DNA of 35,334 nucleotides, from positions 1-35,334 of the IMG/VR virus record IMGVR_UViG_3300046482_000239; one strand, 5' to 3'. The stretch comes from a virus. This document shows, piece by piece, positions 1 through 35,334 of the stretch. Within the stretch, counting starts at the first letter, position 1; each line of letters opens with the position of its first letter. The translations under genes and the position numbers were made by a program. Under the pieces are notes generated by a model. The model searched no databases. It was not told the origin of the DNA and worked only from the letters and a program-made list of their open reading frames with translations.

Positions 1-108
1 GCGATGCACATCGTCATCTTCACCGGCAAGGATGCCGCGTCGATGCGGCGTGACCTCGCGGAGTTTATCGGCCCCGACACGGTGGTGCATGAAGAGCCGA
101 AAAGGTGA
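1..108 (+). CDS. C-terminal fragment of small protein paralogous to the one at 17.3 kb
   Basis: The 5' end is cut by the window edge; 35 residues remain before a TGA. The visible part contains IVIFTGKDAASMR and ends HEEPKR. It matches the C-terminus of the 81-residue protein encoded at 17297-17542 at about 25 of 34 positions, so the two are clear paralogs (seen directly). Function unknown. It is on the plus strand, facing the end of the tail operon, just as its paralog faces the structural operon. This suggests that another cluster of small plus-strand genes lies to the left of the window. Confidence 0.85.
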   Translation, partial: AMHIVIFTGKDAASMRRDLAEFIGPDTVVHEEPKR

Positions 109-174
109 CGGGCGCCGCCGATGACCGGCGCTAGCCGCTGGCGGTGAGGCTGCAATCCTCGTCCCGCGCCGCAG
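109..174. other. convergent intergenic gap
   Basis: Sixty-six GC-rich bases separate a rightward gene from the end of the leftward tail operon. I expected a bidirectional terminator here but see no clean stem followed by a T-run on either strand. Confidence 0.4.
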
Positions 175-528
175 TCATGACGGCGTATCCAATCCGCCCA
201 GCGCATTCCACAGCGTCTGAATCTGCGACTGCAGATCGAGGTCAGCAATGGTGCAGGTGGCCGTCTTCGTCGCTTCATCGTAGGTCGTCGTCACGATAAC
301 GTTGATGCCCATCACGACCACCGGCCCCCCTTGCTGCGCCGCCTGCAGCGGGTTGCCGATCACGCGCTGCGCGTAGAGCGCGCGGCCCTGGTGATAGGGC
401 GTCGTGCCGGCTTCTCCCAGAATGACGCCCGCCACATGCGCGAGCATCACCTGCACGCGCTCCATGAACCCGCCTGGACCGAGGTCACGGGTCAAGGCCA
501 TCTGCTTGACGGAGACTTCCACGGCCAT
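175..528 (-). CDS. hypothetical small phage protein downstream of the tail fibre
   Basis: 117 residues, starting MAVEVSVKQMALTRD. An N-terminal helical stretch of about 70 residues is followed by a threonine-rich beta segment and a C-terminal helix (LQSQIQTLWNALGG). From memory, similar proteins sit just after tail fibre genes in several siphoviruses, but no function is known to me. It is separated from the fibre stop by 8 bases and is the last gene of the leftward late operon, so it is probably co-transcribed with the tail genes. A virion accessory role is inference from position only. Confidence 0.75.
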   Translation of the reverse strand: MAVEVSVKQMALTRDLGPGGFMERVQVMLAHVAGVILGEAGTTPYHQGRALYAQRVIGNPLQAAQQGGPVVVMGINVIVTTTYDEATKTATCTIADLDLQSQIQTLWNALGGLDTPS

Positions 529-536
529 GTGTGCTC

Positions 537-1649
537 CTACGTCATCTCAAACACGAGTTGGGCATAGACGGTCGTCTGGTGCGTCGAGAGCGTCATGTTG
601 CCTCCGGCGGACTTGAAGACAGACAGATAGGTGCCGCCGCCATTGATATGAATGTAGGCATCAGTGAGACTCCCATTATCAAAAAAGCGTACGTTTGACA
701 CCTGGACGCGCCGATTGCAGGTGACACCCGCCGGCAATGCCACTCGGAGTTCGTTGCTGACCGTTCCGCCCACCGTGGTGTTCTCCAGTTCCAGATTGAG
801 AAAGATGGTTTTGCCGACGAGCGTATAGCGGTAACAGACGACATCACCACTCTCCACCGTCCACGTCATGCTGCCCGATGCGGTGAAGGCGCCCGCGCTG
901 TAGGGCACGTCGAGCCAATGCCCCATCGCCGTCGTGCGGGCCTTCTCGTACAGATCGGCCGCGAAGGTCAGGTCGCCGTTGCGACTGGCGATCCAGGGCG
1001 TGGCTTGGGCCAGGGTGCCGGCATCGTTCCACGCCTGCAGGGAACACTGGCCGGCGGTGTTTACAGCCATCCGCCAGATCCTAGTATCGGCCGCGTTGGT
1101 CGGATTGGTGAACACCGGCTGGCGCAGGCCGGCGCCAGGATTGTTCTCGAAGGTCTGGACCTGCGCGAAGGTGTTGGCCGCATCGCGCCGCGCGACATTC
1201 ACCGAGAGCCGCGCATCGGGCAGCGTGCCGCTGGTGAGCACGGTTGCCGATAGATTGATGATGGCGTCGGCGCCGCCGGTCTCGTGCGAGGCGTGGTGGG
1301 CGGTTGGCGTGCGCGCATCGCTCAGGCGCGGATCCGTCGTGTCCACCTTGCCACTGAGCGCCGTCGTCAGGCCCGTGACCTGGCTCTGCGCGAGGGTGAC
1401 GACATCGCTGCCGCCCGCTTCATGCGTCGCGTGGTGCGGATCCGGCGTCCCGCCCCCGCTGCCGCCCCCGGTGGCGCTCAGCGTCGTGCCCTCCACCACC
1501 AGCCCCGACCCGAGCGTCAATTCCTGCATGGCGCCAGGGCCCGTGCTGCCACGCCCGAGCAGGCGCGCCGCAGCCGACACCGGCAGCCAGTCCGATCCGC
1601 CGGCCCTGTGCCTATTTCCGTGCGCGGCCGTGCGATCAATCGCCATCAT
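537..1649 (-). CDS. tail fibre / receptor-binding protein
   Basis: 370 residues. The start overlaps the stop of the upstream baseplate gene by an ATGA. Three short modules share the pattern H-(R/E)-x-G-G-(S/A)-D: RHRAGGSD near residue 16, THEAGGSD near 78 and SHETGGAD near 122, separated by Gly-rich and VTGLTTALSGKV-type fibre repeats. The C-terminal ~140 residues (about 230-370) are predicted all-beta, rich in Thr, Val and Asn, as in fibre tip domains. Repeated H...GGxD modules and a position at the end of the tail operon are typical of siphovirus fibres (family knowledge). Host receptor binding is inferred. No chaperone or peptidase domain is visible. Confidence 0.8.
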   Translation of the reverse strand: MMAIDRTAAHGNRHRAGGSDWLPVSAAARLLGRGSTGPGAMQELTLGSGLVVEGTTLSATGGGSGGGTPDPHHATHEAGGSDVVTLAQSQVTGLTTALSGKVDTTDPRLSDARTPTAHHASHETGGADAIINLSATVLTSGTLPDARLSVNVARRDAANTFAQVQTFENNPGAGLRQPVFTNPTNAADTRIWRMAVNTAGQCSLQAWNDAGTLAQATPWIASRNGDLTFAADLYEKARTTAMGHWLDVPYSAGAFTASGSMTWTVESGDVVCYRYTLVGKTIFLNLELENTTVGGTVSNELRVALPAGVTCNRRVQVSNVRFFDNGSLTDAYIHINGGGTYLSVFKSAGGNMTLSTHQTTVYAQLVFEMT

Positions 1650-4600
1650 GCCCCTCCTGCGACGAGCGTCGTGACATCGACAGCGCGGATCCGCACGCGG
1701 CGCCGCCCTGGCGCCACGGTCACTTCTTCGACCTGCACCAGGCGCTCCTCGCTCGGCCCGACTCCGGCAAAATGCCGCACACGCAGGTAGCCGCCGAGCC
1801 CGGCCGTCGCGAGCTGTAACCCGGTCTCAAACTCGAGCACGCGCGGCGGAGTGGCGACGCGGTCCACTTCATGCTCGGCGACATTCTTGCCCTGCGCCGC
1901 TGTGGGCACAAACCAGTAATCCTTGACCGGTCCTTCGATGTCCCGGCCATAGTCCTCCGCGCGCCCCGGATCGTTGGCATCGCGCTTGACGGCCAGCCAG
2001 GTGCCCGTCGCCCAGTTGTACTCGGCGCGGTAGGGTACGCGCGTGGCCTGCACCTCCCAGCCCAGCGCGATCGTAAACGTGCCCTCGAGCATGTCGTTGA
2101 CGTCCTCAACCAGCGTCGCGGCCTCGTGGTCTTCGGCGGTCGGATCGGCGAGCACGATGAACAGCTCGCCGTACCGGCTGACGCCGAAGCGGCAATCCGC
2201 ACTCAGGTTCCAGCGCGCAATCCACTCGCGCACCGACAGGCGCTCGCTGGCCGTGGCACCGAGGACACCGGCCCCGATATAGCCGTCGGGTGGATAGCGC
2301 GTCACCGCCTGGTCGGCCGCGATCGTAAAGCTCGATTCGTCCACGACCTCGACAACGCGATCGTAGAGGTCCGTGGTGGGATTGGCGAGCGGCCCACCCG
2401 TCAGGTAGCCGGCGGGGTTCGCGACATAGTTGATGAGGAAGTGTCGGTATTGTGCAAAGAGATCGGTGATCACGGTGCCGGTCTCATCGCCGGTCGTCGT
2501 CCAGCCCGTCACGTTGATCGTCAAGGGGGCACCGCCCGCCGCGCGATCGGCCGGGGTCTGCTCGCCCGCGACCTCCTCCCCGCCGGTCAGCGTAATGTCA
2601 TCGATGAAGAGGGCCATCGGGTCCGCCCCGGCCGGATTGCCGTTGACGAGGATCATCAGATGATCGGCACTGGCGAGCGACAAGCCCGACTCGCCCGACT
2701 CCAGTTCGAAGGCCGAGATGGGAATCACCACCGACTGATAGGCGGTCGTATCGGTCGAGTCAAAGCCGATGTCGCGGTCCCCAGTCACATACGCGGCATC
2801 CATGATGGACACGACGGCGCCGCGCTGCTCGAGCGGATCCTCGGTGGATCCCGTGCTAAGCTGAAACGCGAGATCGAGCCGCAGGCCGCTGGCCCATCCT
2901 CCAGCCGTGTCGGATTTGACCCAGAGCGTCAGCGTGTCATAGCTCGGAATGTCATAGGCCGCCGGGATGCCGAACACGCTCGTCGTCAGGCCGAACGTCC
3001 CGAATGCGAAATCCCCGGTCCGTAGATCGACGCCCTGGATACACCGTGCGCCGGTGCGCGCCCCCGTGGTGGCATTGACGTCGAAGTGCGGCACGGTGCC
3101 GGCGATCGGATGCACGCCCGCCACCCACGTTTCGTAGGAGCTCCCGACGCTCCCGGCATTCTCGGCATAGAGCACCGGCTCGCCCGGCATGGCCGGGGTC
3201 CCCGCCCGTCCGCGCAGCAGCGTATACCGCCGCCCTTCGTACTCCTCGATGAGGGGTCCGGAGGGGTGCCCCGGGATCGTCCAATCCGCCGTTCCGAGCA
3301 CGCTGATGCCGTCGAGGAAGACATTGGTGATTGCCGCATAGTGGCCGGCGACGAGCCAGAGATGCTGTGTGCCGTCTTCGAGCCCGAGATAGATCGGCGC
3401 CACCGCCCCGGTCTCGCGCGCATGCGTGCCGTAGATGATGGGCACGGGATGCCCCGCGGCATCGTCATTGAGCACGAGGGTCGCGGGCAGGAATGCGGCC
3501 TCCACCTGGCGCTGCGGGATGAGCAAGTCATCGGTCAGCATGCTGTGGCCGACGGCATCCTCGAGCAGCAGTGTGAGACTCAGCGTCGGTGATGGATCGG
3601 CGCGTCGGATCGGGCCCGCGAAGACGGTGAGCGGCTCGCCGAGCGCGGCGCGCACCGGGCGGCTCACCATCCGTACGGTGACCAGGGCATCATGCCCGAA
3701 TCGCTGCGGGCTATGGGCCAGGGCGGTGCGCAGGCCGCGATCGGGATCCGCCAGCCGGATTTCGCAGGAACTGCCCTGCCAGGCGCCAGTCCGTGGATCG
3801 GACAGCGTGCGGGTGGCATGGCCGAACGACTCGACCCGGGCGGCCTTGAACCCGTGATAGTAGGAGGGCGGGCACTGCATATCCCAGTCGCTGTAGGCAA
3901 CCGTCTGCCACGTGTCCTCGTCCTCGCGACGCCGCCATTCCATCCAGGCGATACCGGGCGTGCCGAGAAACCCAACGGGCGCGAGCGGGCGCGGGCGGGC
4001 CACTTCGATGACCAGCTGGGTGACCGCGAGCGCGCCCGGCGCCTGCCAGGGGACCTCGACGACGGCCTGCGTGATGGCCACCGCGCCGGCCCGCTGCACC
4101 GGGAGCTCGGCGACGAGCTGCGTGACCAGGGTACTGGCGGCCGTCGTGATGGCCGCCGTGAACACGGCCACCGATGCCACCGCGTTGCGGTTGCCCCCCG
4201 GCCACGTCCACGACGGCGAGATCGCGGCGGCGGTCGACTGGACCAGATACGCCCCAGAGACCTGAAAATTATTGCCGCCGCCATAGGGAATCGTCAGCCC
4301 CCCCGTAAAGCCCGCGGGGATCGTGTCGGTGTCGGGCGCGAGGACAATTTCACTGCCGAGAGAACTCCACAGCAGGGCGCCGTCGGCACTGGGCGTGACG
4401 CTCCCCGTCGCAAGGGGCGAGCTGGGCCCCGTCGCGCCGGTCTCCTGCCCGCCGTAGCTCGCCACGCCCGCGAAGGCATAGGCCACGACGGCGCTGTAGA
4501 TGCCGGTCCCCGCCACGGTGATCGTGTGCCCGGACCCGACCGTCGGCGTCCCGACGGCGTACCACGTGACTTGCCGAACACTGCCGCGGACCCGCGCGGT

Positions 4601-4771
4601 CAAGGCCGTATAGCTGTTGCTCTTGTTATCACTGACGGCGGCGACGGGTCCGCTGGCTAACGATGCGACACTGACGACCAGGAGCGTCGCGCCCGTGGTG
4701 TTGAAGGCGCCTGTGGTCCCGCCAGCGGGGCCGGCGGCGGCGCTGACCGAGGCCACGAAGGTGACCGCCAT
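1646..4771 (-). CDS. large tail tip / baseplate hub protein
   Basis: 1041 residues from an ATG (MAVTFVASVSAAAG) preceded by AGGA about 8 bases upstream. The N-terminal ~220 residues are an Ala/Thr/Gly-rich beta region resembling the MAVTFV-type sandwich domain of phage minor tail proteins. Residues ~225-290 contain three VxQLVxEV-like repeats (LVTQLVAELPV, ITQAVVEVPW, VTQLVIEVARP). The middle and C-terminal parts include an RLADPDRGLRTAL segment and a lectin-like stretch (about 560-720, with FIDDITLTGG). The C-terminus resembles baseplate hub proteins. It lies between the distal tail proteins and the fibre, as expected. An exact hub or host-specificity assignment needs a profile search. Confidence 0.75.
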   Translation of the reverse strand: MAVTFVASVSAAAGPAGGTTGAFNTTGATLLVVSVASLASGPVAAVSDNKSNSYTALTARVRGSVRQVTWYAVGTPTVGSGHTITVAGTGIYSAVVAYAFAGVASYGGQETGATGPSSPLATGSVTPSADGALLWSSLGSEIVLAPDTDTIPAGFTGGLTIPYGGGNNFQVSGAYLVQSTAAAISPSWTWPGGNRNAVASVAVFTAAITTAASTLVTQLVAELPVQRAGAVAITQAVVEVPWQAPGALAVTQLVIEVARPRPLAPVGFLGTPGIAWMEWRRREDEDTWQTVAYSDWDMQCPPSYYHGFKAARVESFGHATRTLSDPRTGAWQGSSCEIRLADPDRGLRTALAHSPQRFGHDALVTVRMVSRPVRAALGEPLTVFAGPIRRADPSPTLSLTLLLEDAVGHSMLTDDLLIPQRQVEAAFLPATLVLNDDAAGHPVPIIYGTHARETGAVAPIYLGLEDGTQHLWLVAGHYAAITNVFLDGISVLGTADWTIPGHPSGPLIEEYEGRRYTLLRGRAGTPAMPGEPVLYAENAGSVGSSYETWVAGVHPIAGTVPHFDVNATTGARTGARCIQGVDLRTGDFAFGTFGLTTSVFGIPAAYDIPSYDTLTLWVKSDTAGGWASGLRLDLAFQLSTGSTEDPLEQRGAVVSIMDAAYVTGDRDIGFDSTDTTAYQSVVIPISAFELESGESGLSLASADHLMILVNGNPAGADPMALFIDDITLTGGEEVAGEQTPADRAAGGAPLTINVTGWTTTGDETGTVITDLFAQYRHFLINYVANPAGYLTGGPLANPTTDLYDRVVEVVDESSFTIAADQAVTRYPPDGYIGAGVLGATASERLSVREWIARWNLSADCRFGVSRYGELFIVLADPTAEDHEAATLVEDVNDMLEGTFTIALGWEVQATRVPYRAEYNWATGTWLAVKRDANDPGRAEDYGRDIEGPVKDYWFVPTAAQGKNVAEHEVDRVATPPRVLEFETGLQLATAGLGGYLRVRHFAGVGPSEERLVQVEEVTVAPGRRRVRIRAVDVTTLVAGGA

Positions 4772-4811
4772 TCGGCTTCCTAGACCGTCCCCGTCACACC
4801 CGCCGCCGCCA

Positions 4812-5835
4812 TTACAGGGTCCGCTTGAACCCCGCCTGCAGCGCATTGATGTGCGCATCGGTCAGCGGGTCCCCGTTGGGCATCGTGACGAAGCACACGC
4901 GGTTCTGGTAGAAGAAGCTCGTCGAGAGCATCTCCGCCGCCACGTCGGTCGTGACCCCGGCGTGACGGAGTTGCGAGGTTAGCGCCGCGGACCCCTCCGC
5001 CGTGCGGCGCGCCGAGATGAGGAGCTGCGCCCCAATGACCCCATCACTCGTGACGATATCTTGCAACTGGTAGAGATCGGAGAGCCCCACCGTGGCCGCG
5101 AGGACCGTCGTGGCGTCCGCATCGGGTGTCAGGTCGTTGGTGGCCTCCCAGTTGGTCGCCGCGCCCGCGGGCGTCCACTGCGTCGAGGCGCCGGCGCCGT
5201 TGGGTCGGATGACGTCGATCTGGATGTCGCCAAGCGGCGCGGTGTGCGACGCCCCGCTCCCATCGCAGACATAGACATCATCAAACGCGGCGGCGTTGGT
5301 GTCGCCCCCAATCCCCACCAGATTCCAGCCGTACGTCGAGACGCCCTCCGTCAATCCCGGCGTCACGCCGAGACCCGTTTCATCGAGGATCAGTGCCCCA
5401 TCGACCCAGATTTGACAGGCGTCCACCTGCACGGCGTTCAGCCCGCCGCCCGCCGAGACCACACTGACGTCCGTCTGCATTTCGACGTAGTACCACACGC
5501 CCGTCCGGACGACGTCGGCCGCGGAACTTTTCACGATCGCGGAGCCGAAGACGCTCGTCTGGATGGATCCATCGTTCATGGTCTGAATGGTGAAGAAGAG
5601 CAGATTGACCGTGCCGAGGCGAAAGAGATCCGTGCCGCCGAGCGCACTACAGCGGACGGCGCCCCCGACAATGCTTCTTCCACTCGCGACGGTCGGGAGC
5701 GCCTTCGAGGCAAATCCCAGCGCCCCGCTGCCATGACGACCATGCTCGGCGCCGATTGACACAAATGCCCCGGCCGTATATTTGTCCGCCCGGTCCGTGT
5801 AGTGGTCAAAAGCTATCGATGAACAGCAGCGCCAT
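4812..5835 (-). CDS. minor tail protein, reading frame broken by one extra base near its start
   Basis: A strong ribosome binding site (AGGAGGG) precedes an ATG that reads MALLFIDSF and then meets TGA. Removing one base from a run of four T (A4 on the plus strand, 5808-5811) continues the frame into DHYTDRADKYTAGAFV and a 330-residue open frame. MALLFIDSFDHY is the usual opening of this phage minor tail family (from memory). The span is 1024 bases, exactly 3n+1. The protein is beta-rich and laminin-G-like, with QIWVDGALILDETG near the middle and ends ALQAGFKRTL. It sits between the distal tail protein and the baseplate hub. The break is either a sequence error, slippage or an inactivating mutation. 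Confidence 0.8.
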
Positions 5836-5945
5836 TCATCCCTCCTTTGCTGCGGCGATCTATAATCTCCGCATGGGCCGACCGCTTCAGACGGTCGAGG
5901 ATTTTCACCGGCGCATCCGACGCACAAAGGGCATGTCTAGTCCTC
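5836..5945 (-). promoter_or_regulatory. intergenic region with small hairpin, possible internal promoter
   Basis: This 110-base gap is the largest in the tail operon. It contains a 6-bp inverted repeat, CGACCG/CGGTCG with a 7-base loop (5879-5897), and an AT-rich ATTATAGAT about 30 bases upstream of the minor tail ATG on the minus strand that could act as a -10 element. I see no convincing -35. The hairpin has no T-run in the direction of transcription. A promoter or processing site for the distal tail genes is only a suggestion. Confidence 0.25.
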
Positions 5946-6749
5946 TCAGGGCCACGGCAGCCCGCGACTCAACTCCTTGACCTGGCAGCGCACCAGCTGC
6001 ACGTAGCCGCCATCAGGATCCGGCACATCCAGGCGGCGCGACGTGGTCCGTTGACTCCAGCGGACCACGTAGACATCGTTGACCTCGGGGAAGGGCCAGA
6101 GGAGCCACGATTGCACGCGCCCATGCGTCGCGCGCCACAGCGCGAGGAAGTCCTGCGTCTCGTCCTCGCGCAGCAACATCTCCCCAAGCAGCTCGCGCCG
6201 TTTGCCCCCCACGTCATAGATGAGGTCGACGCCCAGCTCGGTGGCCATCTCGACGATGCCGTAGTCTTCCTCTTCCACGACGCCCCAGCGCACCGAGATG
6301 CCGTTGCCAATGGTGCGCAGCGATGACAGCAGCATCAAGCGCCCCACGGCCACGGGCACGCTGTTGGTGCCGGTGATGCGCAGCCGCCAGAAGGGATAGC
6401 TCGGCGAACCGGTGAGCTGCGCAATCGGGCTGATGGCCTGGCCATCGGGATGCGGGCCGGGATTGATGATGGCCTGCGAAAAGGCGGGCGCCCCCCAGCT
6501 GTCGGTGCTGTTGCCCTCGAGGGTCACGCCGATGCCGGCATCGAGCTGCGGATAGATGAGGGCGACGGCGGCCAGGGTTACGGGTGACGCGAACTCGAGC
6601 ACCCAGCTCCCGCTTGTGGTCGTGAGTTTCGCCGGCTGCGCGGGGTTCTCCGTCACCAGCCACTCAGCGGGATAGCCGGGATCTTCCGCACTCGCGGTGA
6701 TGGTCGTGGCCGTCGGGGCCCGATCGTCATCGGGCAGGGCGTACCACAT
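5946..6749 (-). CDS. distal tail protein-like minor tail protein
   Basis: 267 residues; its ATG directly abuts the TAA of the tape measure gene. The N-terminal half is a beta-sandwich-like domain (SGSWVLEFASPVTLAAVALI, then WRLRITGTN) resembling galactose-binding or discoidin-type folds. The C-terminal half contains RWGVVEEEDYGIVEMATELGV-type beta/alpha content (residues about 165-230) and LLWPFPE. The location directly after the tape measure is where siphoviruses encode the distal tail protein that joins tube and baseplate. No enzymatic motif is visible. The assignment rests on order and fold impression, not on a recognised signature. Confidence 0.65.
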   Translation of the reverse strand: MWYALPDDDRAPTATTITASAEDPGYPAEWLVTENPAQPAKLTTTSGSWVLEFASPVTLAAVALIYPQLDAGIGVTLEGNSTDSWGAPAFSQAIINPGPHPDGQAISPIAQLTGSPSYPFWRLRITGTNSVPVAVGRLMLLSSLRTIGNGISVRWGVVEEEDYGIVEMATELGVDLIYDVGGKRRELLGEMLLREDETQDFLALWRATHGRVQSWLLWPFPEVNDVYVVRWSQRTTSRRLDVPDPDGGYVQLVRCQVKELSRGLPWP

Positions 6750-9080
6750 TTAGCCAACTCCCGCGATGGTGGTCCGCAGGCCCGACTGATTGAGCGCAAT
6801 GGCATCCTTGAAGCGGGGAATGATCTCGGTGCGGAAGGCCTCGCTCATGTCCGCGCGGTCCCAGGCCTGGATCGTCACGTTCATCGTGACGGGCGCCGCG
6901 GCGGTGCGGGCCGCCGCCGGCACCGTGGCGGCGGGCAGGGTCACGCCCGGCAGCCCGCTGCGGCTGATGGCCGTCATCGCCCCCAGGGGACTCGTGGGAA
7001 AGCTCGGGATGGAGACGTTCCGCCGCTGCAGCAGCGTCAGGATGCTCTGGCTGGCCCCGCGGAACTCGGACATCGTGTCGGCCGTCGTCAATTGCCTGAA
7101 CAGCCGACCGCCGCCGGGTTCCCCGGTGAGGTTCGTGAGCATCGCGGCCAGCGTGTGAAACCCACTCCCTTCACCGGTCCCCGATGGCCCGAACTGCTGC
7201 AGGAACCGATCGCGGGCAGGATTCACGGCGATGCCTTCCTGGCCGCCGCGGAGCCAGCCTTTCTTCCAGATGCCGACGCCGAGCGCCAACGCGCCCGCGC
7301 CCGCGATCGTGAAGGGATTCGTGGCGAGTGCGCCAATCGTCGCACCCAGTTTTCCGGCGGACGGCCACGGCGGGGGACGCCGGACGCCGCCGAAGACGCC
7401 GGCCAGGCTCGTCGCGAGCCGCTGACTGGCGATCGCCGCCACCATCCTCTTCAAGAAGTCTTGAATGAAGGTCTGCAGCATGTCGGCGAGGATGTTCGCG
7501 AAGGTCTGACGGATCCCGCGCCAGATGCTGGTGAACGCATCCTTGAACCCGCGCAAGCCCACCAGCATTTCGCTCAGCATCTGGGCCGTGCCGAAACTCA
7601 CCTGTTCGGTGAACTCGTCGACGACGGAGCGGCCCAGATCCCGGCCGACACTGGCCCCTTGGCTTTCAATGTCGGGGGGCAGGGCCTGCGTCAGATCGAC
7701 ATCAGCCGCCCACGCGCGCAGGATGTCGGAGAGGCCTTCCGGGGGGAGGAGTCTCACGGCGTCGCGTGCGAGCGGTTCCAGTACCAGTTTCCGAACATCG
7801 TAGGATGCCGCACGGACGGAATAGAGCCAGGCTTCCTGCGCCTGCTGCGCGCGGCCGATCGCCTGGATTTCCTCTTCATAGACCGAGTTCAACATCGCCC
7901 GCAGCGCTGTCTGTTCACGCACGGCCTTGCGCTGCGCCTCGGTCAGCGCCTCGAGTTCCTCTTTGGTTTGGCCGAGCGCCGGGATCACGACCTCGGTAAA
8001 TTCTCTGCCGAGTTCGCCAGCCCCCTGCGTCATCGGGCCGAACACGCCCAGTCCGAAATTTTGCTGACGCAGCGTGTCAATGAAGCCGGCGATGCGGGCG
8101 AGGATCTCGCCGCTGATGATGACTAGCTTGTTGCGAAACTTCGCCCAGGCATCTTCGGCCTCGGCGAGGCGCCGGACGGTCTCCGTGGACATCTTGTTGG
8201 CGCCCTCGACCAGGTTCCGCAGGCCATCCTGAATCGCGGGCCCCAGCTCCGCGAACCCGCGCCCCATCAATTCCGTGCCGAGGCGCACGCGCTCCATCGG
8301 ATTGTCGACCTTGGCCAGCGCATCCGCGATGGCGAGGAAGGCGTCTTCGGGACGCATCGCGCGTATTTTTCCGACTTCGAGCCCGAGCGCCCTGAGCGCC
8401 GCGACGGTGCTCTTGTTCCCTTCGGCGAGATTGATGTTCAGCCGGGTAATTGCGGTCCCGAAGGCCTCCAGGGTGGTCCCGGTCTGCTGGGCGGCGAAAT
8501 TGAAGCCCTGCACGGCTTCCGCCGAGATGCCGAGCTTCTTGGACATGTCATCGATCTGGCCGGCGGTCGCGATGGCCTCGGTGCCGAGCTGGATGATCGA
8601 CGAGATGCCGCGCTGTACGAGCTGGGCACCGAGCGTGCCGACGAAGCTGCCGACCGCCGAGCCCAGCGTGACCATCTTGCCGCTCAGCCCCGTCGTGGCC
8701 TGGCTGGCGGTCCCGGTGGCGCGGGCCAGGTCGAGCATCGCCTTCGGCGCGGTCTGCCCGAGCGCCCGGTACTTCGCAATGGCCTCGGTTAGCTCCCGGT
8801 TGACCTTCTCCTGTTCCCGTGCCGTGAGCTTCGAGGCGCCGCCGATGTTGGTAATCGCCCGCGTGAGGTTGTTCGCGCTGTACAGCAGCTTGTCGCCCTG
8901 AAAGCTCTTTTCCAGGCGCGTGAGCTGAGGCGTCACCTTCTGCGCCGTGGTGCCGACGCCCGTGAGGCTCTTGCCGAAGGTCGTGGTCGCGTCCGCGGAT
9001 TTCTTCAGCGTCGCGGTATACGCGGCGGCATCGGCCGTCAGAATGGCGCGCAGGATCCCGATGGTGCCACTCGTCGCCAT
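6750..9080 (-). CDS. tail tape measure protein
   Basis: 776 residues. The protein starts MATSGTIGILRAILTADAAAY, followed by long Ala-rich helices with heptad character, a hydrophobic stretch around residues 150-175 (GSAVGSFVGTLGAQLVQRGI), a second helical block, and a Gly/Ala-rich hydrophobic segment near 575-615 (FTIAGAGALALGVGIW). Tape measure proteins set tail length at about 1.5 angstrom per residue, so a tail near 115 nm is expected (established rule). It follows the frameshifted chaperone gene and precedes the distal tail protein, the canonical order. No peptidase or lysozyme domain is visible. Confidence 0.93.
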   Translation of the reverse strand: MATSGTIGILRAILTADAAAYTATLKKSADATTTFGKSLTGVGTTAQKVTPQLTRLEKSFQGDKLLYSANNLTRAITNIGGASKLTAREQEKVNRELTEAIAKYRALGQTAPKAMLDLARATGTASQATTGLSGKMVTLGSAVGSFVGTLGAQLVQRGISSIIQLGTEAIATAGQIDDMSKKLGISAEAVQGFNFAAQQTGTTLEAFGTAITRLNINLAEGNKSTVAALRALGLEVGKIRAMRPEDAFLAIADALAKVDNPMERVRLGTELMGRGFAELGPAIQDGLRNLVEGANKMSTETVRRLAEAEDAWAKFRNKLVIISGEILARIAGFIDTLRQQNFGLGVFGPMTQGAGELGREFTEVVIPALGQTKEELEALTEAQRKAVREQTALRAMLNSVYEEEIQAIGRAQQAQEAWLYSVRAASYDVRKLVLEPLARDAVRLLPPEGLSDILRAWAADVDLTQALPPDIESQGASVGRDLGRSVVDEFTEQVSFGTAQMLSEMLVGLRGFKDAFTSIWRGIRQTFANILADMLQTFIQDFLKRMVAAIASQRLATSLAGVFGGVRRPPPWPSAGKLGATIGALATNPFTIAGAGALALGVGIWKKGWLRGGQEGIAVNPARDRFLQQFGPSGTGEGSGFHTLAAMLTNLTGEPGGGRLFRQLTTADTMSEFRGASQSILTLLQRRNVSIPSFPTSPLGAMTAISRSGLPGVTLPAATVPAAARTAAAPVTMNVTIQAWDRADMSEAFRTEIIPRFKDAIALNQSGLRTTIAGVG

Positions 9081-9775
9081 TTACGAGGCCTGGGCCTTTC
9101 GCATCGTCCGGTCATCCTTCGTGCGCAACTGGCGCCCCAGGCGCTGTGCGATGATCTCGAGGGCGGCGCGCTGCTCCGCCAGCGATTGCGGGCGTTCGCG
9201 GCGCCCACCGGCCAGCAGCCCCGGCAGATCGGGCACGCGGCCCTTGCTCCACGTGGCGGCGCCGAGGCTCACGATCAGCCACGCCAGGGTCACATCCCGA
9301 TCGCGCTGATCCTGCCGCGCCAGCGACAGCGCCTCGACCTCATCGAACAACTCGCGCGGCGTCGACTGCCAGAAGGTCTCGCGACTGAGCCCTAGACGGC
9401 GACTCTCAACGAAGAGCCGTCGCCAGTCCCAGCCGCCGGCGTCATCGGAGGGTCCGCGGCGGCGCCGCCTTCCTCCGGGGCATTCAATTCGAGCACGCGC
9501 GCGATGCCCAGCGTCACGCTGGCCAGGCCGACGTCATCCATCCAGGCGCCCACGGCGTCCATGGTCGTGAACTCCGCCGCATGGTACGGCTGCAGCAGGG
9601 CCCAGACGACCTCGCGGATCTTGAGGATACTGAGCTGGTCCACCCCTTCCAACACCGTCTTGAGCGTATGGCCCGTGCGGGCTTCGAGCGCACACGCCGC
9701 ATTGATCGTCAAGCGAAACATCTTGCAGTGCCCATCGGTGCCGACGTCCACTTCGCCGCGGTGCGGATTCGCCAT
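9081..9775 (-). CDS. tail assembly chaperone, long (GT-like) frameshift fusion product
   Basis: The -1 frame is open across the end of the short chaperone gene and continues to a TAA that abuts the tape measure ATG. Read in that frame, the sequence gives WDWRRLFVESRRLGLS, then FWQSTPREL and an 80-residue helical tail. The WDWRR...LGLS..FW..TPREL pattern is the conserved small second chaperone domain seen next to such genes (family knowledge). No ATG or GTG start precedes WDW in this frame; the first possible start is a TTG after the conserved part. A programmed -1 frameshift, as in lambda G/GT, explains this. The slip site is not certain; GAC-CCT-CCG is one candidate. The join inside the span is therefore inferred. 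Confidence 0.75.
9392..9775 (-). CDS. tail assembly chaperone, short (G-like) product
   Basis: 127 residues. The start MANPHRGEVDV follows an AGGAG overlapping the stop of the tail tube gene. The sequence (FRLTINAACALEARTGHTLK, then IREVVWALLQPYHA and AVGAWMDDVG) resembles the gene-transfer-agent gp10-type tail assembly chaperone domain (from memory). The C-terminal 30 residues are Ala/Pro/Gly-rich and low complexity, as expected for a linker at a frameshift site. It sits between the tail tube and tape measure genes. It binds the tape measure during tail assembly in related phages. Ribosomes probably slip -1 near its end to make the longer product. Confidence 0.85.
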   Translation of the reverse strand: MANPHRGEVDVGTDGHCKMFRLTINAACALEARTGHTLKTVLEGVDQLSILKIREVVWALLQPYHAAEFTTMDAVGAWMDDVGLASVTLGIARVLELNAPEEGGAAADPPMTPAAGTGDGSSLRVAV

Positions 9776-9784
9776 GCCCGACTC

Positions 9785-10480
9785 CTACGGCGCGTCGCCC
9801 GCGGTCCACGCGGAGGCATTCCAGTAGGCGTGCGAGCCATCGCCGAGCACGACATGCTGGCCGGTCGTCCAGGCCGTCGCCGGACTCGCCGTGAGGCCCG
9901 TCATCGCCGCCAGATTCGCCGGGGCCGTGGCCCCCGCCGGGGTGAAATGGCCCGGCGTGCCCGCGATGGTCGTCGCGCCCGTGGCCGCCACGCTGCCCGG
10001 CAGATCGGCGCTGTAGCTTTCCGTCGGCATAATCGCCGCCGTGAAATTCAGCAGGCCGGTCGTGCCCATGGCGCCGATTTGGAAGCGCGACACGTAGCCG
10101 CGCACCGGCAGCGTCGTGCCGCCGGCGTCCGGCAGCTGGATCGCAAAGTTGCGGATCGCGCGGTTCCGCTGCAGATAAATCAAGCCGCCCGGCGGGCCCG
10201 GTGAGTTGTTCTGCGACTCGTGATCGAGGCGCAGGTTGCCCACGAGCTCGAAGGCCCCCGAATCGCGGATGCCCGGCATGTGCTCGTGATGGGCATCAGG
10301 CGAGCGCAGATGCGTCCGCACGACGTCCTCGGTATCGATCGAGCCGGGCGTGATCGTCGTGATTTCCGCGACGGCCACGGTCGCCTCCGTGTCGGCATCG
10401 CCGTCCACGGCCACGAGCAGCTGCGTGCCGTAGCCGATCATCCCTTCGGAGGGATAGTAGGTATCGGTGACATCAGCCAT
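9785..10480 (-). CDS. major tail tube protein
   Basis: 231 residues, preceded by AAGGAG at a good distance. The N-terminal ~165 residues are beta-rich and resemble tail tube proteins (GYGTQLLVAVDGDADTEA, ELVGNLRLDHESQNN). The C-terminal ~50 residues, after an Ala/Thr/Gly-rich linker, read LTASPATAWTTGQHVVLGDG followed by SHAYWNASAWTAGDAP, a small surface-exposed module that recurs on tails of actinophage-type siphoviruses (from memory). It sits between the tail completion genes and the chaperones, the usual place. Likely the most expressed tail protein. Confidence 0.85.
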   Translation of the reverse strand: MADVTDTYYPSEGMIGYGTQLLVAVDGDADTEATVAVAEITTITPGSIDTEDVVRTHLRSPDAHHEHMPGIRDSGAFELVGNLRLDHESQNNSPGPPGGLIYLQRNRAIRNFAIQLPDAGGTTLPVRGYVSRFQIGAMGTTGLLNFTAAIMPTESYSADLPGSVAATGATTIAGTPGHFTPAGATAPANLAAMTGLTASPATAWTTGQHVVLGDGSHAYWNASAWTAGDAP

Positions 10481-10498
10481 GAACGGTGCTCCTTGTCG

Positions 10499-10939
10499 TT
10501 ACGCTTGGAACCATACCTGATAGTCCCGGCGGATCCGGATCTGCTGCAGCGCATCGGGCGTGATCTCGGCCACGCCGTCGAGGATCGAAAAGATGCCGAG
10601 GATCTCGAGCGGCGCGATCGCGCCTTTCCACCCGAGCAGCCCGGTCGCATCGTCGCCGCGCCCGTCGCCGTGGATGGCATCGGTCAGCTCCCGCACCGTG
10701 GCGTAGCCGTTGCCGCCGGTCGTGAGGTTGGCAATGGCATCGACCTGCACGCGGGCCCAGCCGACGCCGCCTGCGCCGCGATCGTGGAGCCCTTCGTCGA
10801 TCTGGCTGATCTGCTGGACGCGTACGCACGGCATGACCGGCGACTGCGGGATCAGCACGAGCCAGATGCGCGTGCCCACGATCGCCGTCACCGCCGGCAC
10901 CGTGAGCAACCGGGCCACGACCGCTTCCTCGGGACTCAC
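10499..10939 (-). CDS. tail completion / terminator protein, DUF3168-like
   Basis: 146 residues. The chosen GTG start (reads MSPEEAVVARLLT) overlaps the upstream TGA as GTGA. The pattern VVARLLTVPAVTAIVGTRI at residues 5-24 followed by PQSPVMPCVRVQQIS is characteristic of DUF3168/gp17-type proteins that cap the tail tube during assembly. The C-terminal part contains RELTDAIHGD and a DYQVWFQA end, as expected for this alpha/beta fold. Its place between the HK97 gp10-like protein and the tail tube gene supports the call. A longer form from an upstream in-frame start is possible but lacks support. Confidence 0.85.
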   Translation of the reverse strand: MSPEEAVVARLLTVPAVTAIVGTRIWLVLIPQSPVMPCVRVQQISQIDEGLHDRGAGGVGWARVQVDAIANLTTGGNGYATVRELTDAIHGDGRGDDATGLLGWKGAIAPLEILGIFSILDGVAEITPDALQQIRIRRDYQVWFQA

Positions 10940-11361
10940 GGCGCCGGCTCCTTGAGGGCACGCTGGATCGCCGTCCACAGCTCGCGCTCGAGGATGCGCA
11001 GCGCCGGGCCCTGGCCGTGATCGAAGGCCGGCCGCGCGAACGGCCGCGCCGCGAGCTTCACCGTGCCGAACTCGAAGAAATAGCCGTAGAAGAATTCCTG
11101 CAGCGGCCCGATCTCCACACCCGCCGTGTCATCGGTGACCGCCTCGAGCTCGCCCGGACCCAGGAGCTTCGTCCGCATGGAGTCCGCCAGGTGTGGCGCC
11201 TGCGGCCCGCGCGGCGCCAGCACCGCCATGCTCGACCGAATCGGCTCAGCCGCGATCGGCAGCACGCGCCGCAGCGTCGCGAGCTGGACGGCCTCCGGGA
11301 GATCGCGCGTCAGGCTGCGAAGCAATGGCTGGAGCCCGGTGAGCGTGACCGAGAGTTCCAT
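10936..11361 (-). CDS. HK97 gp10-like tail/neck protein
   Basis: 141 residues; the start shares one base with the upstream stop (TGATG). MELSVTLTGLQPLLRSLTRDLP, then APRGPQAPHLADSMRTK and FFEFGTVKLAARPFARPAFD (residues ~90-115) form the usual HK97 gp10 pattern: E/Y-F-G-T near the end followed by RPF.RPA. Proteins of this family act at the head-tail joint or in tail completion. Gene order (closure protein, gp10-like, DUF3168, tail tube) is canonical. Confidence 0.88.
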   Translation of the reverse strand: MELSVTLTGLQPLLRSLTRDLPEAVQLATLRRVLPIAAEPIRSSMAVLAPRGPQAPHLADSMRTKLLGPGELEAVTDDTAGVEIGPLQEFFYGYFFEFGTVKLAARPFARPAFDHGQGPALRILERELWTAIQRALKEPAP

Positions 11362-11726
11362 CAGGACTCCGGGGCGCTCGGCGCGATGGCCGCGTAGGTG
11401 ATGCCCTCGTACCGCCCGATGATCGCGGCATGCGTGATGTCGTAGGTCTTTCCGAGATAGCGCAGGCGATGCGTCGCCGGGACGTCGACCAGCTCCGGAT
11501 CCAATTGCGGCCCGTAGGGCGCGATGAAGCGCACGTCATACCGCGCGCTCATCTGGTCGGCCTGGAAAGCCTCGGCGCCCATCAAATCCACCTTGCGCAT
11601 CCACAGCGTGATGAGCGGCGCCCACGTCTCGACGGGAAAGCCGCCGCCGCCCCCCAGCGTCTTGACTTCGACCGTCACGAGGGCCTCGCGAGTGCCGGCG
11701 GGTTGGACGTGGATCGGTTGCGCCAT
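11361..11726 (-). CDS. head-tail joining / head closure protein
   Basis: 121 residues. The beta-rich sequence includes MRKVDLMGAEAFQADQMSAR, then YDVRFIAPYG, LRYLGKTYDITHAAIIGR and YAAIAPSAPES. The elements F..Q.......V.....Y......D..LRY.G..YDI match the SPP1 gp16 / phage head-tail joining family. It starts five bases after the stop of the connector gene. It seals the portal/connector channel after packaging in related phages. A Gly run (GGGGG) near residue 25 is unusual but not disruptive. Confidence 0.88.
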   Translation of the reverse strand: MAQPIHVQPAGTREALVTVEVKTLGGGGGFPVETWAPLITLWMRKVDLMGAEAFQADQMSARYDVRFIAPYGPQLDPELVDVPATHRLRYLGKTYDITHAAIIGRYEGITYAAIAPSAPES

Positions 11727-11731
11727 TGTCC

Positions 11732-12058
11732 CTACGCCAGACTCGGATCCCGAAACTGCGAGAGCAGCTCGGCGACGCGTGGCGTGAGCGGGCCGTTCTC
11801 GCCCTTCGTCTCGTCGTCGCCGCGGAAGCGCCAGAGGTTCGACAGGATCAGCAGCGTCGCCGCCTGGGCCACTGCAAACAGAAAGTTCGTCGCCGGATCG
11901 GTCTCGTCGGTCCAGCCGGGATCGGGCGTCTTGATGTGCGTGAGCACGAGGGCTTCGGCCTGCGCGAGCTTCAGCCGGACGTCCGCCTCGACCTCGGGAT
12001 TCATTTTGAGGTCATAGAGCTTCAAGTGCATCGCCGCCGTGTCGTAGCTGACGAACAT
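11732..12058 (-). CDS. head-tail connector protein, gp6-like
   Basis: 108 residues from an ATG overlapping the upstream stop by one base (TGATG). The sequence is almost wholly helical: DVRLKLAQAEALVLTHIK, then ATNFLFAVAQAATLLILSNLW and PRVAELLSQFRDPSLA. This three-helix layout with a hydrophobic central helix and a closing L..LRDP-like motif is typical of HK97 gp6 / SPP1 gp15-type connectors, which form a ring beneath the portal. Neighbours (portal upstream, closure protein downstream) fit. Confidence 0.85.
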   Translation of the reverse strand: MFVSYDTAAMHLKLYDLKMNPEVEADVRLKLAQAEALVLTHIKTPDPGWTDETDPATNFLFAVAQAATLLILSNLWRFRGDDETKGENGPLTPRVAELLSQFRDPSLA

Positions 12059-12534
12059 CAGCTGGCGTCCTTCCCGTCCCGTCCGTCCCGTCCGTGAGAC
12101 GCAAAGAGTCGCCACTTGTCGGCATGCGTGCCTGGTCTCGTCGCCGTGATCTCCCGCGCGTACCACACCGAGCGTTGATACTGCACGAGATCGTGTGCGC
12201 CGTAGGTGCGACCTTCGGTGAAGGCGTCCTTGAAAATGGGTACGGGCAGCGTGAAACTGCGTTCCACCTTCCGCTCGCCGTTCGACCAGGTCAGCGTAAA
12301 GGTCCGCTCGCCGTCATAGGCCACGTCGAAGTCCGTGACGCCCAAGCCGTCACGGCCATCGGCCCCGGGCGGCCCCGGCACGGGGGCCCGCGTCTCGAGC
12401 ACGGCGAGCCGCTCGTACACCGGGCCGAACTGCCCGGCGATGCGCTCGCGGACGTCGCCGACGGCACTCGACACGACATCGCGCACGACGCCGGCCAGCG
12501 ACGTCGAGAAGGCCATCGCTTCCGCTTCGGTCAT
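12058..12534 (-). CDS. portal-linked protein with collagen-like repeats and carbohydrate-binding-like domain
   Basis: 158 residues, ATGA-coupled to the portal gene. Residues 1-50 are a helical region (VVRDVVSSAVGDVRERIAG). At about 53-63 comes a collagen-like GPPGADGRDGLG, then a beta region. The segment FTEGRTYGAHDLVQYQRSVW followed by Y...IT...PG.....WRLF resembles the small chitin-binding-like module of many phage structural proteins. The protein ends with another G-x-D triplet run (GRDGRDGKD). Such proteins are usually virion decorations or fibres; here one sits between portal and connector, so a neck or capsid appendage is plausible inference. Confidence 0.7.
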   Translation of the reverse strand: MTEAEAMAFSTSLAGVVRDVVSSAVGDVRERIAGQFGPVYERLAVLETRAPVPGPPGADGRDGLGVTDFDVAYDGERTFTLTWSNGERKVERSFTLPVPIFKDAFTEGRTYGAHDLVQYQRSVWYAREITATRPGTHADKWRLFASHGRDGRDGKDAS

Positions 12535-13952
12535 CGCGCCAGCTCCTGACGCAGGCTGCGTTCGAAGACGGCCACGAGCAGCGGCACGGCGAGATCCTTT
12601 TCCTCGTCGTCGTCCTCCGGTTCGTCGTCCTCGTCGTCCATCTCGGGCGCGATCGGCGGCGTCGCCGCCGTGGGTTTGGCGAAGGGTTTGTCGGCATCAC
12701 GCTCGGCCAGGGCCTCGAGCGAGTAGTACTGCTGTTGCACCATGGGCGACTCGCCTCCCGTCACGGGCCCGAGGCCAAAGTAGCGGCGGCGCGCTTCGTT
12801 GGGACTGATGCAGCCGCTGCCCACGCCATCGGCCGCGGCCTTCGTCGTCGTCGCCGTGTCCATCAGCAGCAGATCGTCGCGATTGAATTCGGTCCCGTAG
12901 CGATTGGCGAAGCCGGGGCCGAGACCGAGACCTTCGTCCAGACAGAGCTCGAGGTTTTCGATGATCGATTGCAGGCACTCTGAGTAGTACTGCTGGTTAA
13001 GTGCCTGGATGTTGTTGTAGGCGGGCGCGGGGGCAATGCCGATCTTGTACGGCGGCACGTGGAAACAACTGCAGACCGTGTCACCCGTCCAGCGCAATTG
13101 CTCGATGAGCTGCGCATCGACGGCAGTGACGGCCATGGCCTCATACTTCAGGCCGTCGCCGAGTACCGCGACCTTGCCCACATTGCTCCCGCTGAAGTTC
13201 GTATCCCAGTAGGCCTTGAGGCGATCGGCCGTCTCCTGGCTGATGAAGCCTGGGGCCGTTAAGACGCCGCCCGGATGCGATCCCTGGCTGAAAAATTGGG
13301 CCGAGTTCTCCTGAATCTTCAGGCCCTGCAGCGCGGCCAATGCACAGGCAAACAGCGGCGAGACCCCGACTAACGGGTGAAAGAGGCACACCATCGTGTC
13401 GTGGATCATGTCGCGGGCCGGCACAGCGATCCGGTCCTCGCGCAGGTTCGACAGATCGTCGCGCTGCAGTTGATAGTAGACGGCGCCATCGGCCGCGACG
13501 AGCGGCATGACCCGCATCGGGTCAAGGACATAGAGCGCGACGACGACGCCACGCTCATCGCGCTGCTTCAGCACGTAGGTATTCCCGTGCACCAGTTTCG
13601 AGGTCACCCACTGCTCGATGAACTTGATTCGCGTCTGATAGCGGTTCGGCTTCCGCAGCACGGGCGAGAACGCCGACGAACTCGTTTCGGTCCAGATGCC
13701 ATCGGCATCCTGCTGCACCAGGCGCAAGCCGAGTTTGCCGATGTCCGTGCTGATGAGGGTGATGCAACTGTAGACGGCGCTGTAGGCGAGGACCGAGTCG
13801 GCCGACAGCGTGATGTTCTGTTGCCAGGCACCAGGGAACGACTCGCGGACCATCGGCCACGTCGGATACCAGCCGCCACTCCGACTGCCGCGCAGCGGCT
13901 GCAGCGGCGGGAGCGCCTTGGTCCGCATGATCGTCCAGCCGAACAGCTGCAT
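12531..13952 (-). CDS. portal protein, HK97 family
   Basis: 473 residues. The ATG overlaps the upstream TAA by one base. The typical SPP1/HK97 portal features are present: SAVYSCITLISTDIGKLGL near residues 58-77, P.LRKPN.YQT...F....V...L..GN.Y near 98-125, PARDMIHDTMV near 178, SPLFACALAALQGLKIQENS near 198-217, and QLRWTGDTVCSCFHVPPYKIG near 280-300. The last 60 residues are an acidic tail (EMDDEDDEPEDDDEEKDL). The portal forms the 12-mer DNA gate. It is encoded downstream of the capsid gene, whereas HK97-type phages usually place it upstream. Confidence 0.95.
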   Translation of the reverse strand: MQLFGWTIMRTKALPPLQPLRGSRSGGWYPTWPMVRESFPGAWQQNITLSADSVLAYSAVYSCITLISTDIGKLGLRLVQQDADGIWTETSSSAFSPVLRKPNRYQTRIKFIEQWVTSKLVHGNTYVLKQRDERGVVVALYVLDPMRVMPLVAADGAVYYQLQRDDLSNLREDRIAVPARDMIHDTMVCLFHPLVGVSPLFACALAALQGLKIQENSAQFFSQGSHPGGVLTAPGFISQETADRLKAYWDTNFSGSNVGKVAVLGDGLKYEAMAVTAVDAQLIEQLRWTGDTVCSCFHVPPYKIGIAPAPAYNNIQALNQQYYSECLQSIIENLELCLDEGLGLGPGFANRYGTEFNRDDLLLMDTATTTKAAADGVGSGCISPNEARRRYFGLGPVTGGESPMVQQQYYSLEALAERDADKPFAKPTAATPPIAPEMDDEDDEPEDDDEEKDLAVPLLVAVFERSLRQELAR

Positions 13953-14194
13953 TACCGTCCTGCGGGTCGTTTCAGCGTCGGGGTCCGATGCTCGGGCGCC
14001 GGTGGATCGACGGTCGGCCTGTCAGGCACACGTGAGGACACGGGGGCGGGCGCGACGATGGGGACATCATCGGCCCGCTTCGCGAATTGGATCGCCTCGA
14101 GCGTCTCGACGTACAGCGGATCCGCGTCGTACGTGTCTCCCGGCGCATACCCGCGGCCATCGTAGGTGTGATGCGTCAGGGCGATCATTTTCAT
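13952..14194 (-). CDS. hypothetical small head-module protein
   Basis: 80 residues from ATG (MKMIALTHHTYDGRGYAPGD), four bases after the capsid stop. The first 45 residues, with a G..Y.PGDTYDAD....V..LEAI.FA pattern, resemble small SH3-like proteins encoded beside capsid genes in many siphoviruses. The last 35 residues are Pro/Arg-rich and probably disordered. It is translationally coupled to the portal gene (TAATG). Function unknown; a minor head component is inference from position. Confidence 0.75.
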   Translation of the reverse strand: MKMIALTHHTYDGRGYAPGDTYDADPLYVETLEAIQFAKRADDVPIVAPAPVSSRVPDRPTVDPPAPEHRTPTLKRPAGR

Positions 14195-14198
14195 GGCA

Positions 14199-16070
14199 TC
14201 ACCCCGCATAGGTCGCCACGGTGTACTGCACGCAGCCCGCGCGGGCCTTCTTCCAGTTGATGTACCGCTCGGCACGCAACCCGACGAGGTTGTTCTGCCA
14301 GAACGATGTCAGGATCGTGGTGGCGATGGTGGGATTGTCCGGCGCCGAGTCCATCTGCACCGAGGCTTCCGTCGAGACATCAATACTGACGCCGCCATCG
14401 TCCGCATAGAGGATCGCGTCCGGCACCAGGGCGATCACGTTGGTGCCGGCGGTCTGCGATGTCACCACCGTGAGGCCCAGAACCGTGCCCCCGCTCACGC
14501 CCATCGTGGGAAACATCAGTTGTCCGAGCGGATTGAGCGCCGAGCTCAGCGCGAGCGCGTTGGCTTCCGACATGATCAGCACGACTTGCGAGACCGGGAG
14601 GCCAGCCGCGACGATCGCATTGAGCAGCGCGATCACGTCCGTCCGCGCATTGGCCGGCGTGGTGCCGGCCGTGGTGATCGGCGTCACGCCATTGGTAATG
14701 GAGCCCGGCGAGACGTTCGCCACGGCCGCCTTCGTCGGATCGACGAACTCGTTATCGAGAAACGCCGCCATCCCTGTGATCATGTCGCGTCGGATCACGT
14801 CCTCCGCGTTCGGCGACGAGAAGCGCGCCAGCTCCTGGGTGATCGCGATAATGCCCGCGGCCTTCGAGAACGTCAGCGTGATGGTCCCGAACTGCAGCTT
14901 GCCCACCGGCTTCGGCGCCCCCTGGCCGACCCACTGGTACGTGCCGCCGCCCGTCTGCGACGGGACCGAGATATTGAACGGCACCTTCCGCAGGCCTGGC
15001 ACCTTGCCCAAGATCGTCGCCGGTCGCAAGAGGTCGAGAAACTCTGCGGCCATCGGCTGGAGTTGCGCCAAGGGACCGGCCCACGTGGCATCGGTCGTCG
15101 TCCCTGGCGCAACGGCGGCTTTCAGCACCAGCTCGACTTCCGGCGTGGAATCCTTCCACTGCTTGGCAAACTCGAGCGCCCGCATCGAATCACCGCGGCC
15201 ATAGGCCACGGCCTGGCAGTAGCGAAGAAACGCGGTGCCCTTCGGCAGGAGCGATTTCACCTGCACGACCGGTATGCCGCCGCGCAGCTCGGCGGCCTTC
15301 GTGATCGTCGTCGCCACGATCGGCGTCGCGGTCGCGGCCTGCGTCAGCTCGAGGGCCTTCAACCGCTCGACATGCTTATCGAGATTGGCGACATCGACGG
15401 CGAGGGCATCGTACTCCTCGGTCTGCTTGCCATCGAGCGTCACGGCCTCTTTCGCCGCGGCGTCCATGAGCTCCGTCATGCGCGTGGCTTTTGTGTTGCG
15501 GGTGGTGGTAAACGCCGTGATTTGTTCCGCGGTCGTCATGGGACGGCCTTTCGCGAACAGGCCCGAGATGCCGGGCGGGTACAGGCCGGACGCGGCCAGG
15601 TCAAGCGACTTGATCGTGTGAATCGTCGCGGAGGCATTCGCCGGAATCGTCACCAGCGACAGTTCGAGCACTTCCGTTTTCAGGAAGCGGAAGCCGCCTG
15701 TCACTTGGTCGAAACTCTCTTCGAGCGCGCGAAAGCCAATCGACACGCCGGCCACGAGGCCTGACGTGACCGACTGCCAGGCCTCTTCGACGCGATCGCG
15801 CAGCGCGCCGGCTTCAGCAATCGTCGGCAGCTCCGCTTCGAAGTCGAGGCCGTCCTTCGTCGGTTTCGAAAAGCGCACCATCCCAACCGGCTTTTGCGGG
15901 TTGTGATAGAGCAGCAGCGGGACGGGATTCTTGAACTGAATCCCAAGCGGATCGATCACGTCGCCCATGCGATCCGGGTCGGGCGTGGAGGCCACCCCGC
16001 GAATCACGCGGGCCGGTGCCTCAGCGGCTTTGATGTGAAGGAGGCTATACGCCCGATGCTGCGTCGCCAT
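14199..16070 (-). CDS. fused prohead protease and major capsid protein (HK97 type)
   Basis: 623 residues from ATG (MATQHRAYSL); an upstream in-frame GTG would add four residues. Residues ~10-155 form the U35 prohead protease: RVIRGVASTPDPDRMGDVI, a catalytic-type His in LLLYHN (56), Ser in GVSIGF (110) and acidic residues in KTEVLELSLVTIPA. Residues ~178-260 are a helical delta/scaffold region, and the rest is an HK97-fold capsid protein (GLRKVPFNISVPSQTGGGTY, ending SFWQNNLVGLRAERYINW). Fusion of protease and capsid in one chain is known in several siphoviruses; the protease should remove itself and the scaffold during maturation. The cleavage site is not identifiable by eye. Confidence 0.93.
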   Translation of the reverse strand: MATQHRAYSLLHIKAAEAPARVIRGVASTPDPDRMGDVIDPLGIQFKNPVPLLLYHNPQKPVGMVRFSKPTKDGLDFEAELPTIAEAGALRDRVEEAWQSVTSGLVAGVSIGFRALEESFDQVTGGFRFLKTEVLELSLVTIPANASATIHTIKSLDLAASGLYPPGISGLFAKGRPMTTAEQITAFTTTRNTKATRMTELMDAAAKEAVTLDGKQTEEYDALAVDVANLDKHVERLKALELTQAATATPIVATTITKAAELRGGIPVVQVKSLLPKGTAFLRYCQAVAYGRGDSMRALEFAKQWKDSTPEVELVLKAAVAPGTTTDATWAGPLAQLQPMAAEFLDLLRPATILGKVPGLRKVPFNISVPSQTGGGTYQWVGQGAPKPVGKLQFGTITLTFSKAAGIIAITQELARFSSPNAEDVIRRDMITGMAAFLDNEFVDPTKAAVANVSPGSITNGVTPITTAGTTPANARTDVIALLNAIVAAGLPVSQVVLIMSEANALALSSALNPLGQLMFPTMGVSGGTVLGLTVVTSQTAGTNVIALVPDAILYADDGGVSIDVSTEASVQMDSAPDNPTIATTILTSFWQNNLVGLRAERYINWKKARAGCVQYTVATYAG

Positions 16071-16099
16071 CGCTGGCGCCACAGCGTACGGGCGGGGTC

Positions 16100-16300
16100 T
16101 TATTTTGTACGACTAAAGAGGCGCCGGTCCTGATAATCCGATACGTATTCGTTCAGGGCTTCGCGCAGCACACCGGATACATTCGTCCGGTTATCCTGGG
16201 CCACGCGTCGGAGTTCCAAGCGTTGCGCGGGTGTGACACGCAACTGAATACGTGCCGAGACCGGTTCGCTTTCGAGCGTCGGACGGCCGCGGCGCATCAT
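16100..16300 (-). CDS. ribbon-helix-helix (CopG/Arc-like) DNA-binding protein
   Basis: 66 residues starting MMRRGRPTLESEP, with GGAG five bases upstream. SARIQLRVTPAQRLELRRVA followed by NVSGVLREALNEYV is a classic ribbon-helix-helix layout: a short beta strand with alternating polar residues (RIQLRV), then two helices. Such 60-70 residue proteins act as dimeric repressors or antitoxins. A perfect 10-bp palindrome lies just upstream of the start and could be its operator. No toxin partner is adjacent. A truncated relative is found directly after terL, showing that this gene's 5' end has been duplicated. It ends 30 bases before the capsid gene start. Confidence 0.85.
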   Translation of the reverse strand: MMRRGRPTLESEPVSARIQLRVTPAQRLELRRVAQDNRTNVSGVLREALNEYVSDYQDRRLFSRTK

Positions 16301-16337
16301 GGTGCTCCGAATACTAGTATCTGATACGCCGGCGCTG
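16274..16337. repeat. imperfect direct repeat, left copy (terL 3' end / RHH 5' end)
   Basis: On the minus strand this segment reads SAPAYQILVFGAP then stop, overlapping MMRRGRPTLE of the ribbon-helix-helix gene. The same arrangement occurs at 19127-19190, where APAYQMLVFGA is the true C-terminus of the terminase. Roughly 80 percent of bases match by eye. The two copies bracket the accessory cassette. Confidence 0.85.
16311..16320. promoter_or_regulatory. candidate operator palindrome ATACTAGTAT
   Basis: A perfect 10-bp palindrome lies 10 bases upstream of the ribbon-helix-helix start. TAGTAT within it could be the -10 of that gene, so repressor binding would block its own promoter. The duplicated copy near 19167 reads ATACTAGCAT, losing the symmetry. 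Autoregulation is inference. Confidence 0.4.
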
Positions 16338-16364
16338 ATTTCGTGCCGGACTGTGCAAGCTTTG

Positions 16365-16393
16365 TCTTGCACACCCAACCGGACGATGGGATG
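16365..16393 (+). promoter_or_regulatory. possible promoter of the plus-strand cassette operon
   Basis: TTGCAC, a 17-base spacer and GATGAT lie about 135 bases upstream of the first plus-strand gene. Agreement with sigma-70 boxes is moderate. The gene-free stretch between the ribbon-helix-helix start and the first plus gene (about 225 bases) must hold divergent promoters; this is the best candidate I see. Confidence 0.3.
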
Positions 16394-16496
16394 ATAGTTG
16401 GAGCCGTGCCGAGTTGGACCCTCGCCACGGCTCCTGACCGCGTCAACCGTCTATGCCCGGTGGACGAGGCTACTGTCAAGTGTAGCCCCCCCGACC

Positions 16497-16521
16497 GGGC
16501 CTTTTTGAAAGCAGAAGGCCC
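16497..16521 (+). promoter_or_regulatory. hairpin covering the ribosome binding region of the first cassette gene
   Basis: GGGCCTT and AAGGCCC form a 7-bp stem with an 11-base loop, ending 5 bases before the ATG. The AAGG that would serve as Shine-Dalgarno is in the 3' arm, so folding could limit translation. It could instead be an attenuator, but there is no T-run after the stem. Confidence 0.4.
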
Positions 16522-16526
16522 ATCTC

Positions 16527-16910
16527 ATGAACTTTACGCATGCGCTGACCAGCGCACTCCCGGTCCTGCTCCTTTTCCTGAGCGCTCTTCCCGCCCAAGC
16601 CAAAGCCCCGAAGGTCAAGGTGGAGGACATGCTGCACATGCGCGTGTATATCACCGCCGCGCCACCGGCTACCTCACCTGAAGGCTTCATCGACGGTGAC
16701 GACAAGTGGGTCCGTGATTCGCACCATCGGGACGGTCTCGGCGAGCAGCACATTCCGGTAGACCGTGGACCAGTGGCTGGCGGAATACCACCGGATGAAA
16801 ACGGAGGCGGCGTTGTGACCACCATTCAACTGGTGCTCGATGCGCTCCGGCGCGGTGAAGTGACGCTGGCGGAGGCACGCGCGGCGGTCCACGCGTGGTT
16901 GCGGTCGTGA
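16527..16910 (+). CDS. small secreted protein with signal peptide; C-terminal part may be a separate gene
   Basis: 127 residues as one frame. Residues 1-26 are a clear signal peptide: MNFTHALTSALPVLLLFLSA followed by LPAQAKA with an AQA/AKA-type cleavage site. The mature part up to residue ~75 (VKVEDMLHMRVYITAAPP, then DGDDKWVRDSH) has good codon use; the stretch 78-96 does not. A GTG at 16815 in the same frame starts a compact 31-residue helical peptide (TTIQLVLDALRRGEVTLAEA...). It overlaps by GTGA the end of a 17-residue frame at 16765-16818. The real arrangement could be secreted protein plus one or two micro-proteins. Function unknown. Confidence 0.55.
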   Translation: MNFTHALTSALPVLLLFLSALPAQAKAPKVKVEDMLHMRVYITAAPPATSPEGFIDGDDKWVRDSHHRDGLGEQHIPVDRGPVAGGIPPDENGGGVVTTIQLVLDALRRGEVTLAEARAAVHAWLRS

Positions 16911-17113
16911 ACCGGCTGTCGGATCATCCCGCGCTGGCCGCGCACGCGCATCCGTGCTGGCGCAAGACGAAGCACCGGAGCCGGGGCAAGGCGGAGGCGG
17001 CGCTCCGCGCAATGCGACGACGGACGGAGAAGCTGCGGGCCAGTGAGACGTTGGAGGTCTATCGGTATCACTACTGCTACTGGTGGCATGTGGGGCACGG
17101 GAGGGCAGGGTGA
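16907..17113 (+). CDS. small zinc-ribbon-like protein
   Basis: 68 residues from a GTG that overlaps the previous stop (GTGA). It is rich in Arg and Lys, with a helix AEAALRAMRRRTEKLR and a C-terminal YRYHYCYWWHVGHGR. This resembles the widespread small phage proteins of the pattern C...K..Y.s...A..al..r.......YrC..C..wHlG, although here the usual CxxC is degraded to HYCY. Function unknown; nucleic acid binding is a guess. TGATG coupling joins it to the next gene. Confidence 0.7.
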   Translation: MNRLSDHPALAAHAHPCWRKTKHRSRGKAEAALRAMRRRTEKLRASETLEVYRYHYCYWWHVGHGRAG

Positions 17114-17322
17114 TGGCGACGGTTCCCTTTGCGACGCTGTGTGACCGGTGCGGCCGGCGCTCGGAGGAATACACCTCGTGGCCGTCGTGCCGCGACTGCC
17201 TCGACGACATCTGCCCGGACTGCGACGTGGCGTCCGAGCGGACCGAGGACGAGGCGCACTCGACGCAGTGTCGGGGGTGCGCGGCGGAGGAGGCACATGG
17301 TCAAGTTCACGGCATCCGGTAA
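17113..17322 (+). CDS. cysteine-rich zinc-binding protein
   Basis: 69 residues with four CxxC knuckles: CDRC (10-13), CRDC (26-29), CPDC (34-37) and CRGC (53-56). Two structural zincs, or a cross-brace like a small RING or B-box arrangement, are possible. It starts MATVPFATLCDRCG through a TGATG overlap and its end overlaps the next gene by 26 bases. No catalytic residues are visible. Such proteins act in protein-protein or nucleic acid contacts; the target here is unknown. Confidence 0.7.
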   Translation: MATVPFATLCDRCGRRSEEYTSWPSCRDCLDDICPDCDVASERTEDEAHSTQCRGCAAEEAHGQVHGIR

Positions 17323-17542
17323 CGGCATCACGGTCGTCGGCATCGGGCTGGAAGAGGAGAATCTCCGGCGGATGCAGGCCGGGCAGCCGGTGCGGGTCCG
17401 CCTCAGTGACCTTGGGTTCACGGGTGCGGCCGGGAAGATGCAGATTGTGATTTTCACCGGCAAGGACGCGGCCTCGATGCGGGAGGATCTTGCGCCGTGG
17501 ATCGGGCCGGAGACGGTCATCCACGAGGAGCACGAACAATAA
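17297..17542 (+). CDS. hypothetical protein, paralog of the fragment at the left window edge
   Basis: 81 residues, with GGAGG five bases before the ATG. MVKFTASGNGITVVGIGLEE opens a beta-rich N-terminus, followed by NLRRMQAGQPVRVRLSDLGF and GKMQIVIFTGKDAASMREDL. The predicted alternation beta-alpha-beta-beta-alpha suggests a small compact domain. The duplicated relative at the window start shows that this gene exists twice in the genome. No known function; I do not recognise a named family. Confidence 0.8.
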   Translation: MVKFTASGNGITVVGIGLEEENLRRMQAGQPVRVRLSDLGFTGAAGKMQIVIFTGKDAASMREDLAPWIGPETVIHEEHEQ

Positions 17543-17763
17543 TGCCGCTCTTTTCAGAGATGCCGCTCTTTTGCTGCATTTGCGGGGTGACCTTTCACGC
17601 GGGCGTGAACCGTCAGTGGCACGGGTTCGATGAGGCGGTCTGCGGCGCCGGCTGCTACTACGAGAAGGAGTGGCGCAAGACGCTCTCGACGCTGGGGAAG
17701 GCATACTATCCGGACCCGCGTCAGTTCGACGCCCACGGGTATCCTGTGAAAGGGTCGTCCTGA
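17542..17763 (+). CDS. small zinc-finger-like protein
   Basis: 73 residues, coupled by TAATG. It opens with a direct repeat, MPLFSEMPLFCCICG, and contains CxxCG (11-15), CGAGC (near 35) and EKEWRKTLSTLGKAYYPDPR. The pattern MPLFSEMPLFC.ICG....K.CG..C..E.EWR..LSILGK.Y recurs in small proteins of phages and mobile elements (from memory), with unknown function. The tandem ATGCCGCTCTTTT also offers a second in-frame start six codons in. Confidence 0.75.
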   Translation: MPLFSEMPLFCCICGVTFHAGVNRQWHGFDEAVCGAGCYYEKEWRKTLSTLGKAYYPDPRQFDAHGYPVKGSS

Positions 17764-17883
17764 TGAGTACTGACGCCCCGCTCACGTTGCGCGAGGAGGT
17801 CCGCGCCTTGCGGGGGCGTCGTCCCGCCTCCGGGGCTTGAACACGTCGATCAGGCCCAATCACTCGCGGACTCGGTGCAGTAG
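17763..17883 (+). CDS. tiny protein, probably frameshifted in a G5 tract
   Basis: As written, an ATG (TGATG-coupled) encodes only 25 residues, MSTDAPLTLREEVRALRGRR..., ending at 17840. Removing one G from 17812-17816 gives 39 residues ending GVVPPPGLEHVDQAQSLADS and a TAG just before the lipoprotein gene. The span is 3n+1 bases. The restored frame has better composition and leaves a 9-base gap to the next gene. Function unknown. Confidence 0.5.
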
Positions 17884-17892
17884 GCGCGTCCC

Positions 17893-18057
17893 ATGAGCAC
17901 CAGACTGCTTCTGCGTTTCGTGGCGCTCCTCTCGCTCCCCCTCGCCCTGTCGGGCTGCAACATGGACCTGCTGACCGGGGCGTCGGACATCACCTACCAG
18001 GTCACTGGCAGTTCGGCCACGCGGGTCTCGCTGACCTACGAGACCGAGAGCGTGTAA
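17893..18057 (+). CDS. small lipoprotein, probably truncated
   Basis: 54 residues. A basic start (MSTRLLLR) and hydrophobic core lead to the lipobox LALSGC, with Cys at 22. After cleavage only ~33 residues remain, including DITYQVTGSSATRVSLTYET. That motif matches the first strands of the MmpS-like / Y.V.GsA..v.vTY.n beta domain, which normally continues for another 50-60 residues. The stop comes just where the sequence enters a region of duplicated GGGTACTTT and a G9 tract, so truncation by rearrangement is plausible. Membrane-anchored, outward-facing if made. Confidence 0.7.
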   Translation: MSTRLLLRFVALLSLPLALSGCNMDLLTGASDITYQVTGSSATRVSLTYETESV

Positions 18058-18077
18058 GGGTACTTTTCGGAGAGAGT

Positions 18078-18086
18078 GGGGGGGGG
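18078..18086. repeat. G9 homopolymer beside a GGGTACTTT direct repeat
   Basis: Nine consecutive G lie between two copies of GGGTACTTT (18058-18066 and 18084-18092), just upstream of a membrane protein ATG and in frame with a GTG at 18076. Length change here would alter spacing or frame, so it is a slippage or error hotspot. Confidence 0.6.
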
Positions 18087-18096
18087 TACTTTAGCG

Positions 18097-18399
18097 ATGA
18101 GAGCCCTGCCGCTGATGATCGTCGGCTTTTTCATCCTGCAAGCGCTTGGCGTCAACGACTGGTCTTGGCGCACGTTCTTCTTCGTCTACGTCGGGCTGGA
18201 GATCCTTCAATGTCATCCAATGCGGCGCGGGCGATGGCTCTCTCCTCGGCCGACCGCGGCTCCCACGGCCCGAGCGCGGCGTGAGCCTTCCTCACGGCAT
18301 CAGTTAATCGAACGTCATAGGGGTCGCGTGGTGTGCGGTTCCGCGGAGGACCATAGCCGTCTAGTAACTCGTCGGCATTGGCGATGCCACACGCGATGA
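18097..18399 (+). CDS. small membrane protein with doubtful C-terminus
   Basis: From this ATG the first ~38 residues (MRALPLMIVGFFILQALGV, then NDWSWRTFFFVYVGLEILQ) form one or two hydrophobic segments. The remaining 62 residues are Arg/Ser/His-rich, lie opposite the well-formed minus-strand gene and look non-coding. The original stop was probably lost at a recombination junction near 18210. TACTTT four bases upstream and the G9 tract make the start uncertain. A holin or small inner-membrane role is possible but unsupported. Confidence 0.45.
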   Translation: MRALPLMIVGFFILQALGVNDWSWRTFFFVYVGLEILQCHPMRRGRWLSPRPTAAPTARARREPSSRHQLIERHRGRVVCGSAEDHSRLVTRRHWRCHTR

Positions 18400-18586
18400 T
18401 GATTTCGCCGGGTTCGAACTCATCACAGAGCGTGAGGAAGGCCCGGTCTCCCACCCATGCCCGCGCATGGTCGAGGTCCTGACCGAGGTCACCGAGCCCG
18501 CGCCGGATGTCGTTCCATGCGGCGGCGAGTGCGCGTTCGCGTTCTTCGCTCGTCACGACTGTTCTCCATTGAGCCTCATCGCCCAT
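18152..18586 (-). CDS. hypothetical protein of the minus-strand cassette operon
   Basis: 144 residues; its ATG directly follows the stop of the upstream small membrane gene. The body is helical with good codon use: EERERALAAAWNDIRRGLGD, then ARAWVGDRAFLTLCDEFEPG, a hydrophobic IIIACGIANADELLDG and VRKAHAALG. The last 20 residues (SPARRRRRRTCAKTSR) are anomalous and read into DNA that also codes for the plus-strand membrane protein, so the true C-terminus may be missing. No family recognised. Confidence 0.65.
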   Translation of the reverse strand: MGDEAQWRTVVTSEERERALAAAWNDIRRGLGDLGQDLDHARAWVGDRAFLTLCDEFEPGEIIIACGIANADELLDGYGPPRNRTPRDPYDVRLTDAVRKAHAALGPWEPRSAEERAIARAALDDIEGSPARRRRRRTCAKTSR

Positions 18587-18739
18587 TCAGCCTCGTTCGC
18601 GAATGGCACTCGCCACGTCGCGGAGCGCGGCCTCGAGCGGGTGCGGACCCGACCCGCGCCGCGACTGCCATTCCTTCCAGAGATTGCGGACCGCGAGGAC
18701 GATGTTAATCACGGTCAGCAGCGCGGTCAGTGCGACCAT
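18587..18739 (-). CDS. small single-pass membrane protein
   Basis: 50 residues from an ATG inside the end of the preceding tiny gene. The hydrophobic segment VALTALLTVINIVLAVRNLW at residues 2-21 is followed by basic WQSRRG and an amphipathic helix (LEAALRDVASAIRERG). The layout, one membrane helix with a charged tail, resembles small accessory phage membrane proteins. It forms an overlapping pair with the 31-residue membrane protein upstream, suggesting joint function. Not identified further. Confidence 0.65.
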   Translation of the reverse strand: MVALTALLTVINIVLAVRNLWKEWQSRRGSGPHPLEAALRDVASAIRERG

Positions 18740-18822
18740 TGCCACCAGAGCAGCCACGCCAGCGCCAGCGCCACGGCGACCTGGAGAATCGCCCACGACA
18801 GATTGCTGGTGCGTTCAGCCAT
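18727..18822 (-). CDS. tiny membrane protein (31 aa)
   Basis: The frame begins MAERTSNLSWAILQVAVALA and ends LLWWQWSH. A single Trp-rich transmembrane helix fills almost the whole protein. Its ATG overlaps the zinc-ribbon stop (TGATG) and its end overlaps the start of the next membrane gene by 13 bases, so the three genes are probably translated as a unit. Confidence 0.6.
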   Translation of the reverse strand: MAERTSNLSWAILQVAVALALAWLLWWQWSH

Positions 18823-18992
18823 CACGCGGTCTTCTTCCGCGGGGGCACGGAGGCGTGATTCCAGTAGAGCGATTTACACTTCGCGCACATGGTGATATGC
18901 GGGATGCGGGGACTCCAGGTATGGCCGCAGCGCAGGCATTCCAACCCCTTCACGGTAATCATCTTGAGTTTTGTTTTCGGTGCCGTGCTCAT
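18822..18992 (-). CDS. zinc-ribbon protein
   Basis: 56 residues from ATG (MSTAPKTKLKMITVKGLECL). Two CxxC knuckles, CLRCGHTWSPR and CAKCKSLYW, form a small zinc ribbon. The pattern C..CGH.W.PR.......C.KCKS.YW is common in small regulators and antitoxin-like proteins of bacteria and archaea (family knowledge). It is the first gene of the minus-strand cassette operon and has a palindrome and promoter-like boxes just upstream. It may therefore act as a regulator of the operon, but no partner toxin is recognised. Confidence 0.8.
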   Translation of the reverse strand: MSTAPKTKLKMITVKGLECLRCGHTWSPRIPHITMCAKCKSLYWNHASVPPRKKTA

Positions 18993-19000
18993 GGCGACGG

Positions 19001-19030
19001 AGTTTACTGATATCGGTAAATGACCGTCAA
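19001..19030 (-). promoter_or_regulatory. promoter with overlapping operator palindrome
   Basis: On the minus strand TTGACG, an 18-base spacer and TAAACT lie 8 bases before the zinc-ribbon ATG. Between and over the boxes sits TTTACTGATATCGGTAAA (19003-19020), an 18-bp inverted repeat centred on GATATC with one mismatched pair. This is a textbook layout for repression of a small operon. The binding protein is unknown. Confidence 0.55.
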
Positions 19031-19075
19031 GGGCCTGAGCCAAGTAATGAGCCACAGACGAAACGCGCACTCGGC

Positions 19076-19156
19076 TCACGCAGCCGTGCGCCAGGCCCAT
19101 ACGTGCGTGCTCGCTGGCTCGTTGTCCAGCGTCGGGCGGCCGCGGCGGCGGTTCAT
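19076..19156 (-). pseudogene. truncated ribbon-helix-helix gene remnant
   Basis: The ATG overlaps the terminase stop by ATGA and encodes MNRRRGRPTLDNEPAS, matching MMRRGRPTLESEPVS of the intact gene at 16.3 kb. It then diverges and stops after 26 codons. No beta strand or helices of the DNA-binding fold remain. It marks the old junction between terL and the ribbon-helix-helix gene. Confidence 0.75.
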
Positions 19157-19190
19157 GCCCCGAATACTAGCATTTGATATGCCGGGGCCG
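19127..19190. repeat. imperfect direct repeat, right copy (terL 3' end / RHH 5' end)
   Basis: This copy contains the genuine terminase C-terminus and the 5' end of the truncated ribbon-helix-helix remnant. It matches 16274-16337 at about four of five bases, including CGAATACTAG and GGCCGCGGCG blocks. Confidence 0.85.
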
Positions 19191-20697
19191 GCGGCGGGAC
19201 GCTATGGCGCTCCATCACGTCCACCGCCATCACCAGCGCCACGACACCGTCAATGCGCTCCGTCGAGACCTTCTTGGACGGCTTGATGTTGCCGGCCGCA
19301 TCCGTCTCCACCGAGACATTCGACACGTTCCAGCGCAGCACCGGGTGCCCGTCGTGGCACAACCGCTTCGAGAGAATCGCCGCTTCGAGCGCCTTGGTCG
19401 GGGCTGAGAGCGACGCAAAGCCCTGGCGCATCGGCACGCAGTCGAAGCCGTCCTGCTCCTTGAGCCGCGTCACCAAATCGGTGGCATTCCAGGGGTCGAA
19501 GGCCACCTGGCGCATCTCGTACACGGCGGCCCATTCCTGCAGCGTGCGGCGTACAGCCTCATAGTCAACGGTGTTGCCCGGCGTCGCCGTGACGTAGCCC
19601 TCGCGCGCCCACTGGTCGTAGGGCACGCGGTCCCGCGTCACGCGCTGCGCGATCGTCTCCTTCGGCACGAAGAACTCAGCGCGCACGTCGAAGCCGTCGT
19701 CATTGGGGAACACGGCCACCAGCGCCGTCAGATCTTTCGTCGAGCTCAGGTCCATCCCCACGTAACAGCGGCGTCCTTTGAAGCAGGCCGGCGACAGTGC
19801 CGTCAATTCCACACTCTGGCAGGCATCCCACGCCGCCAACTGGATCCAGCGCGCGGCCTGCTCGGTCCACTGATTGAGATACAGCCGCCGGAACGAATTC
19901 TCCTGCGCGGGAATCTCCTGCGCCCGCGCGCACATGGTCCGCATCTCCTCGAGCGAGCGGAAATCCCCGAGCGCCGGATTCGCCTGCTTCCAGACGCGCT
20001 CGTTCGTCCAGTCGGCTTCGGCGGGAGCCTCAAAGAGAATGGGCAGGAACGTGGGATCGAGCGCCGGCTGCTCGGCCACCTTCTTCGCGTGCTGATAGAG
20101 CTCCCAGAGAATCGAGTGGCGGTCATAGCCGGCCGTGGTAATGGCCATCATCAGCGGTTGGAGCCGTGCGCCCTGGCTCGTCGCGAGCACGTCCCACAGT
20201 TCCCGCGAGGGCGCGGCGTGCAGCTCGTCGTAGATGACTACCGAGGCGTTGAATCCGTGCTTGGAATACGCCTCGGCGCTGATGGCGCGGTAGAAACTTC
20301 CACTGGCCGGATGGACGATGCGCTTCTGCGAATCGACAATCTCACAGACGGCGTCGAGCTCCGGGTCATTGCGAATCATCTGTGCGGCCACGTTGAACAC
20401 GAGCGCCGCCTGGTCTTTGTCCGCGGCCGCCGAATAGACCTCGCCACCGATCTCGCCATCGAAGAGCAGGAAGTACACGGCCAGCGCCGCCGCGAGCTCC
20501 GTCTTGCCATTCTTCCTCGGGAGCATCAACAAACAGGTCCGGTACTGCCGCCGGCCATCCTTCCGCTCGGCAAACAGCTGCTTGACGATACGCCGCTGCC
20601 AGGGGCGCAGGTCGAACGGTTGCTGTGCAAACGGTCCCTTCGTGTGGGTGAGCTGATTCATCAGCCGCACGGCACGCGCCGCCTGCGTTTCCTTCAC
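19153..20697 (-). CDS. terL: terminase large subunit
   Basis: 514 residues from a GTG overlapping the small subunit stop as GTGA (reads MKETQAARAVRLMNQL); a GTG six codons further upstream is also possible. ATPase: Walker A-like LPRKNGKT (59-66), Walker B VVIYDE (153-158). Nuclease: first acidic residue in VGMDLSSTKD (D316), then FDPWNATDLV, and a C-terminal ERIDGVVALVMA near 485-496. This matches the terminase_1 / HK97-like large subunit that pumps DNA into the prohead and cuts it. Full length. The last residues AYQMLVFGA are duplicated at 16.3 kb. Confidence 0.97.
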   Translation of the reverse strand: MKETQAARAVRLMNQLTHTKGPFAQQPFDLRPWQRRIVKQLFAERKDGRRQYRTCLLMLPRKNGKTELAAALAVYFLLFDGEIGGEVYSAAADKDQAALVFNVAAQMIRNDPELDAVCEIVDSQKRIVHPASGSFYRAISAEAYSKHGFNASVVIYDELHAAPSRELWDVLATSQGARLQPLMMAITTAGYDRHSILWELYQHAKKVAEQPALDPTFLPILFEAPAEADWTNERVWKQANPALGDFRSLEEMRTMCARAQEIPAQENSFRRLYLNQWTEQAARWIQLAAWDACQSVELTALSPACFKGRRCYVGMDLSSTKDLTALVAVFPNDDGFDVRAEFFVPKETIAQRVTRDRVPYDQWAREGYVTATPGNTVDYEAVRRTLQEWAAVYEMRQVAFDPWNATDLVTRLKEQDGFDCVPMRQGFASLSAPTKALEAAILSKRLCHDGHPVLRWNVSNVSVETDAAGNIKPSKKVSTERIDGVVALVMAVDVMERHSVPPPAPAYQMLVFGA

Positions 20698-21134
20698 TTC
20701 AGCACTCCGCTCCACTTGCTGACGGGCGGCGCGTCATTGGTCGCGACGCGAATCCGCTGCCGCGAGACCGGATCCATCCCGAACAGCGCGTAGTACTGCC
20801 GGATGATGGAGGCGAATTGCTTCTCGAGCGCCACGCCTTTCATAAATTGGCGGGGCTTCTGCTTCAACGCCGAGGCACGATTCAGCGTGGCTTGCAGTTC
20901 ACACAGCATCGCGAAGGGCCGCACATCGGCCGCGGTCAAGGTCCCCATCTCGATGCAGACCGGGGCTAACTCTTCCCACATCCGGCTGGCACCCTCGCCT
21001 AACTCGGCGGGCTTGACAATCCCCCCCGCCGCGGCCTTCGGTTCATGGAAATTGATCCGGCTCTTCTGAACGCCCCGCAGGATCTTTAGGGCCGTGGATG
21101 TGCGAGGACGGCGGCCGGAATTACGGTTGCCCAT
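20694..21134 (-). CDS. terS: terminase small subunit, P27 family
   Basis: 146 residues. MGNRNSGRRPRTSTALKILR at the start, then EGASRMWEELAPVCIEMGTL and ADVRPFAMLCELQATLNRAS, is the typical P27/HK97-like small terminase pattern: GRP.....LK...G..., then W.e..p.l...G.lt..D...f. The C-terminal LFGMDPVSRQRI also fits. It recognises packaging sites and loads the large subunit. Its start overlaps the upstream homing-endonuclease-like gene by 14 bases. Confidence 0.93.
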   Translation of the reverse strand: MGNRNSGRRPRTSTALKILRGVQKSRINFHEPKAAAGGIVKPAELGEGASRMWEELAPVCIEMGTLTAADVRPFAMLCELQATLNRASALKQKPRQFMKGVALEKQFASIIRQYYALFGMDPVSRQRIRVATNDAPPVSKWSGVLK

Positions 21135-21933
21135 CGATTGTTCTCAGTTTAATGTTGCGCGACGGTGCCCCGGCGGTCCCTTGAGCCAACGCGATCCTGC
21201 ATAAAACTACCCCCCCCCTGCCCGCCGTTGCACACTCTTGCTCGGCCCGCGTCTTCGTGCTGTGACACGACGCGCGACGCACTCGGTCCACGTTGCACTG
21301 GTTGCACGCTGCCACGAGATTCCGCGGATCATTGTTGGTCTTGTTGCCATCAAGGTGATCGGCGACGAGCGTGCCTTTGCGACAGGTACCGATGCGCCAC
21401 TCGACCATGACGCCGCACCAATGACACGGATGCGAGCCAGGACCGATGGTGTCGTAGAGCACTTTGCGATGCTCGTATACGAGGCCGGCTCTCGGAGTCG
21501 CTAATGGATGCTGCGGGCTGATGAGGACGATATAGCCGTTGCTGTGTTGACGTCGTCGCTTCCACGTCCTTCGCTCAAGTGTCCCAGTCCGGCGCCAACG
21601 GTAGTAGCAACTGTTACAGATGCCGTTGCTGTAGCCCTGGGGGTTCGTGCAACCAGGGGTGATACAGCGCGGCTTGGTCTCCAGCAGGGCGAGACGTCGC
21701 GCCTGCTGACAGGATTTCTTCCCGCAGATGCGACGATCCCTCCCTCGACGAATGGCATAGCTAAAGGCCTGCTGGCAGACTTCGCAGGTGCGCGTGCGGA
21801 CGCCTGTGAGGCGCTGTCGGCGCTTGGTGCGTTCATGTTGGCATGTCGGTGAACAGCACACCCGATGAGTGCCGCGTGCGGCAGGGAAACTAAACTCCTG
21901 TTGGCATTCAGGGCAGATCTGAGTGCGTATCAT
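21121..21933 (-). CDS. HNH endonuclease with N-terminal zinc fingers (homing-endonuclease-like)
   Basis: 270 residues from MIRTQICPECQQEF; the ATG overlaps the upstream stop (ATGA). Residues 1-100 carry repeated zinc knuckles (CPEC, CEVC and CxxxxC partners such as CSPTC and CGKKSC). A third cluster CITPGCTNPQ...GICNSCY follows, then an HNH core: HPCHWCG, VADHLDGNKTNNDPRNLVAA, CNQCN near 200-235. This is the organisation of free-standing phage homing nucleases. Lower GC and a different codon mix than its neighbours (many AGT, CAT, GTA codons) suggest transfer into the site between the HNH gene and terS. Confidence 0.85.
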   Translation of the reverse strand: MIRTQICPECQQEFSFPAARGTHRVCCSPTCQHERTKRRQRLTGVRTRTCEVCQQAFSYAIRRGRDRRICGKKSCQQARRLALLETKPRCITPGCTNPQGYSNGICNSCYYRWRRTGTLERRTWKRRRQHSNGYIVLISPQHPLATPRAGLVYEHRKVLYDTIGPGSHPCHWCGVMVEWRIGTCRKGTLVADHLDGNKTNNDPRNLVAACNQCNVDRVRRASCHSTKTRAEQECATAGRGGVVLCRIALAQGTAGAPSRNIKLRTIDGQP

Positions 21934-22349
21934 CGGCGGTCCAATTGTTCGGCTCTTGTTTTTTTTAGGTGACATAACCTGCACAGCAGCTGCACCCGAT
22001 GCGGATCGCACACGCGCTCCGGATGGCTGCGCTCCCAGGCCTCGAGCGGCGGGTCATGGTCGACGTGCAGGCCCTCGAGGGTGACACGCCCGCGCAGCAG
22101 GCACTGACTGTGCGGGCTGGACGTGCCCGAGAGCCTGGCACCACACACGGGCAGGATGCCGCGCGCCATCAGCAGCCGGGGAAACGCTGCGACGAAGGCC
22201 ACCCATTTGCTGTCGTAGCCGCGCTGGTGTCGTGACCCACGGCGGGCGTCGGTGGCCTGATGCTTGGCGGCTAGGTGGACCGGGCACAGGCCACGGCTGC
22301 GACGAGGGCAGCCGGGATACGGGCACACACCCAAGGGGGCGGTCGGCAT
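21930..22349 (-). CDS. HNH endonuclease beside terminase
   Basis: 139 residues. A C-terminal HNH fold is visible: GLHVDHDPPLEAWERSHPER near 90-110, then QLLCRLCHLKKTRAEQ. An N-terminal CPYPGCPRRSRGLCPVH knuckle and RGYDSKWV are typical of the small HNH proteins encoded next to terminase in HK97-like phages. These proteins are needed with terminase for DNA cleavage at packaging sites in several phages (established for HK97 gp74-type). It is the first gene of the late operon after a 227-base gap. Confidence 0.9.
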   Translation of the reverse strand: MPTAPLGVCPYPGCPRRSRGLCPVHLAAKHQATDARRGSRHQRGYDSKWVAFVAAFPRLLMARGILPVCGARLSGTSSPHSQCLLRGRVTLEGLHVDHDPPLEAWERSHPERVCDPHRVQLLCRLCHLKKTRAEQLDRR

Positions 22350-22576
22350 GGTTGAGCTTAGATACCTCTTAGACGATCACTTGTGAGATGGCTCATCCGT
22401 CCTGTGGAATGGTCTAGCAACGCCATAGGACCCGCGCCAGCGCGTTTTCCACAGGCAGGTCATACCCGGATATGGGTCAGCGGTTTTGTCTCGCGGAAAG
22501 GCGCCCATAGGCCCCATGCTCGCCATCGGCCGGTGTCCTCGTCGCCGCATCCCTACTGTTGAGCTGGCTGGCGCCG
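22350..22576 (-). promoter_or_regulatory. gap upstream of packaging genes, likely late promoter region
   Basis: These 227 bases separate the accessory surface gene from the packaging and structural operon. The stretch is locally AT-richer near the HNH start (minus strand: TCTAAGAGGTATCTAAG), which could hold a -10. I do not see a confident -35. GTTTTCCACAGGC here recurs once at about 28633, possibly by chance. Position alone makes this a candidate for the late promoter. Confidence 0.35.
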
Positions 22577-24805
22577 TCACGAGGCGGCCGGCCTCGCCTG
22601 CCGGGCTTTCCAGAGCACCCAGCCCACGGCGAGGAGCCCCAGCACCACCAGGAGCACGCGAACCAGCACCTGGCGATTGGTCGAGGCCGGTGCCCCGGTG
22701 GGCGCCGTTTCGATGCGCCGCGCGCCAAAGGTGGGATCCTGCTCGAGCCAGCATTCGATGACGCTCCGCGCCACGCCACTCGACTTCGTGCCGCAATTCC
22801 CCGGCCCGAAGGGATTCGCCGGGAGGACCACGGTGCGGGTGTTGTTGGCGAGCGGCACGGTCGCGAAGCCGCCCACTTCGTTCTCGTGGTCAATCCGGCT
22901 CGTGTCGCCGTCGTCCTTGTCCCCGAGCAGCCGCGTATCGAGCGCGTCACGGTAGGCCGGATACGCGCCGACGTGGGCATCGAGATACGCCTCGACCTGA
23001 CTGCTCGGCAGGATGTGGTATTTCACGTCGTGGAACCACGTCAGCCCGTCGAAACATGCCTTGTTACATTCAGAGTTCGCGCGTGTGGCTTCATCCTGAT
23101 AACTCACGCCTGCCCATTGCCCATCGACCGATGAACCGGTGATCCCGGGCCCTTGATTGTCGGCCAGATAGACCTTGAATCCGCCTGCGTTCAACTGCGG
23201 CTGGTCCGCCTGAATCATGACGGTGCCATCCGGGTCGATCGTGGCCGGCCCCGGTCTCGCCACGTTCCCGATGTAGACCACTTCGGCGGGCGACTCCGCG
23301 TAATCCTGCGTCCCCACGATCTGCGTGAAGCCCCACGTGCCGTCCACGCCGCTGACGGTGGTGGGGTTGTAGGTCAGGATGTTGTAGTAGGCGCTGCGCA
23401 TGCCGGAACTGATCCACGGGGTCCGGTTCCCGTTCTGCGCAAAGTACGTGCGGGCCATGGTCAACGTGGCGCCGCTGCGGCCGTAGGTCAGGGAGCCATA
23501 CCCTTGATTGGCCGAGATGCCGAGTTGTTCAGCCGAGATGCTGTCCACGATGAGCGTGTCGCGCGGTTGCTGATAATTGCTTTGCGTGCCGCCAATAAAC
23601 ACATTGACGTTGAATCCGCCCGCGCCGCACCACGACGCGGAGACGTGGTCCAGCACCGTGTTGTAGACCGGGTTGTTTTGCCCGCGGATGAGGAACCCGG
23701 TCACCGAGCCCATGGCGCCGCCACAGCGCACCCGCACGTGCTGGACGACGATGTCGCGGTTGTCGATCCGGGGACACCCATTGCGCAGGGCGATGCCGGG
23801 TGGCGGTGCCGTCTGACCCGCAATCGTCATGTACGGATACACCATCGACCGACAGCCGGAGAGCTCGAGATAGCCCGACACATCGAACAGCACATACGAT
23901 GTGTCCATGCCCGTGGCGCACTGGTTGAACGTGCCGTGATAGTGCGCGATCGATCCGTGCGCGTCATTCCCACTCGACGTCGGGGCACCGGCGGTGTTCG
24001 CTCGATTGGTGACGATGCAAATCGTTTTGTTCGTATCGCCGGCTCCACCCAAGGAGTTGGCGCCGAAGCCTTGGTAATGCGGACGCAGCCCGCCGGAATC
24101 GCCCACGGGCTCCGTCGGCGGATCGACCGGCGGCGGCTCGGTCGAGGGCGCCTCGCCACGGGTCAGTGACAGCTGGTCGATGGTCGCGACCGCCTGCACC
24201 GCTTCCTGCCCCACGACCGAGGTCGTCGCGAGGCACCAGAACGCCGTGGGGGCCATCTCGATGGTGATCGGGCTCAGGGGCGTCTGCCACAGCTGTCCGT
24301 CCGACGAGATCGCCGTCGCAAAGCTGTTCCCCGTGCGCGTGAGACGGAGCCAGGTGTTGACGTTGCCTGGTAACCCTGTCGTGGCGGACGTGACCACGGC
24401 GCCCGGCGTGGGCCGCTGTTTCCGTTGAATGTTGTTGCTCGTCGGGAACCGAAAGACAAAGACCTGCTGCGAGTCGGGAGCCAGGGAATTGCGCACCATC
24501 ACGCCGCCCTGCGCGAAGTCCGCGCCCGTCATGGTGCCCACGCGCGCCGTCATCGAGGCGTCGCCCGCCAACGACCGGCAGGCGTAGCGGAAGTTATCGC
24601 TGGTCCCGGTGACGTTGGGCGCCGAGCTGCTGAGCGTCAGCACATCCGCCGCGCTCAGGCCAATCGGGCTCTGGTCGCTCCACAGGCCGGCGCCAGGCGT
24701 ATCGCCGATCGCGCCGATGTCCCCACTCAGCCACGTGTTCGTCAGGTCGATCTCGATCGACGTGATCTGCGCGAGCAGGACGATGAGCAGCACGAACTTC
24801 ATCAT
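22577..24805 (-). CDS. secreted pectate-lyase-like beta-helix protein with C-terminal membrane anchor
   Basis: 742 residues. MMKFVLLIVLLAQITSI is a short signal peptide or N-terminal anchor. Residues ~40-215 look like a DUF1349/concanavalin-type sandwich (TGADFAQGGVMVRNS, NTWLRLTRTGNSF, SSDGQLW). A Pro-rich linker (220-236) leads to a right-handed beta-helix (about 245-640) with pectate-lyase hallmarks: MTIAGQTAPPPGIALRNG, RDIVVQHVRVRCGG, LDHVSASWCG. A hydrophobic helix VLVRVLLVVLGLLAVGWVLW near 712-731 and a basic tail end it. Pectate lyases cleave acidic polysaccharides. A membrane anchor is not expected in a tail spike, so this may be a host-surface cargo protein. Cleavage activity is unproven. 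Confidence 0.82.
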   Translation of the reverse strand: MMKFVLLIVLLAQITSIEIDLTNTWLSGDIGAIGDTPGAGLWSDQSPIGLSAADVLTLSSSAPNVTGTSDNFRYACRSLAGDASMTARVGTMTGADFAQGGVMVRNSLAPDSQQVFVFRFPTSNNIQRKQRPTPGAVVTSATTGLPGNVNTWLRLTRTGNSFATAISSDGQLWQTPLSPITIEMAPTAFWCLATTSVVGQEAVQAVATIDQLSLTRGEAPSTEPPPVDPPTEPVGDSGGLRPHYQGFGANSLGGAGDTNKTICIVTNRANTAGAPTSSGNDAHGSIAHYHGTFNQCATGMDTSYVLFDVSGYLELSGCRSMVYPYMTIAGQTAPPPGIALRNGCPRIDNRDIVVQHVRVRCGGAMGSVTGFLIRGQNNPVYNTVLDHVSASWCGAGGFNVNVFIGGTQSNYQQPRDTLIVDSISAEQLGISANQGYGSLTYGRSGATLTMARTYFAQNGNRTPWISSGMRSAYYNILTYNPTTVSGVDGTWGFTQIVGTQDYAESPAEVVYIGNVARPGPATIDPDGTVMIQADQPQLNAGGFKVYLADNQGPGITGSSVDGQWAGVSYQDEATRANSECNKACFDGLTWFHDVKYHILPSSQVEAYLDAHVGAYPAYRDALDTRLLGDKDDGDTSRIDHENEVGGFATVPLANNTRTVVLPANPFGPGNCGTKSSGVARSVIECWLEQDPTFGARRIETAPTGAPASTNRQVLVRVLLVVLGLLAVGWVLWKARQARPAAS

Positions 24806-24810
24806 GGCCG

Positions 24811-25437
24811 TCACCGCACCGGGATCTTGTCCGCAATGTGCCCAGCCTGACTCGACCAGAGCGGGCGCCATGGATCGACGTCAGTCTGATAGATGACGAA
24901 GTTCCCGTCGTCCTGGAGTTGCGCGCGCACGGTGCCCTCGGCCGAGACGAGATGGGTCTGCGGCACGGGCTCGGCGGTCGGTGGCGGGGGGAGCACGCCA
25001 CCGGTGAGATTCGGCGCATACACCGGCACCGTGAACCACGCGCCGTGCGCCGAGATGAACGCAACTTTCTTCTCGTCGTAGTCCTGCGCGTCAACCGTTA
25101 TCTGGGGCTGCAAGCACATGCGGATACACGGCACGCGTTGGCCAGCGGGCCAGCCGGGCGGCTCCTCGTTCACCATATCAATGGCGAAGTTGAGGCTGCG
25201 GCGCGGATAGTCCGCGTCGCTGGGGTTCTCCAGCCCTTGCAGTAGATCGCCCGCGATCCGCACGATCATCCCGACCACGCCATCGGGGAAGTCGGAGTAC
25301 GACTTGCCGAAGCGGAGCAGGATTTGATCGGGATTCGGCAGCTTCGCGTCGAGCGCGACCTCATCATGCGCCGCCGCGTAGAGCACCGCGTGATCCAGCT
25401 CGTGGATCAAATCTTTCGGATCTTTGGGTAAGGTCAT
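24811..25437 (-). CDS. hypothetical protein with bulb-type lectin motif
   Basis: 208 residues; GGAGG is well placed before the ATG (MTLPKDPKDLIHELDHAVLY). The N-terminal ~140 residues are unrecognised and mixed alpha/beta. After a Pro-rich linker (150-160) comes LVSAEGTVRAQLQDDGNFVI with Tyr and Trp following. QxDxNxVxY (175-183) is the mannose-binding motif of bulb-type lectins, although only one copy is present where full domains have three. The gene lies five bases before the pectate-lyase-like gene, so both may act on cell-surface or environmental glycans. The lectin call is moderate. Confidence 0.65.
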   Translation of the reverse strand: MTLPKDPKDLIHELDHAVLYAAAHDEVALDAKLPNPDQILLRFGKSYSDFPDGVVGMIVRIAGDLLQGLENPSDADYPRRSLNFAIDMVNEEPPGWPAGQRVPCIRMCLQPQITVDAQDYDEKKVAFISAHGAWFTVPVYAPNLTGGVLPPPPTAEPVPQTHLVSAEGTVRAQLQDDGNFVIYQTDVDPWRPLWSSQAGHIADKIPVR

Positions 25438-26150
25438 CGCATCCTCCCCTGCCTCCTGTGGACGGCTTGCCTCGTCCGTCCGTGGTGGCCCCGCCGCCGT
25501 CGCCAAGGTCGAGGCGGCCCTGCGCGCGCGCTGTGCCCGGCGCCAGCCTCCCCCCGACGGCTGGCGCCGGCTGCCACTCCCCGCGGTCCCTCAGTCCCGT
25601 GCGCGCGGCGCGACGCCGCCCAACGCCTGGACCAGCCGCTCCGCCCACTGGCGATCGGGGTCGTCGGTCGCCCGGCGCGCGAGTCGATGCGCGGCCAGCA
25701 ACAGCCTGGTGACGCGCCGCGCCAGACGATCCGCGCCTCGGCCCGCTCCGTCGTGTACACCTTCCAGCAATCCCAATGCACGATCTGTGCATCGTTGCGG
25801 AGGATCGTGTGTTCGAGCGCATCGCCGACCGCGCGAACGAGCTTGTCGAGGTCGGGCGCGACGATCGGAAAGATCCGCCGCCGCGGCACACTCGAGGGTT
25901 TCGGCAACGCGAACCGAATCCGGACCGCGATCGGCCCGCGGAGGAGGGCGGTCGCGAAATCAGGCGCCTGATGGTGGACCGCCGCGCGGATGTCGGATCG
26001 CCACTCGAGGAGGGAGGCGCGGTTGTTGTGTGTGACAACGGGAACGACATCGACGGATCCATCCGCCTGGCGACGCGGACGCGTAAACGCCCGGGTCGAC
26101 CCTTGCGGTCGCGCGACCCCGTGGACCGTGAACGTGCAGAGGAGCGGCAT
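25434..26150 (-). CDS. rusA: RusA-family Holliday junction resolvase with anomalous C-terminal read-through
   Basis: Residues 1-143 are a full-length RusA: FTVHGVARPQGSTRAF at the start, the acidic catalytic segment IVAPDLDKLVRAVGDAL near 97-112 and ILRNDAQIVHWDCWKVYTT near 116-134, ending EARIVW. RusA resolves recombination and replication junctions before packaging. The frame has no stop there and runs on for about 95 Arg/Gly-rich residues, overlapping the lectin gene start by ATGA. Codon statistics favour a different frame (25591-25776) in that stretch. A lost stop or indel near 25720 is likely. Confidence 0.85.
   Translation of the reverse strand: MPLLCTFTVHGVARPQGSTRAFTRPRRQADGSVDVVPVVTHNNRASLLEWRSDIRAAVHHQAPDFATALLRGPIAVRIRFALPKPSSVPRRRIFPIVAPDLDKLVRAVGDALEHTILRNDAQIVHWDCWKVYTTERAEARIVWRGASPGCCWPRIDSRAGRPTTPIASGRSGWSRRWAASRRAHGTEGPRGVAAGASRRGEAGAGHSARAGPPRPWRRRRGHHGRTRQAVHRRQGRMR
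25591..25776 (-). CDS. possible small helical protein or true C-terminus of RusA
   Basis: In the -1 frame relative to RusA the sequence reads DRLARRVTRLLLAAHRLARR, then DPDRQWAERLVQALGG, ending ARD. Third-position GC is about 90 percent, better than the RusA frame over the same bases. The only in-frame start is a TTG inside rusA. Either a frameshift joins it to RusA, or it is an overlapping gene with a weak start. The following ~150 bases before the lectin start show no clear gene. Confidence 0.45.
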   Translation of the reverse strand: MGLLEGVHDGAGRGADRLARRVTRLLLAAHRLARRATDDPDRQWAERLVQALGGVAPRARD

Positions 26151-26152
26151 CG

Positions 26153-27031
26153 TCAAGCGGTCTCGAGGGGCAAACGGAGTACCCGTAATGTCCGCGGCGT
26201 TGGCAACATCGCCGGCGACCCGTGAATAATCGCGGGTCGTGCCCACCGTCGCTGAAACGCCCGCCACTCCGGCGCGGGCCGATACCGCATCTGAGAGGGC
26301 GTCTCCGGCCGCCAGAGCATCGCCATCGGCGTAAATCCGATCGAGAGCATTTGCCGCAATCGCGTCTCCGCGGCGGTCAACGTATCGTGTGGGAATCCGA
26401 TGAGGACGTAACAGCGGAGACGATGGCCGCGCGAGGAGAGACCGGCCGCAAGTAATCGCCGGGCGGCCGATGCCAAAGTCTCGAACGCATCGCCGGGATC
26501 GTAGGCCCAAAACATCACCGGTTGCGGTTTCAGACTCGCCAACAAATCGACTTGATAATCCTGCAACGATAACGCCTCGAGGCCGCCCGTAAACTCGACG
26601 CGCCGCGATTGGCGGCGGAGCATCGCAAAGACGGCCCGGACGTGATCCTCCGGACAGGCGAGGAGGTTATCGTCAAGGATGTTCCAACCGTCTTGAATCG
26701 GGAGCAACCGCGGTTCCGGGTCGCGTTTCCAGACCGAACAAAACCAACACCGACGCGGGCAACCGCGCGACGTAAACACATAGCCCGGTTTGATGTACTT
26801 CCCGACAATGAAATCCTCGCCGCGATCCCCATAGGCGACGCCGCCAACGGTTGTCGGCGCGACATGCCTCCACTGTTCGGCCAATTGTTCGGCGTATGGC
26901 TTGTCGTACGTGAACGTGACGGAGACGTGTACGGCGTCGGCCGTGTCGAGGAGGTCGGGCGGCCCGAATCGGGCGAGCTCATCGCAGGGTGTTGCACGCG
27001 TCCGACGAGGGAATACGCGGATCAGTTTCAT
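26153..27031 (-). CDS. radical SAM protein
   Basis: 292 residues, ATGA-coupled to the upstream gene. The cluster-binding CxxxCxxC is seen in SRGCPRRCWFCSVWKRD (C91, C95, C98). Upstream, DAVHVSVTFTYDK and GGVAYGD recall a B12-binding-like N-terminus, reduced in size. Downstream elements fit a radical SAM barrel: DNLLACPEDHV, RVEFTGGLEAL, FWAYDPGDAFE, CYVLIGFPHDT. Proteins with SRGC.R.C.FC occur in many phages (family knowledge), but substrate and reaction are unknown. Its position between nucleotide and DNA-processing genes suggests DNA or nucleotide modification, which is inference. Confidence 0.9.
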   Translation of the reverse strand: MKLIRVFPRRTRATPCDELARFGPPDLLDTADAVHVSVTFTYDKPYAEQLAEQWRHVAPTTVGGVAYGDRGEDFIVGKYIKPGYVFTSRGCPRRCWFCSVWKRDPEPRLLPIQDGWNILDDNLLACPEDHVRAVFAMLRRQSRRVEFTGGLEALSLQDYQVDLLASLKPQPVMFWAYDPGDAFETLASAARRLLAAGLSSRGHRLRCYVLIGFPHDTLTAAETRLRQMLSIGFTPMAMLWRPETPSQMRYRPAPEWRAFQRRWARPAIIHGSPAMLPTPRTLRVLRLPLETA

Positions 27032-27276
27032 AGGGTCTCGAGGGGGAGGCGGTCCGCGGGGGCGTCGATGGCGGGCGTCGCCTCGGCCGGGAGCTCGTAC
27101 ACCGGGACGGGTTCGAAACACTCCTCGGCCGGGAGAAATCCAACCTCGATATGGAACCCGGCGAGACGCCGGCGACCGTCCGGGCCGAGGGCGACGAGCT
27201 CCGCGCCGTCGATGGCGACGAAGTCATCATCCTCGAGACAGGAGAGCCACCGTTTGAGGCGCCCGGCGTCAATCAT
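27028..27276 (-). CDS. hypothetical small acidic protein
   Basis: 82 residues. LKRWLSCLEDDDFVAIDGAE and GRRRLAGFHIEVGFLP give an opening helix followed by a beta region, a pattern recurring in short phage proteins (W...L.DDD.VAID.G.L.L). It is ATGA-coupled to the radical SAM gene and overlaps the preceding gene by 8 bases. Function unknown. A role with the radical SAM protein is suggested only by tight coupling. Confidence 0.7.
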   Translation of the reverse strand: MIDAGRLKRWLSCLEDDDFVAIDGAELVALGPDGRRRLAGFHIEVGFLPAEECFEPVPVYELPAEATPAIDAPADRLPLETL

Positions 27277-27644
27277 TGCTCATCCGCCCTTTGTCGACTT
27301 GCCGCGCCAACGCATCGGCCAACAACACGATCGTTCGTGAGCGTTGCAACACCGGAAGTTTGCCGTTGGCGCGGAGCCATTCGCCGACGACCGCGGGCGC
27401 GATGTTGAGCGCAAACAGAAACCGCTTGTACGGGTCGACCAGATGGCGGCGGGTTGCCATATCGGGCGCGACGCCGCCGCCAGGCGCCTCCGTTGGCGAG
27501 ATGACGAAACTCGAGACCGGCCGCGGTTGCGGATTCGCCAATTTTTTTGGCGGTCGTCGCCTCGAGGGCGAGGGCGGGCGCGATCGGCGGCGGCGGGTCG
27601 TGCGCGTCTCGCCGTTGCGCCGGCGTCCGTTTCTTTTTGGCCAT
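27269..27644 (-). CDS. hypothetical protein, frame broken in an A7 tract
   Basis: The ATG lies two bases after the HNH stop and encodes MAKKKRTPAQRRDAHDPPPP, then ALALEATTAKK. In seven A (T7 on the plus strand, 27542-27548) the frame must shift by one base to continue as LANPQPRPVSSFVISPTEAP, then RRHLVDPYKRFLFALNIAP and a C-terminal helix ending GRMSND. The span is 3n+1 bases. Without the shift, the frame becomes Arg-rich nonsense. The C-terminal half (VVGEWLRANGKLPVLQRSRT) looks like a small DNA-binding helical domain. Function unknown. Confidence 0.65.
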
Positions 27645-27645
27645 A

Positions 27646-28071
27646 TCAGGCGCTTTCCTTGTCCGTGCGAGGCAGTGCGCGTCGGACTTCATCAATCAAG
27701 TCGTGGACCGTTTCAAAGGCCCCGAGCCGTTCACCAGGGCGATCGGCGGGTAGCCACGGATGCACCGCCGCATGACACCGGAGGCAGATCGCCACGAGGT
27801 TCTGCCGTCTCTTGCTGCCGCCGTTGTTCACCGTGATGACGTGATGCCAATACAACTTCCGTTCGGCGCTCAGGCAACAGAAACAATTCGCCGGGTACGG
27901 GTAGAACACCTCTCGCGCGGATTCCTTGGACCAGTCTGGCGGCCGCCGAATCGCCACCGTGGTCAACAACCGCAGGAGTTGGATCCGGTCGCCGCCGTCG
28001 CCGACCATCTGCCAGAAGTTTGCGAGTACCTGTTCTTCTGGCACCGGCGAGAGATAGACCGTCTTCGTCAT
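27646..28071 (-). CDS. HNH endonuclease
   Basis: 141 residues, ATGA-coupled to the replication gene upstream. The N-terminal half is helical (EEQVLANFWQMVGDGGDRIQ). The HNH core spans ~60-105: ANCFCCLSAERKLYWHHVIT, V.NGG (residues 81-85) and NLVAICLRCHAAVHPW, with zinc-type Cys pairs flanking the HH. It is the third HNH gene in the window. It may be a homing or junction nuclease; target unknown. It sits in the replication module rather than by terminase, so a packaging role is less likely. Confidence 0.88.
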   Translation of the reverse strand: MTKTVYLSPVPEEQVLANFWQMVGDGGDRIQLLRLLTTVAIRRPPDWSKESAREVFYPYPANCFCCLSAERKLYWHHVITVNNGGSKRRQNLVAICLRCHAAVHPWLPADRPGERLGAFETVHDLIDEVRRALPRTDKESA

Positions 28072-28994
28072 CGTCGGCCACGCGCGGCGAGCGCCTTGAG
28101 TTGATGGCCCATGGCGGCCGGCGTCCGCGCCTTCAACAGTTTGGTTGCCATTGCGGCGACGGACCCCTTGTCGCCACGTGTCACGGGAATCAACAGCCGT
28201 TGCGTCGCGGCCGATACCAACGCGCGGCGGGCGATGTGCGGATCCGTGTGGTAGTGGATCGAGAGCGCCGCGCATCGTGTCTTGAACGCTTCCACGACAT
28301 CCGGTGATTCCGGATCGTCGGCGCCGATCTCCTCGAGGACTGTGTGTGCCAACCGTTCGAGGACGGCGAAGTTGCCATCGGCCGCCGGTGCTTTGGCCAG
28401 TCGTTTGGCTTGCGAGGAAGAGGGTGTGTGTGTCGCGCGGGTGTCTGGCGCGGCGGAGCCGCTGTTCCAATCATCCTTACGCACACCCTCGCCCCCCACT
28501 TGATCGGGAACGGTCGAAGTACTCCGATCTTGGGGATCGGGGATCGGGGATCGGGGATCGGGGATCGGGGATCCACCGTTACGCAAGCGTGACAGCACCG
28601 TTACTTCGCCTGTGCGTAACGGCGTTACGTGGGAGTTTTCCACAGGCTGTTTGTCCCGAAACCGCTTCTGCCGTTTCCTTGTAACCTGACGTTCCGCAAG
28701 GACTTCAGCCGCGCTCTTGTTCCAATCCAGGTAGTCGTGAATGCGCCATGAATTCCCGCGCAGTTTTTTGATCAGCTTCGCCCTACCCAAAGATAAGATG
28801 GCACGTTCATTGCGCGACACTTTTTGCAAAAACTCGTCAGGCACGACACCGTCAGTGAGATGCTTCCTGGCGTAGCCAATGGCCGCGACGTACAACCCGA
28901 GGGCCGCCATCGCGCCGCCCTGCGCGTCACCAATGAGGGTGCCTGCGCGCAAAATCTTGCGATGCTCGGCGATCAGTTCATCCAGATAAATCAT
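28068..28994 (-). CDS. replisome organiser / replication initiation-like protein
   Basis: 308 residues from MIYLDELIAEHRKIL; a start 21 codons upstream is possible but lies in an AT-rich promoter-like stretch and collides with a divergent gene. Residues ~25-100 resemble the winged-helix domain of phage replisome organisers: ALGLYVAAIGYARKHLTDGV, AILSLGRAKLIKKLRGNSWR, IHDYLDWNKSAAEVLAER followed by R.KRQKRFR. A disordered middle includes SPIPDP repeats made by a DNA tandem repeat. A C-terminal helical domain (ERLAHTVLEEIGADDPESPD, RRALVSAATQRLL) could recruit helicase or its loader. No helicase is in the window. Confidence 0.7.
   Translation of the reverse strand: MIYLDELIAEHRKILRAGTLIGDAQGGAMAALGLYVAAIGYARKHLTDGVVPDEFLQKVSRNERAILSLGRAKLIKKLRGNSWRIHDYLDWNKSAAEVLAERQVTRKRQKRFRDKQPVENSHVTPLRTGEVTVLSRLRNGGSPIPDPRSPIPDPQDRSTSTVPDQVGGEGVRKDDWNSGSAAPDTRATHTPSSSQAKRLAKAPAADGNFAVLERLAHTVLEEIGADDPESPDVVEAFKTRCAALSIHYHTDPHIARRALVSAATQRLLIPVTRGDKGSVAAMATKLLKARTPAAMGHQLKALAARGRR
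28532..28573. repeat. heptanucleotide tandem repeat (GGGGATC)6 inside a gene
   Basis: Six perfect copies of a 7-base unit encode the linker PIPDPRSPIPDP of the replication protein. Because seven is not a multiple of three, gain or loss of one copy shifts the frame; three copies restore it. Confidence 0.95.
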
Positions 28995-29055
28995 CGGCGT
29001 GAGGCGATTTAAGTCGATTTCTGATTCACGGCTGGGCCTGCGGTAGACTGCCGTC
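28995..29055. promoter_or_regulatory. divergent promoter region
   Basis: An AT-richer 61-base gap lies between the replication gene and a rightward micro-gene. On the plus strand TAGACT (29044-29049) lies six bases before an ATG, as in leaderless promoters. On the minus strand GACTTAAATCG may hold a -10 for the replication gene. No clear -35 on either strand. Confidence 0.45.
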
Positions 29056-29154
29056 ATGCAGTCCCACCTGTCCGTCCGCACCCTCAATGCCCTCATGTGG
29101 GTCGGTTTCGCTCTCATGCTCTTGGCGGCCGCCATGTACGCATGGAGATCCTGA
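29056..29154 (+). CDS. micro membrane protein (32 aa)
   Basis: MQSHLSVRTLNALMWVGFAL is followed by MLLAAAMYAWRS. The 19-residue hydrophobic centre is one transmembrane helix with short basic ends. The ATG lies six bases after TAGACT with no Shine-Dalgarno, suggesting leaderless expression. It runs against the surrounding leftward operon. Its end overlaps the start of the next micro-gene by 13 bases. Function unknown; holin-like or membrane-sensing roles are guesses. Confidence 0.55.
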   Translation: MQSHLSVRTLNALMWVGFALMLLAAAMYAWRS

Positions 29155-29264
29155 TCGGGATCCTCGGGCTCCTCGTCTCGATGTACAGCCTGTCCTCGCG
29201 CACCGATCTGCTGCTCACCGAGATTCGCGATCTCCTGCGCGAGATTCGCGATCATCAGCGCTGA
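29142..29264 (+). CDS. micro membrane protein (40 aa)
   Basis: MEILIGILGLLVSMYSLSSR gives one membrane helix, then RTDLLLTEIRDLLREIRDHQ forms an amphipathic helix with two copies of EIRD. It is translationally coupled to the 32-residue gene upstream. Its last 10 bases overlap the 3' end of the convergent exonuclease gene. The paired membrane proteins repeat the arrangement in the 18.7 kb operon, though the sequences are not obviously related. Confidence 0.55.
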   Translation: MEILIGILGLLVSMYSLSSRTDLLLTEIRDLLREIRDHQR

Positions 29265-30931
29265 CGCGTCCGCCGCACCGGCGTTACCGTCTGCGAGAAC
29301 CGGAACCCCGGCCACTGCAGCGTGTCGCGGTCCGCGGCCGCGCGTGTCTTCAGCGCATCGGCATTCCCCGCGAACATCGTGGACGGGATGATCGGCAGTT
29401 CCGTTGCGAGCGCCCGGAGGCGTGTGGCGATCATGTGCGTCGCCGGACTCTGGCCGCCGGCGACGGTGAGCTGCCCGTCCTCGATGAGCGCCGCGACCTC
29501 GCGGAAGATATCGGGTCGTGCGGCCGCCATGAGGGCATCCTTCATGTCGGTAATCTCGCCCGTCCAGCCGGCGCGCACGCCCAACCCGGCGACGTCGGCG
29601 GCTGGGGCCTGCAGCACGGGCGCGCATGCGACCGTCACGGCTTCGGGTTCCACCGCGCGCGCCCGTTCAATGAGTTCAGCGGCGATGGCCGCCTGTCCCT
29701 GCTGCGCCGCCTGCATCGCCTCATCGGCGAGTCGACGCCGTTCCGCCGCCGCCACGCGTTCCACCTCGGCCTGCGCCGCCCGCTGCTTGCGATCCGCTTC
29801 GAGCCGCGCCAGGCGGTCGAGGTCCTCGAGCTCGCGCTTCCGCAGCGTGTAGCGCCGCGCCGCCGTCTCGCCGCCGGTCTTGACAAATTGCACGACGCGC
29901 CGCTTCACCGCATACACGCGGTCCAGATACAGCCGCGGCTTGCGAATCGCCGGCTCGAACAGTTCGTCGAGCAGCTGCTCGCGTTCTTTCGCGATGAGGC
30001 TTTGCTGGCCGAGGGCGGCGAGCTGCTGCGGCGTGTCGATCGGCATGTCGCGCATCTCTGCGGCGAAGGCCTGCGCGGTCGCCTCATACGGCGCGATGGC
30101 TGCCTCGAGCGTCGTCAGATAGGCGTCGACGTCGGGCGTAATCATCAGTTCGCGAATCGTCGGGGCCTCGGCCGGCAGCACCTCGGGCGCGTCATCGGGC
30201 AGGTCGAACGACGGCATCAGCTCGCTGTCATCGGGCAGGTCGAATGACGGCATCGGCATCTCGGCCATCGGGGTCCTCCATTCCACATCCGGCGCGCGAT
30301 AGGCGCACTCGAGCGCCGCCCGAAAGTGCATCGCGTCGCTGGCGTCGTCGCGAAAGCGATGCACGGTGTACTCGCCGTCGGCGTCGACCACGACGGCCCA
30401 GCGCTCCACGTCCACCGCAATCAACTGCGGGTATTGCTGATACAGCGCATCGAGATAGGCCAGCGTCTGTAACCCGGCCAGGTCGGGCACGCCGGTCTTG
30501 ATGTCGAGCAGCACCAGGCGCTTCGCGTCGACGACGCAGAGGAAATCGAGCTTCCCGATGTAGGGTCGCCGGCGAGGGGGAGCCAGGCCGAGGTCGCGCG
30601 AACAGACAACGGTTTCACAGAGCAGCGGTTCCACCTGGCGGCTCGCACAGAACCACTTCCAGGCCTCGACGCGGATGTCCACGGCCGGGATCAGGGGGCC
30701 GTTGCCCAGGTCGCGTTCCGCGTGATAGTGCGCCGCCGCATGCACGGCGGTGCCGATGGCGGCCTTGTGCCGCAGCACGTCGGGCGGCACGTGCGCGAAG
30801 CGATCGGGATAGGCGAGGCCGAGCACTTGCGTCACGCTCGGCGCCCGACGGCGATCGACGTAATGCCGACGGGACACGACGTCATAGGCGACGCCCTCGA
30901 GCCACGACGGATTGGGGGTGAGGGCCTGCAT
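29255..30931 (-). CDS. PD-(D/E)XK exonuclease fused to a long helical domain
   Basis: 558 residues. Residues 1-215 are a Cas4/RecB-like nuclease: GTAVHAAAHYH (60-70), YIGKLDF (D129), LVLLDIKTGVPD (D143, K145), and the downstream QTLAYLDAL. After a linker with a 12-residue tandem repeat (MPSFDLPDD twice), residues ~260-558 form a helical and coiled-coil domain (KPRLYLDRVYAVKRRVVQFV, a KREL..LDRLARLEADRKQR heptad region, LGVRAGWTGEITDMKDALMA). The latter resembles a separate phage protein family found beside RecT genes (from memory). In the same module as RecT it should resect DNA ends for single-strand annealing. The fusion is notable. Confidence 0.8.
   Translation of the reverse strand: MQALTPNPSWLEGVAYDVVSRRHYVDRRRAPSVTQVLGLAYPDRFAHVPPDVLRHKAAIGTAVHAAAHYHAERDLGNGPLIPAVDIRVEAWKWFCASRQVEPLLCETVVCSRDLGLAPPRRRPYIGKLDFLCVVDAKRLVLLDIKTGVPDLAGLQTLAYLDALYQQYPQLIAVDVERWAVVVDADGEYTVHRFRDDASDAMHFRAALECAYRAPDVEWRTPMAEMPMPSFDLPDDSELMPSFDLPDDAPEVLPAEAPTIRELMITPDVDAYLTTLEAAIAPYEATAQAFAAEMRDMPIDTPQQLAALGQQSLIAKEREQLLDELFEPAIRKPRLYLDRVYAVKRRVVQFVKTGGETAARRYTLRKRELEDLDRLARLEADRKQRAAQAEVERVAAAERRRLADEAMQAAQQGQAAIAAELIERARAVEPEAVTVACAPVLQAPAADVAGLGVRAGWTGEITDMKDALMAAARPDIFREVAALIEDGQLTVAGGQSPATHMIATRLRALATELPIIPSTMFAGNADALKTRAAADRDTLQWPGFRFSQTVTPVRRTRQR
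30191..30253. repeat. 36-bp tandem repeat in the exonuclease linker
   Basis: Two copies of a 27-base block, starting GTCATCGGGCAGGTCGAA, differ at one base and lie 36 bases apart. They encode MPSFDLPDD twice. The frame is kept because the period is 12 codons. The acidic, Phe-containing peptide could be a protein-docking motif. Confidence 0.8.
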
Positions 30932-30933
30932 GC

Positions 30934-30945
30934 TACAGTGTTCCT
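30934..30945 (+). promoter_or_regulatory. leaderless-type promoter TACAGT-N6-ATG
   Basis: TACAGT is followed by GTTCCT and then ATG of the rightward membrane gene, the same geometry as TAGACT before the 29.06 kb gene. There is no Shine-Dalgarno. TTGGGG 16 bases upstream is a weak -35. Confidence 0.5.
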
Positions 30946-31152
30946 ATGCCATTGCGACTCGGTGCGCTCCAGGATGCGCGGCTTGATGCCGGCGCCAGTC
31001 CGGAGAAAGCCAAGCAGGCTGCCGAAGAACTCGCCACATACGAACGGCTCGACACCCGCGTCACGCTCTTGACGTGGATGGTCGGATTCAATCTCGGTCT
31101 GACGCTGCTCATGCTCGGGATCCTGCTCAACATCCTGACGCGGCTGTCCTAA
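30946..31152 (+). CDS. small membrane protein with amphipathic N-terminus
   Basis: 68 residues. MPLRLGALQDARLDAGASPE, then KAKQAAEELATYERL form a charged coiled-coil-like helix, and MVGFNLGLTLLMLGILLNIL is a transmembrane helix at the C-terminus. This DUF1640-like layout (helix, then VLKWMVGFNL.L.L) is common in small phage and bacterial proteins. It is a lone rightward gene between two leftward genes. Function unknown; orientation predicts a cytoplasmic N-terminus. Confidence 0.75.
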   Translation: MPLRLGALQDARLDAGASPEKAKQAAEELATYERLDTRVTLLTWMVGFNLGLTLLMLGILLNILTRLS

Positions 31153-31165
31153 CCCCCACGCGACC

Positions 31166-31390
31166 TCACGGCACGTCCTCGCTGACGCTGATCCCCAGCG
31201 TCTCGAGCAAATCATCGACCGTACAGGTCGGGACGCTGATGGCATCGGTGATGGATTCCTCGTCGCGCGGCACGCCGAGCGTGATCGCGATGTCGCGCTC
31301 GAGCGCCGCCACGTCGGCGAGCAGATACCGGGCATCGCGGATCCAATCGGCCACGTGCAGCCGCTCGGCGTGCGTGATGGTGGTGCGCAT
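31166..31390 (-). CDS. hypothetical small protein next to recT
   Basis: 74 residues from MRTTITHAERLHVADWIRDA, two bases after the RecT stop. Predominantly helical (ARYLLADVAALERDIAITLG), with an acidic C-terminus (VDDLLETLGISVSEDVP). No cysteines or recognisable motif. It ends 13 bases from the convergent membrane gene. Tight linkage suggests a recombination accessory role, but this is only positional. Confidence 0.65.
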   Translation of the reverse strand: MRTTITHAERLHVADWIRDARYLLADVAALERDIAITLGVPRDEESITDAISVPTCTVDDLLETLGISVSEDVP

Positions 31391-31392
31391 CG

Positions 31393-32520
31393 TCACGCCT
31401 CCAGCGCCGTCAGCCGGCGCCGGCCCTGGGCGTCGGCCGGGTCCGCCGTGATCCGCCGCAGCTGCCCCGTCGCGGCCTCCAGCTGCAACCCAAGCGGCGT
31501 GTCCCGCGTCCACAGGCGCAGGCCGCCGTCGGTCGTCGCCTTCCACCCGCCGTGGACGCGGATCACCTCGAGAATCCGATCCGTGAGCGGACCGGACACC
31601 GAGGGCGGTGGGGGTGGCGGCGGCGGCGGCCCGGGTGTCGGTGAGGGGTCCGGCGGCTGCGGCTGTTGGGCCGAGGCGCGCTGCGGCATTGAGATGATGT
31701 CGCCCGTCTCTTCATCCACACTGTCGCCGTCCAGCATCGGCGTCGCCTCGGCGTTCGGATCCGCGAGGAGCGCCAGGTCCTGCGGCACCCCGGCTTCCGC
31801 CGCATCGTCGAGGCCGGCCGCCCGCTGAATTTCCACCGACAGCGGCGCCAGTTTCAGCAGTTGCTTCAGGCTGGTTTTCTTCCACATCCACGCTTCATCG
31901 GTGAACCACGGGGAATCGCGCTTGCCGTACTTGAGGCCGGTCTGATACGCCTGCGAGCGGTCGCGAATGGCGTGCACCTGGCGGCGGTTCATGACGTTGA
32001 GGTCGTAGCCGCCATCCTTCAAGCGATAGAACGAATAGGCGTAGACAAGGGCGCCCGGATCGCCGTCACCGTCGAACGGTACGTGTTCGACGCTCGGCGA
32101 GAGGCCGCGGATCTGCTTGAACTGATCGCGCTCGTAGACGGCATCCGCGCCGATCGTCGAGACTTCGCCGGAACGCCGCGCCAGCGTCACCAGGCCGCGG
32201 TAGCCGATCTGGAATTGGCACTCAAGGAGGTTCTTCTTTCGGTTCTCAAATGGAATCAAATACGCCTGCCCGAGAAAGCCATCCGGCACGAGCCCGAGCT
32301 GCGCGCACTGCAGCACCGCGCCGAGAAACGAGATGGACGAGCACTGCGCCAGCTTCGGGTTGCGCTGGACGGCCGTCAGCACCACGCGCATGAAGTACGC
32401 CGGCGTGATGTGCTTCGGTAGGGCGGCGATGATTTCGGCTTGTTTATCTGTCAACAAGTTGCGCACGGTGTAGGTTTTCGCGGGGGCCGCCTCGGTGCGA
32501 GCGGAAATTGCAGTCGTCAT
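31393..32520 (-). CDS. recT: RecT-family single-strand annealing protein with C-terminal extension
   Basis: 375 residues, TGATG-coupled to the upstream gene. Residues ~18-255 are RecT: NLLTDKQAEIIAALPKHITP, FMRVVLTAVQRNPKLAQCSS, GAVLQCAQLGLVPDG (69-81), QFQIGYRGLVTLARRSGEVS and WMWKKTSLKQLLKLAPLS. RecT anneals complementary strands produced by the phage exonuclease. A Pro-rich linker with about ten consecutive prolines (296-306) leads to a 65-residue extra domain (LTDRILEVIRVHGGW, GLRLWTRDTPLGLQLEAATG). I do not recognise it in usual RecT proteins (about 270-330 residues). The extension may bind ssDNA-binding protein or DNA; unproven. Confidence 0.93.
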   Translation of the reverse strand: MTTAISARTEAAPAKTYTVRNLLTDKQAEIIAALPKHITPAYFMRVVLTAVQRNPKLAQCSSISFLGAVLQCAQLGLVPDGFLGQAYLIPFENRKKNLLECQFQIGYRGLVTLARRSGEVSTIGADAVYERDQFKQIRGLSPSVEHVPFDGDGDPGALVYAYSFYRLKDGGYDLNVMNRRQVHAIRDRSQAYQTGLKYGKRDSPWFTDEAWMWKKTSLKQLLKLAPLSVEIQRAAGLDDAAEAGVPQDLALLADPNAEATPMLDGDSVDEETGDIISMPQRASAQQPQPPDPSPTPGPPPPPPPPPSVSGPLTDRILEVIRVHGGWKATTDGGLRLWTRDTPLGLQLEAATGQLRRITADPADAQGRRRLTALEA

Positions 32521-33104
32521 CACGGTGTCTCCAGCCACGTCCTGAACGTGGCACGGTCAGAGGGTGTGGCTTTGCGCCACCAATGTTGAAGATGCTCCAA
32601 TGGGGTTTTTGTCTTGATCCAGCCCGCCTGACGGGTGGCGGTAAAGGCCTTCAACGTGCCGGCGCGAACTTTGGCGGCGAGGTCGGGTCGATCACGCTCG
32701 AGACGAGCCAGACGGTATTCAGTACCACGACCAAAAGAGGTAGCATTGCTATCTCTTTTCTTGTGTCCACGTCCCGGGCCAAATCCCCACTTCGCGAGTC
32801 GCCCAACTTTCTCGGCTAGTTCAGCCGGGACCGGCACTTCCTCGCCGAGCACTTCGATTCCGGCAATCATGGCTTCCACGACATCAGATGGCTGACGTAA
32901 TCGCTGGATACAGAACTCAGTCTCTTCATCGAGGGTCGCCATCGCGAGCGCGTCGTCGATGAAGGTCCGCACCGAGCGCGGATAGCGGCGGGCCGTGGCG
33001 ATCTGCACGTCGACCTCCCCGCGCGTCTGCGCCTCGATGGCGAGGGACGGCCGCACCTCGATCGGGTCGGATTCGATGGGCACTGAATCAGGTCCGGTCG
33101 TCAT
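32520..33104 (-). CDS. mosaic protein: N-terminus of a recombination-associated family joined to a helical DNA-related C-terminus
   Basis: 194 residues. Residues 20-75 (EAQTRGEVDVQIATARRYPR, then FIDDALAMATLDEETEFCI) match the start of a phage family that normally continues YALPR.GK.IEGPS.R.AEI (from memory). That continuation is absent. From ~85 the sequence is VPVPAELAEKVGRLAKWGFG, a basic segment and RGTEYRLARLERDRPDLAAK, then KTPLEHLQHWWRKATPSDRA. This C-terminus resembles phage and mobile-element proteins of the R..DRPD.....AG... type. The junction suggests fusion or internal deletion. TGATG coupling to recT suggests a shared recombination role. Confidence 0.7.
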   Translation of the reverse strand: MTTGPDSVPIESDPIEVRPSLAIEAQTRGEVDVQIATARRYPRSVRTFIDDALAMATLDEETEFCIQRLRQPSDVVEAMIAGIEVLGEEVPVPAELAEKVGRLAKWGFGPGRGHKKRDSNATSFGRGTEYRLARLERDRPDLAAKVRAGTLKAFTATRQAGWIKTKTPLEHLQHWWRKATPSDRATFRTWLETP

Positions 33105-33121
33105 CGCCAGTTCCTCATGGA

Positions 33122-33328
33122 TTAGCCATTCGCCGCCGCAGGCGAGGGCTCTTCTGTCTCGTCCACGTTGGGGGCTACCACTTCGCGGAGGCGCTCTCTG
33201 AACGCAGCATCCAAGCGAGCCATCGCCGCCTCATGCTGATCGAGAAGCTGTCGCACGCTCCGAGTAAACCGCATGCCCTGTGCCCGTTCGGATGTGACGC
33301 CGATCTTCACGAGTGCGGATTTCGTCAT
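33122..33328 (-). CDS. hypothetical small helical protein
   Basis: 68 residues, overlapping the upstream gene by ATGA. MTKSALVKIGVTSERAQGMR, then SVRQLLDQHEAAMARLDAAF are mainly helical. The acidic tail ends EEPSPAAANG. No recognised family. It may be a small DNA-binding or adaptor protein; nothing in the sequence decides. Confidence 0.65.
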   Translation of the reverse strand: MTKSALVKIGVTSERAQGMRFTRSVRQLLDQHEAAMARLDAAFRERLREVVAPNVDETEEPSPAAANG

Positions 33329-33924
33329 ACAAATCTCCTGCTTTCCGCGACGCCTTTTAGTTCATCGCGCACTCGATTCAGGCGCGTCATCGCCTCTTTC
33401 GAGCCGCCGCGATCCGGGTGCAGGCGCGTCGCCAATGCCTTGAACCCGACATCAATCAATTCGAGTGCTATCTCGCGGTGCAGCTTCACTTCGTCCGCCC
33501 GCGTTTGTTGTTCCTGCGCGTAGAGATCCGTCTCGAGTTCGCGCAGGACGGACTTGTAAGCGCGTTCGCTATGGCGTCGCTCGCGTTGGTGCGATGTAAC
33601 GCCACGCATTTCGCGGAGGCTCGTCGGCAAAACGGGATCGGAGGCCCCGTTTCCAGCCTTCTCCGCACGTAATCGTGCCCACCGCATGTAGATTCGGGCC
33701 TGTTCTTGACTGCGCGTGAAGTTTTTCGATAGCCACGCGCCCCAATAGCCGTGTGCGACCTGCCCTTTCGCTTCAATCAACTTGTCGCCGGCATCAGCGT
33801 AGTACTCCATGCCGGCGCGGTCGCCGCGTTCGAGGTCGGCTTGAATCAGCGGAATCAAGACCTTCAGCGGCCGACTGATGGTCGCCCGGTCACGTTTCGC
33901 GACTGCTGCTGCAAGTGGGCTCAT
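33325..33924 (-). CDS. DUF3102-like protein with C-terminal J-domain-like HPD segment
   Basis: 199 residues, ATGA-coupled upstream. Residues 21-85 (LKVLIPLIQADLERGDRAGM, KLIEAKGQVAHGYWGAWLSK, then SQEQARIYMRWA) resemble the DUF3102/ParB-like region found in phages and plasmids. A charged coiled-coil follows (120-160), and the C-terminus reads GFKALATRLHPDRGGSKEAM, then RLNRVRDELK. L...HPD.GG......LN.A...L is the J-domain core, with HPD at 169-171. J-domains stimulate Hsp70 ATPase. The phage may direct host DnaK to its replication complex, as lambda P requires; this is inference. Confidence 0.75.
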   Translation of the reverse strand: MSPLAAAVAKRDRATISRPLKVLIPLIQADLERGDRAGMEYYADAGDKLIEAKGQVAHGYWGAWLSKNFTRSQEQARIYMRWARLRAEKAGNGASDPVLPTSLREMRGVTSHQRERRHSERAYKSVLRELETDLYAQEQQTRADEVKLHREIALELIDVGFKALATRLHPDRGGSKEAMTRLNRVRDELKGVAESRRFV

Positions 33925-34409
33925 ACGGCCGCCGCTTCGCGGGCTCGCCGCAGATCGACGTATCGATCAATTTCGTTTGCATGCGCAATAAGGCGAGTCG
34001 CCTGCGCCCGATACAGAGCAGCCTTCGCCAGTAGTTCGTCATCGGTGCATTCCTCGATGGGCACACCGACATCGACACCATCGCGTTTTATGACGTAGTA
34101 GTGCTGCAGGTACTCGAAGCCTGGCAGGAATGGAACATCTGCGACCCTATCAGGTTTCTCGCGTTCATTGATGCAACGGGTGACGAGCTTCCGCGTGATC
34201 GTGTACCCGCCGTGCTTCCAAAAGGCAATGTGGTACTGCTGCTCCTCGCTGGCAGTCGTCTCATCAGCGAGGCCGGTATGATGCTGCCTGCAGATTTCCT
34301 GCGTAATCCATAGCGGTTGCAACGTTTCCCGACGCTGTTGGCGTTTATCGAGTAGCGTGTTGATTTCCAGCCGCAATTGTTCTTCCGTGTATGTCAATGG
34401 CGTAGACAT
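33921..34409 (-). CDS. hypothetical protein of an uncharacterised phage family
   Basis: 162 residues from MSTPLTYTEEQLRLEINTLL; a TTG 13 codons upstream is less likely. N-terminal helices (RQQRRETLQPLWITQEICRQ) are followed by FLPGFEYLQHYYVIKRDGVD, VPIEECTDDELLAKAALYRA and a C-terminal helix. The LPGFE.LQ.AY...RDG..V.VP...LTD.EL..KA pattern recurs in phage genomes near replication genes (from memory), without assigned function. Overlaps the upstream gene by 16 bases and the next by 4. Confidence 0.7.
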   Translation of the reverse strand: MSTPLTYTEEQLRLEINTLLDKRQQRRETLQPLWITQEICRQHHTGLADETTASEEQQYHIAFWKHGGYTITRKLVTRCINEREKPDRVADVPFLPGFEYLQHYYVIKRDGVDVGVPIEECTDDELLAKAALYRAQATRLIAHANEIDRYVDLRRAREAAAV

Positions 34410-35053
34410 CGGCCCTTCTCCAGTTCCGCGCGGAACGTTTGCAGCCAACCTTGAATCACGTCGATGCGCTGAACAGCGTGCGCAACCTCGTGGGCGTATA
34501 CGGCGCCGACGATCATCTCTGCCGAATGTATGCGGCAGAACTCCTCGAGAGATTTCAACGTGCCGAGCACCTTCGTTGCTTCCGCAAAGCCTGTCGGCTT
34601 CGATTGCTTCTCCGTGCCGCGTTCGGCGAGCGCGGTAACACTCGGCGGATCGTTGCTGTCAACGGCAGCATCGAAATCGGCCTGCGGCACGTTAGCGACG
34701 CGCACTGCTTGTTTCTCTTGGTCTTTCGACATGCCGGCGTTTTTTGCTGCGTCACGTTGCGACCTAGGGGGGGAATCCCCCCTAGGTTTGGTGCGAACAC
34801 CTGGATTCTGAAACTGCTGGAGCAACTCGCCGCAGCGTCGAATCGCACGCGCCTGAATCCGCACGGCAAACTTCTGCAAGCTGTCGTCGTCAGCTTGCTT
34901 GGCGTAGCTCGCGAGCGCCGCCGCCTTGTCCGCCCAGTCCTTGCATTCGTCCACACGCTGGCAGTTTTGAAGTGCGGCCCGCGCTCGTTCATACGAGGCC
35001 GGAAGGCTCGCGTCGGAGATAGTCGGTAACTGTCTAGCGAGAGCGGTCGTCAT
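34394..35053 (-). CDS. hypothetical helical protein of a phage/ICE family
   Basis: 219 residues from MTTALARQLPTISDASLPAS; the ATGA overlap with the previous gene supports this start over longer in-frame versions. Residues ~55-90 (YAKQADDDSLQKFAVRIQAR, AIRRCGELLQQFQ) and 110-150 (QRDAAKNAGMSKDQEKQAVR, VANVPQADFDAAV, DSNDPPSVTALAERG) match a recurrent family in phages and integrative elements, often beside MT-A70 methyltransferases (from memory). The middle contains a helix-turn-helix-like AAKNAGMSKDQ. The C-terminal part has RIHSAEMIVGAVYAHE. DNA binding is plausible but unproven. Confidence 0.7.
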   Translation of the reverse strand: MTTALARQLPTISDASLPASYERARAALQNCQRVDECKDWADKAAALASYAKQADDDSLQKFAVRIQARAIRRCGELLQQFQNPGVRTKPRGDSPPRSQRDAAKNAGMSKDQEKQAVRVANVPQADFDAAVDSNDPPSVTALAERGTEKQSKPTGFAEATKVLGTLKSLEEFCRIHSAEMIVGAVYAHEVAHAVQRIDVIQGWLQTFRAELEKGRCLRH

Positions 35054-35211
35054 GGCTCGATCTTCAAATCCCATCCCGGCGATTCGTGATCGCAGTACCA
35101 GCAGATCAACTTGTAGCGCCCGTCCTGTTCCTGCCGGATATATCGATGCCCCGTCGTCACCCCGCACCACAGTTGCCCGAGCCGCCGCGCCCAGTGCGCC
35201 CACCAGGCCAC
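35050..35211 (-). CDS. small zinc-binding protein
   Basis: 53 residues from a GTG (reads MAWWAHWARRLGQLWCGVTT). WCG..TGHRYI and LICWYCDHESPGWD provide two cysteine knuckles around a short beta hairpin. The layout C....GH.Y.......R...C..C....G recurs in tiny phage proteins. The GTG lies 8 bases after the previous stop without a strong ribosome site; a longer start is possible. Function unknown. Confidence 0.6.
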   Translation of the reverse strand: MAWWAHWARRLGQLWCGVTTGHRYIRQEQDGRYKLICWYCDHESPGWDLKIEP

Positions 35212-35219
35212 GGCAGGGC

Positions 35220-35334
35220 TCAGGAGATCGCCTGCTCGAGGCGGTGCCCGCAGACGGCACACGGCTGCACCGCGAAGTAGGACTCTTTCCACACGGGCAC
35301 GTGATCGACGGTGGGCGGCTGGGGGGCACAGGCC
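35220..35334 (-). CDS. C-terminal fragment of a small zinc-binding protein
   Basis: The 5' end is beyond the window. The 37 visible residues include VWKESYFAVQPCAVCGHRLE and end QAIS. CAVCGH is a zinc knuckle; its partner pair may be the CAP upstream or outside the window. It is part of the leftward early operon. Nothing more can be said. Confidence 0.55.
   Translation of the reverse strand, partial: ACAPQPPTVDHVPVWKESYFAVQPCAVCGHRLEQAIS

Follow-up and report, generated by a model that had tools for sequence, protein, structure and literature searches.

A cargo cassette between the terminase and capsid genes of an uncultivated phage and its flanking junction repeat, a probable scar of recombination between two related phages

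Why should a phage carry the end of its terminase gene and the start of the following gene twice, with a set of tiny genes in between? This arrangement was analyzed in the window, i.e. the whole stretch of 35,334 nt of IMG/VR record IMGVR_UViG_3300046482_000239, which stems from an uncultivated, soil-type phage. Phage genomes are mosaic and their joints are seldom readable; the scar described here seems to tell two parents apart. Furthermore, the empty site, other cargo and other scars are all available for comparison within this uncultivated phage group. When bacterial genomes were searched with terL for a possible host, just distant matches (50-56%) in Acidobacteria and Gammaproteobacteria bins were obtained.

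All conserved genes of the locus are encoded on the minus strand. The large terminase subunit gene terL (19153..20715, 520 aa) was assigned by phrog_9 (E 1e-171) and the protease-major capsid fusion protein (14199..16082, 627 aa) by phrog_617 (E 4e-136). Between both, a direct repeat of 73 nt comprising the terL end and the start of a ribbon-helix-helix (RHH) gene was found at 16263..16335 and 19116..19188 (minus strand), with 77% identity between the copies and a spacing of 2853 nt. In local alignment the copies score 64, whereas no other 400-base stretch of the window exceeds 31 and shuffled sequence reaches 33 at best; the repeat is thus far above chance. The first-pass annotation, which had reported this junction twice at a distance of about 2.85 kb as imperfect direct repeats, was right, and only the length had to be corrected from 64 bp to 73 nt.

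The two copies differ in which half is intact, as had also been proposed. In the right copy, established by alignment and the RHH profile, the true terL end reads PAPAYQMLVFGA before its stop codon and is overlapped via ATGA by a decayed RHH start, MNRRRGRPTLDNEPASTHVWAWRTAA, likewise followed by a stop codon. This remnant of 26 codons (19076..19156, minus strand) matches positions 3-28 of the RHH profile (E 3e-4). In the left copy, sequence comparison gives a vestigial terL end, APAYQILVFGAP plus stop codon (16297..16335, minus strand), which contains the GGAG of the RHH gene and is joined to the latter; this RHH gene is intact, encodes 66 aa (16100..16300, minus strand) and is found by its own profile with E 3e-21. 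An assembly chimaera was considered and rejected, as the left seam was assembled independently in another sample (locus L083, 99.9% over 6035 columns) and a repeat of 77% identity is unlikely to mislead an assembler. For the right seam, no second contig was found in the searched records, which may exclude those nearest to the window.

The product of the intact gene is predicted to belong to the ribbon-helix-helix proteins, with a short strand, two helices and RHH similarity. The AlphaFold2 model (pLDDT 85) has predicted helices at residues 24-36 and 41-59, and its top Foldseek matches were RHH proteins with probabilities of up to 0.99 and E-values of 0.3 or weaker; the fold assignment is therefore based on the Foldseek probability together with the sequence profile. 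The model was made from 60 RHH members, and its two helices are those of an RHH protein; the matches include CopG, PutA, Arc and antitoxins of that fold. A profile search of the PDB returned AvtR, MazE7 and CopG-family proteins.

Viral contigs were searched with two terL and two capsid proteins, which yielded 183 different loci with terL as well as capsid. In 173 of these 183 loci, and thus in nearly all members of the group, terL and the protease-capsid gene are separated by an RHH gene, mostly without cargo; since part of these loci had served to build the RHH profile, this count leans towards finding RHH genes, but the E-values are strong. The gap between terL and capsid measures 200-299 bp in 119/183 loci, which is the empty form. 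The RHH start overlaps the terL stop or lies within 30 nt of it in 148 of the 173 loci, and 137 of the 183 terL genes end in ATGA or GTGA. Cargo was present 5' of the RHH gene in 21 loci (window included) and 3' of it in 24, with three in both lists, i.e. about 42 loci in all. The arrangement without the cassette, for which the first-pass annotation had recommended a search, was accordingly found, as was different cargo at this site. Its suggestion that cargo is inserted at one fixed locus, with the packaging genes on one side and the capsid genes on the other, agrees with the empty arrangement being the rule. The cargo families include T5orf172/MUG113 (L021), the C-terminal domain of RNA polymerase alpha (L068), HNH (L129, L199) and a ParE-like toxin (L165). 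In L161 and L165, the cargo between RHH and capsid consists of the ParE-like toxin and a small gene upstream. The cargo of L041 (1677-2093), which also occurs in L166, resembles the C-terminal domain of the window's tail-tube-like protein (9785-10480) with E 4e-15.

In the window, the cargo is a cassette of about 2.8 kb with about nine tiny genes in two facing groups between the junction copies. In-frame codon scores rank first for every cassette gene except the doubtful last ORF on the plus strand. The minus-strand group (18152-18992) contains three small genes, encoding a 56-aa protein with two CxxC pairs (18822..18992; zinc ribbon), which has a 43% relative in L055, a 69-aa protein with one likely membrane helix (18587..18796) and a 144-aa protein without family match (18152..18586) that is backed by its codon scores. 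The plus-strand group (16527-18057) contains six: a 127-aa protein with a signal-peptide-like N-terminus (16527..16910), a 72-aa protein supported by codon scores (16895..17113), a 69-aa protein with four CxxC pairs (17113..17322), the 81-aa protein p82 (17297..17542), the 73-aa Cys-rich protein Zn73 (17542..17763) and a 54-aa lipoprotein-like protein with the lipobox LSGC (17893..18057). The doubtful seventh ORF (18097..18399, plus strand) has a hydrophobic start, overlaps the facing gene, and its coding frame ranks second. The short stretch 17763-17882 contains stops and is not coding-like according to the codon scores. CxxC pairs are thus clear in two proteins, and another one is rich in Cys; these features, the likely membrane helix, the signal-peptide-like start and the lipobox are in line with the description of the products as tiny zinc, membrane and secreted proteins.

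Pfam, PHROGs and PADLOC gave weak or no matches for the cassette proteins. Zn73 can be regarded as a real gene, because its relative in L254 (85% amino acid identity) differs mostly at third codon positions (22/38 changes); relatives at 85% occur in L254 and L255, records without any terL relative. For p82, 18 of 24 differences to a paralogue at the left end of the window fall on third positions, and a relative is present in G034, whereas neither described phages nor a pattern search of viral contigs yielded any relative. The paralogue (window 1-107, plus strand) is cut by the contig end and hints at a further accessory group, on the opposite strand, past the tail genes. Two further candidates were rejected for the cassette: a structured RNA, as all Rfam matches were sub-threshold, and anti-phage defence cargo, as PADLOC gave no match. 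In the leader of the 127-aa gene (16400-16510, plus strand), a 14-nt inverted repeat and, in addition, GCCCGGT...ACCGGGC followed by TTTTT were noticed by eye; they are possibly an attenuator.

Direct repeats flanking the cargo could point to a mobile element, be it a transposon, an integron-like cassette or a homing endonuclease, that inserted with a target-site duplication, and some relatives do have HNH or T5orf172-type genes at the site. However, family searches of the cassette yielded neither a transposase nor an integrase or endonuclease, and its ends form no terminal inverted repeat (score 18, 95% of the null at 20). We know of no target-site duplication comprising 73 bp of coding sequence, and we regard this origin as very improbable. 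Free-standing homing endonucleases between T4 genes (PMC2988022) are similar in that they, too, have conserved genes as neighbours and that stop and start codons often overlap, but the cassette lacks an endonuclease.

Morons are cargo genes located between phage genes which are adjacent in relatives, and a list of their features has been given (PMC2920897). Like a moron, the cassette lies between genes which are neighbours in relatives, at a fixed site with variable cargo; unlike a moron, it has no base-composition contrast (63.9% GC, flanks 64.5% and 64.4%). As to control signals of its own, one promoter-like site was counted where 0.6 are expected, which is chance level, and five terminator-like sites where 2.0 are expected, so that neither a promoter nor a terminator stands out clearly. 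Thus, of the listed features, site and spread (Zn73 in L254 and L255, p82 in G034) were found and the deviating composition was not. A further difference is the duplicated coding junction at the flanks. The best description of the cassette is moron-like cargo at a hotspot whose junction scar is unusual and informative, and such a hotspot is a variant of an already known kind.

How did the second junction arise? The first-pass annotation had attributed it to the insertion itself. Accordingly, a single event (template switch, staggered ends or tandem duplication) would have copied the terL-RHH junction of one genome with the cargo between the copies, and the vestigial halves would have drifted since. 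In each half, one copy would then be constrained and the other free, for which we estimate a third-position share of about 47% among the differences. In the core of the repeat, however, 10 of 11 differences are at third codon positions, including 5/5 in the terL half (P 1e-4 against a share of 1/3; P 0.003 against one constrained and one drifting copy); over 26 codons, the share is 15/22 (P 0.035). The bias is thus found in both halves, although the numbers are small. In addition, the terL parts differ about as much as between two phages: left and right copy match in 25/30 bases, the left copy and L086 in 24/30, and the right copy and L038 in 24/30. These near-equal matches together with the third-position bias argue for two lineages joined at the seam. 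On the other hand, when all 73 bp are compared, neither copy has a closer match than the other copy (score 64, next 44 and 48), as expected for a duplication within one genome; if two parents were involved, they would have been rather closely related, or relatives are sampled too sparsely. For neither of the presumed parents was a genome found. Taken together, the divergence provides good but not decisive sequence-based evidence for two lineages. A duplication made by the insertion fits less well, and we consider it rather unlikely, though it deserves to be kept in mind.

We thus favour the reading that the cassette is moron-type cargo at a hotspot and that the flanking repeat is probably the scar of recombination between two related phages; the two parents, the order of events, the role of RecT and the source of the cargo are inferred. 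Parent one would have contributed terL together with the start of its RHH gene and possibly the adjoining cargo. The intact RHH gene and the capsid gene would stem from parent two, with the joint to the cargo about 12 codons before the terL end of that parent. Joining a cargo-bearing phage to the terL-end-RHH-capsid stretch of a relative would duplicate the overlap in one step, and the RHH gene of parent one, now redundant, would have decayed to 26 codons. Since cargo placed between overlapping genes either damages one gene or duplicates the overlap, and since terL in most cases runs into RHH via ATGA and contains the ribosome site of the RHH gene at its end, only joints which keep a second junction copy leave both genes working, and for that reason such scars survive. 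This suggests the rule that, between overlapping genes, junction-duplicating insertions alone leave both genes whole.

The diverged junctions may have been joined by RecT annealing, as the phage encodes a RecT-family single-strand annealing protein (31393..32538, minus strand; PF03837, E 2e-42). Lambda Red recombines DNA of 22% divergence efficiently, and illegitimate and homeologous events were judged to contribute to mosaicism to a similar extent (PMC2327257). The window resembles such homeologous Red-type recombination in that a block is bounded by a stretch of about 77% identity and a RecT-type annealing protein is present; it differs in that two copies of the diverged stretch persist and enclose the cargo.

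Most other cargo-bearing loci lack a junction repeat; a duplicated terL-end junction was found in three other loci, representing two events. L041 and L166 share the same cargo, and in both the terL end recurs as a 28-nt repeat ahead of the RHH gene (score 44, null 26-27); in L235, the terL end is repeated at the end of the first cargo gene (score 38, null 21). The repeat scores of L178, L127 and L146 were barely over the null, hence, these loci were left out of the scar count. Junction repeats that are short and nearly identical around other cargo, as in L041, L166 and L235, speak for duplication by a single insertion. A different picture is given by L021, where two complete RHH genes surround the T5orf172/MUG113 cargo gene. 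For the first, the closest counterparts belong to phages that combine this terL type with W-type capsids; for the second, they belong to phages having L045-type capsids. The capsid of L021 itself is distant from all three capsids compared. Under recombination between two phages, L021 may represent an earlier stage with both RHH genes still whole.

Between L041 and L166, the identity is 92% for the cargo, 87% for terL, 72% for RHH and 85% for the capsid, and near the vestigial junction it drops sharply, from about 90% to about 70%, as would be the case if RHH-capsid modules were later exchanged by means of the scar. A clade test rejected common descent of the two loci only for the capsid (p 0.019) and not for terL (p 0.116). 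A clean proof of cargo movement was dropped, as the trees are only suggestive.

Alternatively, the repeat may have been kept as a control element, i.e. as ribosome site and start of the RHH gene and perhaps as RHH operator, keeping RHH expressed behind the cargo. The GGAG in the terL end adjoins the RHH start, and the vestige in L041 and L166 holds a five-codon ORF ending on the RHH start, both as this explanation would have it. Against it, a 10-bp palindrome of the left copy is kept neither in the right copy nor in relatives, for which reason an RHH operator in the repeat was rejected, and promoter-like sites do not exceed chance. Control as the cause of the repeat appears improbable to us; it is compatible with recombination of two parents, however, and both can act together.

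An array of about eight tiny genes, including the Zn73 relative, was observed in L254 (4563-5991) and also in L255. The genes are joined by a direct repeat of 22-30 bp, GTGACGGGCGCCGCCGATGACCGCCGCTGA, which runs from the end of each gene into the start of the following one; seven exact copies and one with two mismatches are present, in a single cluster of the contig. Start-associated sequences of Cluster K mycobacteriophages (PMC3203893) are similar in that short repeats accompany the gene starts of an accessory region, but they are 13-bp sites just before start codons, whereas the repeats here include a stop codon as well as the start of the gene that follows. It is conceivable, if doubtful, that duplicated stop-start junctions are a general way for phages with tightly overlapping genes to gain and trade small genes: a cargo gene would travel between junction copies, RecT-type annealing would move or remove it, and the eight-copy array of L254 would be an extreme form.

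The window itself has one copy of a junction element nearly identical to that of L254, at the stop of the p82 paralogue (105-135, plus strand), and the L254-type element was also detected in L263 (1287-1307), a phage without terL relative. Finally, a radical SAM-like protein with a weak Pfam match is encoded among the non-structural genes of the window (26153-27121, minus strand).

Follow-up and report, generated by a model that had tools for sequence, protein, structure and literature searches.

Does the HPD-bearing tail of a phage protein engage the host chaperone DnaK and, if so, at which phage complex? The question is raised by a 199-residue protein encoded in the window, that is, the whole stretch of 35,334 bases analyzed here, a virus record that was classed after IMG/VR. 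A sequence-only reading of the locus had picked out a DUF3102-like region, the string LATRLHPDRGG and a following helix, and had suggested that they recruit DnaK to a phage partition or replication complex. Our analysis leads us to propose, with a probability of roughly 0.6, that the protein is a phage co-chaperone acting via host DnaK at the phage recombination-replication machinery.

The elements from which that reading set out are present in the protein. LATRLHPDRGG makes up residues 164-174, the DUF3102-like region scores above the Pfam gathering cut-off (Table 1), and AlphaFold2 predicts a helix after the HPD. A DUF3102 match at E <= 1 was found in 30 of the 30 rows of the family alignment, the window included. 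When the full-length window protein was scanned, a DnaJ match at E <= 1 was absent from Pfam, and NCBIfam likewise made no DnaJ call. The gene overlaps its upstream and downstream neighbors by four bases each, at its start and stop, which is the usual arrangement for translational coupling.

Table 1. Features of the window discussed in the text, with the basis of each assignment.
Feature	Position	Strand	Basis or remark
DUF3102/J-hairpin protein gene	33325..33924	-	199 aa, ATG start; ORF list and family alignment
DUF3102 match, residues 43-84	33673..33798	-	Pfam, 26.5 bits against gathering cut-off of 24.4
Predicted long helix, residues 111-168, its end equivalent to helix II	33421..33594	-	AlphaFold2 models
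HPD tripeptide, residues 169-171	33412..33420	-	Sequence
Predicted helix III equivalent, residues 176-195	33340..33399	-	AlphaFold2 models
C-terminal SRRFV (TRRF-type tail), residues 195-199	33328..33342	-	Marker of one of two subtypes
Upstream gene, 175 aa, overlapping the start codon of the J-protein gene	33921..34448	-	phrog_32407, no function assigned
Downstream overlapping gene, 68 aa protein, coiled-coil-like by eye	33122..33328	-	Conserved neighbor of the TRRF subtype
RecT single-strand annealing protein	31393..32538	-	Pfam RecT, 145 bits
Exonuclease	29255..30931	-	phrog_298, E 4e-16
Replication initiation protein-like	28068..29627	-	phrog_2447, E 8e-27
RusA-like Holliday junction resolvase	25434..26510	-	phrog_140, E 4e-18
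Radical-SAM-like protein, between structural and recombination genes	26153-27121	-	E 1e-15
Pectate-lyase-like protein, between structural and recombination genes	22577-24871	-	E 1.5e-5
627 aa ORF, head maturation protease (N-terminal part) and major head protein families	14199-16082	-	PHROGs

Conservation was judged on relatives that had been collected blind to the HPD. We scanned IMG/VR with a DNA pattern for residues A37 to K53 only, which returned 66 stretches, eight of them unrelated, four truncated by the end of the locus and 54 complete; the complete relatives reduced to 46 distinct proteins, a few being near copies. HPD is found in 45 of the 46. The remaining protein (L102:4680-5264, +) carries HSD, with the rest of the hairpin apparently kept. 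Smaller HPD-blind pattern scans yielded four loci, three of which were found by both scans, and three distinct proteins, all with HPD. At the nucleotide level, the histidine of the 46 relatives is encoded by CAC (33) or CAT (13), the aspartate by GAT (19) or GAC (27), and the proline by four codons. The share of the commonest residue, as a column mean, is 0.99 for the HPD, compared to 0.75 for the loop and helix III, 0.64 for helix II, 0.62 for the DUF3102 part and 0.37 for the linker. Furthermore, HPD and G174 are retained in sequences that diverge elsewhere, and HPD persists in all three relatives in which the glycine loop has been rebuilt (L084, L094 and L104). A separate set of relatives had been retrieved with HPD as a requirement, and its HPD conservation was discounted as evidence because the motif is present there by design. 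Because HPD is retained in 45 of 46 blind relatives across synonymous codon change, the tail is more than a chance occurrence, and the motif is under selection.

The proposed resemblance to J-domains is borne out by sequence profile, and by local structure too, but with weak E-values. We built a profile from 42 tails, 39 of the DUF3102 type together with those of L045, L057 and the lone copy in L049, which were chosen from the tails in hand and many of which had originally been found through HPD. Against PDB sequences, J-domains of T antigens and DnaJ filled eight of the first nine rows (E 1e-5 to 9e-4), with T-antigen J-domains at 9.8e-6, 4.6e-5 and 8.7e-5 and DnaJ from 4.3e-4. Histone H2B stood at rank 6 (E 5.5e-4), with numerous further H2B entries at 0.05-0.2 among the best 60 of 191 rows. 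The Pfam DnaJ family was matched at E <= 1 by 41 of the 42 tails, the best at 1.3e-6; of the 30 full-length rows, 24 matched it as well. Taken alone, the window tail reached 14.3 bits (E 0.044), which is below the cut-off of 27.8, as are L045 (27.3), L057 (15.4) and L049 (16.5).

The structure predictions contain the hairpin expected of a J-domain core. For the full window protein (30-row alignment), AlphaFold2 returned a mean pLDDT of 84.8 and a pTM of 0.50, with a long helix, the HPD loop and a second helix (Table 1); block-mean pLDDT was 93-96 over residues 151-190 and 57-70 over residues 111-130. The tail modeled alone had a pLDDT of 96.1 and again formed a helix-HPD-helix hairpin. The comparison with J-domains that the sequence-only reading had called for thus gave a high-confidence helix II-HPD-helix III hairpin, and a fold lacking it was not seen. 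When the tail was searched against the PDB with Foldseek, the top row was the Tim14 J-domain (2guz; rmsd 1.2 over 37 columns, probability 0.80, E 2.8). J-domains accounted for four of the best 50 rows, the other three being 1faf (rmsd 6.5), 5nro_B (3.3) and 2ctp, all within the first 20 and spanning rmsd 3.3-6.5, and every J-domain had an E-value above 1. Against viral models, the full model matched four rows, namely, a small t antigen, a phage Fnu1 chaperone, a Caudovirales DnaJ and a Tetraselmis virus DnaJ, with rmsd 0.5-1.1 over 36-42 columns, probabilities of 0.92-0.97 and E-values of 2.8-3.9. Foldseek of the full model against the PDB returned a list of 41 with zero J-domains. VIA-align placed 1faf at rank 30 for the full model (Z 4.9, 26% identity), with unrelated hairpins ranked above it, and found no J-domain among the best 50 rows for the tail; its rows mostly span residues 109-199, and many unrelated helical hairpins score equally well or better. 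Since unrelated hairpins match too and the J-domain Foldseek E-values exceed 1, the fold alone is not decisive for J-domain identity, which is decided by sequence and constraint.

The tail also lacks parts of a complete J-domain. In the model, the helix before HPD is unbroken throughout its confident part (residues 131-168) and spans the place expected of helix I, so that helix I is predicted to be absent. The chain ends 28 residues past HPD, and therefore helix IV is absent as well. Similarly, the Pfam DnaJ match starts at profile position 9 of 63. A J-domain has about 70-75 residues, with helix I packed against the other two helices of its core, and the tail does not have this build. As modeled, then, the tail is a stripped-down, incomplete J-domain, an HPD hairpin without helices I and IV. 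Because helix I is missing and the DnaJ score stays under the Pfam cut-off, the family is a variant of phage J-domain proteins and not a canonical member.

We also mapped the contacts that DnaJ makes with DnaK, as listed in PMC8215388, onto the family by our own alignment, in which H33 corresponds to H169. H33, P34 and D35 are kept, the Y25 equivalent is Y or F in 46 of 46 relatives, and the K26 equivalent is K or R in 44 and H in two; according to PMC1906734, the J-domains tested there depend on Y25 and K26 for function. The F47 equivalent is L. Among the positive DnaJ contacts R22, R27, K48 and K51, only the last is retained (R or K in 45 of 46). K48 has become N in 42 of 46, and none of the 46 retains R27 (A, V, G, S or I instead). 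In 43 of 46, D or E takes the place of R22, a residue that aids the positioning of DnaJ on DnaK (PMC8215388). Loss of R22 and R27 is compatible with function because, in the 1faf alignment, polyomavirus T has Q at both equivalents. PMC1906734 also states that L10 of helix I is required in the canonical J-domains tested. Our guess is that helix I could be substituted either by a dimer formed via the long helix or by packing of a partner protein.

The genes around the family point to the process in which it may take part. Of the 50 relative records, 12 carry RecT (11 above the cut-off), 10 carry ERF and 17 carry YqaJ; at least one of the three occurs in 26, and none in 24, many of which are fragments. 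Among records of 20 kb or more, and measured centre to centre, 7 of 9 have RecT no further than 4 kb from the J-protein gene (1.8 expected for random positions) and 9 of 10 have the YqaJ nuclease there (1.9 expected); edge to edge, the counts are 7 of 9 and 10 of 10. Median centre-to-centre distances gave p 5e-5 for YqaJ and 0.001 for RecT. Proximity of ERF was not significant among records of this size (1 of 3, p 0.86), and ERF lies within 3 kb of the J-protein gene in 7 of all 10 records that carry it. Such proximity may only reflect the clustering of early phage genes, which cluster anyway, and therefore it fixes the module and not the client. The RecT of the window itself has a proline-rich stretch beyond its core domain.

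Immediately downstream, the family shows a pattern that constitutes a new observation: each of two tail types is paired with one of two partner genes. We surveyed 50 members, consisting of the 46 distinct relatives, L043, L061, L069 and the window, and assigned 27 to a TRRF-like type and 23 to a short, non-TRRF type. An ORF of 65-85 aa comes next downstream in 26 of the 27 TRRF-type members, with a four-base overlap in 21 of the 26; the exception is L049, with a J-hairpin of 71 aa standing alone close by. In the short type, the next ORF encodes 141-172 aa in 21 of 23. One exception, L043, is truncated by the end of the locus yet shows the start of a protein of this kind, and in the other, L092, the start rule that we applied chose a different frame. 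At 1e-6, BLAST links 18 of 51 loci via the small partner and 17 of 51 via the larger one. An HMM built from 21 small partners of other loci recovered the 68 aa protein of the window (E 1e-4). Of its four nearest kin, three matched with E-values between 5e-6 and 3e-4 and one with 0.04. None of the partner proteins tested reached a Pfam cut-off, and the 141-172 aa proteins tested had no Pfam matches and weak or no PHROG matches. By eye, the larger partners (L078:3895-4329, -; L061:4883-5365, +; and others) look helix-turn-helix-like. The correspondence of tail type and partner suggests that the end of the tail docks the partner. Alternatively, it may stem from a single evolutionary split, and a tree of the N-terminal part indicates that one subtype change suffices (support 54/92).

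The DUF3102/J-hairpin family was met only in IMG/VR records, by a pattern method that can miss relatives. When genomes were scanned for patterns of the N-terminal half, the 209 stretches returned included zero relatives. With tail patterns, 13 loci were recovered in 61 stretches, all of them other J-proteins in which, by eye, the N-terminal half of the family is absent. In named phages and plasmids, nowhere was 80% of the window protein covered, and two distant relatives went unmatched. Two cyanophage proteins annotated as "molecular chaperone" (L110 and L111), which at first resembled the family, were also set aside, since by eye a helix I region precedes their HPD and their start does not resemble DUF3102. 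The former (L110:3545-4138, +), from Synechococcus phage Ssp-JY39, has a C-terminal J-domain, and its gene follows Bet with two genes between. For Vibrio phage pVco-5 and Microcystis phage Mae-JY30, an annealase near the J-protein was not annotated, although Mae-JY30 has a putative endonuclease; these cases speak against a general rule of recombination neighbors. The hairpin is also found behind other sequences or by itself. In L045 (2848-3162, -) and L057 (6962-7354, -), it lies behind an ExoX-like_C/QSregVF_b N-terminus (QSregVF_b in L057, 32.4 bits against a cut-off of 22; L045 below the cut-offs). In L049 (3747-3962, -), the lone 71 aa hairpin, with HPDHGGS, directly follows a full DUF3102/J-protein gene where the usual small partner is absent.

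DnaK recruitment is the most likely role for a protein with this tail. Alongside what was computed (the hairpin, as a model, selective constraint and gene order), we infer that the hairpin docks on DnaK, which we regard as probable, that the DUF3102 half serves as a tether, and, more tentatively and at slightly less than even odds, that the clients are recombination or replication proteins. The C-terminal hairpin (helix II, HPD loop and helix III) would dock on DnaK, the host Hsp70, and trigger ATP hydrolysis in the fashion of a J-domain. The DUF3102 half, together with the small protein of the downstream gene, could tether the hairpin to the recombination-replication machinery, where DnaK would remodel proteins such as annealase filaments and nuclease or initiator complexes. 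Lambda P and P1 RepA, which are remodeled by DnaK/DnaJ, are textbook precedents. By such a mechanism, these phages would bring the host chaperone to their own DNA. A bolder version is doubtful but deserves mention. The hairpin looks portable because it is found behind the ExoX-like_C/QSregVF_b N-terminus in L045 and L057. Conceivably, helix II-HPD-helix III is the smallest working J-domain unit, needs no helix I when mounted on a long helix, and is the phages' portable DnaK plug for DNA-transaction proteins, joined to DUF3102 with a tail-matched, co-translated partner, to the ExoX-like/QSregVF_b sequence (clear in L057, weak in L045), or to nothing at all (the 71 aa protein of L049), and the partner might gate the J-site as CbpM does that of CbpA.

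Other functions can be imagined for the same hairpin. As a decoy or inhibitor, it would fill the J-site of DnaK unproductively or compete with DnaJ, thereby freeing sigma32 or blunting a DnaJ-dependent defense. Docking could indeed be altered in a protein that lacks helix I and has an acid in place of R22, and an NLR-like anti-phage protein requires DnaJ, according to work cited in PMC12619734. Yet HPD is strictly retained, including the aspartate that bonds DnaK R167 and Q378 (PMC8215388), which argues for stimulation, and a decoy does not call for the frequent neighborhood of recombination genes; we therefore consider this function unlikely. We give even less credence to a module for protein-protein or DNA-bound oligomerization that resembles helix II-HPD-helix III and never meets DnaK. 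Its appeal is that helical hairpins are common folds, that the predicted helix of residues 111-168 resembles a coiled coil, and that R22 and R27 are not retained. It leaves unexplained, however, the contrast in conservation between HPD and linker, the retention of G174 and of the Y/F25 and K/R26 equivalents, and the fact that the profile retrieves J-domains first.

The partition complex invoked by the sequence-only reading fared worst. On plasmid pD of Methylobacterium, a single gene separates the gene of a DUF3102 protein from one of the ParA family, which would suit a partition or plasmid-maintenance protein. But the DUF3102 proteins of pD and of Paenibacillus (2 of 8 plasmid records) are without HPD, and RecT, ERF or YqaJ occurs in the window as well as in the 26 relative records, often near the J-protein gene. 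Moreover, no partition family was found among 18 window proteins scanned, eight with Pfam and PHROGs and ten with PHROGs only, in a record that may be a fragment; the neighbors are recombination and replication genes. The context favors recombination over partition, and a partition role strikes us as highly improbable.

The impression that tails of this kind on DUF3102 proteins are little studied agrees with the literature searched, where DUF3102 is mentioned in three papers and in no title or abstract. Among the best matches of those searches, the DUF3102/J-hairpin family was absent from titles and abstract starts, and none linked host Hsp70 to RecT/ERF-type recombination; the only phage J-protein with an experimental function in the literature searched was Rki. 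Should the hairpin prove functional, it would offer a test of the need for helix I and connect recombination of the RecT/ERF type with the host Hsp70.

Known systems share some of these features. DUF3102 (PF11300) covers part of the N-terminal half of the window protein above the Pfam cut-off, whereas the HPD tail is absent from the two plasmid DUF3102 proteins examined. Tim14/Pam18 (2guz), part of the mitochondrial import motor, provided the top Foldseek PDB row for the tail and has an HPDKGGS loop with an aligned N, but it possesses the full J fold and is complexed with Tim16, as the entry title states. The best PDB sequence relatives are polyomavirus T antigens (1faf and 1gh6), in which a short HPDKGGS loop likewise leads into a helix that carries an aligned N. 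Unlike the window tail, their J-domain is full and N-terminal, per the entry title. The T-antigen J-domain has helix I. By gene arrangement alone, the locus is comparable to CbpA-CbpM of E. coli, where a small protein is encoded directly downstream of the J-protein (PMC8215388).

The closest functional counterpart comes from phage RB43, whose Rki is described in PMC3486835 as the first functional phage J-protein, binding DnaK through its J-domain. Like the window protein, Rki is phage encoded, has HPD between helices II and III and a weakly conserved helix IV, and lies beside recombination genes. Its gene, 057w (rki; L112:2567-3280, +), is just downstream of gp47, gp46 and gp45.2, with one gene (gp45.2) separating it from gp46, and Lw1 and vB_Mm5 have a like gene order. 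With tblastn, the window protein weakly matched the Rki region in 14 of 15 records at 34-35% identity (E 2e-2 to 8e-2), over query residues 119-187 only. In Rki, however, a J-domain of ~75 aa is N-terminal; the window protein lacks the combination of such a domain with an Rki-related C-terminal region, and its hairpin is C-terminal, without helix I and behind DUF3102. More broadly, a 2026 review (PMC13254874), citing the survey by Barriot et al., counts 48 phage class C J-proteins without another known domain, and that survey may already list the DUF3102/J-hairpin family. As the review presents them, these 48 class C proteins have no second known domain, whereas the family described here joins a J-hairpin to DUF3102, often in recombination operons.
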